Below, in pieces: positions 1 through 64,000 of a stretch of DNA of 64,000 nt; within the stretch, counting starts at the first letter, position 1; every line of letters starts with the position of its first letter. The DNA comes from Brachionus manjavacas (taxonomy: Eukaryota > Rotifera > Eurotatoria > Ploima > Brachionidae), in assembly GCA_019054805.1 (NCBI GenBank), contig JAHQIY010000015.1:752001-816000 (forward strand), read 5' to 3'. The translations under genes were made by a program, and so were the position numbers. The notes beneath the pieces are model-generated. The model worked only from the letters and a program-made list of their open reading frames with translations, did not search any database and had not been told where the DNA came from.

Positions 1-1402
1 GTTGATAGTAATTTGTGAAAAACTAGAAGTTTAAGTATTGGATTTTAGGCATGTCATGAACAAAAAACTAATTAAAATCTACTTTCTAAGTAAATAGAAG
101 AATTAATTTTTTAAATAGCGCTTGAATTTATTAAAAAATATTTCGAAAATTTAGCTTTTTCATATTTTTAACTATTCGGCATTTTTTTTGCTACAAATTG
201 GGGTTAACCCTAACAAAATGTTTTATTGTATTTTGATAAGAAAAATTTACGGCTATATCAGATAGTGAAACAATATTTCGATTTGTTCCATAAATAAAAA
301 ATAAATAAAAAAGTGGTATAGACATAAAATTTTAAATAATAATAAAAATTTTAAAAAAAATTTGATGATTTAAAACATGCGTATCCATTTCAATTGACGT
401 AAAAGATTCAAATTTTAAATTGGCATTTAATTCAAGATTGTTTCAGATTTCAAAGTAATAAATTCAAATGGAATCTTCAGATAAATTTAATCATCAAATT
501 AGGCATCGTCATTTTCAAAATCAATAATTTCATCCCAAGACATTAGGATTTATTTGATAAAATTGTCTCTATTACTCATATGGATTATCGTAATAGAATA
601 TAAAAAAATAAATAATATTTTTTTTTAATCAAATTGTTAATGAAAAAATTTAGATTTTATGAAAATAAAAATTTAAAATGAAAAAAAAAATTTTTTTCAA
701 ACACTTATTTAAACATTATTTAAAAATAAAAAAATAAGTATGGGTTAAAATAATTGAAAAAAAAAAGCTTTTAAACAATTATTATATTGTCAGATATTGA
801 ACCAGCATTGAATTAATGAAATGGTCGAAATTTTTTTCTTAACAAAAAAATTTCCGTGAATAATTAAAAAAAAAGTTCCAATTTATGTTCGGGGACTTGG
901 GAAACCTTTGGTATGGCTGAGCCAACATTGTTTGCTTAAGTCTTCATGTCGCACAAGGCTCGAAAAATTCTTCTCGTTGCCATGGCAACATATTAAATCA
1001 AAGACTGCATATGCATGTTATATTTTCTCGGTATTATTCTCACTTAAAATATGTTGTGTTTGGTTGCTATTATTCTATAAAAAAATTTTAATAATTAAAA
1101 CGGCATAGCATAATTACTTTGTTTAAAAATTGAAAAATTGAAGTAAAATTTGGGACTAGATTATGTTTTAAACTTGGGCAATCTGAGAAAAAAATCCAAC
1201 AAGGTCAATGGAATTTCTGAGCCACTTTTTTTTCTGTTTAGAAAACTATTAACCAACTAAACCTTTTTTCTTTTTTAAATTTGCTTTAGTTATTAAAAAA
1301 AAATGGTAATTAGAAAAAACTTGTGAACAAAGAAATCACAAACGAAAAAAGGCATTTAATGAAAAAAAAATTGATTACAAGAAAAAAAAGTGAGCTTTAA
1401 CA
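1..1402. other. Upstream flank of the kinase gene, no gene seen
   Basis: AT-rich sequence with no credible coding exon on either strand. The stretch around 890-1060 is less AT-rich than its surroundings and contains the X-box listed separately, so it is the likely promoter or 5' UTR zone of the kinase that starts at 1403. A 66-codon open frame at 908-1108 has no family resemblance and overlaps the X-box; I treat it as chance. Confidence 0.5.
976..989. promoter_or_regulatory. Perfect palindromic RFX X-box
   Basis: The 14 bases GTTGCCATGGCAAC form a perfect inverted repeat and match the RFX/DAF-19 X-box consensus (GTNRCC, short spacer, RGYAAC) at every position. It lies about 413 bp before the start codon of an RCK-family kinase. 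RFX factors are known to drive ciliary genes through such sites; the C. elegans orthologue dyf-5 is a ciliary kinase. The site is seen directly; that it controls this gene is inference. Confidence 0.8.
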
Positions 1403-4400
1403 ATGGAACAATACAATATTCAAAAACAACTAGGCGATGGCACTTTCGGAAGTGTTCTTTTAGCCACAGTGAAAAAATCTGGCGAAAAAGTCGCCATCAA
1501 GCGCATGAAACAGAAGTATTACTCGTGGGAGGAATGCATGTCTCTCCGAGAAGTGAAAGTAAGCTTTTGTTGAAATTATCCGATTTAATTTTTCTAAGAA
1601 AAAATTTTTTTAGTCTTTACAAAAGCTGCGACATCCGAACATCATTCGTTTATTTGAGGTGATTCGCGAGGACAATAATTTGTACATGATTTTTGAATAT
1701 ATGAACGAAAACCTCTACGAATTGATGAAAAAAAGGTAGTGTTGACAAAAGAAAACTATTTTTAATTTTTTTTTTATTTTAAAAGAGATCGGCTCTTTCC
1801 AGAAAACAGTGTCAAAAGTATTTTATTCCAAGTGATGCAAGGCCTTGGTTATATGCACAAATACGGTTTGTAAACAAAATTTAAACTAATCTCGGTCGCT
1901 TTTTTTGAATTTTTTTTGAATTTTTTATAAACTTTTTTTTTTAAATTTAAATATTTATTTAATTAGAAAAATATATTTTAAAGCTAAAATTTAGTTTCTT
2001 CAGCTAACTTGATGCTAGCATAATTTTGGCTCAAGGCTGAACTTTTCCAAGCTATTTTGATTGTGGTGCCGTCAAATTTTTTCAATCTTTTTAATTAATT
2101 TTTTAATCATTTACGTCACGCAAAATGACATAAAATTAGAATGGAAAATAGTGGAAAAACAACTTTTATTTTATAAGACTGTGTTTGAGTCAAAAATTTT
2201 TAAGATAAATTTTTAAAGAGAAAAAATTATTTTAATTTTTTAAAAAAATCAAAATAATAAATTTCACAAATTTTTATTTTTTTTAGTACAAGATAAATTA
2301 TTTAAAAAAATAATTTTCAATTTTTTTTAAAGTACAGTTTGAAATTAAATGATTTTCATTTAAAAAATAAAAAGCTATTTGAATCAATTGAATTTAATTT
2401 TCAGGTAAAATTATCAGTAAATTATATGTTCTAAGTAAAAGCTTTTATTTTCTTTCAAATAAACTTTGTATAGAAAAATAAAACTTTTAAAAGTAGCCGA
2501 GCTCAATGAAAATAAACTAATTTGTAAAGCTTCTAAAATGTTTATTTAAGGTTTTTTTCACCGTGATCTTAAGCCCGAAAATTTATTATGCAATGGAGCA
2601 GAGTTAATCAAAATAGCTGACTTTGGTCTAGCGCGAGAAATACGTTCTCGTCCGCCATATACTGATTACGTTTCAACTAGATGGTATAGGGCGCCAGAAA
2701 TCTTGCTCAGATCAACCACATACAACTCACCTATAGACATATGGGCTGTTGGTTGCATTGCGGCTGAATGCTACACTTTACGGCCACTTTTTCCCGGTAA
2801 CAGTGAAATAGACCAGCTATTTCGTATTTGTAGTGTTCTAGGCACTCCGACCAAAGTTTGTCTCAAACAATTAGAAATGATTTTTTGTTCTAATTAAACT
2901 CTAAATTAAGGAAGAATGGCCTGAAGGAATGACTTTAGCAGCAAAAATGAATATTAAATGGAATCGTTGTGTTAAAAATGACCTTAAAAAGCTCATACCA
3001 AACGCCAGTCATGATGCCATAAACTTGATCGAGTCCACTTTCTTATGGGACCCGAAACGAAGACCCACTGTTGCACAGGTTGAACAATTTTTAATTAAAA
3101 AAGTTTAAAAAAGGTAACCCTGACTTATTATCAAATAACCTACTATAAGTGAGACAATTTAGTATATGAACTATTTTTTTTTAAAACTAGATTTCAGGAA
3201 CTAAAGAGTAATCACCAAAAAAACTTCTTAAATGATATCAAATTCTTATTTTTTTCTAATTTTTTTTTAAGTTGAATTATAATTTATTGCAGCAAAAACT
3301 GATGTAAAAATTATTTATTTTTTTTTCTCTTAAGATTACTTTGGACCACCAAATGGAGTTTTAAATTTGACTTGTTTTTAAAAAGTTCTGAAACTTAAAT
3401 TGATATTTGAATAATTTAAATTTTAAAATTTTTCAGACAAACTCGAAAATGAAAATTTAGAAATACAATTGAATTTTTTTAAAAGATTAATTGCATATTA
3501 AGAGTCAATAGTTTAGAGTTTTTTTATTTAAAATTAAAATTTATCTAAATTAAAAAAATATCAAAGAATTAATGGCTTAATTGAAAAAATTTATTTTTCG
3601 ATTTAAAAAAAATTCAATACTTATAAGAAAAAATGATTTAGTTTCTTTAGTACTATTCGACCGGTTTTTCCTTAGACCAGTTGACCGAACTGGACCGGTT
3701 TTTAATCTAAATTCTTGTCGAAATCTAAAAATATTTAAATGTTATTTAAAATGGAGATCTATTTCTTTCTGTTAGTAAATTTTTTTCTTCTTTAAAATAC
3801 CCTTTTTTATTTAAAAAAATTTTGCTAGTCTAAAACTTATTTAGTTAATTTAAAAAAAAATTGATATTATTAAAGGGCAAAATTTAGAAATATTTACATT
3901 TTTACATTTTCATATTTTTAGATTTTTTGTGCAATATTTCAGTAAATTTTAAAAAACTCACCCAATTATTTAAAAATCAAAATGAAAAATATAAATTTCG
4001 AAATATTGAACAAAATTTCTAAAAATGTAAAAATAAAAAATTTAAAATTTTTAAAATTTTGCTTATTAGAGTGACTAATTTAAAAATTTATTTATTAAAG
4101 ATTTAATTTGAACAATTTGAACAAAAAAAAGTGAAATAAAAAGTGATAAACAATTGCACTTTCGGAACGATGAATACAAATGAATTCAGTACACTTTAAT
4201 TATCTTAAGTTCTTAAAATACGCTTTTAAAAACCAGTTTGAAAATCAGAACCGGTTTGCCAGCCCTTCTAGTTCTTGTATTAAAATAGTCTAAAACTTGC
4301 TCTCCAAATGAAATCAATTGAAACAGTTTTTTATTTTTCCTAGTTATTACCTAAATAATTCTAGATTCAACACTAGTAAAATCTGAAGATTATTTTAATT

Positions 4401-5802
4401 TTTCAAAAAAATTAAAAAAATTTTATTTTTGAAAACTGAAGTTTATTTTTATTCTAATTTTTATTCCTTCAAATTGATAAACTGCTGAAATTTTATGGTA
4501 AACAGACTTTAAAGATTGAAAATATGATCAATTTTACCTTTTTAAAAAAAAAAATTCTTAAATATTTTCTATTTTAATGTTATTAGTGCCTAAAGCATTC
4601 ATATTTCAATGGTCTTCAAGAAATGCCAAATAACCTTACTAGCAACAAACCAAACGAAATAGTGCAAGAAGTGGAAGATGACTATGTAAAACCATCCAAA
4701 ATATTGAATAACAAAACCATTAATCAACCAGCACCCAAAATTCAAAAACCTGTAAAAGACTCAATTGATGACATTGATGACATGCTGAGAGACTTTGAGA
4801 AAAAGTACAACAAACCCAAAGAACCGAACAAACCTCCAGTTTCGAATAGCTCGGCCAAAAACATACCAAAGCCAAATGTGTCCTCAGCAAATCCAACCAC
4901 TCCGGCCCGAGTTCACAAAACCCCTAAAAACCAGCAATTTAAAGACTCGCTTTTGGCTCAGTTCAAAGATGACCCCATATTTGCCGAGCTGATGGCGTCT
5001 AAGCCTAGCAAAAATGCCTCACCGACCAGAAATGATGCAAAACGACCAAGCATTGCCTCCACGCAACCGAGAACATCCATTTTTGAACCGGCCAAAGGCC
5101 CCATAATAGAGACAAGCTTACAAAAGAAAAAATTCGATGATTTATTCAACAATTTGTCAAATATTGACAATAAACCTGCTGCAAAGCAGATCAAACCATT
5201 CGATGACTTGCTCGAAGAGGAAAATAATAAGCCTTACCGAAGCCATAAGCATAATATTTACAACGAGCCGACTAATACTGAAATTTTGGCGGCCAAACGT
5301 CGGGTCAATCCGATCAAATCGGCTCGCAAAGACATACTAGAGGAAATATTTGGTGACGATTTATACGCTAGCATACGCGTTAATCCATCAGCAAATGGTA
5401 AAAAAAATCCTGCCAATACAAACAAGTACGAGGATTTGTTTCCAGGACAAAAGACAAAAAACAAGGATCTTTTCGATGGAATCCGCGAGTTCGAGGCAAC
5501 TTTTATTAAAGATGATAACAAAAGTGACAATTTGTTTAATACAAGGCGATCTCGTTTTTTGCCCAGCGGTAAGAGAGATCCAAATCAGCATACAAGTGCC
5601 AAGGGCGGGTGGACACAATCTCCATTCAAAATTAATATTGGCAACTCTGATGCCAATAAGCAGTCAAGCTATGTACCTTCATTTATCGGAAGTGGAAAGA
5701 CAAATGAAAAAAAAAGTATTTATTTTTTTAATTAATCTTTTTATTATTAAATTTAATTTTATCCGCCTGTCTATCTTAGTTTTAACAAAAATGGTTAATT
5801 AA
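1403..5802 (+). CDS. CILK1/MAK: RCK-family (CILK1/MAK) ciliary Ser/Thr kinase
   Basis: Kinase of the MAK/CILK1/MOK family, which limits cilium length and acts on intraflagellar transport. Exons: 1403-1558, 1614-1735, 1786-1865, 2551-2855, 2911-3078, 4587-5715, and probably 5780-5802 (660 aa; reading on in exon 6 to 5735 gives 659 aa). The glycine loop GDGTFG is at 11-16, the VAIK lysine at 33, HRD at 123-125, DFG at 143-145, and the activation motif TDY at 157-159, the same numbering I recall for human CILK1. Exon 5 ends in RRPTVAQ and exon 6 opens with CLKHSYF, the normal end of the catalytic domain, followed by a long basic, Asn/Pro/Ser-rich tail with a near-terminal YVPSF motif. Introns 3 and 5 are long (685 and 1508 bp); the others are 50-64 bp. 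The last splice is the least certain part. Confidence 0.92.
3655..4268. repeat. Possible hAT-like MITE remnant in kinase intron 5
   Basis: Within the 1508-bp intron the motif ACCGGTTTTT occurs twice near 3660-3705. A terminus-like stretch at 4230-4267 reads, on the minus strand, AAGGGCTGGCAAACCGG, similar to the CAGGG(C/G)TGGC ends common in hAT elements. I could not find the matching left end, so boundaries are approximate. Confidence 0.22.
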
Positions 5803-6582
5803 ATGATTCAATAGATGTAAAATTTTAGATTTAAATTTTGTTTATTTTTTTTTCAATTTTATTTTTGAAATTTTTTGAAGAGTCTCGAGTAAAAATATCT
5901 AGTGTTAAATTTTCAAAGTTTAATGATGATTCATACAAAAAATTGTGACACTAGATTTTTTTGGACTGAATTTAGAGACTTGGTAATTTTTGGAATATGA
6001 AATGAGCTAATTGATCTATTTGGTAGAAATTTAAAATATCATTTTCAAATGAGTTTTCTTTGTCATAAAACCTGAAAGAATTTTTTAAAATATTTTTATA
6101 TTAAAATATAGATTAAAATTTTAAAATATTTTATTAATTTGACCAAAATTTATCTCAGATATTCCAACAATTATTTGAATGACTAACAAACTAAAATAAA
6201 AGTAGCTTTTTTTAATTTTTTGACCATTTTCTTCAAAAGCTCATTAACTTTTTAACTTTTTTTACTAATGATTTCTGTTTAGTTTATCCTTCAACACTTG
6301 CTTTTAAACAGCCTGCACCATTGATATTCAATCGAAAATGAATGCCGACTTTTTTTTTAATCAAATAATCGGGTCCGGATCAATCAAATAAAATTTTTGT
6401 TAAATATAATTTTTATATGTAAAATTAAACATTTTTTTAATTGAACTTGATAAACTTTTTATACAATATCAAGTCACTTTGTTGAAATAATATTTATACT
6501 TATTTAAAAAAAAAATTTACAGGGGTTTTATTATTGAAAATAAAAAATCTTAAATTTTATCTTTTTTTTTTTATTAATTTGT
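5803..6582. other. Convergent 3' intergenic spacer, no gene seen
   Basis: About 780 bp of AT-rich sequence between the kinase (+) and LSM8 (-), which converge here. It should hold both 3' UTRs and polyadenylation sites; several AATAAA strings are present but are uninformative at this composition. Confidence 0.5.
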
Positions 6583-6971
6583 TCAATGTACTATAGGGAG
6601 TAGTGGATCGGCACGGACATGTGTTAAATCAATTTGTCTGTCAATATCTTCATCGACTTCGCCAACAATCGCCCTTTTAAAATAAATAAATATTTTTTCT
6701 CTATTTTTTTTCCATTCTTACACATTATCTCCCCGAATGACAAATACTCCAAGTTTGACTTGCTCAACTCCGTTCATGGAGAAAACTCGCTCGTAACTAT
6801 CATCTAGGACAAGATTTATGGTTTGGTCAAATCCTCTCAATACTCCGAGAATAATACGACCGTCCGAGGTTATCACACTCACGGTGTCTATTAATTTTCT
6901 ATAATTAGATAAAATATTTAATTTTTTATCAAAAGGTTACGATTTACAAGGGGCTCCAGAACATTGGACAT
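6583..6971 (-). CDS. LSM8: U6 snRNA-associated Sm-like protein LSm8
   Basis: Component of the nuclear LSm2-8 ring that binds the 3' end of U6 snRNA and supports splicing and U6 stability. Minus-strand exons: 6971-6941, 6887-6722, 6673-6583, giving 95 aa (human LSM8 is 96). The joined protein starts with an LEPLVNHTVSVITSDGR segment (Sm1: strands around VITSDGR and GVLRGFDQTINLVLDD) and has the Sm2 signature VFVIRGDNVAIVGEVDED. The GDNV core and the acidic VDEDID stretch are diagnostic of LSm8. A longer reading of exon 2 through an earlier acceptor would break the frame, which fixes the acceptor at 6888. The gene is divergent from nothing nearby; SPTLC1 ends 677 bp beyond its start on the same strand. 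Confidence 0.93.
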
Positions 6972-7648
6972 AATGAATTTTAAAATTTATTTTTTTCTAA
7001 AATTTTTAATTTCTTTTAAAATTTTTAAAGCAAATAAAATATCAAAAGCTATAAGCGAATTTTATTAAGTCCTCTTGTTTTAAATCTAATCATATTTAAC
7101 TTTACCTTTCCAATCATTAGTGTTGAATGTCATCAATTTTTTTATTATTTTTTTATTTAATTCTTTTTCATTTTCAAAAGAAGAAATATTTTTGTTAATT
7201 TTAATCACTAATTATTTAAATTCATTTGGCTTTTAAAAACAATTTTTGATGGTTCAAGACAAAATAAATGTCGATTATTTCATAATTTTTTAAATTTTTT
7301 TTCAATAGACTCGGACCTTCTCAATATTGAGAATTAAAAATAATTAAAATTAAATTGAAATCGATCCAAAAAGGTAACAAATTGGTCTACAATATTGAAA
7401 AAGTTTTCCATTGAGTATTTTAAACTTAAAATTTTATTTCCATTTAACTATTTTATTTAATAAAATTTTTTTTAAAAAAGCAAACAATTTGGCTAAAAAT
7501 TGAAAATAACTTGTCAGCATGAAAAAGACTTCTAATTTTGATTAGAAAAAGGTATTTAGTCTCTTTAAAATCCAAATCGTTTCTAAGGTTTTTCGATAAA
7601 ACGAATTTTCATAATTAAATAAAATTTTAAATTTTGATACAGCCAAGT
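6972..7648. other. Spacer between LSM8 and SPTLC1, no gene seen
   Basis: 677 bp of AT-rich sequence between the LSM8 start and the SPTLC1 stop, both on the minus strand. It must contain the LSM8 promoter and the SPTLC1 3' UTR. No other coding or structured feature was seen. Confidence 0.45.
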
Positions 7649-9307
7649 TTAATTGATGGCTTGCTCTAAAACGTCAACTATTTGCTGAATCTCGGCTTCG
7701 GTGAGGTCACAATTTACCGAAATTCTAATGCTTGGTTTAGAACTGAACTTTTCCTCTTTTAAATATCGCGCTACGGTCAATGAAACTGCTTTTGATTGAG
7801 CAAAGTCAACAATTTTTTCCAATCTATCCAGAGTATTTTCGAAACTAAGTCTTACATGCTTTACAGGTGAAATGTCAATGCCCGCTACAGTATAGTTATT
7901 GAGTGCTTTTAATTTCTGATGCATAATTTTACATTTTCGTTCCAATTCTGGAAAAATTTCATCCTGTTTTTCCTCGATTATATTCAAAGCCTCAATAGCA
8001 GATACGGCCAAGAGTGGTGGTAGAGAAGCTGAAAAGCAGTAGCCTTGACCGCTCAATACTTGATGCTGAACCACATAGGAACTTCCGACACAAAAGCCAC
8101 CAACTGAGCCCAGCGACATTTCCATTGATCCAGAAATTAAATCTATTTTCTCTCTCTTTAAAAAATTCAAAAAATTCAAAATTGTCGTGTTCATTTCACA
8201 TTTTTCTTACCGGAACATTAAAGTATTCTGTCACTCCTCTTCCTGTTTTACCAATTGTGGCAAACGAGACACTCTCGTCCAAAAATATCCTATACTTGTA
8301 TTTGTATTTTAGTTCGACCATTTTTGGCAATGGACAAAGATCACCATGATTCATATACAAGCCTTCGATGACCAAAAATTTTCTCGTTACTTTTGCTTTT
8401 TTGGGATTTTTTTTGTCCGCATCTTCTTGTTCCTTTAACAGTCGTTCCAAGTCTTCAACATCATTATGCTTAAAATATCTAACATCTGAGCGTGAGGCAA
8501 CTATTCCTTTTTGAATGGCAAAATGAACACCCTCATCAGCAAAAATTATATCACCACGTTTTGAATACGCTGGTATAGCGCTGGCAATTGTGGAAAAGCC
8601 GTATGAATAAATGATTCCCTCTTCTACATTAAAGTATTTGGCTAATCTTTGCTCAAGCTCCAAATGGACATCTTAAGACATTTTTTAAAGTTTGTTATTT
8701 AATTGATTTTTTTAGTTTTTTAAAATTTTCTAATCTTCAAAAAAAATACCTATTGTTCCGTAAAAGCCTCTAGGACCACATGAACCTACACCATATTTTT
8801 GAATAGATTTTATGGCCATTTCCTTCCAGAACAAAAAAATTATTTTCTTTTAAATTATTTTAATATAATAGTACACTTATTTTTTCGTTTCCAACCATGT
8901 TTAAAAAATTGAACGAAGCCACATTTAGTGATTTGACACCATCAACTATGGCATACTTGGCAACTGGTCTAGATGGAATAAAATTAGTGGTCAGCTATTC
9001 AATAGCAAAATTTAAGTTACCCATCGACCACTCTGGGCTTGATGATTGACTCTCTGAAATCATAATTTGGCACCAATGGTTCCGGGGTCCATTCCTCTAA
9101 TAGTTCTTTTTTATCCTAATAAGAAAAAAATGAGATTTTTTTATTCAAATTAAGAAAAAAATAAACTTTTTCTGTGAGCTTGTTTTTTTGAGGTGGACTA
9201 TAGCTCTTTCTGAATATTAGCCAAAGAATCCAGACAAGTAGAAACGCTTCAACTACCAAGTGATAAAATGGCGCGTTTTTGACATAGTCCGGGATCAGAT
9301 CGAGCAT
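7649..9307 (-). CDS. SPTLC1: Serine palmitoyltransferase subunit 1
   Basis: Non-catalytic large subunit of the ER enzyme that condenses serine with palmitoyl-CoA, the first step of sphingolipid synthesis. Minus-strand exons: 9307-9167, 9115-9021, 8968-8875, 8822-8750, 8671-8211, 8155-7649, giving 456 aa (human 473). An N-terminal membrane segment lies at about residues 14-36 ([19 protein letters not shown]). The alpha-oxoamine synthase fold follows: [14 protein letters not shown] around 119-131, where Cys125 matches human Cys133, then [20 protein letters not shown] and [16 protein letters not shown]. As expected for subunit 1, the position of the PLP lysine of SPTLC2 is not a lysine ([12 protein letters not shown]). 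The catalytic partner SPTLC2 is not in the window. The gene is divergent from the RANBP3-like gene across 604 bp. Confidence 0.95.
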
Positions 9308-9911
9308 GACTTGGCTTTTTGGAAAATTTCTAAAATATCGAGTTCAAAAATTACTCCAAAGTTTCTAGATAAATAGGAATTGGGGCCACGCTAATAAATT
9401 TACAAAAGAGATAATTAAAATAATTTAAATTTATTCTACTTAAAGGTGAATGAAATTTTGATGATGACAAATTTTCGAATAAAATTTCTCTCAAAACATT
9501 GTCGAAAATAAAATTATACCTTAACTTGGAATAATTTTCTATTTAACCATAGAAACATGAATACACAGTAAACAAGGGACATGAATTCATCTTGTCTTGG
9601 GCTTAAACTTGCTAGCTCTGGTCATTTAAAAAGAAGAAAAAAAGCATTTATCTTTTATTTGTCTCTTTTAGGTCTTTAATTATTTGAAATTGTTAATTTA
9701 AAATTATGATTTTCAAATAGATTGTTGGGTTCTTGTGCGATATATGAAAAATTTGCAATCGTGAAATTTCAATCTAAATGCAAATTTAGAACAACTAAGA
9801 GCAAAATTTTCTTCAGTCTTCTAGTAGACACCAAAAGAAAAGTTACCTTAATATAAAAGATAAATAGAAATTTTAATTTTTGCTTAAAATCTCTACAATC
9901 AAATAATTAAG
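9308..9911. promoter_or_regulatory. Divergent promoter region of SPTLC1 and RANBP3-like
   Basis: 604 bp separate the two opposed start codons, so both promoters must lie here. The segment 9540-9610 is slightly less AT-rich, but I recognise no specific motif. Confidence 0.4.
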
Positions 9912-11508
9912 ATGTCTATGCGCGGAAAATTCTCGCTCAAACCGTCGGCCCTTAGCCAGCACACAGCAAATTTTAACAAAATACTTGAACAAGTTCCTAG
10001 TCCTAAAGTTGACAACATTGAATTGATTAAACCGGCCGAGATCAAGCCTGCGGAGCCAATTTCCATCAAAGAACCAACCAACCAAGAAAACAAGTCAGAG
10101 ACATTTTTTTAGTTGATTTTTTTTTAATTTTTTTTATAATCAGAGTGGAAAAAAAAGACGAAAAAAAAGAGTTTGTCTTTGGTGAAAAATTAACAGACCG
10201 AGTGATACGCACAGAAGCTTCTGAGCCAGACCAGGAAGAAAGGAAGGAACTGAGTGAGACTAAACCGGCGACTCTTTGGACAGGCCAGGTGGAAACAGAT
10301 GAAAAATTCGACAATGAATTAGACTCGATCTTTAAACTAAATTGTAAACTTTTTGTGCTTGAATCGGACAAAGCTAGCTGGTCCGAGAGAGGCTACGGCT
10401 TGCTAAAGCTCATAGATACCCCGGACAGATCTAATTGCAAAATAAGTAATCAACAACTTTATTGTATTAAAATTTAGTTATTTTTTTTTTAAATAAATTT
10501 TAAGTGATGTGGACTGACAAATGCTACAGACTTATTCTCAATACCAAATTGTTCGATAAGATGCAAATAGATAAGGTTAATAAAAAATCAATCCGGTTGA
10601 ATGCATTTGATAATGGAACTATAAGAATTTTTTTAATTAAAGTAAAATTTTTGTTAAAAAAAATCCTTTTTTTTTAATTAAACAAAATTAAGTCATCGAA
10701 TCCGAATGACTGCGAGGAATTGTTCGAAATTCTTCAAATGAGACTGGAAGAGTTCACGTCCAAACTGTCCACTTCACAATTAACTGAGAATAAAAATACT
10801 GTTTTAAAAGTAAAAATTAATTTTTTTCTTTCTAAATATTTATTAATTAATAATAAAATAACTAAGTGTGATTGTAAACTGTACAAAAATGATGAGGAAA
10901 CGTATCGATCGTCCAGAATCGATTTGTACTCATTAGCAGACTCTAATTCGAGTCAATTATTTTTGGACATTGTAGACAAAGATGCTGAACAAGCATTAGT
11001 AACCACGAATTTAAAGTCAATCAAAATATCCAGCCCAAACACAAACCAATTCGAAATTGACGATTTCTCTTTCACAGTCTTTTCTGCGGACCCAAAGCCG
11101 ACTTTTAAAGTGAGTTTGAATCAAGCTAAAATCCTCAGGACTAATTTTAGAGTGTAGATTGTTATTATGGACCAGGAAAAAGAAAATCAAATTATGGATT
11201 TGTATAAAAAGGAAACTGATGATCAGATTGAGGATGCATCTAATGGTCAATTGGAAGAAAATAAGTCAGAAGATTCAGGAGATGAAAATTCTCCTAACAA
11301 AAATAGATCTGATGGTGATGACTCTGGTGGTCAGCTCGATTTTGAAACAGGTGAAAGCAAGCGAAAGCGTAAATCAGAAAGCAATGAATCGGAGTCCGAG
11401 TCGAATGCTAAAAAACCAGAGATTGAAAATCAATCGAACAAAAGAAGTGCCGAGGAAAATGAGAGCGAAGAAGCGGACTCGTCGAAAAAAACCCGAGTCG
11501 ACATCTAA
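9912..11508 (+). CDS. RANBP3: Ran-binding protein 3-like, RanBD protein
   Basis: RanBP3 is a nuclear RanGTP-binding cofactor of CRM1 export. Exons: 9912-10093, 10144-10445, 10505-10641, 10693-10809, 10867-11109, 11158-11508; 443 aa. The segment KKEFVFGEKLTDRV carries the FxFG-type motif that precedes the Ran-binding domain in RanBP3. The RanBD follows: NCKLFVLESDKASWSERG, then YRLILNTKLFDKMQIDK and SIRLNAF, closing with an amphipathic helix (ELFEILQMRLEEF). Exon 5 encodes a second, degenerate RanBD-like stretch (see findings). The tail is highly acidic with a basic KRKRK patch, resembling the acidic C-terminus of RanBP3. The 57-bp intron 4 is a multiple of three and stop-free, so it could also be retained. 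The join of exon 5 to exon 6 (GTGAGT donor, phase 0) is inferred; without it the protein ends at 11157. Confidence 0.85.
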
Positions 11509-11955
11509 AATTTCTAATAGTTTTAACTTATTTCTAGTCAAAATAATAATTCGATATTTTTGATCAAGTTTTTTTTTTTCTCTCTTTCTCTCAAGTGTGT
11601 TTTTCTTTAAATTAAAAAAATAATTAAAAATATTAAAATTACGATCTAAGCTTGTTAAAATTTAATAAAAAATAATTTTGATTTTAGTTTTTGTTATGTT
11701 GAAAAATTGTCTTCTTCCTGAACTAGCGAAAAAAACCTCATCTTAAAAATTAGTTTAAATTATACACAGACCTAGTTACATAAATAAAATAAATTGTGAA
11801 ATTTAAAAAATAATTTACATTCAAGTTTTTTATTATTTTTAGCATGAAGGTAAATTAAATTTCAAATAGTAATTTATGCTAATGATTGAAAATCAATTTT
11901 TTGTTCCATTCGAGAGAGTTGCCAAGAAATTATTGTGATTAAATATTGGTATAGT
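11509..11955. other. Spacer between RANBP3-like and syntaxin-like genes
   Basis: 447 bp of AT-rich sequence with a short pyrimidine run near 11570-11605. It holds the 3' UTR of the first gene and the promoter of the second; nothing else was seen. Confidence 0.45.
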
Positions 11956-13046
11956 ATGGTTGATTCATCGAACGAAAATTTGATCCTCGAGCTCAATGAA
12001 GATATACTTTTATTGGGAACCCATGGTAAGAATAGACTAATGATAACATTTTCTTTTTTAAATGTTATTTTAAGTTGTTCAAATTGAATTTTTAAGCAGC
12101 AAAATTGGCGGAGTTAATGACTCAAGCGAATTAAGGGACCAACTGTAATTAGAAATTTTTTTTATTACAACAATTTTCTGTTTAATAAAAGAAGATTATT
12201 TTCTTATTTAAACTAAAAAAAAAAGTTGTTATCTTTGATTAAAGATTGGACTGGCAACAAAGAGCTAAACAAATTGTCTCAAATGCACAAGAAAACTTTA
12301 AAAAATTAAAAAATCAAAATACAGTAAATAAAGTTCTTAATATACGGCTTAATTAAAATAAAAAATTATTTTTTTATTTCTGATCAAATTATAAGGCTGA
12401 AGCCAGAGCTCAAAAAGAACAAATCGCCGATAATTTAATTCGTAGTATTAACAAACTTAAGAAACTAGTCCAAGACTCACTTCTAAAAGAAAAAGTACAA
12501 GTCAATTTTCAGAGCAGTTGTTTAAATTCTTGTGATTTCTAATTAAGGAACACAATCTCGACCAGCCTGGGAATTCTTCATTGGTGTCAAATTTTTTGTT
12601 CCAGAATAATCAGGATTTTGATATTGATGCAAATAATTTAGACGAAATAAAGCCTGTCAGAGATTACAATAGTCAATATTTTCAAATGGAATCTGACATT
12701 AGTTTTTTAAATAGAGTTATCCGGGACATGTCTTTAATAGCTCAAGATAACGATGAAATTCTTGGTAATTTTTTGGCTGATTTTGGAGTTTTTTTTTCAA
12801 ATCTAGTTTTAAGAAAAAATTCAAATTAGAGCAGAACAAAATTTAAATCCGAACGGTAGTGCCAACAATTTTAATTTTGAAGAAAGTAATGATCCAGTGG
12901 TATGTTATTTTTAGAATGAAATAAAATAATATTTGTGTTAATTTTTTTTTTAGATAAAAAAACTAAAGGAAAAAGTTACTTTTTCAATTGCAATTTTAAC
13001 TTGTTTATCAATTTTTTCATTAATATTGCTCGCTATTTTATTGTGA
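11956..13046 (+). CDS. Syntaxin 7/12-like Qa-SNARE with shortened SNARE motif
   Basis: Seven exons: 11956-12025, 12075-12144, 12245-12323, 12396-12494, 12548-12764, 12832-12899, 12954-13046; 231 aa. The N-terminal helices resemble endosomal syntaxins 7/12 (LLLGT, SSELRDQL, RAKQIVSNAQENFKKL, then a lysine-rich Hc-like helix). A SNARE-like helix begins at MESDISFLNRVIRDMSLIAQDNDEIL, and the protein ends in a single C-terminal anchor (VTFSIAILTCLSIFSLILLAILL), as in syntaxins. Two things are odd: the residue aligning with the ionic-layer Gln is Asn, and the half of the SNARE motif after the zero layer is replaced by a polar Asn-rich linker of about 25 residues. It is probably a diverged Qa-SNARE of the endosomal system; an alternatively spliced full-length form cannot be excluded. 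Confidence 0.75.
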
Positions 13047-14843
13047 TTTAATTTAATTTAACTATTTTATACGAGTTTTTATTTTTTTATTTTTTAAATC
13101 AAATAAACTTTAAATCTGAAATTAATTTTTTTTTAAAATAACTAGATTTTTCAAATCAAAAAATAAAATCAGTTTTAAAAACTAACGATTAAAATTTATA
13201 TTTATATTTCAATAAATTTACAAATAATTTCCATTTTAAGTTATGAGATAGGTTTTGAAAAATTTTTCTTGATTTTAATTTTGAAAAATAGATGTTTTGG
13301 GTTAATTATGGCAAAGATAAATTTTGAACTAAAAAAATAAAGTTTATTAATCAATAATGATAGATATTGTAAAATTTGGATGCTAATTTTAAATTGAGAT
13401 CAGAGCAATTTTTTATCGCCATTTATTTTGTTAAATATAACAATTATTTAATTTGATTCAACCTCTTTTCAAAAAAAGTTGTATTTAAAAAAATCAATTA
13501 AAAAAGGTACTGAAAAAAAAGAAAAAAGTATACCTGATAGGAAAAAATTACCTAGAGATACAATATGAAGTTTTTTAATTATACGGCACTATTAACATAT
13601 AGAATGCTTACATTGTCTCTGAAAAAGCAATTTTTTTCCGACCAGAAAACAAAGTCTACTGAATTTTAGTTAACTTTAAAAATTTTTAAATTCAGATATC
13701 TCATTTTTATATGTTTATTACAAAGATTATAAAAATTATAACTAATAATTAATAAAGCGCCATATTTTAAGTAAAACAGACATATTTAACATCATCAAGT
13801 TTTTTTTTCTTTTTTACCATTATATTCACCATTATTGAGTAAAAAAAAAAACAAAAAAAATTTGAATTCAATAGGAAATTAAATTTTTTCTATTATTCAA
13901 CTAAATTTTTAAAAGATTTAATTTCTAAAATTCCTTTTTGTCTTTGAATTTTTTTTTTAATTTTTGGAATAATTTTTGGTAATAATCATTAGAAAATAGA
14001 AAAACTCATTTTTTTTAAATTTGAAAAAAAAAATCTGAATTTGAATTTTGAAAATAGTAAATTTTTTGCCTCTAATAAATTATTGAAAATGATTACCAAT
14101 TTGATTTTTTTATTTAATCTTTTTTCCAATTAAATTTAAATCTTTTTATAAATTTCTTAAAAAACAAGATTTTTTTGAAAACATAAATATTTGTAAAGAT
14201 TTAAATTAAAAAACAGATTTTTTTAGATAAAAAAGGATCCTGATCAAATTACATGAAAAATATTAACTAGATAAAAATCTAATTATTTATTTTATTTGAA
14301 TAGAGATTTTCATTTTTCGAGAATAATTTGTTTTTATTTATTTGAAAAAACACCTTGTTGATGATGATCATTCTTTAAATATAAAACTGAAATACAAAGC
14401 TTGTTCTAAAAATTGAAATTTGAATTACAAAAAACTTGAATCGAGTTGAATGACTTTAATTTGAAAACTTGTTAAAACACAACTAACTTAAGCATTCAAA
14501 TTAAATTTTTCATAAACAAGTTTAACTTCAATAAAACCCTAAAATTCTAATTTAAATTAAAGTAGCTCATTATCCAAAGAATAGTAAGTTCCAAAAAAAA
14601 TAAGCCTTTAAAAAAATCGAATAACAATTTAACGAGCTTAGCTTAATTATCTATATAGAGTGAAGTTAAGAGTATTAGAGAAGAAATATTTCCCAGAACC
14701 AGTAAAACATTTTGAAAGTGATATTAATATAAATAAAATGTTGAAAGATTTTTTTGAATCTAAATTCAGTCTCTTGAATAGCTGCGCTAACTAATTGTTA
14801 ATTTTTTTTATTAAACAAATTCACATTTTCATATATATATATA
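13047..14843. other. Gene-free AT-rich stretch
   Basis: About 1.8 kb made largely of A/T homopolymer runs. I found no exon-like segment, structured RNA or repeat boundary here. Confidence 0.5.
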
Positions 14844-14938
14844 CAGTCCCGTTCTGTTCACTTGTTTTTACCAAATTTTACGCAATTTTACGTAAATTTA
14901 CGTAAAATTGGTAAAAACAAGTGAACAGAACGGGACTG
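14844..14938. mobile_element. 95-bp foldback MITE with CAGT ends
   Basis: The element starts CAGTCCCGTTCTGTTCAC and ends with its reverse complement. The two arms pair perfectly over 31 bp and nearly to the centre, which contains ACGTAA/TTACGT subrepeats. It is flanked by TA on both sides (14842-14843, 14939-14940), as expected of Tc1/mariner target duplications. The intactness of the hairpin argues for a recent insertion. It encodes nothing. Confidence 0.8.
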
Positions 14939-15315
14939 TATATTAATAATCTTTAAAATTTGAATTTGAATAATTCTTCTCTTGCTTTATAAAATCTTTA
15001 AGCTCCGTTTGATAATACATGCTACCAAAATCATGGGTACATATTTTATGTTATGTCAGTTTTAGAGAAAATGCAGAGTTTTTGTGATCTCGCCAGAGTA
15101 ATTCTTCGAATGCATGAGTGTTCATGGTCACATACATTATAAAAAGGTGGCCAATTGACTTAAGTTTCTATTTGCAAAATATGACCAGGATAATATTTTT
15201 GTGACCAGTTTAAAAAAATTTATACTTAACTAGATTTATTTTAATTATAAAGAAATTCTAACAGTCATTTAATTTAATATAAATGATATTATTATTTAAA
15301 AAAAAATATGTTACT

Positions 15316-15338
15316 TCGCCAATGCAAAACATTGGCGA
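15316..15338. repeat. Small 9-bp stem hairpin
   Basis: TCGCCAATG and CATTGGCGA are perfect reverse complements separated by five bases, in a locally less AT-rich patch just upstream of the LINE relic. Function unknown; it could be part of the retroelement's upstream region. Confidence 0.35.
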
Positions 15339-15495
15339 GCAGATCAAATTTTCACGAGTAAGTTTTAACTTTGAATTTACATTTCAATTTTTAAATTTTA
15401 AAGTCAAGTTTAAATTCGTTTCACAATATGAAAAATCAATCTGATTTTTCTTTTATCTGTTAATTTTAGGAATTTTAAAGATTGAATTTTTTTTT

Positions 15496-16990
15496 TTGAC
15501 TATTTTAAAAAAGTTAGTATTTCACCTTTTAAGTGGTCACATAATATCTGATCATTTCTGGTCTTATAGTAGGTCAAACCCAGTTATTGCAATGACTGAA
15601 TTAAGTAATACCATTATTTCTATTAACAGGATATTTATAATAAATTCTATGCTTCTTCTGCAAAATTGTTCTAATACCGTTGCTCTCAATTTCACTCTTT
15701 TTAAAAATCCAAATTCTTTCTTATATCTAAAGGTCTTTCAAATCAATGGATCAAAAAATAAAAATAAAAAGTTTTCAAAAAAACTCATCTACCACCTTAT
15801 CTTATTTACTGGATTAGATCATTATTCCATTCAGGATCGTTTAAATTGAATGTAAATGTACATTTGAGCTATCAATATACGATTAAAGCAGGCGTTCCAC
15901 AAGGTTCAGTAATGAGTCAACTTCTTTTTATCATCTTCATAAGTAACATACCGGAAAGAAATAAAAGATTTCAATTTTTATTTTTAATAATTAAGTTAAG
16001 TACCCTGAAAAAATTGAAAGTGGCTTTTCAAATCGAAAAAATTTAATGTTACAGTGATGCTATGATATGTGGATTCTTGTTAAATTAACGTAGTTTGACG
16101 TATATCTACGTTAAATTACTAATTTTATTAAAGAATATGAGAAATTATTTTAATTGAAATTACCTTAAAAAAAATTTCACCGTGGATTTAAGTCAAGATA
16201 CCAAGAAGGAGATTTCATCTAATGGTTGTATTAATTTTTTTTAAAATATACCAAATTAAAATAGTTTCTAATCAAAATATGCTTACAAAGTTCTGATTTA
16301 TGCTAAAAGAAAGCCAAGTAATAAAAGCTATTTTTGATTTTCACAAGTCATTAACACAAAAAAAATGTTGGTCTCATATTAATCATTTAAAATAAGCTTA
16401 AAAAAATCACAATTTAAAGAACTTTTTATTTGGTAATTAAAATTTGTATCGGAAAAAATGGTCACTGTTCAAATCATTGAACAAAAAACCTTACATTGTT
16501 TTGGCGCTTTTATTTAAATGATAAAATAGCGCTTCAGCCCAATTTTACTTGTAAATACGTCAATTAACGTAAAATTGCGTTAAATAACAAAACATCTACA
16601 TACAATAGCACCACTGTATATGACTTTGAAAAAAAATCAATATTAAAACTGATTATGTTGTAATAGCAGGTTAATTCATTAAGAAAAAATTAAATTCCAA
16701 GAAATTACGCTAGACAGACTAACAAATCAAGAATAATTTTTAGATTATTCTTTTCCTTGTTTATATTCTTTTCACAAACCTAGTTTAAAAAAATACAATT
16801 AATTCAAAAGTCAGCAGCTGGATCAATTTTGAATCTAAAATATGAAACTGTCTTCAGCATTATGAATAGCGAGGTCTATAATAAATTTAAACTACTAAAA
16901 GTTTCAAATTGACTTTTTGAGATGAAAGAGAGATATGTAAAACCAGGAACCATTGTGTATTTTAAATTTTCCTGACTCTCAATAATTTAA
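15496..16990 (+). mobile_element. Decayed non-LTR retrotransposon (LINE), copy 1
   Basis: Reverse-transcriptase remnants: an N-terminal part at 15496-15849 (SDHFWSYSRSNPVIAMTELS), then the motif-B region YTIKAGVPQGSVMSQLLF at about 15876-15930. After the MITE at 16052-16616, the C-terminal part resumes at about 16735-16990. The DNA there aligns with 19545-19720 of copy 2 (KKIQLIQKSAAGSILNLKYE versus KRIQVIQNS). Frames are broken in several places, so the copy is old. The MITE inside it is a later insertion. Family is jockey/CR1-like by motif; 5' and 3' limits are not clear. Confidence 0.75.
16052..16616. mobile_element. 565-bp TA-flanked MITE inside the LINE relic
   Basis: Starts CAGTGATGCTATGATATGT; its end read in reverse is CAGTGGTGCTATTGTATGT, giving imperfect terminal inverted repeats of about 23 bp. 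TA dinucleotides flank both ends. Internal ACGTAAA/TTAACGT subrepeats lie near both ends. It has no coding capacity. The structure fits a non-autonomous Tc1/mariner element; the mismatched ends suggest some age. Confidence 0.65.
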
Positions 16991-16997
16991 ACATTTA

Positions 16998-17786
16998 CAG
17001 TGATTATTTGATCATTGGAATTGACCATCTTTTAGGCAAATTTTCCTCAAAAAATTACATTCTGGAATGCTTAGTTTAACTTTCTTATTTTTATCAGAAT
17101 AAAAATTATTTCAATTTTTTTTAATTTTTAATTTTGCAATTTTTACGCATTTTTATGTAAAAATTTTAATATTATTTTTCAAAAAATAAACATAAAGAAA
17201 AAAGTTTTTTTTAAAAAACTGCAACAAATCGTCCTATTTGGGCTTTTAATATTTACTATTTTTTTACGTAAATTACCAAAGTAAATTATGGTTAACCTAC
17301 GAAAATTTACGCAAAAAATGATAATTTCAAATGATCAAATCGACAAATATACTTTACTTAACTAGATTTATTTTAAGTTAACTAAAAATTAACTAAAAAA
17401 TAAACTAAGCAATTTTTAAGCTCAGTTTACTTTTTTTTTACAATAATTTACGTAAGATATTGTAAGATATATTTTACACAAAATTAGGTACATTTTCAAT
17501 TTTTTTAGGGTAAATTTAATTTATTTTAAGACAAATTTGGCGAATTTTCTATAGAAATTGTTCTAAAAATGTTTAAAAAATTTAAGAGCTGTGGCGTCTT
17601 TTTTGTTCCTTTATTGGCTTAGTAACTTGATGTTTTTGAAAAGAGATTTTTTCATATTTTACTAAAATTTTAATCATAAAATAAATCAAAAATGAATCCA
17701 TTAAATTTTCAATTTTTTATTAACTCACTCAAAAGAAATTAAATTTTTTGGATATTATTATTTAAAAAAAAAGGGAAACATCACTG
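16998..17786. mobile_element. Possible third CAGT-ended MITE
   Basis: TA-CAGTGAT at 16996 and ATCACTG-TA ending at 17788 bracket a segment with internal ACGTAAATTACC and TTTACGC subrepeats like those in the clearer elements. Beyond the first eight bases the ends do not match well. Its length (789 bp) equals that of the better element at 26356-27144, which may be chance. Confidence 0.3.
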
Positions 17787-19267
17787 TACATAAAATTATA
17801 AATAAATAATAAATAAAAAAAATTTAAATCTTAAATTTTTAGATCCATGTGTTAAGTGAAGACTTTTATTTGTCCCAAAGTGTACCATTATCATGTGCTT
17901 TTTTTCGTTTTATTGACATCCACACTAAAATGTCGAAAATTAACTACAAATGTTACAGGAATAAATATTTTTAATTTTGTTCATCATCTCAAGGGCTAAT
18001 AAAACCTTAAGAAAAATTTCTTTTTCGTTAAAATTTGTTTCAATATACGCCACTGAGGCGTTCTAAATTAATATTAAAAAAAGAAAAGTGATCACTTTTT
18101 TAAAAACTAATGTTTATTGTAAAAAAAAGAAAACAAATATTCGAATAATTTGCATTCATAGTTGATTGTTGATTTCTTTAAATTTCGCGTGATTTAAATT
18201 ATTTATTTCCCTAGGTAATTGGATACACTGAGCAATTTTCAGGGCAAAATTAAGATCCGAAACAATCAAAGTAAATATTAATTTTTAATCAGCAGGAAAT
18301 TGAAAAAAAAAGCTCTTAAATTTATCAAATAGACCAGTTCATGGGTTGTGTGGAAAAATGCACTTGAACTAAAAAAATCTAAAATTACGAGCTAACGGCC
18401 ATGCTGACACCAGCATTATCAATTGGAATAATTTTTGAAACTATCGATTTTCACAAACAAATCGAATCTAATCGATCAGTACCTTTTTGATTTAGGACAA
18501 TGCAGATTTTATCATGTCGAGTAGATATCTCGAATTTCTTCGTCACCCTCACATCAAACAAATCAGATAAATCACAAATGCGAATACTCGCGGTATTTTC
18601 TAATCAATATTTGTCCATCAGTATAGTCGATTTTCTTTGTATATCAAAGTGAGTAAAGAAGCCTTCAAGCAGTTTTACAAACAGTCTAAATCTTTTAATT
18701 ATTAGTCAAACAAATTCGCAGCCATCTGTACTTTACTTAAGAAATATTCTCAAGTAGGCCAGCACAATATGACTAAGAGGCACAGCAAGACATTAATTAA
18801 ACAAATAAGTTCGTGGCTCGAGCGAACGTTTGGTCTAGAGTTCAATAGGTTGTCGATCAGAACGGTTGGCAGTTACGCAATGCTCAGCGTATGTGACCAC
18901 TGCTTCCGTTTTGCTCGAATGTCCAGTTGAATTCAAAGTTTCTCTCTCTTTTTCTCCCTAACACATAATTAAATTGCATATGTCAAAATTTGTCAAAATT
19001 GATTTTAAATTAGCTGTCTTGGTCGAAATATCAAGCTTTTAGTTTGACATTTTTTATATCTAATTTGCATGTTTTTATAGGGTATTAAGCAATTTTATCA
19101 CCCTAACATTTTAACTTAAATGTTTATCATACTTTATCATTTTAATTTGTTTTTCTACCTTTTAAACTGTTATTTTGTTTAGAGAATTTTTTCAATTCGT
19201 ACTTAATTGACCAATTTATATTATTATCTAAAAAATAAATTGTTGCTTTTTTTATCTATAAGAAACA
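17787..19267. other. Intergenic; includes a less AT-rich segment at 18390-18960
   Basis: Most of this is AT-rich and featureless. From about 18390 to 18960 the composition shifts to near-balanced bases. Within it the plus strand has an open frame from about 18708 to 18929, preceded by an acceptor-like ATTATTAG and, about 60 bp earlier, a GTGAGT donor after AAA. The translation (for example SSWLERTFGLEFNRLS) is not recognised. It could be a cryptic gene, a noncoding RNA or an enhancer. Confidence 0.35.
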
Positions 19268-19975
19268 GTCAATAAATAGTTAGATGAACTAGAACACTGG
19301 CTTTGCAAGTGGAAAATCAGTGGAAAAGTTTTGTTCAGTGGTCTTTTCAAAATATGATGGGGAAAATGCTGATCTAGACTTAAGAATCAATGGAAATAAA
19401 ATTATAAAACGGAACTAAATTTCTTGGTATAAATTTTAAATCAATGATAGATGAAGTTAAAATTAATTAGAAATCTTGTCAAATAAAAATGGGTTCTAAA
19501 TCATAAAACTCTAGGAAACCTTTATAAATCTTTAATAGGATCTATTTTGGATTATTTTGTTGCCTGTCTTAAATTATTATCAGAAACCAGCATTAAAAGA
19601 ATTCAGGTTATTCAAAACTCACCTCTAACTTTTTCCATCACGAGCTCTTAAATAAAATTTAACTCCTCAAAGTCTGAAATCTACTTTTTTGAATTGAGCG
19701 AAATATATGTTAAGGCAGGAATGAGTCATTTTGTTCCATTAGTTGCCAAACTGGTGCAAAAATATAAAGGGTTTCGAATCAATTACCGAATACTCTACTT
19801 CATTGTGTAATTGCTACCTTAGTATTTCTTTTTTCCTGAAACCTCAAATAATTAAATTTTCTTTTAATTTATCTTTTAAATTTATTTTAGATTTAATTTT
19901 ATTTAACTGTATTTTTATTCTATATTTTATTCTGGCGGAACTTTAGCTCGGTTCAAATAAACACATAAATATTAA
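19268..19975 (+). mobile_element. Decayed LINE, copy 2 (5'-truncated)
   Basis: C-terminal reverse-transcriptase remnants: LDELEHWLCKWKI, then a KFLGINFK-like patch, GSILDYFVACLK and KRIQVIQNS, and finally CKNIKGFESITEYSTSLCNC (19755-19815). The 3' untranslated end near 19930-19975 reads TTCTGGCGGAACTTTAGCTC, matching the LINE 3' ends at 23.7-24.2 kb. Many frame breaks and stops show that it is old. It belongs to the same family as the relic at 15.5-17.0 kb. Confidence 0.7.
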
Positions 19976-22900
19976 TAAAAAATAGTAGTATAATTTTTTA
20001 AAGCAAAATTTTGTGTTTTAAGACTATCATTTGATTAAGAAGTATTTTTGAAGCCTTACAATTTTAAAGCTCTCAATTTAAAACCTTTTAATTATATTTT
20101 TAAAATAATGTCTTTGATTTTTTTGGCAATTTTGGTTGTTTTTGTCTTGGTTAGATTTAAGTGATATTTCAGTAATTTTCAGAGGTTTATTTTTGAATTT
20201 ATGAAATCTTAAGCTATGCGAAGTTGAATAAAAACAATGCAAAACAATGACACAATCAATTCTTTAAAAAAATTAACAATTTCTTTTAGATTTTCTTATA
20301 AGCGTAATATGATATTTTAAATTTTGTTAACCTTGGGTTTTTGTTATGTGCAATTTTGGTTAAATTTATCTTTGAAAAAAAATTGATTTTTTTTATTTTT
20401 TTGGAGGATAAATCTAATGAAGTCGAGTTTGTTCTATTAAATTTTGGTATTAAGAATAATCATTTATGTAAAATTTATATATTTTTAATAATGAAATGGA
20501 GAAAAATAGAACTTGATTAAGTGAACAAAGTTGATTTCAAAATTATTTTGTTTAGAAATGATTTTTTTTTCCTTATGAGGTTTAGTTAGTAAAAACTTCA
20601 CAAAAAACATTTTTTTTTAATTTTTTGTTCAAATTTTTAAGTATCAAAAGGTTTTGTAGGTTTCAAACTTTGAATTCCATAAAAATATATTTCAAATATA
20701 TTTTCTCAATTAATTTATTACATCATTTGAATCGGCGCATAAAAATAAATAACAACAAGTTTCTTTTTTTTTTTCATTTTTTTCTTTTTGCTTTCAAATT
20801 TTTTTTTTTGAAGTTTAACACAAGGCTTCCGATTTTCTGCATATCCCTATTTTTCACCCTCATAATAATATTATTTATAGATTTTTTGAATATCAAATTT
20901 GTTAATAAATTAATAGTTAATTAATTTGATGTTGTTTTACAGAATTAAAAGTAATTATTTTGTAATAAATTTCACATTATCTGTCAGATTGTGTCCAATT
21001 CTCTAAAATAAATTTTTAAAAAATAAAAAATATATTCTTTTTTAGAAAAAAATCTGTAAGTTATGCAAAACAATTAATCAATGTTTGTTTTTTAATTCGA
21101 ATTTTGTTCGATTGCTATTCTCACTTAGTCACAAGCATCATTAGCAAACGTGTCCAAAAATTTAAGATTTTAATCACGTTTAACGCGAATTCAAATGAAT
21201 ATTTATAAATATTAAAAAATAAAAAAAGCCTTAATTTTTTTCATTTTATTTAAATAGATTCAATAAATTTTTGAACTTCTTTAGAAATTTTGAATACTTA
21301 GCCGGGTTTAAATCTTAAATGTTAAACTCTGTGTTGATAACTTCTATTTTAAGCAGGTGTTTTATAATCTAATAGTAAAAATCTTTTCTAATTTTTTATT
21401 CTATGCATTTAATAATTTATTTAAATGAATTTCATGAGGATTTAGTCGCGGGCTACTGCCACCAACCCTGAGTTGTTCTGAAATTAATTAAAAAAACAGC
21501 TTCATTCATTTTAAAAAGTAAAAGAATTAAGCAGAATTTTTGTAAAATTAATTTTTCTTAAATAGAAATTTTTGCTAATTTAGAAGAAACCAAAAAGGTA
21601 ATCTTTTATTTTCGTTGTAATTTTTGTATGAGATTTGGGAATTAAAGAGTAATTTAAAACAACAATAAACTCAAAATACGTCACGTAATTGAGAAATCAG
21701 TCAAACATGATCAATAGAGCAATTAGTCTCATTAAAATTCATTTAAAACAGTAAAGTGAAACAAATAGCTCAAGGAGAAGAGTCAGTGAAGCATCAAGGC
21801 CAAACGAGAGAATTCACCTAAAATATGTTCAAAAATCGATTTCTAATTACTCGAATCAGATAAGATAATTACATATCTAAAATCCATCTGCCCGGGTTTC
21901 TCGTGTGTGCGTGTAGCCCAAAGCCAAACGTTCTAATTAAAACCAATAATTATGTAATTTTACACTCTATATCCGAGTCCTTGATCTATCTGACTCAGAG
22001 CTATGTTTGCTAAATAGATAGTAATGGAATTTCTCATCGATATTTTGTTTATACTCCTCAGGTTGTCTCTTTGACTTTTGTTTCTTTCAGCTTCAAAATT
22101 ACATCATATCAAACTGCTAATGAATGCGATTAGCATTTTTGTCTTCCATTTGTCATAAATATTAAACAGCTCAAAACCTCCACAGTTCGACTCATAGCAT
22201 TTTAATTTAGAATCAATTTATATATTTTAAAATATTCGTGCTTATTCAAATTTGTCGCCAAGTCATTAGGGCTTTCTCAAGCTCATTTACAACCAAGCTA
22301 GCTGAATAATATGTTTATTATTGCAAGAAATTGTATGGCCACGGGACTTGGCAAGAAAAAGAAAACAACTCAGGTAAAGATAATAAAAATAAGTTTATTG
22401 TTGTTGGCTTAAATTAGATAAAATTCACATAGTAAAATTAATCATGTAAATTCCCATCCATGGCTGTTTAGCTCCAGCTCGCAAAGTCACTAATTCAGGT
22501 GGCTGTTGTTTGACTAGCAAACAAAATTCCATATTCGACTAGAGCAAATATTTAATCAGTTTTAAGATCAATATTTAGGCTATCGGTTATGCTCGATTAT
22601 CAAGATTTAGGACATTAAGAAAACTCGGCCCTTAGTCGTGTTATTTACAAATTATACCAAATTGAAATTAACACTTTTTCTTTTGTTTTCAGAATCACTT
22701 AAAGAATATTTAAAAATACCAGTTGCTAATTTGTCAAGCTTCGCTCGATTGTGTAACTATTTAGTTACTTGGAAAATAGTAGAAATAGAACTAGGCTTGG
22801 CTCATTAATCCGAGCCGAGATTAATCCCTGTGTACGCAGGCATTTATTTTGGTATTCAAGTAGAAAAGCCAACAATAAAAGCTTATTTAGAAAGAATAGA

Positions 22901-23689
22901 TTTAATAAAAGCAATTTGTTTAATCCAGATTAAAGTCATGATGTCGACTTTTATCTATTAATTTTTTACTTTAGATAAGCAAGTTAGGACAATAAGTGAT
23001 TTCTTTTGAACAAATTCGGTTTTTTTTTTGTTTGATTTTTAAGAATGATAGTTATGGACGAGAAAGCATTTAATTGTGTATAAAATATAATCCAAATTAA
23101 TAATAGGCTTAAGTGAGCAAAATGCTACTCTATTCATCAAAGGCCAGCTAATGGACAGATTTAATTAAAGATTCTCAAAAATACGAATTCAAAAATTATT
23201 AAACCATTTAGTTTCGAAAGAATAGTCGAAGATGTATTTTGCCCCTTATTTTCGATTCATATTTCAAATCCCAAATATTTTGTGCGATGCGAATTTAAAG
23301 CGAACCGCCAAAAATAATGCAATTCACGTAGTTTTTAATTTGAAACCGACATTTTTTTAGTCTGATATTTTCATGTCTAATCTAAAAAAAATAAAAAGGA
23401 CGTCGAACAAGTTATACAACTAAAAAATAAAAAGAATTATGATTAACATATATATTAAATTAATTTTCTCTGTTCTCAAGAAAATTTTTTTAGATTTTTT
23501 TTTTTGGAGAATTGTTCGAATAATTTAGATTTAATGTAAAGGACAATTAAAATTTGAATAAAAAGTTTTGAGAGTAGATTTGGGGACATATTAAATTAAA
23601 AAAATAAAATAATTAATTAAATAAAGAAGATAATTATTAGATTATTAATTAAAGAAGATGATTTCTTAGTTTTTAATCCTATTTCTGAC
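19976..23689. other. Gene-free region; possible regulatory patches at 21.8-22.9 kb
   Basis: 3.7 kb without a credible exon. A 99-codon open frame at 20625-20924 is F/L/I/K-rich, typical of AT-rich chance frames. From 21650 to 22900 the sequence is noticeably less AT-rich, with GATAA and TAAT-type sites and, at 22805-22835, two TAATCC motifs separated by 10 bp, the type bound by K50 homeodomains such as Otx. This is compatible with a distal enhancer of the gene at 24915. Confidence 0.35.
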
Positions 23690-23950
23690 TTTTTTTTCTG
23701 TACCGAGCTAGAGCCCCTTCAGAATAAATTATAAAAGATACAAATAAAGTAAACAAGCTACAAAAAAATATAAAGAAAGTTAAAAGACATAGGTTGTTTC
23801 ATGTGACACATGTTTACATAGTTGAACTTCAGGAAAAAAGAGGAAATAGTAAGGTAGCAATTCCACAATGGAGTTGGGTATTCAATATATCTTGATACGA
23901 AACCTTCATTGTATTCCGCCACTATTCTGACTACGAATAGAATCACTCAG
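23690..23950 (-). mobile_element. LINE 3' end, minus strand, with RT tail remnant
   Basis: On the minus strand, 23946-23820 encodes GFVSRYIEYPTPLWNCYLTI, homologous to the tail of LINE copy 2 (GFESITEYSTSLCNCYLSI). It is followed by a T-rich stretch and the terminus TTCTGAAGGGGCTCTAGCTC near 23700-23725. Same family as the relics at 15.5 and 19.3 kb, severely 5'-truncated. Confidence 0.7.
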
Positions 23951-23960
23951 TCCTCACTTA

Positions 23961-24070
23961 ATTATTTATTTATTTGTTTTCAATAGCGAGCTGATGCTCC
24001 TTCAGATAAAAAAAAAGAAAAAAAAATATACAAATAAAATAAAGGAAAATAAAATAAAAAAGAGAAAAAA
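23961..24070 (-). mobile_element. LINE 3' end fragment, minus strand
   Basis: Reading the minus strand, TATCTGAAGGAGCATCAGCT leads into CGCTATTGAAAACAAATAAATAAATA, the same terminus as its neighbours. Only the 3' tail is present. It lies head-to-tail with the copies on both sides. Confidence 0.6.
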
Positions 24071-24125
24071 GAGAAAAATTGAGATTAGAATTATATAACA
24101 GGATACATATTTTTAATTTCTGATT

Positions 24126-24240
24126 TTATTTATTTATTTGTTTTCTGTACCGAGCTAAAGCTCCTTCAGAATAAATTAAAAATAAAATAAAAAAATAAAA
24201 AAAAATAAAATTAAAGTTAATAAAATTTGATAAAAAAAAG
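24126..24240 (-). mobile_element. LINE 3' end fragment, minus strand
   Basis: Minus strand TTCTGAAGGAGCTTTAGCTC followed by GGTACAGAAAACAAATAAATAAATA at 24126-24175, nearly identical to the terminus at 23.7 kb. This is the third consecutive copy in the same orientation. Its upper limit is unclear because it merges into AT-rich sequence. Confidence 0.6.
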
Positions 24241-24299
24241 AATCAAAATAGAGTAAATAAGCTAAAAAAATGAAAGTTGAAAAAGTTGATTTTTCAGGG

Positions 24300-24914
24300 A
24301 AAAAAGAATAAAAAGTTAAATTATTAATTAAATTAAATTATGTAATTAAATTATTAATTTAAATAAAAAAATGGATATTTTTTTTGAAATTAATTTGTTA
24401 AAATTTGTATCAAATGTTGTCAAATTATGCACTTGATATGTCATTTTTTTAAGTAAAATTGTCATACATTTGACATTAATATATTGCTGTCAATCGGCGT
24501 TAATTTCTAATTTAATCAAATCACGTTGTATAAAAAGGTGGAATATCTAACGAAGAAAAAAAACGCCGTACTTTAATCGAATTATGTGTTTTTAAGTCAG
24601 CACTTTGAAAAGCTATCACTTTAATTGGACTACCGAGGGCTGTTGTCATGTTACGAAAACAAATTAATTTATAATAAAAAAAAGATCTCATTTAAAAACA
24701 ATCTACTTTATTACCTGTACAACTAAGTTTATTTAATAGATTTAAAAAAACAAAAAGAGCCGCATTAAATACACCGGCTTGACATTTTATTCATAAATAA
24801 ACACTTTTCGTCGCCTTTCTTTTTCATTTGATTACACAATTTAACTATTTTTTCCTGCTTATTTACATTGACTATAAAGAAAATTTTTAACAATAATTTA
24901 GATTATATGCAAAA
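24300..24914. promoter_or_regulatory. Upstream region of the proline-rich gene
   Basis: Contains TATAAAAAGGTGG at about 24530-24542, a possible TATA box some 380 bp before the start codon. A TAATTTAG acceptor-like site just before the ATG would allow a noncoding first exon. The same string TATAAAAAGGTGG recurs at about 15138 in front of LINE copy 1, so it may instead belong to a repeat. Confidence 0.3.
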
Positions 24915-26066
24915 ATGAAAAAAGCTTTCATAAACCCAGAATATATAAGCTTGGACCAAGTGAAAAAAATGACAAATGATAAACTAGGTCCCCCTCCAAG
25001 TCATCGGCCACCACCACCACCAGCCACACCGCCAGTCATTCATCACCGAATTCCCCCTCTTCGACCGAGACCAAGACTTCCTCTCTACCAGAACATTAAC
25101 TCCGAAAACGACACCACATCCCATTCAAATGAATATTCATCCAACTCTTCCTCTTCAAACGCTACAATGATAGTCCGAAAGTCTCCTCCAAGCAGTTGCG
25201 TATTCGAAAGTGATGACTCATTATCGTCCATGATAGTCAAAGATGATCCATCATCGCCACCACGACTAGTGCTTAAAAATACTCCTCGAGTCATCAATCG
25301 ACTGAGTGTTTTTGATTTTGAGACTCCGAAAAAAAAAATGGATTCACTCTCTCCAATAATGACCTCTTCAAGATCGGACCTAAACACAACCAGGAAGCAA
25401 GAATTGTTCAATGTGTTCTATGAAATAGAAGAAGAAGTGAATGTAATTGAACCGACCATAGTGCCATCGCCACCACCTCAGCCATCTATTCCCAAGAGCT
25501 TCAACAATGTTAACTATTACTATGTTCCCAATAGCCTTAATTCAAGCATGGAAAACATTGGATCGGATAATTCCGAAACAGAGTCTTCTCTCTGTTCGAT
25601 TGTCCTACAACCACCGAGTCCTTTTAAGTCTCCAAAAAATTCCTGTATTAAATCAGAAAAGACAAACTCGACCAAAAAAGTTAGTTTCTTGATAAATCAA
25701 AATTCGGTCTCGTCCAGGTCATCCTCGTCATGCTCTTCCATTTCGACTAGTTCCAGTGAGGCCGAGGTCCATGTTAAAGAATTGAATCTGATTCAGGAAA
25801 AGATATTTAACAAGATATTTTCCAACCAGGATTATTTTGTGTCAGACTTGATCAACAAGATAGAGTCGGCTTCGTCAAGCTCTATTCCGTCGTGTGCCTC
25901 CTCATCGTCGTCTCAGTCGTCTGGATACAAATCTTGTCAGTCTTCGAACAACAGCAAGATAATGAATCATTCTAGTGTTGAGCTCAAAGAGTTTATTGAC
26001 ACCAACAGGGATCGATTGGATCGATTAAAAATTAGACGAAATCAATTAATTGGGCTTAATAATTGA
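24915..26066 (+). CDS. Unassigned proline/serine-rich protein, PP1-docking motif
   Basis: Single-exon frame of 383 codons with codon use and base composition unlike the surroundings, so almost certainly real. I do not recognise a family. The N-terminus (NPEYISLDQVKKM) precedes a polyproline stretch at about residues 26-57 (PPPSHRPPPPPATPP and PPLRPRPRLPLY), suited to SH3 or EVH1 partners. A serine-rich, probably disordered middle follows. Residues 254-258 are KKVSF, a match to the RVxF motif that docks protein phosphatase 1. A second serine-rich run precedes a helical C-terminus (ELKEFIDTNRDRLDRLKI). There is no signal peptide or membrane segment. An adaptor or PP1 regulator role is a guess. 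No neighbour lies within 3 kb downstream or 11 kb upstream. Confidence 0.8.
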   Translation: MKKAFINPEYISLDQVKKMTNDKLGPPPSHRPPPPPATPPVIHHRIPPLRPRPRLPLYQNINSENDTTSHSNEYSSNSSSSNATMIVRKSPPSSCVFESDDSLSSMIVKDDPSSPPRLVLKNTPRVINRLSVFDFETPKKKMDSLSPIMTSSRSDLNTTRKQELFNVFYEIEEEVNVIEPTIVPSPPPQPSIPKSFNNVNYYYVPNSLNSSMENIGSDNSETESSLCSIVLQPPSPFKSPKNSCIKSEKTNSTKKVSFLINQNSVSSRSSSSCSSISTSSSEAEVHVKELNLIQEKIFNKIFSNQDYFVSDLINKIESASSSSIPSCASSSSSQSSGYKSCQSSNNSKIMNHSSVELKEFIDTNRDRLDRLKIRRNQLIGLNN

Positions 26067-26355
26067 ATTTTTCTTTGGTTTTTTTGTACAGTTATCCAGT
26101 TAAAATAGAAAATTATTTTTGTAATTATTTAAATAATTTATATTTTTTTACACTAAAAAATAAAATATTCCAATTAAAATTTCATTTTTTTATCAAATTC
26201 AAACTATATTACAGGGATATTATCTAAATAACACTAGCTTAATATTTTTGTCTATATTTATTTTAAAATTAATATGTTTTTAACTCAAAGCAAATCAATT
26301 TTTATATTTAAATGATATAATAACTTATTAAAAAAAAATATTATATTTATATTTA

Positions 26356-27144
26356 CAGTGCTGCTACGATACCTTGAATTCACCATATTTACGTAAATTA
26401 TGGTAAATTCACGATATTTTACCATATTTACCGTAAAATATGGTAATCTAAAAAAGAGTTTTTTTCGTTAAATAACGATAATTATCGTAAAATACCGATA
26501 ATTACTGTAAAATTTAGTGAAAAAAAAATTCCATAATTTCTCGAAAAAAACTGATTTTCATGAATAAATTTTTTTTTTGAATTTTTGAAAAAGGAAAACA
26601 AAACAAAATTTTTTGACAAAAATTGACGTAAATTTCGGTAATTTCTTGTAAAAAAAGGAAAAAAATGGTAAAAATTCAACAGAAAAGGAAAAATGGATTT
26701 TTTATTATTTCATTCAATTTTTTTTCTAAACAAATTAAAAAATATTATTATTTCAATTCAATCAAACGACATATTGTCTTTACTCCTAAGAGCTGATCGA
26801 ACCCATTTATTAAGAGAAAAAAAAAAAAAAAAAAAATTAATAAAAAATTAAAAAAAAAATTGCATAAAGTACGTTTTGTGTATCAAATCAAATTTTTCAA
26901 ATTCACTAATAAAACGATTAAAAATCAAATTTATATTGTTATCTATCAAATCAAATTTATATTTATATTGTTTTTGATTTCATTTAGAGTATATTATTTT
27001 ACTTTTGATATTAAGCATTTCAAAAAACTTTGACAGTTGAAAAATGTAAGAAATATATAAATCATCTTAAATATGTAAAAAATATTAAAAATTTTTATTA
27101 TTTTTAATTTTTATTAAAACATATCTAGTATCATAGCAGCACTG
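26356..27144. mobile_element. 789-bp TA-flanked MITE with ACGTAA subrepeats
   Basis: Starts CAGTGCTGCTACGATACC; its end in reverse reads CAGTGCTGCTATGATACT, giving terminal inverted repeats matching 17 of 18. TA flanks both sides (26354-26355 and 27145-27146). The first 180 bp are packed with palindromic subrepeats (ATTTACGTAAAT, GATAATTATC, ACCGTAAAATATGG), and an A19-type run occurs near 26820. There is no transposase. Terminus and flanks mark it as a non-autonomous Tc1/mariner element related to the one at 16052. Confidence 0.75.
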
Positions 27145-27146
27145 TA

Positions 27147-28841
27147 TTTTCAATTTACGCCTATTCTGACGATGATAAAAAAAATATCAAGTAATTTAAT
27201 TAATTTAAATTTGGTAGAGATAAAAGTTGATCTTAGTTTTTATTAAAAAATCTAATATAATCAATCTGTTCTTAATATTTGTAAATGTAAATATTTGTAA
27301 ATTTTTTTTATTTTTTATTTATAAATAATCAGAACATGATCTTTTTTTTACCAAAAAAAAATGTTATTATCTTAATATTTTTTTTTTTTTGGAACTTAAT
27401 GTTGGTTTTTGGGTTTTTAACCTTTGAATAAGAGGACCTAGGCAATAATTATTATTTTTTTCCCTGTAATAACAGCTATACCAAGACAAGCTTTTTATCT
27501 TAATGAATGAATAATGGTAGTGTCATTAAACCGAAAACATATTTTTTCAAATTAACTCATTATATTTATCAATACGACAACAAATTCGTCAAATAACAAC
27601 TGAAACTTTAATTTTAAATTTTATTATTCTTCGGTAAATTTAAATGAAATTTGACTGAAAACTTTTTGGTTATAGCATTCAAACAAAAATAAATTGAAAA
27701 GAATAATCAGAAAACCACTCTGATTAAATTAATATCATGGGTAAATATGCATCTATTAGGCTTTTGCAGATTTTTATTTTAATTTTTGATTTTTAATTTT
27801 GAACATAATGGAACGCATGAAAAATGCATTAAATTTTATTTTTGATTCCTGAAACTATAATGGTAATTTTCTGAATTATTGATTATATTGATTTTTTTAA
27901 AAGCTTCTATGTAAATATATTAATAAATATTTTAAATAAATTAAATATATAATAAAAAATAAATTAATATTAAATTTGATCTATGATTTTTTTTTACTTA
28001 AAAAAAAAAAATAAGCTTAATTTAAATGTTCTGGGCTATCTGAATTTTTAAATTTTGTTCTCTGTTCAAAACTTACCAAAATCGAATAAAATATGTTGAT
28101 TTTAAATCTAAAGACATTTTGCAGCTGTAACCATGTCATAATTGCAAAATATACATATTTTTCATCCTCCTAAATATTCAAAAAATTGAAAAAAAGTTGA
28201 AATAATCAAATAAACTCTGAAAATTTTTTAGCTAAAACTAGAAATTTTTGGTTAGCAGATTAAAACTAAAACATTTTTCTAATGAAGTACTAATGAAGAT
28301 AGAACTAATGAAGTAAAGATTTAATCGCTAAAGAAGTTAAAGTTTTTCAAAAAAATTACACTATTTGAACATAAGATGAAATTAGAAAAAGTTTGTTATA
28401 CACTCTAGGGAGTTTAGGGCTCAATTCTTTTGACGAATTATCATTTTCTTGTTTTTATTCTGAATTTATCAATTCTTTTCATTTAACGATTTTGATTTAA
28501 GTTTTCCTTTATTCAATAAAATAAAAATAAAAAATGTGAATTTAAATTTTATTGAGTTAATCAAAATTTTTCCAAAATATGACATAAACTATATCTATAT
28601 CTTAAATTATGTAAAATACACAAGAAAAAAATAAAAAAATAAACAAACATAAATCAATTTCAAAACACCTCTTTATTTCCTTTAATACTTTAAAATATTG
28701 AACAGTTTAAAATATTTTAATTTTAAATATTAATATTAATATTTTATTTTTTTATATAAACGGGTGTGTCCAAACTTTTAACCATTTGTTTCAAGAACTA
28801 ATATTATTTTGCAAAAAATTACCAAAAATTACAACAAATAA
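27147..28841. other. Gene-free AT-rich stretch
   Basis: About 1.7 kb of A/T-run sequence between the MITE and the LINE. No exon, repeat terminus or structured element was recognised. Confidence 0.5.
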
Positions 28842-31359
28842 TTTAATAATTTTAAAAACTGGAGTGATAATTTAGAGGCAAAAATTTTAACGGAGACAGA
28901 GAGTGCGGCAGAATTTGTGAAATGTCTAAGCGAGGGGTTTTTGACTCAGAATGTCTGTTTTAAAATTTTCCAGAAGGAGCCAAATAAATTAACTAACATA
29001 TTGGATCTAATCATAACGGAGGCGCAGGAGAGAATGGATAACCTTGAACCAGGAGAAGTCCTAGGTGGCAAGGAGAATGGTCATTTGAGTATGAGTTGGA
29101 GATACAAGTTAAAGAAGAAGGTGAAAGAGTTTAGATACAGGTTTAGGAGGAGTAAATTCAACTACAAGAAGGGGGACTATATAAGAATGAACAAATTCTT
29201 TGAGAGCATCAATTGGAGAGTTGCTCTTGTGGACAAGAACATCCGCGATTCTTATAAAGAGTTCCTGAAAATATATAATGAAGCTTGAGAAAGATAAAAA
29301 TTGATGCGAATCGAAGGATCCGGCCACCGTGGCTTACGAAAGATCTCAAATCGTTGATGAGAAGAAAGAGCAATTTATGGCGCAGTTGGGTGCAAGGCCA
29401 TAGAAGAGATACTGGGAAATATGAAGAGTACAAAGAAATTAGCAAAAATGTTAAAAGGGTCATGAACACTAATATCTCAGCTTATGAGTTGAGGCTTGCA
29501 AGCAACTACTCTAAGAATCCAAAAGCACTATACAGCTACATGAAGAGCGAGCAGAAGGTGAGTGAGAGAATTGGTTCTTTAACTAAGAAAGACGGGAGTA
29601 CAACAACAGACAGATGTGAGATAGCGGAGATTTTGAATGAACAATTCGAATCGGTCTTTTCGGTAGAACTTGGTGACTTTCAGAATTTTGAAATGAGAAC
29701 GGAGTTCAAGTGTGATGCAGAAGAAAGATTGGAGAGTAGAGATGTGCAAACAAGGTTGGAGAAACTAAATTGCAACAAGTCACCAGTCGGAGACGGGGTC
29801 ACACAAAGGGTATTAATAAATTGCTCTCAAGAGTTGTCAAAAGCACTCGCCATCATTTTCAGCAATTCATTAGATGAGAGAGACGTACCAGATGAATGGA
29901 CGGAAGCGAATATTTTCCCATTGTACAAGAAAGGGAGTAAACTCACGGCGTCAAATTACCGACCAGGTTCCTTGACATCAGTGTGTTGTAAGGTAATGGA
30001 AGGAATAGTTAGAGATTGGATAACAGCACATTTAAACAAGTACAGCTTGATCTCTAGTAGACAGCATGGTTTTGTTCAACTTAAGGCGTGTGTAACTAAC
30101 CTTTTGGAGTGTCAGCATAAGGTGTCGATGAGCGTGGGTAATAATAAGTGAGTGGATGTACTATACACGGACTTCGAGAAGGCTTTTGATATGGTTTCAC
30201 ATAGAAAACTACTCATCAAGTTAAGAGCTTATGGAATATGTGGTAAACTGCTCGACTGGATTAAGGCATTCTTGAGCGATAGAAGGCAAAAGGTGGTTAT
30301 GGGCACGTCGGAATCAAGGTGGAGAAATATTACTAGTGGTGTGCCTCAAGGATCAGTATTAGGTCCCTTACTTTTCATGATGTATATCAATGACTTGCCA
30401 GACAAAATAAATAACATAGATATAAAGGTGATAGTAAGGTGATGTCAGAGGGGAACGAAATGTCACAATCAGATTTACAAGCAGATATAAATGAAATAGA
30501 TAACTGGTGCAATAAGTGGTCAATGTCCTTAAACAGTAATAAATGCAAAATCATGCATTACGGGAAGAAGAACCCTAGAAACAAATATTACATTCAACAT
30601 GGTGAAGAAAAAGTATGGTTGCAGGAATCCGAGGTTGAGAAAGATCTTGGTATTATGGTTTCAAATGATGGGAAGCATAGTAAACAAGTAGAAGCAGCGG
30701 TATCTAAAGCTAACGTGCTTGCTTTAGGTAGAATGAGAAAAACTTTCAAATTTTTTAATAAAGAGTTGTTTAAAAAGCTGTACCCAGCTTTCGTCAGAAC
30801 GCATTTAGAATTCGCTTCGGCGGTATGGAATTCTATGACTAGAAGTGAAATTAATAAGGTCGAGGGAATCCAGAAAAGGGCGACTAAGATGGTAATAGAA
30901 TTAAGAGGATTAGAGTACGAAGAAAGACTTAGGAAGCTTGGTTTAACAGACCTTGAAACAAGAAGGAAAAGAGGGGACTTATTACAAATATTTAAGATAA
31001 AGAAAGGGTTCGAGAAGATAGATTTGGATATAAGAGAGAATGAGGGAGTAAGTGAGGGAACAAGCAGGAGACACAATAGCCAAATAACGAGTTATAAGCA
31101 GGGAAGGACAATGAGGGATAAATTCTTACTTAACCGAACAGCTACATCCTGTAACCTTTTACCCTCGGAAATAGTAGGGACTGATACGGTCAATCAGTTT
31201 AAGGCCAAAATTGATAGACATATGAAGTCGGAGACCTGGAGAAGATCTGTTTACAGAATCTGATACTCAGGAACCTTGACTTAATGCAACTTAGGTTGCA
31301 AGCTGATAAAGTGCAGCGTTATGAACTGGACTCACACTTATGTGTTACAGCTCACACTT

Positions 31360-31392
<33 letters not shown>
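28842..31392 (+). mobile_element. CR1/L2-type LINE, 5'-truncated, recently active
   Basis: The copy begins inside the endonuclease domain (NILDLIIT at about 29005) and runs through a nearly continuous reverse transcriptase. Motifs: YKKGSKLTASNYRPGSLTSV; VDVLYTDFEKAFDMVSHRKL at 30152-30210; SGVPQGSVLGPLLFMMYIND at 30335-30395; and the C-terminal KKLYPAFVRTHLEFASAVWN near 30775-30830. Few breaks are visible: a TGA at 29286, a TGA at 30149, and a frameshift near 30430 where the expected FADD catalytic motif is missing, consistent with a small deletion of about 10 bp. Its base composition is richer in G than the host sequence. The 3' UTR ends in (CTA)11. The low decay suggests a young but dead copy. 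Confidence 0.9.
31360..31392. repeat. (CTA)11 microsatellite tail of the LINE
   Basis: Eleven perfect CTA units directly after the LINE 3' UTR. Short simple-repeat tails instead of poly(A) are typical of CR1/L2 relatives. Confidence 0.9.
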
Positions 31393-32025
31393 TGAATTCA
31401 AAGATTTTGTTAGAAAAAATTCAAAAAATTTTTTATTTGAAAAATTAAAAAATTTATAAAAATTTTTCAAAAATCATAGAAAAATAGCAAAAATTCCCAA
31501 CTTTTTGGCCGAAATCGAATTTCCCGTGTCTAACGGATAAGTAATTATTTATATACTTTATATGTAATTTTATGCAATCTTACGTAAGTTTACGTAATCT
31601 TACGTTAAATTTTGTTTTTAACAAAGTTTAAGATTACGTAAAATTAAATCATTTCACGTTATTTTACGTAAAATATCACAAAATTCTGTTAGAACCATGC
31701 AAAATTCAAGCATTGTATCTCTTTTTTTATCTTAAAGAGATGAAAAAAAATATAAAAAAGCAATTTTGACAAAAGATCGCTTTAATTTGAGAATTTGAAT
31801 TTAAAAAATAAATTTACAAAACTTCGTTACTTTATTAAACAATCTTTTCATAAACAAAACGAGAAAAGTTAAGCATTTTGAAAAATCAGCAAAAAAAATC
31901 ATTGAAAAATTATGATAATAGATAAAATCTTTTTTTTTAATTAAAAAAATATTTTAGATAAAAAACCAGCAAAAAATTCCAAAATTTTTTTTTATTTCCC
32001 ATTCAATAGATTAAGACAAGCGGTG
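31393..32025. repeat. Spacer with ACGTAA-rich relic (about 31545-31680)
   Basis: After the LINE, TTACGTAAGTTTACGTAATC and its partners (GATTACGTAAAATT, TTTTACGTAAAATA) form several inverted pairs between 31565 and 31670. They resemble the interior of the MITEs at 14.8, 16.1 and 26.4 kb, but no CAGT ends or TA flanks are clear, so this is probably a worn relic. The rest is AT-rich and empty. Confidence 0.4.
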
Positions 32026-33901
32026 TCACAGGTTACTCCCAGACATATGGCTAGGAGAATCGGCAAACATAACTTGAAGTTTGTATGCCTCGGCAGTCAA
32101 AAGGGTTATGTCACTTATTTTAAGATTTCGGGTTGGAAGACTTTGCAATAATATCATTAGACCCTAAAATCAGCAATATAGACTGACCAAAATTCATTTT
32201 TGTCAAATTACCTGGAAATCTTTTTCTTCAATTAAATTCCTGGAAAATCTGCACAAAAAAGCGGCACAAACATACAAATGAAAATCCGAGAACCCGAACG
32301 GCTCAGCCTTTTTAAACCAAAATTTAATAAAAAAAAATCTACAAAAGAAAACAAAATACATGATATGTATCCCATAGTCGAATTGTACAATTAAGTGGTA
32401 TTTCCCTCATTAATAAATTATTCATCCATCTAAAAGCAAATTGTATAAACTCAATATTATTCTTTTTTAAATGTTCATATAAAGCTCCTTGGTCATAAAA
32501 ATAAATTAAATTCTCAGAGAAAATTTTATTCCATTAAATTTTACTGTCAATTCTTTTCATTAGTTCCTCTAATGCAATTATTTTCTTTTGAATGCCAGGC
32601 TGGGAAAAAATGTAATTTTCCTGAATTCTGTCGAGCAATTTAGTCATGCACCAGTAGCAGTCGGCCTCCAATTGATGCAAACTTTCTTGTGACAAACTTT
32701 CAATATCCTTGGCCTCGATTTCCGTATCTTAAAAAGTAATCAAAAATAACTAGATCAAGAAAAATATTCAAAAATAATTTACAGCTCGGAATTTTAATGT
32801 AATCGGTTAAAAAAACAACAAAAAAAGGTGTCAACAGATCATTTATGCCTTGGACATAACCACTTCCAGGATGACGAACAGCCCATACATAAAGAACACG
32901 TTGGAAAATATTTTGAACAGTTTCATTTTGAAAAATAGGTATTAGAGGATTCATTCTGGGTATATCGTTCAGAATTTGGCGCAAGGTATCATGATTTAAG
33001 TCCAAAAAAGAGGGACTATAGCATTCTGTAACAGACTCCCAGTATGAATTTCTCTTTTGTTCAATGGTTTTATCTTGCAGTTCTTTTTTAAGTGGCAAGT
33101 AGTCGGACAAAAGTTTCCAGCAAATAGGTCGAAAATTATTCGGAATGCCTTTCCAGCTCAGTTTTTCTAATTCACTTAAATTAATCGGATTCGAGTTTAG
33201 GATATTTTCGAATTTAAGTATTTTAGTGGAATCTTGATCAAAATCTTTGAAGACATATAACTGATGCCTGCTTGATGCAGTTGTATCTTTGATGTCAATT
33301 TTTTTATTTTGGTTACTTGATTTCGGATCAGAAGGCTTTGCATAAGTCGTATCTGTACTTTTTACATCTGAACTTGATAAAGAAGTTATTTTAAATGATT
33401 TGGAAAGAGCGGAAATGTGGCTGTTTGCATCAGTTTCTTGTCTGAGTGCCTTGCCCGGACCAGGAGATGACTTTGTGTTTGTGTTGGACCCACTTGATAC
33501 ACTTGATTGCATTTTTTCTTGAGTTTCTTTATGGTTTTTAATTATTTTTTTTGCCACCTCTTCCGAATCAATAATTGAAATTGGAAATGGATCGGTCAAA
33601 TTGAAGCATTCATTTTCGTCAATGTCCCATGCATCGATTGTTTTTTTCTCATAGTCTCTAAATGCTTTTACAACTGTGCCTGGTAAACTGTGAGAGTTGG
33701 AGCTGCCTGAGCCTGATTTGAGCTCCCTTTTGGACAAAAAAATATAATGACAATTTTAATTTGGAAAAGGTTACTTAATTATTTTCAAATTGGGCGGATG
33801 TTGAGCACCATAGATTTGTTGCTGGCTTTTGGTGAAATTAAAATTAAGTAAAGAGACATTATTAATTCAATAGAATGGACTACTTACCCATCAAATGGCA
33901 T
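32026..33901 (-). CDS. TBC1D22: TBC1 domain family member 22-like Rab GAP
   Basis: TBC-domain protein; TBC1D22 proteins are Golgi-linked putative Rab GTPase-activating proteins. Minus-strand exons: 33901-33888, 33825-33775, 33726-32783, 32727-32545, 32487-32360, 32307-32212, 32163-32026; 517 aa, the length I recall for human TBC1D22A. The short first exons encode MPFDG and QQQIYGAQHPPNLK; the IYGAQHPP motif is diagnostic of the subfamily. A long Ser/Lys-rich linker precedes the TBC domain. The arginine finger lies in ILNDIPR (Arg about 279) and the glutamine finger in GYVQG (Gln about 314), so the GAP should be active. QFAFRWMNNLLMRE, CTIRLWDTY and the C-terminal LLTAEAYKLQVMFADSPSH match the family closely. 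It is divergent from the first ENTPD gene. Confidence 0.94.
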
Positions 33902-34479
33902 TTCGGGTCTGTACTTATTTTTTTCAGTTCGGTGATCTTATTAGGTTGGAAATTCGAGTTGGAATTTTGTAAAATTTAAATTTATAATTTTTATGAAAAA
34001 TAGTATGAAATTTTTTTATATTATGAATTTTCGTGCAAATTTTTTAAAAGTAACTTTTTTCTATCTATTTTTTAATTCATAGAATTTTACTGCAAAAATA
34101 AATAAGTTGCATTATTATAATTTTTGGCATTTTGGGCTCTAGTAAATAAAAATCAATTGTAATGAGCACAATAAAGACAATTTTTTTCTATACATAAATC
34201 ATTTGAACAAATTTTATTTCTTGGTAAATCATGGTAATTTTACTTATAAAGAATAAAATTATAAACTTAAGCACAAAAAAATAATTGAATTAGACCATAT
34301 TTAGGCGGTTAAAATTCCTGCATTGAAAAAAAAACTTGTTAATCTTATCAATTAAAAATGTGATATATTTTTATCTATTTTAATAGATTTTATATTTAAC
34401 TATAAGATGTTTTGCGTTTTAAAATAATTAGCTGATTTTTGGATTCATTCAAGGACCAAAATTAAATATCCTTATACAA
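33902..34479. promoter_or_regulatory. Divergent promoter region, TBC1D22 and ENTPD
   Basis: 578 bp between opposed start codons, AT-rich, holding both promoters and 5' UTRs. No specific element was recognised. Confidence 0.4.
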
Positions 34480-36594
34480 ATGGCTCTGAATAAAAAATTG
34501 ACAAGAACAAGAATAGTTTTGATTCTTTTCGGGATCCTTTTTTTAGCTGCTTTTGTTAGTTTAATAGGCTTATCAACTTTTTATTATGATTCATATCAAT
34601 ATCCAGATGAGGTATGCTACTTTAGTACCAAAAACACCTTGACTGGTGTTAATAGTGTGATAAAAAGATTAAATTTTAGTATTTAAAAATTTTTTTAGTT
34701 CTCAATAGTTATTGATGCTGGCTCATCAGGTTTTTTATCCTTTTTAAAAAATATTATTTCAGTTTAAGATACTAATTTTTTGAAATAAAGGTTCTCGAAC
34801 ATACATTTATTCATGGCAAGGTGGTCTTTCAGCTTATAAGGGTGATGACGTTCGTGTTAAAGAATTATATAGCTGCAAAAGAAGTAATTGGAATTTTGAG
34901 TTTGCTTTTAGTATATTTTTTTAATTTATTTTCGATAAAAAGGTCCCGGAATAAATGCACTTAGAACCAAAGAAGATGTCATTTTATATTTTAATGATTG
35001 CTTGCAGGATGCTAGTAAATACATTCCAAATCAGCGTAAAAATCGAACTCACATTATTTTAGCAGCAACAGCCGGAATGCGTTTATTAAAGTAAAGAGAT
35101 TTTTAAAAATATTCAAACAAATTTTTTTTTAAAAAAGCATAACAGACAAAAATCAAAGCGATAAAATACTTGGCTATATTAGATATCATTTTTCAAAAAG
35201 TGGTTTTTTGTACAAGTCTGATGACCAGGTTAAAATAATTGATGGTAAAGATGAGGGCCTCTATGCTTGGATATCAGCAAACTATTTTTCAGAAAAATTT
35301 TCCAAAGACACGGATCCAATTAGTACATGGGGCACTTTGGATTTAGGGGGAGCTTCAACACAAATTGCTTTTTATCCCTCTAATCAAAGTAAAATACATT
35401 TTTTATCTCTATTTAAAAATTAATTGAAAATTTAAGATGAAAATAGAAGTGTAACTGAACAATTTTTTAAAAATCAAAGAATTTATGGAAAAGACTACCG
35501 GACTTATTCGAATAGTTTTTTATGCTGGGGAACTGACCAAATTATTTTAGTCTATCAAGCGTTTATTTTAATTGTATTATTTAATAATTAAGTATTAAGA
35601 AGGCAATTATTTTTAATATTAAAGCAAAATGACTATATGCAACAAGTGAACGCATCTTGTCTTTACTCTAAATTGGCACTTAATGTTTCAACATCAACCT
35701 TATTAAATTCACCTTGTTCAAATGGAGACATTTTTAGATTTAATCCAAATATTGATTTAGAAAAATTAAAAAAAGTGATAATTATAGAATTTTATTTAAA
35801 AAAAAAAAGAAAAAATTTAAATTATTATTAGCAAAGCTATTATATTTTCGAAGGTGAATCAAACCCAGATAAATGTCAAGAAGAATTGAAATTTCTTTTT
35901 CCCGAACCAGCTTGTGACTATGACAAAAAATGTTCTTTTAATAATATCTATCAGCCTGAATTAATTAGCAAAAATAAATTCTACGTAAAATTTTTTTTAA
36001 TTCTTTATTCATAGATCTAAGTAAATATTTGAAGGCTTTTTCCAGCTATTATTATCAAATGGTAAATTCGGAAAAATTGTCTGGTAAAATTTTAAAAAAC
36101 GATTTTGAACTTTATTCATCCGAGACTAAGCGACTTTGTTCCCTGGATTATAATGAAGTAATATATATATTAAAAAAAATTTAACTTTTAAAATTCATTT
36201 GTTTAAGATAACTTTGATAAATAATAAACTAAAGCCTATGATCCGAGACGAATATCTGAGAACAACTTGCTTCTATAACCTTTATATTATGAAATTATTG
36301 TCTAAATTTCAAATAACGAGCTTCAAAAATGTAGAAATTGTAGATAAAATCAATGATTATAGTGTAAATTTTTTAATAAACATTTTTATTCAAATTTTGA
36401 ATTTTTTTCAAAAGATTGGTTGGACTCTGGGCTACATGATAGATCTAATAAATAGGCAAGATTTTTTACCGGAAGAGACACCACCTAGAAAAATTGAAAC
36501 TCAATTTTATATTCCATTACTGGTAATATGTTTTATCTTTTCGATTTTGTCAATATTTATGATCCTTTTTTCAATCTTTTATTTGAAAAACTAA
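34480..36594 (+). CDS. ENTPD: CD39-type ectonucleoside triphosphate diphosphohydrolase, copy A
   Basis: Cell-surface enzyme that hydrolyses extracellular ATP and ADP. Eleven exons: 34480-34611, 34699-34729, 34791-34883, 34943-35090, 35138-35388, 35437-35573, 35625-35774, 35832-35984, 36035-36157, 36208-36363, 36415-36594; 517 aa. The CD39 layout is intact: an N-terminal membrane segment (residues 12-34), then the apyrase conserved regions ACR1 (VIDAGSSGSRTYIYSW), ACR2 (AATAGMRLL), ACR3 (DEGLYAWISANY), ACR4 (LDLGGASTQIAF) and ACR5 (GWTLGYMIDLI), and a C-terminal membrane segment. Two membrane anchors point to the ENTPD1/2/3/8 group rather than secreted forms. Several N-glycosylation sequons (NRT, NQS, NAS, NVS) lie in the ectodomain. 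All introns are short. A tandem paralogue follows 2.3 kb downstream. Confidence 0.94.
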
Positions 36595-38928
36595 TTTTTT
36601 ACTTAAAAATAAAATTTTTAATTCTAATTTATTTTTAAAATTATCTATATTGATTCATTTTGCTCATCAGATATTCATAATAGTTTTGATTGATTATTAA
36701 CTTAAGCAAGCTTATATCAATAAAAAAAGAAAATTGATTTTTGAAAAATAATTATCTTATTTTCTTGACATGAAAATTGTGTTGAAGAAAAATAAATAAG
36801 AATCCAGCCGTTTTGATTATAACTTAAAAACTAAAAATTTTATTAGAACATTTAAAATAAATACTTAAGTTTTTATTTAGCTCACATTTGAAAAGCTTTA
36901 TTTAAAGATTCTTTTTTTAACACTAACTTTCAGACACAACTTTTTAAAGAACTAATCTATTTTGGATTAAATTTTTTAAAACTATCTTAGTAGCAATTAC
37001 TTGGTACTACTAAATATCATGATTTGAGATGATAAATGCTTTAACAAAGATATTATAAAATAACTTAAAGATTAATTTTATGTCTAATTAATAGTTGAAA
37101 TTTTAGTTCATTTTGTTGAATTGAGCTCTATAAATTTTTGATAATGCACACAGTTAAAATAAGATAATGGCATAAAAGATAATTTTTTTTTAATGATTTA
37201 TTAAAAATAACAATAACTAAAATATTTTAAGAGAAAATATTAATTAATCTTTTAACGATAGTGCTACCAAAACACAATAGTTTTAATTTAAGCAAGTCCT
37301 AAAGCATTCTAAAATCTTTCAATCACAAAATTAATTGAAAATTTACCATTATTATCTGAAAATTCACGAAATTTTAAGAGTCATTTCAAACTTTTAAAAG
37401 ATAATGTCATATGAAAAATCAATAACAAATTTTTTAAATGTGCCATCCAGAGAGCCTTAGAATGCTAAAAAGGAATCAGAATTTAGAGCTTATCGATTCT
37501 TTCTAAACAATTTTTTTTATTTTTCAAGAAAAACTTATGTCATTTTTACAATGTTCTTGTTTTTTGAAATTTAAGATAACAAAAGATAAAAAAAATAAAA
37601 ATAATTTTTTTTCCATGAAAATAATCTTAAATATTTGTAGAAGCTGCTCGAATGATCGCATTAAAAATAAAATAATTAATTAAGTATGCTTGATTCCAAG
37701 TATTACATGAGCTTTAGTCCTTAAAATTTAATCAAACAAAACATAATTTCATTAACCATTTTTTTAATTAAATTTTGTTTTAAACAGATGCATAAAAATT
37801 ATCCAAATAACCTTTAATAAAATATTTGCAATGAACATTAACTGAGGGAAATTTTCTGACACCTTTTAACAGAATGAATAGCCAAATATTTGCTAAATCA
37901 TTACCTTTTCACCCAGTAAGTGGTGGTTGTTTTCTTGTTGAAAAATTTATTGGCATAGAAACATTAATTTTTGAAAAAAAATTCTCAAACTAATTTGGAA
38001 GCAAGAGAAGTTGAATTTATGATAGAGTAAACAAAGCCCTGTTTACATAATATTTAAAAGTAAGCAAAAATTATTTAATTTAACTCTTGTCAATCAATAT
38101 TAAGGAAAAATTACTCTATCTAAAGATAAATCGCATTCTTAAGCCAATTGTCTAAATTAATTGTTTCTGGTAGATAGCTTGCTAAAAGGTTCAAGTCATA
38201 GATCAAATTTCTTGGTATTTAAGTTCTTAAAATAATTCCTAATGATACAAAGCTGTTTATTCGGTTTATAAATCAATTTAATTATTTAGCATATTTCTTG
38301 CATACTACTACCTAGGCATTTTTAGGTACCACTTAGAGCACAAAAAGTTGTGAAAGCGGAAAATCAAATTAAAATTATTCTTTTCCTTGTTTTTTTTAAA
38401 TTCTTTTATTGAATTTACGAATTAATCTAATTAATTTTTAAGAATTGTTTTTATAAATTTTTTTCTCTTTAGTTAAATTTAATTCAATTAGGTTTTTATT
38501 TTCTTCAAGATTATGACAGTCGAAGATAAATTGCAGAGTAAATTTTTTTGTTTTAAACTTTTATTTAAACTTGCTTGAATTGTCTGCAAACAAATTTAAT
38601 GGATATAATCGGAAATAACAAAGGTTTAAACCGATGAAAGGCTCAATATTTTGAATAAACAATTACCAACTTAAAATTCTGTTTTGTTTGGAAACAATTC
38701 AGGCAATTATTTTATAAAAAAAAAAGGTTACAAAATATTTATACAATAATAAAGATTTTAATTTAAGAGTTCTTTATCTATCAAAAATAGTTATAAAATC
38801 AGGAATGATAAAAAAACAAATTTTATTTAATCATTGCATAATCTAAAAATTGATCAAATTTTATCTTAAATATTTATACAAATCTTTAAAGCCCTTGTTT
38901 CAAGTCGTATTTTTTTTATTTAGAAAAA
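36595..38928. other. Spacer between tandem ENTPD genes, no gene seen
   Basis: 2.3 kb of AT-rich sequence between the two ENTPD copies. I found no exon, tRNA or mobile element in it; it should contain the promoter of copy B. Confidence 0.45.
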
Positions 38929-41041
38929 ATGATTATTGAACGAATTAATAAAAGAATTAAATTCACTCTACTTGGCCTAGGAATCATAGCACTACTTACT
39001 TTTATAACAATAGTGGTCCTAATATCGATCTACTATGACTCGTATTCCTATCCAAATGACGTAATTTATTTATTTACCATTTTGAAAAAAAATTAATTTT
39101 TAAATTTGAAAGTACGCAGTTGTTATTGATGCCGGATCTTCAAGTATTTTGATTAATTTGAAAAATTTTAATAAAAAAATGTCCCAGGCTCAAAAATGTA
39201 TGTGTACAGTTGGACGAGTGGAATATCAGCTAATGAGGGAGATGAAGTGGTCGTGTCTGAAATATACAAGTGCACAAAATGTAAATTAATTGAAAATTTT
39301 ATAGAATAATTTGGAAAATTTTAAACCAAGACCCGGGTATTGATAAGTTAAAGACCAAAGAGGAAACAATTTTATATTTTAATGACTGCTTACAAAACGC
39401 TAGCAGAAAAGTTCCAAATGAGAGGAAAAATCGAGCACATATCTTGCTGGCGGCAACTGCCGGAATGCGTCTCTTAGAGTAATTAAAAAAAAATAATCAA
39501 TTGATTTTAATTGAGCTTTTCAGCGCATCGGACAAAGAACAAACAGACAAAATCATAGATTATATCCGCAAACATTTTTCCAAAAGCGAATTTCTATACA
39601 AATCCGACAACCAAGTGAAAATTTTGACCGGAAAAGAAGAAGGACTCTATGGATGGATTACAGCTAATTATTTTGCTGATAAATTTTCATCAGTAATTCT
39701 GTTAAATTAAATTTAATTATTTAATAAAAGTTTTTTTTGATGAGTAGAAAACAGATCCTGTGTCTACAATTGGTATTCTTGACATGGGTGGCGCATCTAC
39801 TCAAATATCATTTGTCCCCTCCGGCAAAAGTAAACTACAAAAAATGAAAAAATTTCTTAATTAAAGTTTTATTTAAGTTCAAAATCAAACAGTAATAAAT
39901 AAATTTTATGAAAGATCAAAAATTTATGGAGTTGATTACGAAACTTATTCTCATAGCTTTCTTTGCTGGGGAGTTAATGAATTTCAGAATATTTACCAAA
40001 CATATCTTGTTATAGTAATTTCATTTTATTTGTTTTTTTTTTCCAAAATTTTTTATATCAATTTTTTTAGAAAAGCAACTATCAGGAAAAAGTCAACGCA
40101 CCATGCTTTAATTCGAATGCAACAATTAATTTCAGTTTGGCATCAATAGTTGATTCAAATTGTGCCAATGGTCTCTTATTCAAATATCCATTACCCATTA
40201 ATCTCACTGCCATATCTCAGGTACATTATTATTTTTTAAATTTATTTTATTTTGAATATTTGTAGAAAAAATTTTATGCTCTGAACGGAACATCAGATCC
40301 AGAAAAATGCGCTCAAGAAATCTCAGCTCTATTGCCTGATATGAATTGTCCATATGGTTCCAACAAATGTTCTTTTAATCAAGCTTTCTTACCAGATCTA
40401 ACAGATAAGAATAAGTTTTATGTAAATGATTTTTCAATTTGTTTTTATTTCAAATTAAATAGTTTATTTTTTTCCAGGCATTCAGTAATTTTTATTACAA
40501 ATTGGCAAATACTGAAATGCTATCTGGTCAAAAATTGATGAAAAATTTAGACGGATTAAAAGTGGAAAGTGAAAAGTTGCTTAATTTATCATATCAAGAA
40601 GTGCATATTTTTCTTTTTTATTTAAAATTAAAATTAAGTTATGATAAAATTTTTTTTAGCTTTCTGACATCAATCAAAAATTAGATGAGAAAATATTTGA
40701 AGATTACTTAAAGTCAACATGCTTTTTTAATTATTATTTGCTTACTATATTTTCTAGATACAGAATTACTAAATTTGACAACATCGAATTCCTAACAAAA
40801 GTAAATGGCAACTCGGTAATAAACTTTTAGATCAATTTTGGTAGATTTTCTTAATTTTTTTTTTAAGATCGGATGGTCGTTGGGGTACATGATTGATTTG
40901 ATCAATCGAGCTGACTTTTTGCCATATGAATCACCGCCGCGAAAACTACAACCCGAATTTTTCATACCAGCTATAATTTTATGTAGTGTTTTTACTATTT
41001 TAGCATTAATTTCGGTTTTATTTTGCGTCTTTGGACTTTAA
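38929..41041 (+). CDS. ENTPD: CD39-type ectonucleoside triphosphate diphosphohydrolase, copy B
   Basis: Tandem paralogue of copy A with the same two-anchor topology. Exons: 38929-39060, 39113-39143, 39188-39280, 39331-39478, 39524-39692, 39748-39829, 39877-40014, 40071-40220, 40266-40421, 40478-40600, 40660-40815, 40868-41041; about 516 aa. ACR1 is VIDAGSSSSKMYVYSW, ACR2 AATAGMRLL, ACR3 EEGLYGWITANYF, ACR4 LDMGGASTQISF, ACR5 GWSLGYMIDLI. Exon lengths match copy A almost one for one, except that an extra 55-bp intron (39693-39747) splits the exon between ACR3 and ACR4. By coordinate arithmetic exon 7 (39877-40014) is one base longer than its counterpart in copy A, which would shift the frame near 39900; I could not settle whether this is real. 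Upstream and downstream protein sequence is well conserved. Confidence 0.88.
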
Positions 41042-42097
41042 TTTATTTTAAATAATTTCAATTAATAAAAATTTTCATCTAATTTTTAAAACATGCCTAA
41101 CAGTCTCAAAAAATCACATTTTAATAAAATTCATGCATCTTAATGATTTCATTTAAGTCAAAACTCTGGTAAAAAAAAAATTATTTCGCTTTGTTAGACA
41201 ATTTAAATCAAGAAAATTAATTTTTATTGAGAAAAAAAATCAGAAACTGTTTTTTTTTTAAAATGAGAACTTATTTTTATATTATAATTTAAGCTCAATT
41301 TATTTAAAGGTTTTTCTAAGAGCTTTCAATACTTGGTATTGATTTTTCAAAATTAATTTAAAAACACTGATGTTTTTTTAAAACCTCGAAAAAAACTCGC
41401 GAATTTTTTCTGAGAAAACAGGATCAGGGTGTATTGATTTAAATGAAGAAATCATGCTAAATTATTTCATTGTAATTAAAAAAAATTTGGTAACAATTAA
41501 AAAGAGGAAATTTTGATTCATTTAAATAGGAAAAATATTTTTAAAATACACAATTATTGATAGATTAATACTTTATTTTTTAGTCTAATTTGCGTCACTA
41601 TTTTACAATTGATGAAAATAATGTGAAAGATAAACTTTAATTATTTTAAAAATTCTTCATTAATTTTAAAAAATTATCTCGAAATTTTTTGAGCAAATTT
41701 CTCCACACATTAAAAAATCCGATTTTATAATCTAATAAGAGCAACAAAGAGTTATTTGGTTTTCAGAGTATTAAAAAATCTGTCTAATTAAATATGAACA
41801 TTTTATCACTTTAACAAGTTTTGCCAAGTAGATTAATCAAGCTATTTCTGGCTCAAGTACCTTGATACATTTTATTTTGAATCAATTAAAATTTATAAAA
41901 TATTTTTTTTATATATTTAATGGCTTTAATCCTACATTCGAGCACATGATGTGTGAAATATCTGTTAATGTATCTTCAGCTACCATTGAATTGTTCAAAA
42001 TTGTTATACTTTGAACTAGCAAGCACTTGATAAATTAAACCAAAAATTTACATTCTGTTTTGAACAGTTTTAATTTAGTTTTTAAAAAAAAATTTAT
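41042..42097. other. Convergent spacer ENTPD copy B / L2HGDH, no gene seen
   Basis: 1.06 kb of AT-rich sequence between two converging genes; 3' UTRs are expected. No other feature was recognised. Confidence 0.45.
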
Positions 42098-44189
42098 TTA
42101 AGCCTTTGGCAAGTGGAATCGCTTTGCTACCTCTACAGAGATCACATCGGCAATTGCCAAGGAAGAAGTAGCAGCCGGAGAGGGTGCATTTCTAACATGA
42201 AGCATTCTTTTTCCCAGATCACCAGTTCCTTAACAATTAAAAAAGTAATTTTAACCAATTTTTCAATTTAATAAAATACCGCTATCGAACACAAAATCAT
42301 CAACTAAATTTCCGTCAATATCCATAGCTTGGGCTCTCACGCCCGAAGGTCCCCTAGCCACATCAGCAACTCTGAGCGAAGGCATAAATTTTCTCAACTC
42401 TTGCACAGTAGCCGTCATGCTAAAGCCTCTTTTAACCTCACCAAAGCCGGATCGGAAATTTTTTAGAATCATTTTTCTCAGGCCACTTTAAATTAAACAC
42501 AAGTATAAGTTTATTTCAATGCCACTCATGAAAACACTCACCCAAACGACAGCTCTTCCATGGCGTCTTTCAAATCAAAGTCAAGTAAATTGTAACCTTC
42601 TCGCTTGAATGACAAAACAGCATTAGGACCCAGCCAAACACTTCCGTCCATTCTTGGTGTAAAATGAACACCTAAAAATGGAAATTTTGGATCCGGTACC
42701 TTCAAAAATCTGTAGAAATTGTTGAAAAAAAATTAATTAGCTTACCGGATAAATATTTCCTTTAACAAGATTTGATTTTTCTGGTTTTAAAACTAAATAA
42801 TCTCCTCTAAAAGGCACTATTTTGGGATAAGGATTACATCCGGATTTTTCTGATAATTTATCCGAATACAAGCCTCCGCATGTTATTAAATACCGTGTGT
42901 TAAAATGAACCTTTGATAAAGAAGAAAGTTTTTTTAATGCATAGAGAATTGTGAAATTCAGTACAAAATGAAAAAAAATTATTTTCTTTTTTTTGATAAA
43001 TTGATATTAAAGATTAAAAAAATCTAAAAATAAGTGTAACAGCCTATTTTTTAAAATAATTTTTTATCTTAAACTTTAATTTTTCCAAATAATTTTGTTC
43101 TATTTCCATTGAATTTCACAACGATCAGTACCATGAAACAAGTTATTTCTCTACTCTCAAATAATTATTTTTTAACTTTTCGTAAATTAAACAATTTTTC
43201 AGAAAATTATTTGTTTAATAGATCTTTCTAATTAAAGTTTAAAATTTTTTTAAATTTCAAATAATTAAACAGATTTCGTTAATTTACAGATGTGTCATAG
43301 TACTTTTCTTTAAAAAAAAAAAAGAATACATTTTTGGTGGAGATTATTTTCAATGGGTAATCGGGATCAGGTGAAGCAGCAAATTTGTCCGCTTCAAAAT
43401 TAAGCTTTATATGTCCACCATATTTTTGGAACTGCATGCCAAAGTGTTTTGCCACAAAACCCCAATCTATTATGCCAGTATGTGGCGAATGTATTGCTCT
43501 TAAGCCCTAAATGAATTTCATGCTGTTAGATTAATTGAGTTTTTTTGCTGTTGCTGATAGCTTACAACACAATTGGGTTCTATTTCTTTGATTTGCTCCG
43601 CCGAAATCATTTTTAAATCAGGCACATTGTTTGCGATTCCTCTATCGAACAAATCATCCAAACGCGATGATTCTTCGTTATTTGTGGCAACAATTAGCTT
43701 TAAAATAATTGACGAATTTTTAAGATTTAGAATTTATTTATTTTATTTACTTTTCCGACTTTTTTATACGGAATTGAATGTTGATCACAATATTTATAGG
43801 TAGCTTGAAGACCCTGCACACACAAACGGGCTTTTAACGAGCCCGGTTTGTAGTAAATACCTGCGTGAACCACTCCACTATTGTGACCAGTTTGATGAAA
43901 GGCTAATTAGTGAATTCAACTTGAATAATGGGTTCTAAAAATATTCTCAAAATTACCTAATTGATTTTCCTTTTCGACAAGAGCAAATTTAAGGCTTGGA
44001 TTATCAGTAATTAATTTGCGAGCAGTTGCCAGACCGACAATGCCGCCACCTATAATGGTAATGTCATAATTGCTTCAAGCGAAGAAAACTATTATTTTTT
44101 ATTTTTTTTTCTTCAAACTGATACCTTTCTACTGACGTTGAATAAAATCTTGGTGCTATTGAAAAAAGCTTGAGATTTCTTTTCAGCAT
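42098..44189 (-). CDS. L2HGDH: L-2-hydroxyglutarate dehydrogenase, mitochondrial
   Basis: FAD-dependent mitochondrial repair enzyme that oxidises L-2-hydroxyglutarate to 2-oxoglutarate. Minus-strand exons: 44189-44125, 44072-43957, 43902-43751, 43697-43566, 43506-43330, 42910-42746, 42699-42542, 42485-42280, 42228-42098; 433 aa (human 463). The N-terminus [18 protein letters not shown] is a typical basic, Arg/Ser-rich mitochondrial presequence. The FAD-binding loop is [13 protein letters not shown] at about 28-40. Diagnostic blocks follow: [94 protein letters not shown] and [19 protein letters not shown]. One intron (42911-43329) is 419 bp; the rest are short. It shares strand and spacing with PGAP2 (198 bp gap), but there is no evidence of an operon. 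Confidence 0.95.
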
Positions 44190-44387
44190 TTTCTAAAAAA
44201 TATCAACAGGATATATTTGACTTTTATTGGGAAGTTGTTTATTATTAAAAAAATAGTATTTTAAAAATATTTAAATAAACATTAATGTGGGTCTAATTCC
44301 AGGGGTTTCATTTCCTGATCTATTGTTATTAAAAAAAATAAAAATTAAAAATTCATTTGTAAAAAATTTCTATTAATTAGAATCAAT

Positions 44388-45366
44388 CTAGTGTATTTTG
44401 TGAATTAGATTAACAGTCCAGTAGTGAAATGCAACATTGCTCAAAATTAATACTATTTCGGATAAACCAAAAAAACTGTAAACTAAAATTTAAGTTAATT
44501 AAAACGAAAAAATATCTAGAAAAGTTATTACCATAGCTGATACATCTTGAATTGTGAATTGTGAATAGAATGATGGATGAGATGAAACTAAGCGCAAATA
44601 AGCTAGCAAGCTGTTTGCGTTTGTCATAACAATTTGGCTAGAAAAAAAAGAATTAATGGCACTAAAACTTCAAGGATTTTAAGTTTCTCAAAGGAAATGA
44701 CAATTTGCCAAATCGAATTCAGTCAAATCTAAATTTAAATAAACTATTTCCCTTTATTAATTTGAATTTGCTAAAAATATATTTTCATAAATTCTTACCA
44801 ATTTTTCTGATCTAAGTCTTGATTCAATTGACAAAACTAGGACCTTAAAGATAGACGCTGAAATTAAATAAGTACAAAATCCCAGTTTGTGCATTTCTAA
44901 ATTTAATAAAAAAAAATAATTTTTTTTTTTAAATCAACCAAATACCATAATTTGAGTTTGACGTGTACATTGATAAAATAAAGAGTCCAATAATTTCTAT
45001 TTTGTTTATTTGGTAAGCGTAAAATATTTGCTTTTGAACTGAGACAAACTTTAGGTACTCTGCTTTGAATGAAAATGGAATGAAATCATCAGGAAAGCCG
45101 CGTGAAAATTGTGTTTTATAAAAGTCGTGCAGATATTTAGCTAGCATAAACCGAAACGGAGTGTGGATGAGTATTAGCAAGAACCAAAAAAGTGAAGTTA
45201 CCGGATTGTAGCTAATTGTGGCACTGACAGATGGTAAAAAGTTGTACACTTGACAATGAGTTTTGTTTATGTGGCCAAAGTCGACTAAAATTGGATAGAT
45301 ATAGCAGAATGCCAAGGCGATTAGAGGACATGCGGTCGAACATGCCACCACAAATTCGATTTTCAT
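44388..45366 (-). CDS. PGAP2: Post-GPI attachment to proteins factor 2, copy A
   Basis: Golgi multispan membrane protein needed for fatty-acid remodelling of GPI anchors. Minus-strand exons: 45366-44946, 44896-44799, 44637-44532, 44482-44388; 239 aa. The start ATG at 45366 gives MKIEFVVACSTACPLIALAF, equivalent to the first membrane segment of human PGAP2; an in-frame GTG and an acceptor-like TTATTAG lie just upstream, so a further 5' exon is possible. Family signatures: THCQVYNFLPSVSATIS (human THCGVPNYLPSVSSAIG), the PFRFMLAKYLHDF region (human APRFLVAFAYWNH) and the last exon VYSFFGLSEIVLILSNVAFH (human [20 protein letters not shown]). About six hydrophobic segments are visible. A second, shorter paralogue is at 54.7 kb. 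Confidence 0.88.
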
Positions 45367-48300
45367 TAACACCTAATAATTTCCTAAATACTTAAAATAT
45401 TTTCTAATTATGCATCTCGAACGCTTTTTTTCTCAAATTTTCTTTATTTGCACACACATTAATATGTTCATATTTTGTTGAAATTTGGGCAAATTTTTAT
45501 TTCTATCTTACATAATTATTTAAATGATCAAATTAGCTTACTTTTTTTGTTAAATTTAATTTAGTTTAATCCAAATATTTTAAAATTGATCTCTAATAAT
45601 CACTTAATAATGAAAAAACAATCCTTTAAGGCTTTTATTTTTTTCATGGTATAGAAGCTTTTATTGAGTTTTTGAAAGCTTATGTTTTTTCATTTAAACA
45701 TCCGATATCTGAACTCAAATGTTCATGTCATTTCTGATTATTTTTTTTTTGAAATTTCAAAATTAAAAATAGATAAATCAATCAGTAATATGTTTGAACT
45801 TTTATGATTTCAATCAAAATTTTTAGATGACATCAAATGACAGTATCCAAAAATTAGTTTGGAGAGAAAAAACATCTCACTCTTTTTAAGGGAATAAAAT
45901 GAAATGTTTCTGCTTTTCAAATCATTGAATTCACCTTTGGAATGAAATGAAAAGGAAAAGTTGTTTTATTAGTTCTGTGTTTTTGTTTTTGATCTTTAAA
46001 GGATATTTTATTAAAAACTCAAATAACCAGCACAGTTAATAATTTCAAATTAATTTTTGATCCTATCAGTATTTTGAATTCAAAGTTTTATTTAGAATTT
46101 AATGATAATTTAATCTCTTAAAATGATTATAATCATTTTAAGAGATTAAAAGTAAATTTTCTAAAAACTGTTTCAGAAACGATTTATGGATAAACGCTGC
46201 TATTAGTAGAAAATTACGCGGAAATTGCTATTCCTAATGTACTTATTGAGTCTCGAATACTGTAGTAAATATTCTAATAAATTTATTTCCACCTAAATTA
46301 AAATTTTATAATAGATTTATTTTTTAATTTAATATTTAAATGTAATAAAAGCTTCTGCTTTGCTCTGGATATATTGCGATGCAAAATTTTAACTGTCGGA
46401 ACCATAACAAAAACGTCTGTAGGAAAAAGACTTAAAAACACTTATACAGTTGTTTAATCTTTATTTTTAATAAGATTTTTAATTAAACTTCAATCTTTTT
46501 TTGAATTTTGATTCTATATTTTTTGCGCAACTAAGATCTCATTTTATAATTAAATTCACCAAGTCCATATGGCATTAGAGATTAAATTTTTTGTGTATTT
46601 ATTCATAATTATAAATTAATTAAACAAAAATTTTACTTATATTAAAGCTGCATGGAATGATCAAAATAATCCATTTTAAAATATTTAGAGCTAAAAATTT
46701 TACAAAATAAAAATGGGATTTAAAAAAAATATAAATAAATAATTAAATAATACATTTTATTTAAACTAATCAAAAATAGGTTTTTAGTTAGATAATGCAT
46801 TCTGTATTGTCACATTTTGGTTCTTCTGCAAACTTTTTGTTCAGGGTCAATGTCAAAAGATTGAACGCAATATTGCTTAGAATAAAAGCATTTTCGAACA
46901 TTGAAAATAAGCTATAGACTTAAAAATAAAAATAATTAGTAAAATTTTAATTCGAAAAAGCCTATTTGAGGAAATATTTTTTGAATTAAATGCAGTCAGA
47001 TTTTTGAGCTATTTCTATTATATTCATTTTATCAGGCAAGCTTTTAATTATAAAAATGTTATGCAAAAAAATTCTCAAACCGGGTTCAAGTATTTACAGT
47101 CACAAAAGACAAAATTTAAATTTTAACAAAGTAGCATTTTCGAATACTATTAAATAGTATAAAAATAAAAAGCCTTAAAAGACCAATTTTCAAGACATAT
47201 CTGAATATTGATAAATTTACATACAAATACAAAGGGTTAGTTATTAATTCAATTAATTAATTTTTTTAATATTTAGATTCTGGCATCGAGTGTGAGCTTA
47301 CATAATATCTTGATAAATAAGACTTATCATCTGTAAAAATCAAATTCAATAATGTCATTTTAAAGCTTACGTTGATTTACGAATACATTTAAATTTTCAT
47401 GGATTTTAAAAACAAAAATATTTTTATTTTAGATTTTATTATAAAATTCAGGATCAAAAAGTATGCATAATTAAAAAAATCACGAAACCACTTGGTCATC
47501 ATGATCCTTCTTGAAGATTTAGATAAGCAAAACAATTATCTAGATTAAAAAAGCCAAGAATGTCATTTTAAAGGTCCCAATTGAAAATGTCAAAATATTC
47601 ATTAATATTTAAATTGTGAGTTAGTTAAATTAATTGATAATATCTCTCATTTTTCCATTAAGATTTAAATATTGAATAATCTTTTTAATAATTAATTCAC
47701 TAAAAGTTTGATTAAAAAAATAAATAATTTAATAATTGTTCTCTTACATTGAAGCGCTAAAATATTAAAGATTATTTTTTGTATTTACAAATATTTAATA
47801 GTGTATTTAAATTTTCCAGTCTTGTTTGATAAGCATTAAACTCTGTTGAGTCACACAACATAATTCAACTGAGATTCGATTATAAAAACGATAAGCTGTA
47901 TCGAAATTCTAATTTATATATCAAGTCTAGAATTTAAACACTGAAAGAGAAAAATTTGTTTCTTTATTTTTTATTTAAACAAAACATTTGGGTGTAATAA
48001 ATACTTTTCGAGTTTGTTCAAGATAAAACTTGGCAAAGTTAAGATTTTTGTTGCGGCGTCTGATTATTCGCATTTGATTCAGAGCTGGCTTAATTCGATT
48101 AACTAGTAATTCTATTAATGATGTGAAAAATGGCAAAATCAAAACTCTTGAACAGCAGCAAAAGGATTCACTGAAGCTCTGTTTCTAGATAAAGCTATTA
48201 TCTTTAAGGTATTAGAGAAAACCTAGCTAATTAGCTAATCCAAATAAGGTAATAAAAAATTCTTTGCTCAACACTTGAAACTATGTTATTTAAGATCCAT

Positions 48301-49595
48301 TAAGGTGGAGTTAATTCCAGGGATGGGTAATTTTCGGAAGTGTTTTTAGAAAATCTAAAAAATTTAGTCTAAATTTTTTTCTTGTTATTTTGTCTAATAA
48401 ACTTCCTTGATACTTAGAGGCTTTTAACAACAATTTGTTCACTTATGAGTTAGAAATGAAACCTTTTGTTTTCTTGGCAAAAAAACCACCACAATCGGAA
48501 CAAGCTAATGATCAATGTTGGCTTATATTTCAAAATTATGTTCCGGTTTTTGTTTTCATGCGTCAAAAAACTAATTTCCTTTTGAATTTATCAAATTGAT
48601 CACAGTTCTAGTGTCATATCATTTTATGAAAAAAAATTCTCAATTTATTCTTATTCTGTGCAAGATTATCTAAAAGTATTCATGTAAATGATTAAAATAT
48701 TATTTTAATCCTGTTTTAAATAGATTATGTAATGATACTCGGAAAGAATGCATTCAAAATGTTTCATCTCATTTTTTGAATGTTTTAAATTTGTTTACCT
48801 GGATAAGAATACTGGTTTTTGATGAATGCTCAATTTTTGCCTCTTCCAGTAAATTATAAATCGAATTTATTATTTCAAGAAAATTAAATATTATTCATTC
48901 GAAAATTCAATGCTCTCAACTAAATTAATTTCTGTATTTATTTTAGCTTCATTCTATAAAATTAAATAATTTTGTAGAAAAAAAAGTTATTATCAAAAAA
49001 ATCACTTTTGTAAATAGAAATTTTTTAATTTTTTTTCAATTTTTAAATTTGTACAATACAAAAAATGCTTAAAGTCATCTTCAAATAGCATAGGCATTAG
49101 CCTGTTAATCAAAACTAAAATTGGAAGTAAAAGTTTACTCTAATAAAACTAATGCTTGTCTAGCAGATTCAAGTGCCTGGAATTAAAATATAAATTAACA
49201 CTACACTGGCACACAATCGCCTCTTCAGAGTATTAAAGTTCCATCAATATTTCTAGCATTCTGTGATCATCTATTGCATTGTTAATGTGTCGCTTTGCTT
49301 GCATGCCTAGTATCCTGATCATTATTTGGAAAAAATAAAAAATTTCCCATAAGAAGCTTCTCTAGAGAACACACAAATTATTTTCGATTATTAATTTCGT
49401 AGATTTTTTTTGTCAAAGTTGGCAACTAAATCAAACAAATAACTGTAATGAAATACTTTCTATAATCAAAAGTGAACAATTTTGCTATCTATTTCCATTA
49501 GAAGCCATCTGGGATGCATATTTCTAATTTTATGCTGGCAAATTTTGATAATTTTAGATTGAATTTTTAGACAACTTCTTATCAAATGACTGGCA
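45367..49595. other. 4.2-kb gene-free region
   Basis: No exon-like frame or repeat family recognised between PGAP2 and the GPCR. The only notable item is the perfect palindrome at 46109-46150. The 3' part (about 49100-49330) is slightly less AT-rich and may hold promoter elements of the GPCR gene. Confidence 0.45.
46109..46150. repeat. Perfect 42-bp palindrome without spacer
   Basis: Each 21-base half is the exact reverse complement of the other; the left half begins TTTAATCTCTTAAAATGAT and the centre is ATTATAAT. Symmetry stops sharply at both ends (A on each side). No target duplication or transposon terminus is visible. Confidence 0.85.
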
Positions 49596-51290
49596 ATGTT
49601 TAACACGACCAAAGAGGATTTTTACATCCGACTATTGAGCACTAGTCGATTCAACAAGCTGAACACAACTTTTAGCATTGGAAACATCAAGCTCGATTTG
49701 GACCGGACAACCATGATAGGAATAATAGCCAAAGAATTGATGAAACAGTATGGTCAAGACACAACCAGCCGATTTAACCCGGACTTTTTGAGCACAACCC
49801 GACTCTCAGGCTCCTATTTGGGTCCAACATCGGACAGCATCCACCACAAAATTGACAACGTTGTGGTCAGCATAAACCTTTGCCAAATGCTTTTCGGAAT
49901 ATTGGGAAATTTAATCTGCATTTGCATCCTAATGCAAAAAACTCTGCTCAATCGCCGCTTCAACTTATATCTTCTCTTTCTGGCAATAGCCGATTTTAGT
50001 TTTTGCGTAATTGTCTTTATTAACTACTACATAGCATTCGTGAACCCTCTACGGGCGCTCTACGACCTAAGCAAACTAACATGCTATTTCACTGACTACA
50101 TTGTAGGCAGTATAGACGCATTTTGCGTCTTTCTTACCCTTGTTTTATCAATTGACCGGTTGTACGCGATAAAAAAGCCCATCAAAAGCAAGGTTTTTTT
50201 CACATATCGCTTTCCCAAGCGTATAGCGCTGTCCGGCTACTTGTTTATATTGTTCATTAAATCTCCGGAAATATTTCTAAGTCAGCGCCACTACGGAGTT
50301 CTTGAGCAAAATTTTAATAACTTGAGCGAAAATTTGAGACCAAATTTGAGCAAAAGCGACTTTCTGGTCGACATTGTCACCGGGTCCAAAGACAAATATG
50401 AGACCTCGACCATAGAGATCAATTTTGAACAAGTAGCAACACCTTCATGCAATTCGAAAAATTGGTTCCAAAGCTCGGATCGAAACGGCACAGAGAGTCC
50501 CACGTCTCATCTAGTCTACATAATTTACTGCAACATCATAATTCCACTTGTTTTCAACATCATGCCAGCTTTGGTTATTTTGATTCTGAATTTGACGCTG
50601 TGGTTTTTTATGAGACAGTACACAAAAATAATCACCCGGGGTCCGTCCGAAATATCAAAAGGTTTTTTGACAAATTATCACATTAGCCGGTCTTCGAGAC
50701 GTGCCATAACCACCACTCAAAAGTCACACTATTTTACCATCATAATACTCGGCTTTTGGCTCTTGCTCACCAATATTCCCTATTACACATTTTTTACCTA
50801 CTACTGGGCCCACAATCTTCGGCTAATACAAGACACCACCCGAGTCCACTTGACCATTCAGGCCATTTCATCTGCTTTTTTCAACTCAAATCATTGTATA
50901 AACATTATAATTTATATGATATTTAATCGAGATTTTCGCCTCAGTGCTATCAAAATATTGTTCAATATTTTTAATCTAAATCCGATAATTAAACTAAACC
51001 CAATGTATTTCAAGGTATCTACGCCGCAAAGTTCTGTTAGAGTTTTGAACAGCACCATGAGGCTTAAGAGTTTGCCTAAAGAGCAAAATTTAACAGTCAC
51101 TATTGACGATTATGATGATATTAAGAGTCTTAATGAAAAATCTCTCAAAATAAAATCTAATTTAGTAAAGAATAGCTTAAATGAAGGCGCTACGAGTTAT
51201 TCTACACTGAATTTAAATGCTCAAGCAAACAATAGATTGCTGATTACTAATAAAGGAATAAAGTTTTTCAAGTTAAAGAGAAAAAAGTAA
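49596..51290 (+). CDS. Rhodopsin-family peptide-type GPCR
   Basis: Single-exon receptor of 564 aa. Seven membrane segments can be followed: TM1 about 88-113 with GN (Asn105), TM2 with LAIAD (Asp133), TM3 after Cys163 ending SIDRLYAI (the DRY motif reads DRL, 187-189), TM4 about 210-226, an unusually long second extracellular loop (about 230-304) carrying Cys285 for the TM3 disulfide and an NGT sequon, TM5 about 306-338, TM6 with GFWLLLTNIPYY (Pro395), and TM7 ending NIIIYMIFNRDFR, where the NPxxY proline is Ile. A long N-terminal ectodomain (about 87 residues) has no signal peptide. The layout resembles invertebrate FMRFamide/myosuppressin-type receptors, but the ligand cannot be told. An intronless gene in an intron-rich neighbourhood suggests retro-origin or the common intronless GPCR pattern. 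Confidence 0.88.
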   Translation: MFNTTKEDFYIRLLSTSRFNKLNTTFSIGNIKLDLDRTTMIGIIAKELMKQYGQDTTSRFNPDFLSTTRLSGSYLGPTSDSIHHKIDNVVVSINLCQMLFGILGNLICICILMQKTLLNRRFNLYLLFLAIADFSFCVIVFINYYIAFVNPLRALYDLSKLTCYFTDYIVGSIDAFCVFLTLVLSIDRLYAIKKPIKSKVFFTYRFPKRIALSGYLFILFIKSPEIFLSQRHYGVLEQNFNNLSENLRPNLSKSDFLVDIVTGSKDKYETSTIEINFEQVATPSCNSKNWFQSSDRNGTESPTSHLVYIIYCNIIIPLVFNIMPALVILILNLTLWFFMRQYTKIITRGPSEISKGFLTNYHISRSSRRAITTTQKSHYFTIIILGFWLLLTNIPYYTFFTYYWAHNLRLIQDTTRVHLTIQAISSAFFNSNHCINIIIYMIFNRDFRLSAIKILFNIFNLNPIIKLNPMYFKVSTPQSSVRVLNSTMRLKSLPKEQNLTVTIDDYDDIKSLNEKSLKIKSNLVKNSLNEGATSYSTLNLNAQANNRLLITNKGIKFFKLKRKK

Positions 51291-53341
51291 GTTTTGATAC
51301 TAAGAGTCAGTTAAATGACCGATTTCGAGCAATAAATTTTAATATATATATATATAAATTTTTTTTCTTAATATTTAATGTATGTTTTAATTCCATTAAT
51401 AAAAATCAAATAATTGTTTAATATATAAATTGAATTATTTGTTTAACAGTTTATTTTTTTTTCTCTTTTCCAGATACTTAAAAATGATTATAAAATATTA
51501 ATTAGGTTTTAGGAAAAAATAATGATAAACTATTTTTAATAGTTTTTAATGATTAATTTTGTCAATAATTTATTGAAAAAAAATATATTTTTACAATTAT
51601 AATTTTTTTAACCAAAATTTTTTAATTAAAAATTACTCATCACAAACGATAATTTGATTCTACGATTGAGTCTTCTATGATGCCCAACTACATTTTATTT
51701 TTTTGATTATTTAAAGTCTTTAAAATTTCATTCAAGTTTATCTATTCAGTCATAAGAAAACTCTGAACTCTATCCCATAATAAATACAAAATGAATTAAA
51801 TTTTTTTTGACAAACTAAAAAACGTTCTGGATTTTTTTGTTTCTTTTCTAAAAATAATCTACCAAATTAATTTTATAAAAAATTAATTTTATTCTTTTTA
51901 AAATTAAATTGGGGACTAAAAAATTAAAAAAAAATTTTAAAGGGATATGAATAAAAAACGAACTAGCTTGAAGCTGGTTTTGTAATTTATTTCTTTTAGA
52001 TTTTGATTAAAAATAATTATTGAAAAATTTTAAAAAATGGCTAAAAAAATAAATAGAAACAAGTGTTTAATTGAGAGTGTATATATGATTTCTTCAAAGA
52101 AAATCGTGGAGAAGGGAAACTTTATACGTGACTCTACTTTAAAAAAGATGGTATGAAGAAGACTATGGATTATCATATTATTGACAAAATAGAAAAAAAT
52201 AGAGGTATTGAATGGGTTGCTGGAAGTTGTCGTAAAGCCAAAAGAATGACTAAAAAGAAGATAGTTTATTTTAACACTCAAAACCCGGGGGGTTTTTTTC
52301 GACCCTTTTTGGTACTCATTTTAGTTATTGCTCAATAAATAAAATTGTTTTTGACGATTTTTTTTTCATCAAAAAATTATTAAATTTTGGTTACAGAATA
52401 TTTTTATTTTCATGCAAAAAAAGTATACGTTAATCCCGAAGAGGGGTTTTCTGGACCCTCAAAAAATGATAATTATAATGATTGTGAGGATAATTAAAAC
52501 TTTTGAATGGAAACACCAAATCAACCTAACTCGAAAACTCAGGTAATGAGTAACCTGAAGAAGAATAAGAAACGCTAACAAAAATTCGAAAAATAGAACG
52601 ATATGGGTTTGACTGAGAACGGAGAAGTGGGAAGTCTTAGGAAAACGAAAAATTTTAGATGAGAAAGTTAGACCAACAAGCTGCAACACGTAAATAAATG
52701 AGACCAAAATGTCAGAATTTTTCATTATTTTTGACTTGTCGATGATAAATTTATATTGAATTGTACCAGTTGTCACCCGAAAGCATTTGATCCTAGATAA
52801 TCTTAAATTATTGACAGTCTCAAATCGATATATTTCAGTGCAGAGATTGAGTTATTTTATTTCATTTAAACTTAAACATGTCTAACCTTCATTTTAATTT
52901 ACCGTTTTAATATTCTTTTTCAATACTAAGTTTTATTTATCCTTTTTTTATTTATTTTTTTTTTATTTTATCTGATTTAATTTTTTTTAGTTATCTTTTT
53001 TTTATATATTTTTATTCTTATAAACAGATAGACAAATAAATAAAATTCATTAGTAAAAAAGTAGAATCAAACTTTTTAATCGAAAAAAAAAATTGGAAAT
53101 CCGATGCTTTTTATACTTTTTTTTTACCGAATTTGCTAAAAAAAGTTTAGTATCTTCGATTTGAAACCATTTTTGCCATTTTTGAAAATTTACTTTTTTT
53201 TTATCTCATTCAAGTGAGTCAAAGTCAACGAATTGAGTTAAATATATTTTTTTAAAAGTTTGGTCAAAAATACGAAAAATAAAAAAAACAAAAAAAAGTT
53301 TATTATTTAAATATTTTATTAAAAAGCCACATAATATAAAA
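51291..53341. other. Gene-free region with unassigned short frames
   Basis: AT-rich with a few G-containing patches. Two similar strings occur in the same orientation: CCCGGGGGGTTTTTTTCGACC (about 52286) and CCCGAAGAGGGGTTTTCTGG (about 52435). They may be ends of a repeat, but I could not pair them. Short frames at 52039-52155 and 52153-52338 are Lys-rich and not recognised. The T-rich segment 52900-53045 ends GACAAATAAATAAAATTC and resembles, weakly, the LINE 3' ends at 24 kb. Confidence 0.3.
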
Positions 53342-53361
53342 TCTTAAATGAATATGTTTAA

Positions 53362-53595
53362 ATGGACACCCTAAAAAACCACTTAATACATTCCGTAGAA
53401 CTTTTAATCGAGCCTGACCAAAAGTGTATTTTACAACAAGATGAGGCGCCTGCACCTTCGACTAAGTCGGTAAAAGACTGTTTTAGAGAGCGTGATTTTA
53501 GAATTCTTCCATGGTATCCAAAATCACTTGATCTCAGTCCGATTGAAAATTTATATTCATTAATAAAAATCAACGATTATAGAGAGCCTTTTTAA
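53362..53595 (+). pseudogene. Tc1/mariner transposase fragment (DD34E)
   Basis: A 77-codon frame covering the C-terminal half of a Tc1-type catalytic domain: ILQQDEAPAPSTKSVKDCF contains the second catalytic Asp, and PKSLDLSPIENLYSLIK contains the Glu exactly 34 residues later, the DD34E spacing of Tc1 elements. The N-terminal DNA-binding region and first Asp are missing and no terminal repeats were found. It is a plain DNA-transposon relic, and a possible source type for the TA-flanked MITEs in this window, though no direct link can be shown. Confidence 0.85.
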
Positions 53596-53599
53596 AACT

Positions 53600-54668
53600 C
53601 TGGATTTAAAAAATGAATAAAAATATTAATATTAATTATAAAATGATTAATATTAATTAATAAAAAAATAACTGAGAGATCATTGATTTAATTATTACAG
53701 GCATTGTAAAAGATGAAACTAACAATTTTTGGTTTAACAGTCCAGTTCAAAGAAAGAAATTAAAGAAATCTTTGCCAATAAATTGATTCTTTTTTTTAAT
53801 ATTGTATGTTAACTTAGAATCAAAAGATAAAATTTTTATAATTGTAACGATGACAGAATTTTAGCATTTAAATAAATAAATTTTCAAAATGCAAAAAAAA
53901 TTCTGATTAGAACAGAACATAGGGACAAAAATAAAATAAATTTCACATGTTGATATTTTATTTGATCATCAATATTTCGCTGTTAATTAAAATTAATTTT
54001 TTTTGTTGAATTTAATGAAACATATTTTTGTTTCATGTAGTTCCTTCATCAAAGTTTAAAAAGCCTAATTTTGTTAATTTAAATTAATGGAAAATAATTT
54101 TATTTTTGTAAGTTTTGGAATGTTTTTATGAAAATTCATAATGCCATTATTACAAATAATAAGCGCAACTCACACGAATTTTACTAAGTTAAATTATTTG
54201 AAATAAACTTAAAGTGGAATATATTTATTTTTTATGTTTTTTTTATAGGTTTCAAGAAAAACTCAAGAATTTTCTTTTTTGAAATTTTGATCTAAGGTTT
54301 TTATGTAATATTGGGACTTCTTACCTTAAAAAAGATAAGATTCTAAAAATATCATTTTTAATTTTAATCAAAATTAAAATCTTTGAAATTTTTTAAAACT
54401 TAATTTTTATCGAATGCTTTGAAAAAAAAATCATTTTTTGAAATTTTAATCTTTAAAATTTTTTAAATAACGAAATGCTATTAAGTTTTATAGATATGGT
54501 CAATCAGAGTAATTCAACGTAAAAGTACCAAAAAATTTTAATAAATTATCTTCAATTATCTTTAGTATCTGCAAAATTTTATAAATAGTTTTTTAGAAAA
54601 TCAATCAAATCGAGATTTTTGAAAAAAAAGCTTGAAAAATCTGACAAAGCCTCTCTTCAAAAGGTGCA
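53600..54668. other. Gene-free AT-rich stretch
   Basis: About 1.07 kb between the transposase scrap and PGAP2 copy B. No feature recognised beyond the expected 3' UTR of the latter. Confidence 0.45.
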
Positions 54669-55475
54669 TTATTCACCATAGATTAAGTAATAAAATATTG
54701 CTAAGAAATAAATGTTACTTACCGTAATTGGGACATAAAAAAATATGCCAACTAAAACATATATTTGCGAAGATAAAATTCAATAGAAAAATACCACCAA
54801 CTATTAAACGCTCTTTTAAGCAATTTGACTTAAAATAAATTAAATTTAGGAAAAAAAATTTAAAATATTTAATTTTTAAAATACCAAATCCTCTTTATTA
54901 AGCTTTCTTTCGATGAAAATCGCAAATAAAATTGATAAAAAAGCTCCAAGTGTGTACAGTCCAAAGCCAATTGTGTGTATTACTAAGATTATACAATTAA
55001 TTAAAAATCTATGAATTAATTGATTTTTTTTACCAAAATTAAACGATGAGCTAAATACTGAAGCTACAATAATGCCCAAAATTTCAATATTATTCATAAT
55101 GTATGCCAGATAAAGACACTTCTTGAGATTAATAAAACTCTTATATTTTTTTTCACTGATTGAGGCCAAATAAGTGCAGGTAAACTTTTTTGCAATAATT
55201 TTTTTGTAGGTAAAATTCGTGTGTTTGGTCAGTAAGATACGAAATGGTATTTGGTAAATTACGGTGAAGAGCCAAATTGAATATGTCAAATGACTAAAAC
55301 CAATAATGGTGCTAATGGATGGTAGAAAATTTTTGGCTCCGCATTTGTACGAATTGACTCGTTCGAAATCGCAAACCAACGCATAAAAATAACAAAATGT
55401 CAATGACCCAACCGGGACTATCAACGAATTTAGAACCACAAAATTTATGTTAAAGTTAAAATTCAAAAAATTCAT
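54669..55475 (-). CDS. PGAP2-like protein, copy B, short C-terminus
   Basis: Second PGAP2/FRAG1-family gene. Minus-strand exons: 55475-55034, 54982-54885, 54828-54723, 54700-54669; 225 aa. Introns fall at the same positions and phases as in the copy at 44.4 kb, and exons 2 and 3 have identical lengths (98 and 106 bp), so the two are paralogues. Shared signatures: YKCGAKNFLPSISTIIG, QIPFRILLTKHTNF and NNIEILGIIV. The final exon reads AIFYYLIYGE and stops, against 31 residues in copy A, so the last membrane segment is largely lost. The 51-bp intron 1 is stop-free and in frame, so it can be read through. It may be a diverged functional copy or one on its way to becoming a pseudogene. Confidence 0.78.
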
Positions 55476-55604
55476 TCATTCATTAGGAAATTAGTAATAA
55501 ATATTTTCTTTCTGTGTTTTAACTAGATTTTAGAGTAATTAAAAAAATTATTATTAAAATTTATTACGATAATTTCCACATAATCAAATAAAAAAATTTC
55601 AATT

Positions 55605-56910
55605 TTAAAAATTTGTTTTTTTATTTTCCATTTGAATGATTCTGTCATTGGCTTTGTCGCCAAGTGCTGGATTAAACTTGTAAAAATAATAAGCTACACC
55701 GACTGATCCCAATATGGTCATAAATAAAATCAATAATGGTATTGTCCAGAGAACGGCATTAGAAACCGCAACTTCATCTTTAGATCTAAATTAATTTAAA
55801 TTATTTTTTTGATTTTTTATTACCTATAACTTTTTGTCTCCGTGTTGTAGTTTTTTTTATAAATTTTGTCGTAGTTCTCTTTTTAGTAGTTTTATATGGT
55901 TCATAGACATACAATATTTGACTGATAAGTCTATTGTCTAAAAATATAAAAAACCAAATTTTTATTTACTGACAAATTTTGTTTTTATTCACCAATAAAT
56001 TGAACAACCTCAGACATTCTTATGTTCTTTGATCCTTTATTGTTCCAATCTTCGATAATTTTTTCGGCTTCTAGTTTATCACCTAATAAAGTATGGTTTT
56101 TTTATCAATTTCTTGTTTAACATTTTCATTTACTTGTCAAAAATATATTATCCAAATAATTAAAGCCATTTTGAATTAAATGATTTAGGAATTGTTTGAT
56201 TGTGAGATCATTAAGCTCATTTGAAAATCTTACATTTAATATTTTTGTGGTCAATTGACAAAAAGTTCCTAAAAAATTAGAAGTTACAAAATTTTATATT
56301 TTTTTTAGAACAAACCCTCTTGGCACGTAGAATTATAACGCAATGAATTATTTAATTCCAATGTATTTATATAATTATCATTATCAGTAATTATCTCATC
56401 AATTACGTTGTTAAACGAAGACTCTAAAATAAAAAGTAAATATTCAAGTTTATTTGAATTTAAATCTGACTTTGAAAAGCTAAGATAAAATCCGATATGG
56501 TCACATTTGAGAGAGTTTTTTCTATTTTGGACACAACACCACTAAGTTCAGTCTTTAATTCTGAAAAAAATAAATTTTTAATAAAATTAAAGAAAATAAT
56601 TACTAGATAGATTGCTCAAATATTCAGAATTATTTTTGTATTCTGTCTCAAAAAATTCACTTGAATTCGAAAAAATGTAATTAGTAAGAAACTGGTTTAG
56701 TGTTGATTCGGGGTTAAATTTTTTTATTTTCGAGACAATGTCCATAATCTTGGGATAAATGTTCTGATTTTGACCATTGCATGTTCCGAAGAATAATAGC
56801 TCATTTTTTTGCGCCTTATTACATTGAACAATAAATAAGGTCTTTGTGTCAACTCTGGTAAATGCCAAAACATGCATCAAACAAACTAAAATCAATTGCC
56901 AACTGGCCAT
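55605..56910 (-). CDS. Unassigned type I membrane protein, paralogue A
   Basis: Seven exons on the minus strand: 56910-56604, 56560-56471, 56423-56316, 56268-56134, 56082-55993, 55937-55824, 55777-55605; 338 aa. The ATG at 56910 opens a signal peptide (MASWQLILVCLMHVLAF). The ectodomain is mostly helical and polar with Cys30, Cys44 (NELLFFGTC) and a later CQEGTFC, plus many N-glycosylation sequons. A Thr/Lys stalk (TTKKRTTTKFIKKTTTRR) precedes one membrane segment (LWTIPLLILFMTILGSVGVA) and a short cytosolic tail. I recognise no known domain. Paralogue B follows 360 bp away on the same strand with matching Cys pattern, stalk and topology. The surface or secreted role is inferred from topology only. 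All exon junctions are phase 1. Confidence 0.8.
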
Positions 56911-57271
56911 TTTTTTTTTCAAAGCTAAATAAAATTTTGAAGTTTTGTTAAATGGTCTGATTTTTAAATTGAAAATAAAAAATTTTTCATCACTATCTAA
57001 TCTATTTGAATTGTTTATAAGTTTTGAAAGCTTATTACATTATAATATCAAGTGATTTTTTAGGATCTTATCTTTAAATAATAATTTTCAAATTCAGTTT
57101 CTATTCTATTTTAAATTGAATTTTTTTACGCAACCAAAAATGACCATTTACTTAATCACCGGCCAAAAAATTCTCCATTTCTAAGTTAAGATAATATTTG
57201 AATAAAAAAAAATTCGTTGACCTGTTTATTTAATTTTTTAAAGCTTTGATTAAAGCGAAAAAGTATTTTTA
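56911..57271. promoter_or_regulatory. Spacer between the two paralogous membrane-protein genes
   Basis: 361 bp of AT-rich sequence holding the 3' UTR of paralogue B and the promoter of paralogue A. No motif recognised. Confidence 0.4.
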
Positions 57272-58486
57272 TTAAAATTTGGAAGACTCTCTTAAATTGA
57301 ATTCAGTGTTTATCATATTTTTTTTTGAGCTTGATTTTTTTTTTATAACTATCATAACAACAGTAGCAATTATGGTAACACACAGAATAGTCAGTGGAAT
57401 AGACAAATAAACAGCTTCATCAACAGCGACTATTTCTGTAAAAATGATTAAAATTTGAATTAATTTTTTTTAAAGTAAATTACCTAAAACTTTTTGCTGT
57501 TTTGTAGTGGTCTTTTTTATGGTAGTTGTTGTTGATTTTTTGGTCGTAAAACTTGGCAAGCTACCATTAAAGTATTCTACTGAACTATTAAATAGTCTGG
57601 TATCTTGGGTAAAATTTAGAACAATTCAAACTAATAGGTCCAATTCTTACTAATTATTTCGTGAACTTCGGAAAGAAGGGTTCCTTTGGTACCCTGGGAG
57701 TCAATTTTTTTCAATTTTTTCAAAACAAAATCTTTTTCAGCTTTAATTAATTTGAATTTAAATTTTTTAGTTGAAATAAAAAATAAATAATTGTACGCAA
57801 AAGAAATAGGTAGTCAATTGTAATATATGCTCTTTCGAAATAAAATTCCAAAATTTCCAATACAGTGTTCATTGGCAAATCACTTACATATGTGACATTT
57901 AGTAAATCTTTAGCCGATTTACAAAACGAGATGACTCCTTGATTACAATACATTTCTTGATATTTATCCCAATCGGTTAGTTGAAGCTGGTCTCTTTTAT
58001 CTATTAGCTCTTTTAGGACTTGGCTAAAATTCGAAGCTTTGATCAAAAATTTAAGATTAAAAATCATCAAAAAATGAGCTAGTTACTTTTAGCTGCATCG
58101 AAAAATTCAGCAACACCAGTTTTTGACAATGAAGTTTTTAATTTGTCCATTATCAGAGACAATTTGGATTCAAAAAGGTCTAGTTTTTGAATGTAGGCAG
58201 CATTAGGGTATGTTCGCCTGAAATAATCAGTGGCATTTGCAGTCAAATAATTACGCAAAAAATTGTCCAAGTCCAAATTGGGATCACTTTTAAGGATATA
58301 ATTGACAAATTCAACAATTCTGTCATAGGAATTTTGATTTAATGAACACATACCAAAGAAAAGCTTTTCATTATCTTGAAATCGACCACAAGCCACAGAA
58401 AATCTTAAACCTGATTTTTGAATTTTTTCCAATTTATTTAGATTTAAAAGTAAAACAAAAATTGATAGCGATAACAAAAGCTTCAT
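57272..58486 (-). CDS. Unassigned type I membrane protein, paralogue B
   Basis: Five exons on the minus strand: 58486-58087, 58036-57797, 57740-57651, 57603-57484, 57435-57272; 337 aa, one residue shorter than paralogue A. Signal peptide MKLLLSLSIFVLLLN, conserved Cys33 and Cys47 (NEKLFFGMC), then CNQGVISFC, sequons (NAT, NFS, NVT, NSS, NGS), a Thr/Lys stalk (TTKKSTTTTIKKTTTKQQ), one membrane segment (SIPLTILCVTIIATVVMIV) and a basic tail. Its exon 1 (400 bp) equals exons 1+2 of A (397) and its exon 2 (240) equals exons 3+4 of A (243), so A has two introns that B lacks, while exon 3 (90 bp) is identical in length to exon 5 of A. No known family is recognised. Confidence 0.8.
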
Positions 58487-61294
58487 CTAAAAAAATATCA
58501 CTTTAAGTCAATTATGAGTCCTATTTTTTTTCTATCAAATTCGATACATTTAAATGATAGCCTTTTTGCTTGACTTGTTACTAAATTAAGTTTTATCAAA
58601 ATTTGCTTGAAAGGCCGGCAATTTTTCAAAATAAAAATCTAATCTTGTAAATTTTCAAGCCATTGTTTTTTTTTCAATAGAAACATAAGGAAGAAAATTG
58701 AAATTGAAAATTGCAATTTAGCTCATCTTTTTGAATGCATTCAAAATTTTCATCATCATGTCATATTTGACACGATGGTCACTTAAAGTATAAAAAAATT
58801 GGTTTCCTTAGCCCAAGGAATTTTAGATTTCAAGGCATAAGAAAATATTTATTGCTTGCAAATAATCTCTAAATATACAAGTCAAAACTTTCTATTGTAA
58901 AAATTTAAAAATTTTTAAAAGAAATGATCGTTGAAGATATTAGAAACTTTTCTTCCAAGATGTCAAATTTACAGTGGAAAAAATCCAGTGCCATGAGATA
59001 AAAAGATTTGGCTTGTCAGCCTTTTCTAAAGGATTCGTTTTTTTATGTTTTTGCTAATAATAGGTACATTTTTTTAAAAGGCTTTTGATGAATTAATAAA
59101 AATTTGCTGACACAAAGATTCATTCAACTACTGCCCTTGTCATTTATGACGGGAAACTTTTTTTTCAGCTAAATCCAATTAGACACACAATAAAGTTAAT
59201 TGATTGTAAAATTTTAAATTGAGTTTGCTCATTTAGAAACCATTAATACTGAAAAAAACTCTTAAATATTAAATTTATTAGAAATCAGATTCTTATGTGA
59301 TCTAATTAAATTTCCTAAAAAATTAATCAATTATTTCAATCTGGCTTTTAACTTGGTTTATTAAGACCTGGTCTATTGGTTACGAAATTAAAAAAATAGT
59401 AATAAATTTTTGTCAAAAATGCCTAATTTATTAGAGAAAAAATTTTCTTTTCAAACATTTATCATCGAAGTGATAAATAATTTTATTTTTGGATTAAAAT
59501 TTATCTGTTGTTTAAGTTAAAAAAAGAAATCATTTGACTTAAAACTGTTTAAATATTTTCTAAAGATTTTCTTCATTTGAATAGAATTAATCAAGAATTT
59601 TTTTAGGGCATGATAAGATAAATAATTCTGTAAATTTTTATAAAAAAAGTTTAGCTAGGTCAATGTAAAGTCAAAGAATTCATCTAATGGAATTTTTTTA
59701 TTGAAACAATTCTATTATTTTTCGGAATATATTTTAAGCTTAGCAACAAAAAACAAAATATAAACTAGTAGTGTTCAAGTAGCACATATTTTTGAGATTT
59801 AATATGTTATATGCTGCCACAAATAATGCTTGGCAATATCAGCCAGAGGTAGGTAATTTTTCGAGAATTTTATTAAGAATCTTTCAATTATAAGACTCAA
59901 AATTTTTATTAAATTCACAACACAAGACGACAAACAATAAATTTGAGATTTTTTTTTGTCAAACCTTGGAAAAAAATTCATTGAAACACTCATTACTATA
60001 TGGATCAATATTGGCTGATCTAAAATTAAAAGTATTTAGAGGAAGTTAAATTTTAATTAAAAACCAAATGTATTTTTTTAAGAATTGACTAGTCATCAAT
60101 ATGTTTATCAAAATTGAACTTTTATTTGTTTTGACATCAGATCACTTTTAATTTTGAGTTTTTTTTGGTTTTTAAAAGCATGTGTTCAGATAAAAGTTAT
60201 TTTAATTTGGCGAAAATTTCATTTTCATTTTAATTAGTAATAATTATTATCAGAATAACCTTTGTTTAGACATATCTATTTTATTCAGGAGAAAATAAAC
60301 GCTGACAAAAATTATCCATTCGTTCACTTGGGTGCTTATTTATGTCTCTAAGAAAATCCATTTAAAAGCAATCAATAAAGAGCTTTGAACAATTTTTAAA
60401 TAAGATTTTTATTAAAAAAATAGCTCGCAGAAAATATAATTTAATTTTGTTTAAATTACATCTAAGAGAAATTTTAGAATTAAATTTATTTTTCAGATTT
60501 GTGGGTGAGATGAGATTAGAAATATTTATTGTCGAGTCCTTTTCGAAATTTTAGTTTAACTAAATTTTGTCTTCAATATGCTATTTTTCCAACAGAACGA
60601 TAACAAAAAATGTTAAATTATGAATATCTTATGGCTTTTAAATAAGCTTTAGAAAGCAATTTTTTTTCAATGCGCAATAAAGTTTTAAATTAAAAGCTTA
60701 AAACTAAAATGCGATAAAGGTATATTCGTGTGATTTAGATTCGATTTTATCATTACATAATTATATTCATAATAAAATTTTAAATTTTATGCAATAATGA
60801 AAAGAAAACTATTTCAGAATATATTGGAAATTATAATCAAATTTTATTTTATTTTTTTAAATAGAGATATATTTTAAATAAAATATGCTTGGTTTATTTT
60901 AATTTCAAGCTTTCGAAAGAATTAGATTAGCTTATACACAAACTAAACTAATAAATTTATTTGGCAATTTTCAAAACTAAATAGGTAAAGTTAAAAAATA
61001 AAAAAAATCACCTGAAATTTTCAATTCAAACTGATTTTCAAGTATAAGCCTAATAATTTCAGCTCTCATCTCTTTGCCTTTGTTTTCTTCTAATCTCTTT
61101 GAATTGAATGTTAAAAAAATTTATTAAATTTCAGATTTTGATTTTCTGATATCTTAAATATTTGATCCTGTACTAATAAATAAAAATTTCGATATTATAA
61201 AACAATGAGAATTCGATATCAGTCTCATAAATTTTCTTTAATTTTTAGCATTATTATCTAGATCCCTTTGAATTTGGCTGACTGCTGAATTAAA
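58487..61294. other. 2.8-kb gene-free region upstream of ETS gene
   Basis: AT-rich sequence without exon-like frames or recognised repeats. It separates divergent genes (paralogue B on minus, ETS on plus) and should hold both promoters. Confidence 0.45.
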
Positions 61295-62306
61295 ATGAAC
61301 ACACCGTACCCATACATGACTGATTTTTATCAATACCAGAATGAAAATGGTTATCTATTTGGTATTTTCTTGCATATCTTACTTGGATAAAACATTGATA
61401 TTTTTATGTAATTCAGATCAGCAGGTTCAGCAATCTCCCATTTCCTTCAATGATCAAACACCGTCACTGGATGACATTGATGTAGATGGTAAATTAAAAT
61501 AAAAAAAGTTTTTCATAGTTTTTTAATTTAATTTAAAACAATAAAGATTTAATAGGTTTGTCAAATAGTTCATTAGACATCAACTACTTGGCAGTTGATC
61601 TTCCGAAAGGTGTCTATTCGGACGAAAGCGTGTACACAACACCCAATTTTCAGGATGATATAATTAACAGCTCTTTGGACAACAGTCCGATTAGTAGATG
61701 CTCCTCGGAGCCTTGTACGCCGAATAGCGATCAAGAATGCAGAGGTGATGTGTTTAAAATAAGCCGGGACGAAATTGAGGGAAAATCAGTATCAAATGTG
61801 GTGAAGCGGTTGAAAAAACCGACAAAGAAACCAAAGAAGAAGCCAGAAAATAGTATAAATAACGAGATTTTAATGAGTGGTGTAATAAATTTTTTATTAG
61901 TGAAAGATTGTCTGCATGTATGGGAATTTTTGAGGGATTTGTTGAAAAGTGAAGAGTTTAATGGAAATTACATTAAATGGCTGAACAGAGAAAAAGGATT
62001 ATTTAAGATGTAAAATTTAGGAAAATGAAAAAAATTTTGTTTTTAAAAATTGAATTGGAATTTAGTTTGTCACCAAATGATGTGTCTAATCTGTGGGGGA
62101 AAAAAAAGGCCAATAAAGAAAAAATGGACTATCCAAATATGGCTAGAGGAATTCGTTACTCTCGTGAAGAGGGTGGTTACTTTGATAATGTGACCAAAGA
62201 AGATGGTTTTGGTAAAAAACTTGTGTACAAGTTTAGTAAAAAAGCTTCAATGCACTGTGAATGGCTGCGTTCTTTTATGAGAACAGATGATCATCAACAA
62301 ATTTAG
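61295..62306 (+). CDS. ETS-domain transcription factor (ESE/SPDEF-like)
   Basis: Exons: 61295-61361, 61417-61488, 61556-62009, 62066-62306; 277 aa. The N-terminus is acidic and Ser/Asn-rich (possible activation region), followed by a basic hook (KRLKKPTKKPKKKP) and a C-terminal ETS domain: LHVWEFLRDLL, NYIKWLNREKGLFKI, LWGKKKANKEKMDY, MARGIRY and KKLVYKF. The three family tryptophans and the two DNA-contact arginines of the recognition helix (Arg225, Arg228) are kept, but the YYYK block that normally follows is SREEGG. The WLNREKG and FKI segments are closest to SPDEF and the ESE/ELF3 group, epithelial factors in other animals. The exon 3/4 join (AT|T, Ile198) restores the domain exactly; reading through the 56-bp intron would end it early. 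Confidence 0.9.
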
Positions 62307-63714
62307 GGAAAACCTGAAAATAATGTTTTAATTTTTGATTCAGTTAAATAGGATCAAAATATTTCGTAATATATTTATTTTTTATTTTTTAATAATGGTC
62401 AGTAATTTAAATTTGGACTTGACATAATTTTAATTTTTTAAATATCGTTGATTACTTTTTTTTCTGTGAAGAAAGTAATTGTATGTAAGTCTTAATTCAA
62501 GATCGATTTTTTAATTCATTAATAGTGAATGATTAACATTGCGAGTAATTAGTTGTCCAAGTTTTTTTTATGAATTAAGACTAAGTAAATTTTAATTATT
62601 AAAATAAAATTTTTAGATAGTTTCGTTTTTTTTTTTTTAAACTAAAAAATAAACTAAACTCTTTGTATCTTTTTGATTCTATAGAATAAATTATCAACTC
62701 TTAATTTTTTATCAAAAGCACTCTATAATTTATTTAATTCTTAAATGAAAATTTTTATCATTGATTTTACAATAAAAAAATATTCAAATAATTTTAAAAA
62801 TATTTTAGATATATAATTCAATCAAAAAATTTTAAGTCCTTGATTTACCATGAACATAATTCATAAAAACGATAAATTTTTTAGACAAAAAAAATTTAAA
62901 ATATTTGAAAAAAAAGGTGGGATTCAATTGGGTTTATGTTTGAGTCTTTGCTTTTCTAAATTCGATATTTTTTTCCCTTGATTATTAAATCAATTAAATT
63001 AAAATATCTTTTAAATTAATATTCTGGTCGAAATTCGATTTTTTTTAATGAGAAAATAACAGAACTGAATTTGGGCTCAATAAAGATTTAAAAATCAAAA
63101 TAAAAAGGATAAATTCATTTCATTTCAAATTAATTAAATTAGAAATTTTTTGTTTCAGTTTTAGCTTAGACGCTAAGCATTGAAATTAAAATGTTCAAAA
63201 AACACCAGGTAAAAGAAAGAAATCATTGTTTGAAATTTTATTAAATAAAACCAATAAAAGAATTAAAAAATTTGAATAGTACTCATCCAGCACCTCAAGT
63301 TAAAATAAAACTTTGGAAAATGCACTAAATGGCATGTCATTATGTAAAAGATTTTTTATCCTAAGATTCAGATTCCAATAATTTTATCAAATAGATATTC
63401 ATTAAAGCCACGGTTTTGAGTAAAATTGAATTATTTTTAAAAAATTTTAATAATTTCAAATTTAACTTTTCTATAATTATAAATGCCTAACCAATTTTAA
63501 ATTAAAAAATTATTTTACCAAAATTTGAATTTGAATAATGTTCTATTTTCAAAAGAATTTTTCTTTTTTAACTTCTGAAGCTGCATACTTATTTTAAAGT
63601 ATTTTTTTTTTATTTTAATTTAAATTTAATAGAAAATTAAAACCTTAAAATTCATAAAAACTCAAATAATTTTTCAAATTATCAAAATTTTATGACTGTT
63701 TATATTTCGAATGA
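62307..63714. other. Gene-free AT-rich stretch
   Basis: 1.4 kb downstream of the ETS gene; it contains its 3' UTR. No other exon or repeat terminus recognised. Confidence 0.45.
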
Positions 63715-63860
63715 TTAATTATTTATACAACTACTAGAGATCTATACAACAACTATTCTCTAAGGTTATCGTAAAGTAGCTACCATAGACGGCTTCTGTA
63801 GTAAGTCGTCTCCGCAAGCCTGCTTGCTGTGGCTTATTATTATTATTTAATTTAAATAAT
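63715..63860 (+). mobile_element. Probable 3' end of a non-LTR element or SINE with (TTA)n tail
   Basis: An island of balanced composition (about 63730-63830) with a GCAAGCCTGCTTGC hairpin and repeated GTAGT/CGTC strings runs into GGCTTATTATTATTATTT. A short trinucleotide tail after a structured, composition-distinct segment is what the 3' ends of CR1/L2-like LINEs and their SINEs look like. No tRNA promoter boxes or RT remnant were seen. It is not the same family as the (CTA)-tailed LINE at 31.4 kb. Confidence 0.45.
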
Positions 63861-64000
63861 TTAAACATTAGTCTTTGTAAACTTAATTTTTTTTTAATTA
63901 TTAGCCAAAAATAATTGGAACAATTCTTTATATTAATTTCGAATTTTAATAAAGAAACTTTAAAATCAAATTTAAAAAAAAAGATTGAATTAATTTAAAT

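Follow-up and report, generated by a model that had tools for sequence, protein, structure and literature searches.

A perfect X-box before an RCK-type kinase gene in the rotifer Brachionus manjavacas and its probable place in the RFX-ciliary circuit

The stretch of Brachionus manjavacas DNA studied here (64,000 nucleotides of contig JAHQIY010000015.1, positions 752,001 to 816,000, hereafter the window) carries near its left end a perfect palindromic RFX X-box, GTTGCCATGGCAAC, at 976..989, followed on the plus strand by the gene for a protein kinase of apparent RCK (MAK/ICK) type. This arrangement raises the question of whether the motif is a working RFX site and, if it is, which gene it serves and whether that gene belongs to a wider set of ciliary genes under the same control. 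The original prediction, made from the letters of the window, held that such a match is unlikely by chance and suggested that the link between RFX factors and ciliary genes holds in this lineage. We considered the frequency of the motif in the whole genome, the genes on either side of the window site, the genes near all other perfect copies, and the motif content of promoters chosen by gene family.

The window site and the frequency of its motif

The X-box consensus, as set out in the available part of PMC10530576, is GTNRCC N0-3 RGYAAC, that is, two inverted half-sites. The window site, with GTTGCC and GGCAAC separated by AT, fits it exactly; the 14-bp palindrome named in the original prediction is present letter for letter at 976..989, and the distance to the kinase, put there at about 413 bp, is 413 bp from the end of the X-box to the predicted ATG. 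When up to three mismatches are allowed, this is still the sole match to GTTGCCATGGCAAC in the window, which has a GC content of 26.5%. Shuffled versions of the window gave a mean of 0.73 matches at the same tolerance, with at least one match in 52 of 100 shuffles, and because such loose matches are common in shuffled sequence, the significance of the window site lies in its exact match.

The perfect motif is strongly over-represented in the genome searched (114.17 Mb in 61 contigs), which holds 37 copies of GTTGCCATGGCAAC against 0.02-0.05 expected from base composition at 25-30% GC. If coding sequence is taken as 30 Mb and noncoding sequence as 84 Mb, Markov models (orders 2-4) fitted to the fetched loci after masking of the motif give expectations of 0.09-0.25 and 0.02-0.06 perfect sites, respectively. 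The pattern GTTGSSATSSCAAC stands for 16 words that share one base composition; a search with it gave no site beyond these 37, the other 15 words having no copy genome-wide, and its reversed control returned 2 matches. These counts bear out the claim that the window match is unlikely by chance. Allowing up to one mismatch raised the count to 98 sites, whereas the reversed control had 4. Three variants, GTTTCC (24), GTTGTC (16) and GTTACC (13), make up 53 of the 61 one-mismatch sites, a concentration that is expected if binding tolerates certain changes only; the 53 were drawn from 93 rows, for which the reversed control stands at 42.

We consider it very improbable that the window site is a chance palindrome without function. 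The placing of 13 of the 37 perfect sites in long open frames, several of them in genes not known as ciliary, would agree with such an origin, but the excess of copies over expectation, the empty control words and the X-boxes found before ciliary genes (discussed below) all argue against it. Hardly credible at all is the idea that the word is frequent through being carried by a dispersed repeat or a transposon end. Two pairs of sites (L010/L039 and L023/L037) do share their flanks, as duplicated coding sequence, but the 30-bp flanks of the other sites, compared by eye and with the right flank of the window site reduced to one base, have nothing in common beyond a frequent outer G/C, and the degenerate X-boxes before the tektin and IFT57 genes also sit in unrelated flanks. 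Both of these explanations were set aside on the word counts, the controls and the unrelated flanks. Since a perfect copy is hardly ever expected by chance in this genome, each one points to a candidate gene.

The distribution of perfect and near-perfect sites over the contigs was also inspected. Contig C4 (8.9 Mb) has none of the 90 sites, against 7.0 expected by its length, and contig C3 (9.8 Mb) has two, against 7.7 expected. These two contigs may be gene-poor or otherwise unusual.

The kinase gene and its divergent neighbour

The kinase gene model occupies 1403..3108 on the plus strand and encodes 286 aa in five predicted exons (1403-1558, 1614-1735, 1786-1865, 2551-2855 and 2911-3108, the stop codon included), with 990..1402 as the presumed promoter and 5' UTR as read from the sequence. 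The protein kinase domain (Pkinase) is matched at E 3.4e-72. We take the gene to be an RCK kinase on the signature YSWEEC..LREVKSL, and its activation loop carries TDY, the form that this loop has in MAK and ICK. The model fits the test of a CMGC domain with TXY, the activation-loop motif of the RCK kinase family described in the available portion of PMC3820702. A search of the PDB gave CDK2 as the top matches, and the best 60 of 352 matches comprise CDK-type kinases only, with no MAK or ICK among them; as the best 60 are all of CDK type, the RCK name rests on the signature motifs.

RCK kinases carry a non-catalytic tail at the C-terminus. The model, with its exon 2911-3108, ends right behind the catalytic domain, and the end of this last exon is uncertain, there being a GT donor after the TVAQ codons. 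No continuation was found in the forward frames of 3001-9000, searched with one pattern only. The gene model suggests that the tail is either encoded by later, overlooked exons or else short or lacking. Downstream on the kinase strand, 4623-5735 contains a 370-aa open frame without a Pfam match. Within the presumed promoter region (990..1402), an acceptor-like pyrimidine-rich stretch ends in TTTGCTTTAG at about 1290, which is compatible with a putative intron in the 5' UTR or a trans-splice site.

The kinase is not the only gene that the X-box could serve. On the left, just outside the window, lies the first exon of a G-alpha gene on the minus strand, which points away from the X-box and has its ATG 1170 bp from it (Pfam G-alpha, E 1.2e-11, under the family cut-off as the first exon alone was given). 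A palindromic X-box has no direction, and a real RFX site at this place might thus act on the divergent G-alpha gene, or on both genes. The 413-bp gap itself counts against control of the kinase, since most of the gaps at the other ciliary genes with perfect sites are shorter (56-269 bp). We nevertheless regard service to the G-alpha gene, alone or together with the kinase, as improbable, because the kinase lies nearly three times closer to the X-box and an X-box is known from Caenorhabditis in front of dyf-5, a gene of RCK type. We infer that the kinase, rather than its divergent neighbour, is the target.

Genes near the perfect sites and the promoter comparison

The 37 perfect sites divide into 13 inside open frames of at least 200 aa and 24 outside such frames. 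Seven of the latter precede genes of ciliary or centriolar families, with 56-632 bp between the X-box and the predicted ATG. Besides the window kinase, these are a DUF4464 gene, which we take to be CFAP299 (56 bp; E 4.3e-52, the first frame giving 1.1e-5, just under the cut-off); an NYD-SP28 gene, in our view probably DRC2 (78 bp; E 2.4e-25); CCDC39 (89 bp), for which Pfam CCDC39 is matched at E 2.4e-28 on the second frame, the ATG-bearing first frame being one that we assign by similarity; a PIH1 gene on contig C6 (110 bp; E 8.1e-9 and 2.0e-5 on two exons), whose first exon was positioned by eye; a CCDC92-domain gene (269 bp; E 9e-13); and a CDKL kinase gene (632 bp; best PDB match CDKL2, E 7.9e-53). 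PIH1 proteins help in dynein assembly, and CCDC92 is centriolar. The gap at the window kinase is larger than five of these six, and only that of the CDKL gene exceeds it.

Most of the perfect sites outside long frames (17 of 24) have no tie to a known ciliary gene. At three of them the predicted ATG of an uncharacterised gene follows after 63 bp (L024 2540-4951), 69 bp (L040 138-1427) and 76 bp (L013 2551-4926). None of the three genes has a Pfam match, and L024 and L040 have no PDB match at E up to 0.01; with their X-boxes, they are candidate new ciliary genes. The site at L007 lies 701 bp before the predicted ATG of an alpha-kinase gene that is presumably eEF2K-like. At L008 the site has the end of a polycystin-type channel frame just to its left, at L029 it falls where a protein kinase frame ends, at L022 it has a 3-HAO gene nearby, and at L026 it lies within a coiled-coil region; the L006 site lies between frames, of which a distant one alone gave a match, to HSP70. 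Two perfect sites lie beside a cyclin frame at L028, and at six loci (L009, L011, L014, L016, L032 and L035) inspection of the open frames yielded no gene name.

The L028 locus holds three X-boxes in 444 bp (L028:1279-1722; G000 C14:1295265-1295708), two of them perfect and one GTTGTCATGGCAAC, each flanked by the outer G and C; they lie either inside the cyclin gene or downstream of it. As a group they are a candidate for a strong RFX-responsive element.

Ciliary enrichment was assessed in the promoters of four tektin genes and IFT57, located by Pfam, with proteasome genes as the control. The ciliary genes were picked by family before their promoters were seen, and the scoring was set up after the first promoter listing. 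Each promoter was taken as the 600 bp upstream of the ATG and given the best half-site total out of 12. The tektins scored 11, 11, 9 and 10 and IFT57 scored 11, with sites 99-247 bp from the ATG; the sum, 52 of 60, compares with a mean of 37.7 and a maximum of 41 for 152 permuted half-sites. Eight proteasome promoters, whose 600-bp windows end 30 bases before the domain match and not at a mapped ATG, sum to 63 against a permuted mean of 62.1, and 67 of the 152 permutations reach 63. Scores of at least 11 occur in three of five ciliary and none of eight proteasome promoters (Fisher p 0.035). X-boxes precede several ciliary genes, whereas the proteasome genes examined have none in front. The test gives strong evidence on the motif but, with four of the five ciliary genes from one family, covers a narrow range of genes, and both sets are small.

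A comparison by coordinates used 90 listed sites, the 37 perfect ones and the 53 of the three one-mismatch variants. All 16 proteasome gene pieces compared, drawn from 27 proteasome matches so as to represent each apparent gene about once, are more than 35 kb from every listed site. In three of ten ciliary genes a listed site lies within about 310 bp of the domain match, namely the tektin on C19, IFT57 and the PIH1 gene on C6, the last of which was found through its X-box and is not an independent test. The other seven, comprising the tektins on C13, C9 and C8, BBS2, IFT46, RSPH3 and a second PIH1 gene, have no listed site nearby; weaker X-boxes are present in the promoters of these three tektins, and may also be present at the other four genes. 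The expectation that X-boxes would not be equally common away from ciliary genes was put to the test in these gene sets. It agrees with the promoter scores, which lie well above the permuted maximum for ciliary genes and show no excess for the proteasome, but the coordinate comparison, with three of ten ciliary genes, and the 13 of 37 perfect sites in long frames go against it.

The excess of perfect X-boxes in open frames is the least explained part of these data. The 13 sites in frames of at least 200 aa (L005, L010, L012, L019, L020, L021, L023, L027, L033, L034, L037, L039 and L041) compare with the 0.09-0.25 expected in the assumed 30 Mb of coding sequence, on the understanding that some of the frames may extend into introns, and they occur in all three reading phases. 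Four of them are the two duplicated pairs, L010/L039 and L023/L037. Laminin-G, LRR, RhoGEF/SH3, peritrophin, exportin and plexin-type domains were found in the frames at L019, L033, L034, L020, L027, L010 and L037, whereas no family was matched at L005, L012 or L021; L039 and L023 are named after their duplicates. Some of these genes, among them a plexin-like gene, laminin-G proteins and a Trio/kalirin-like RhoGEF, belong to adhesion or neuronal types. That such exonic sites in non-ciliary genes form a second RFX class beside the ciliary promoters is, in our estimate, rather unlikely; if selected for, the in-frame X-boxes would amount to a dual-use exonic RFX code. With 13 of 37 perfect sites in long open frames, a perfect motif alone does not make a gene a ciliary target.

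The RFX factor and comparison with known circuits

The genome encodes an RFX factor whose DNA-binding domain is close to the human one. The RFX DNA-binding domain was matched at one genomic place only (profile match, E 5.5e-32), in the same open frame as the RFX BCD domain (E 4.4e-98), and 60 of its 75 residues are identical to those of human RFX1 (1dp7). Together with the seven of 24 sites before genes of ciliary families and the promoter test, this domain largely supports the original suggestion of an RFX-ciliary link in this lineage.

On this evidence it is very probable that the window site is a working X-box, by which an RFX1/2/3-type factor activates the neighbouring RCK kinase gene in ciliated cells. 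A dimer of the animal's own factor would bind the two inverted half-sites at 976-989 and turn on the kinase gene in those cells, and the kinase would belong to a ciliary regulon whose members are scattered over the genome.

Similar arrangements are known in nematodes, where DYF-5 is an RCK kinase. Promoter X-boxes of dyf-5 and its orthologues in three Caenorhabditis species, that of C. elegans being under DAF-19 regulation, are described in the available part of PMC1794439. As far as that text goes, the rotifer gene is alike in having an X-box in the promoter of an RCK-type kinase, within a set of X-box ciliary genes. It differs in belonging to another lineage and in its site, a perfect palindrome 413 bp upstream, and genes of motile cilia (tektins, CCDC39, radial spoke 3) are present in the genome here as well. 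Together with plexin, laminin-G and peritrophin domains, the tektins and radial spoke 3 suggest an animal that has motile cilia or flagellated sperm. C. elegans cdkl-1 likewise has an X-box, according to the accessible portion of PMC5846859, which the CDKL gene here resembles with its perfect X-box 632 bp before the predicted ATG. In contrast to their C. elegans counterparts, both rotifer kinases are known from sequence alone.

Across animals, RFX factors are regarded as general regulators of ciliary genes (PMC2873420), and their role extends to choanoflagellates (PMC10530576). In the latter source a monomer-like RFX motif is given for 21.9% of conserved ciliome promoters in S. rosetta, together with mutant data. 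RFX motifs in the promoters of ciliary genes are common to that module, to the link in animals and to the rotifer; unlike the S. rosetta work, ours took in few genes and mostly full palindromes, by inspection of sequence. Our literature search found no rotifer report joining RFX, X-box and cilia, and no planarian report joining the X-box motif, RFX and ciliary genes.

The RFX-ciliary link itself has long been known in animals, and the window site is a well-supported member of that known circuit. What the present locus and its counterparts add is that the circuit, including its RCK and CDKL kinases, can be read straight from the compact, AT-rich genome of an animal.
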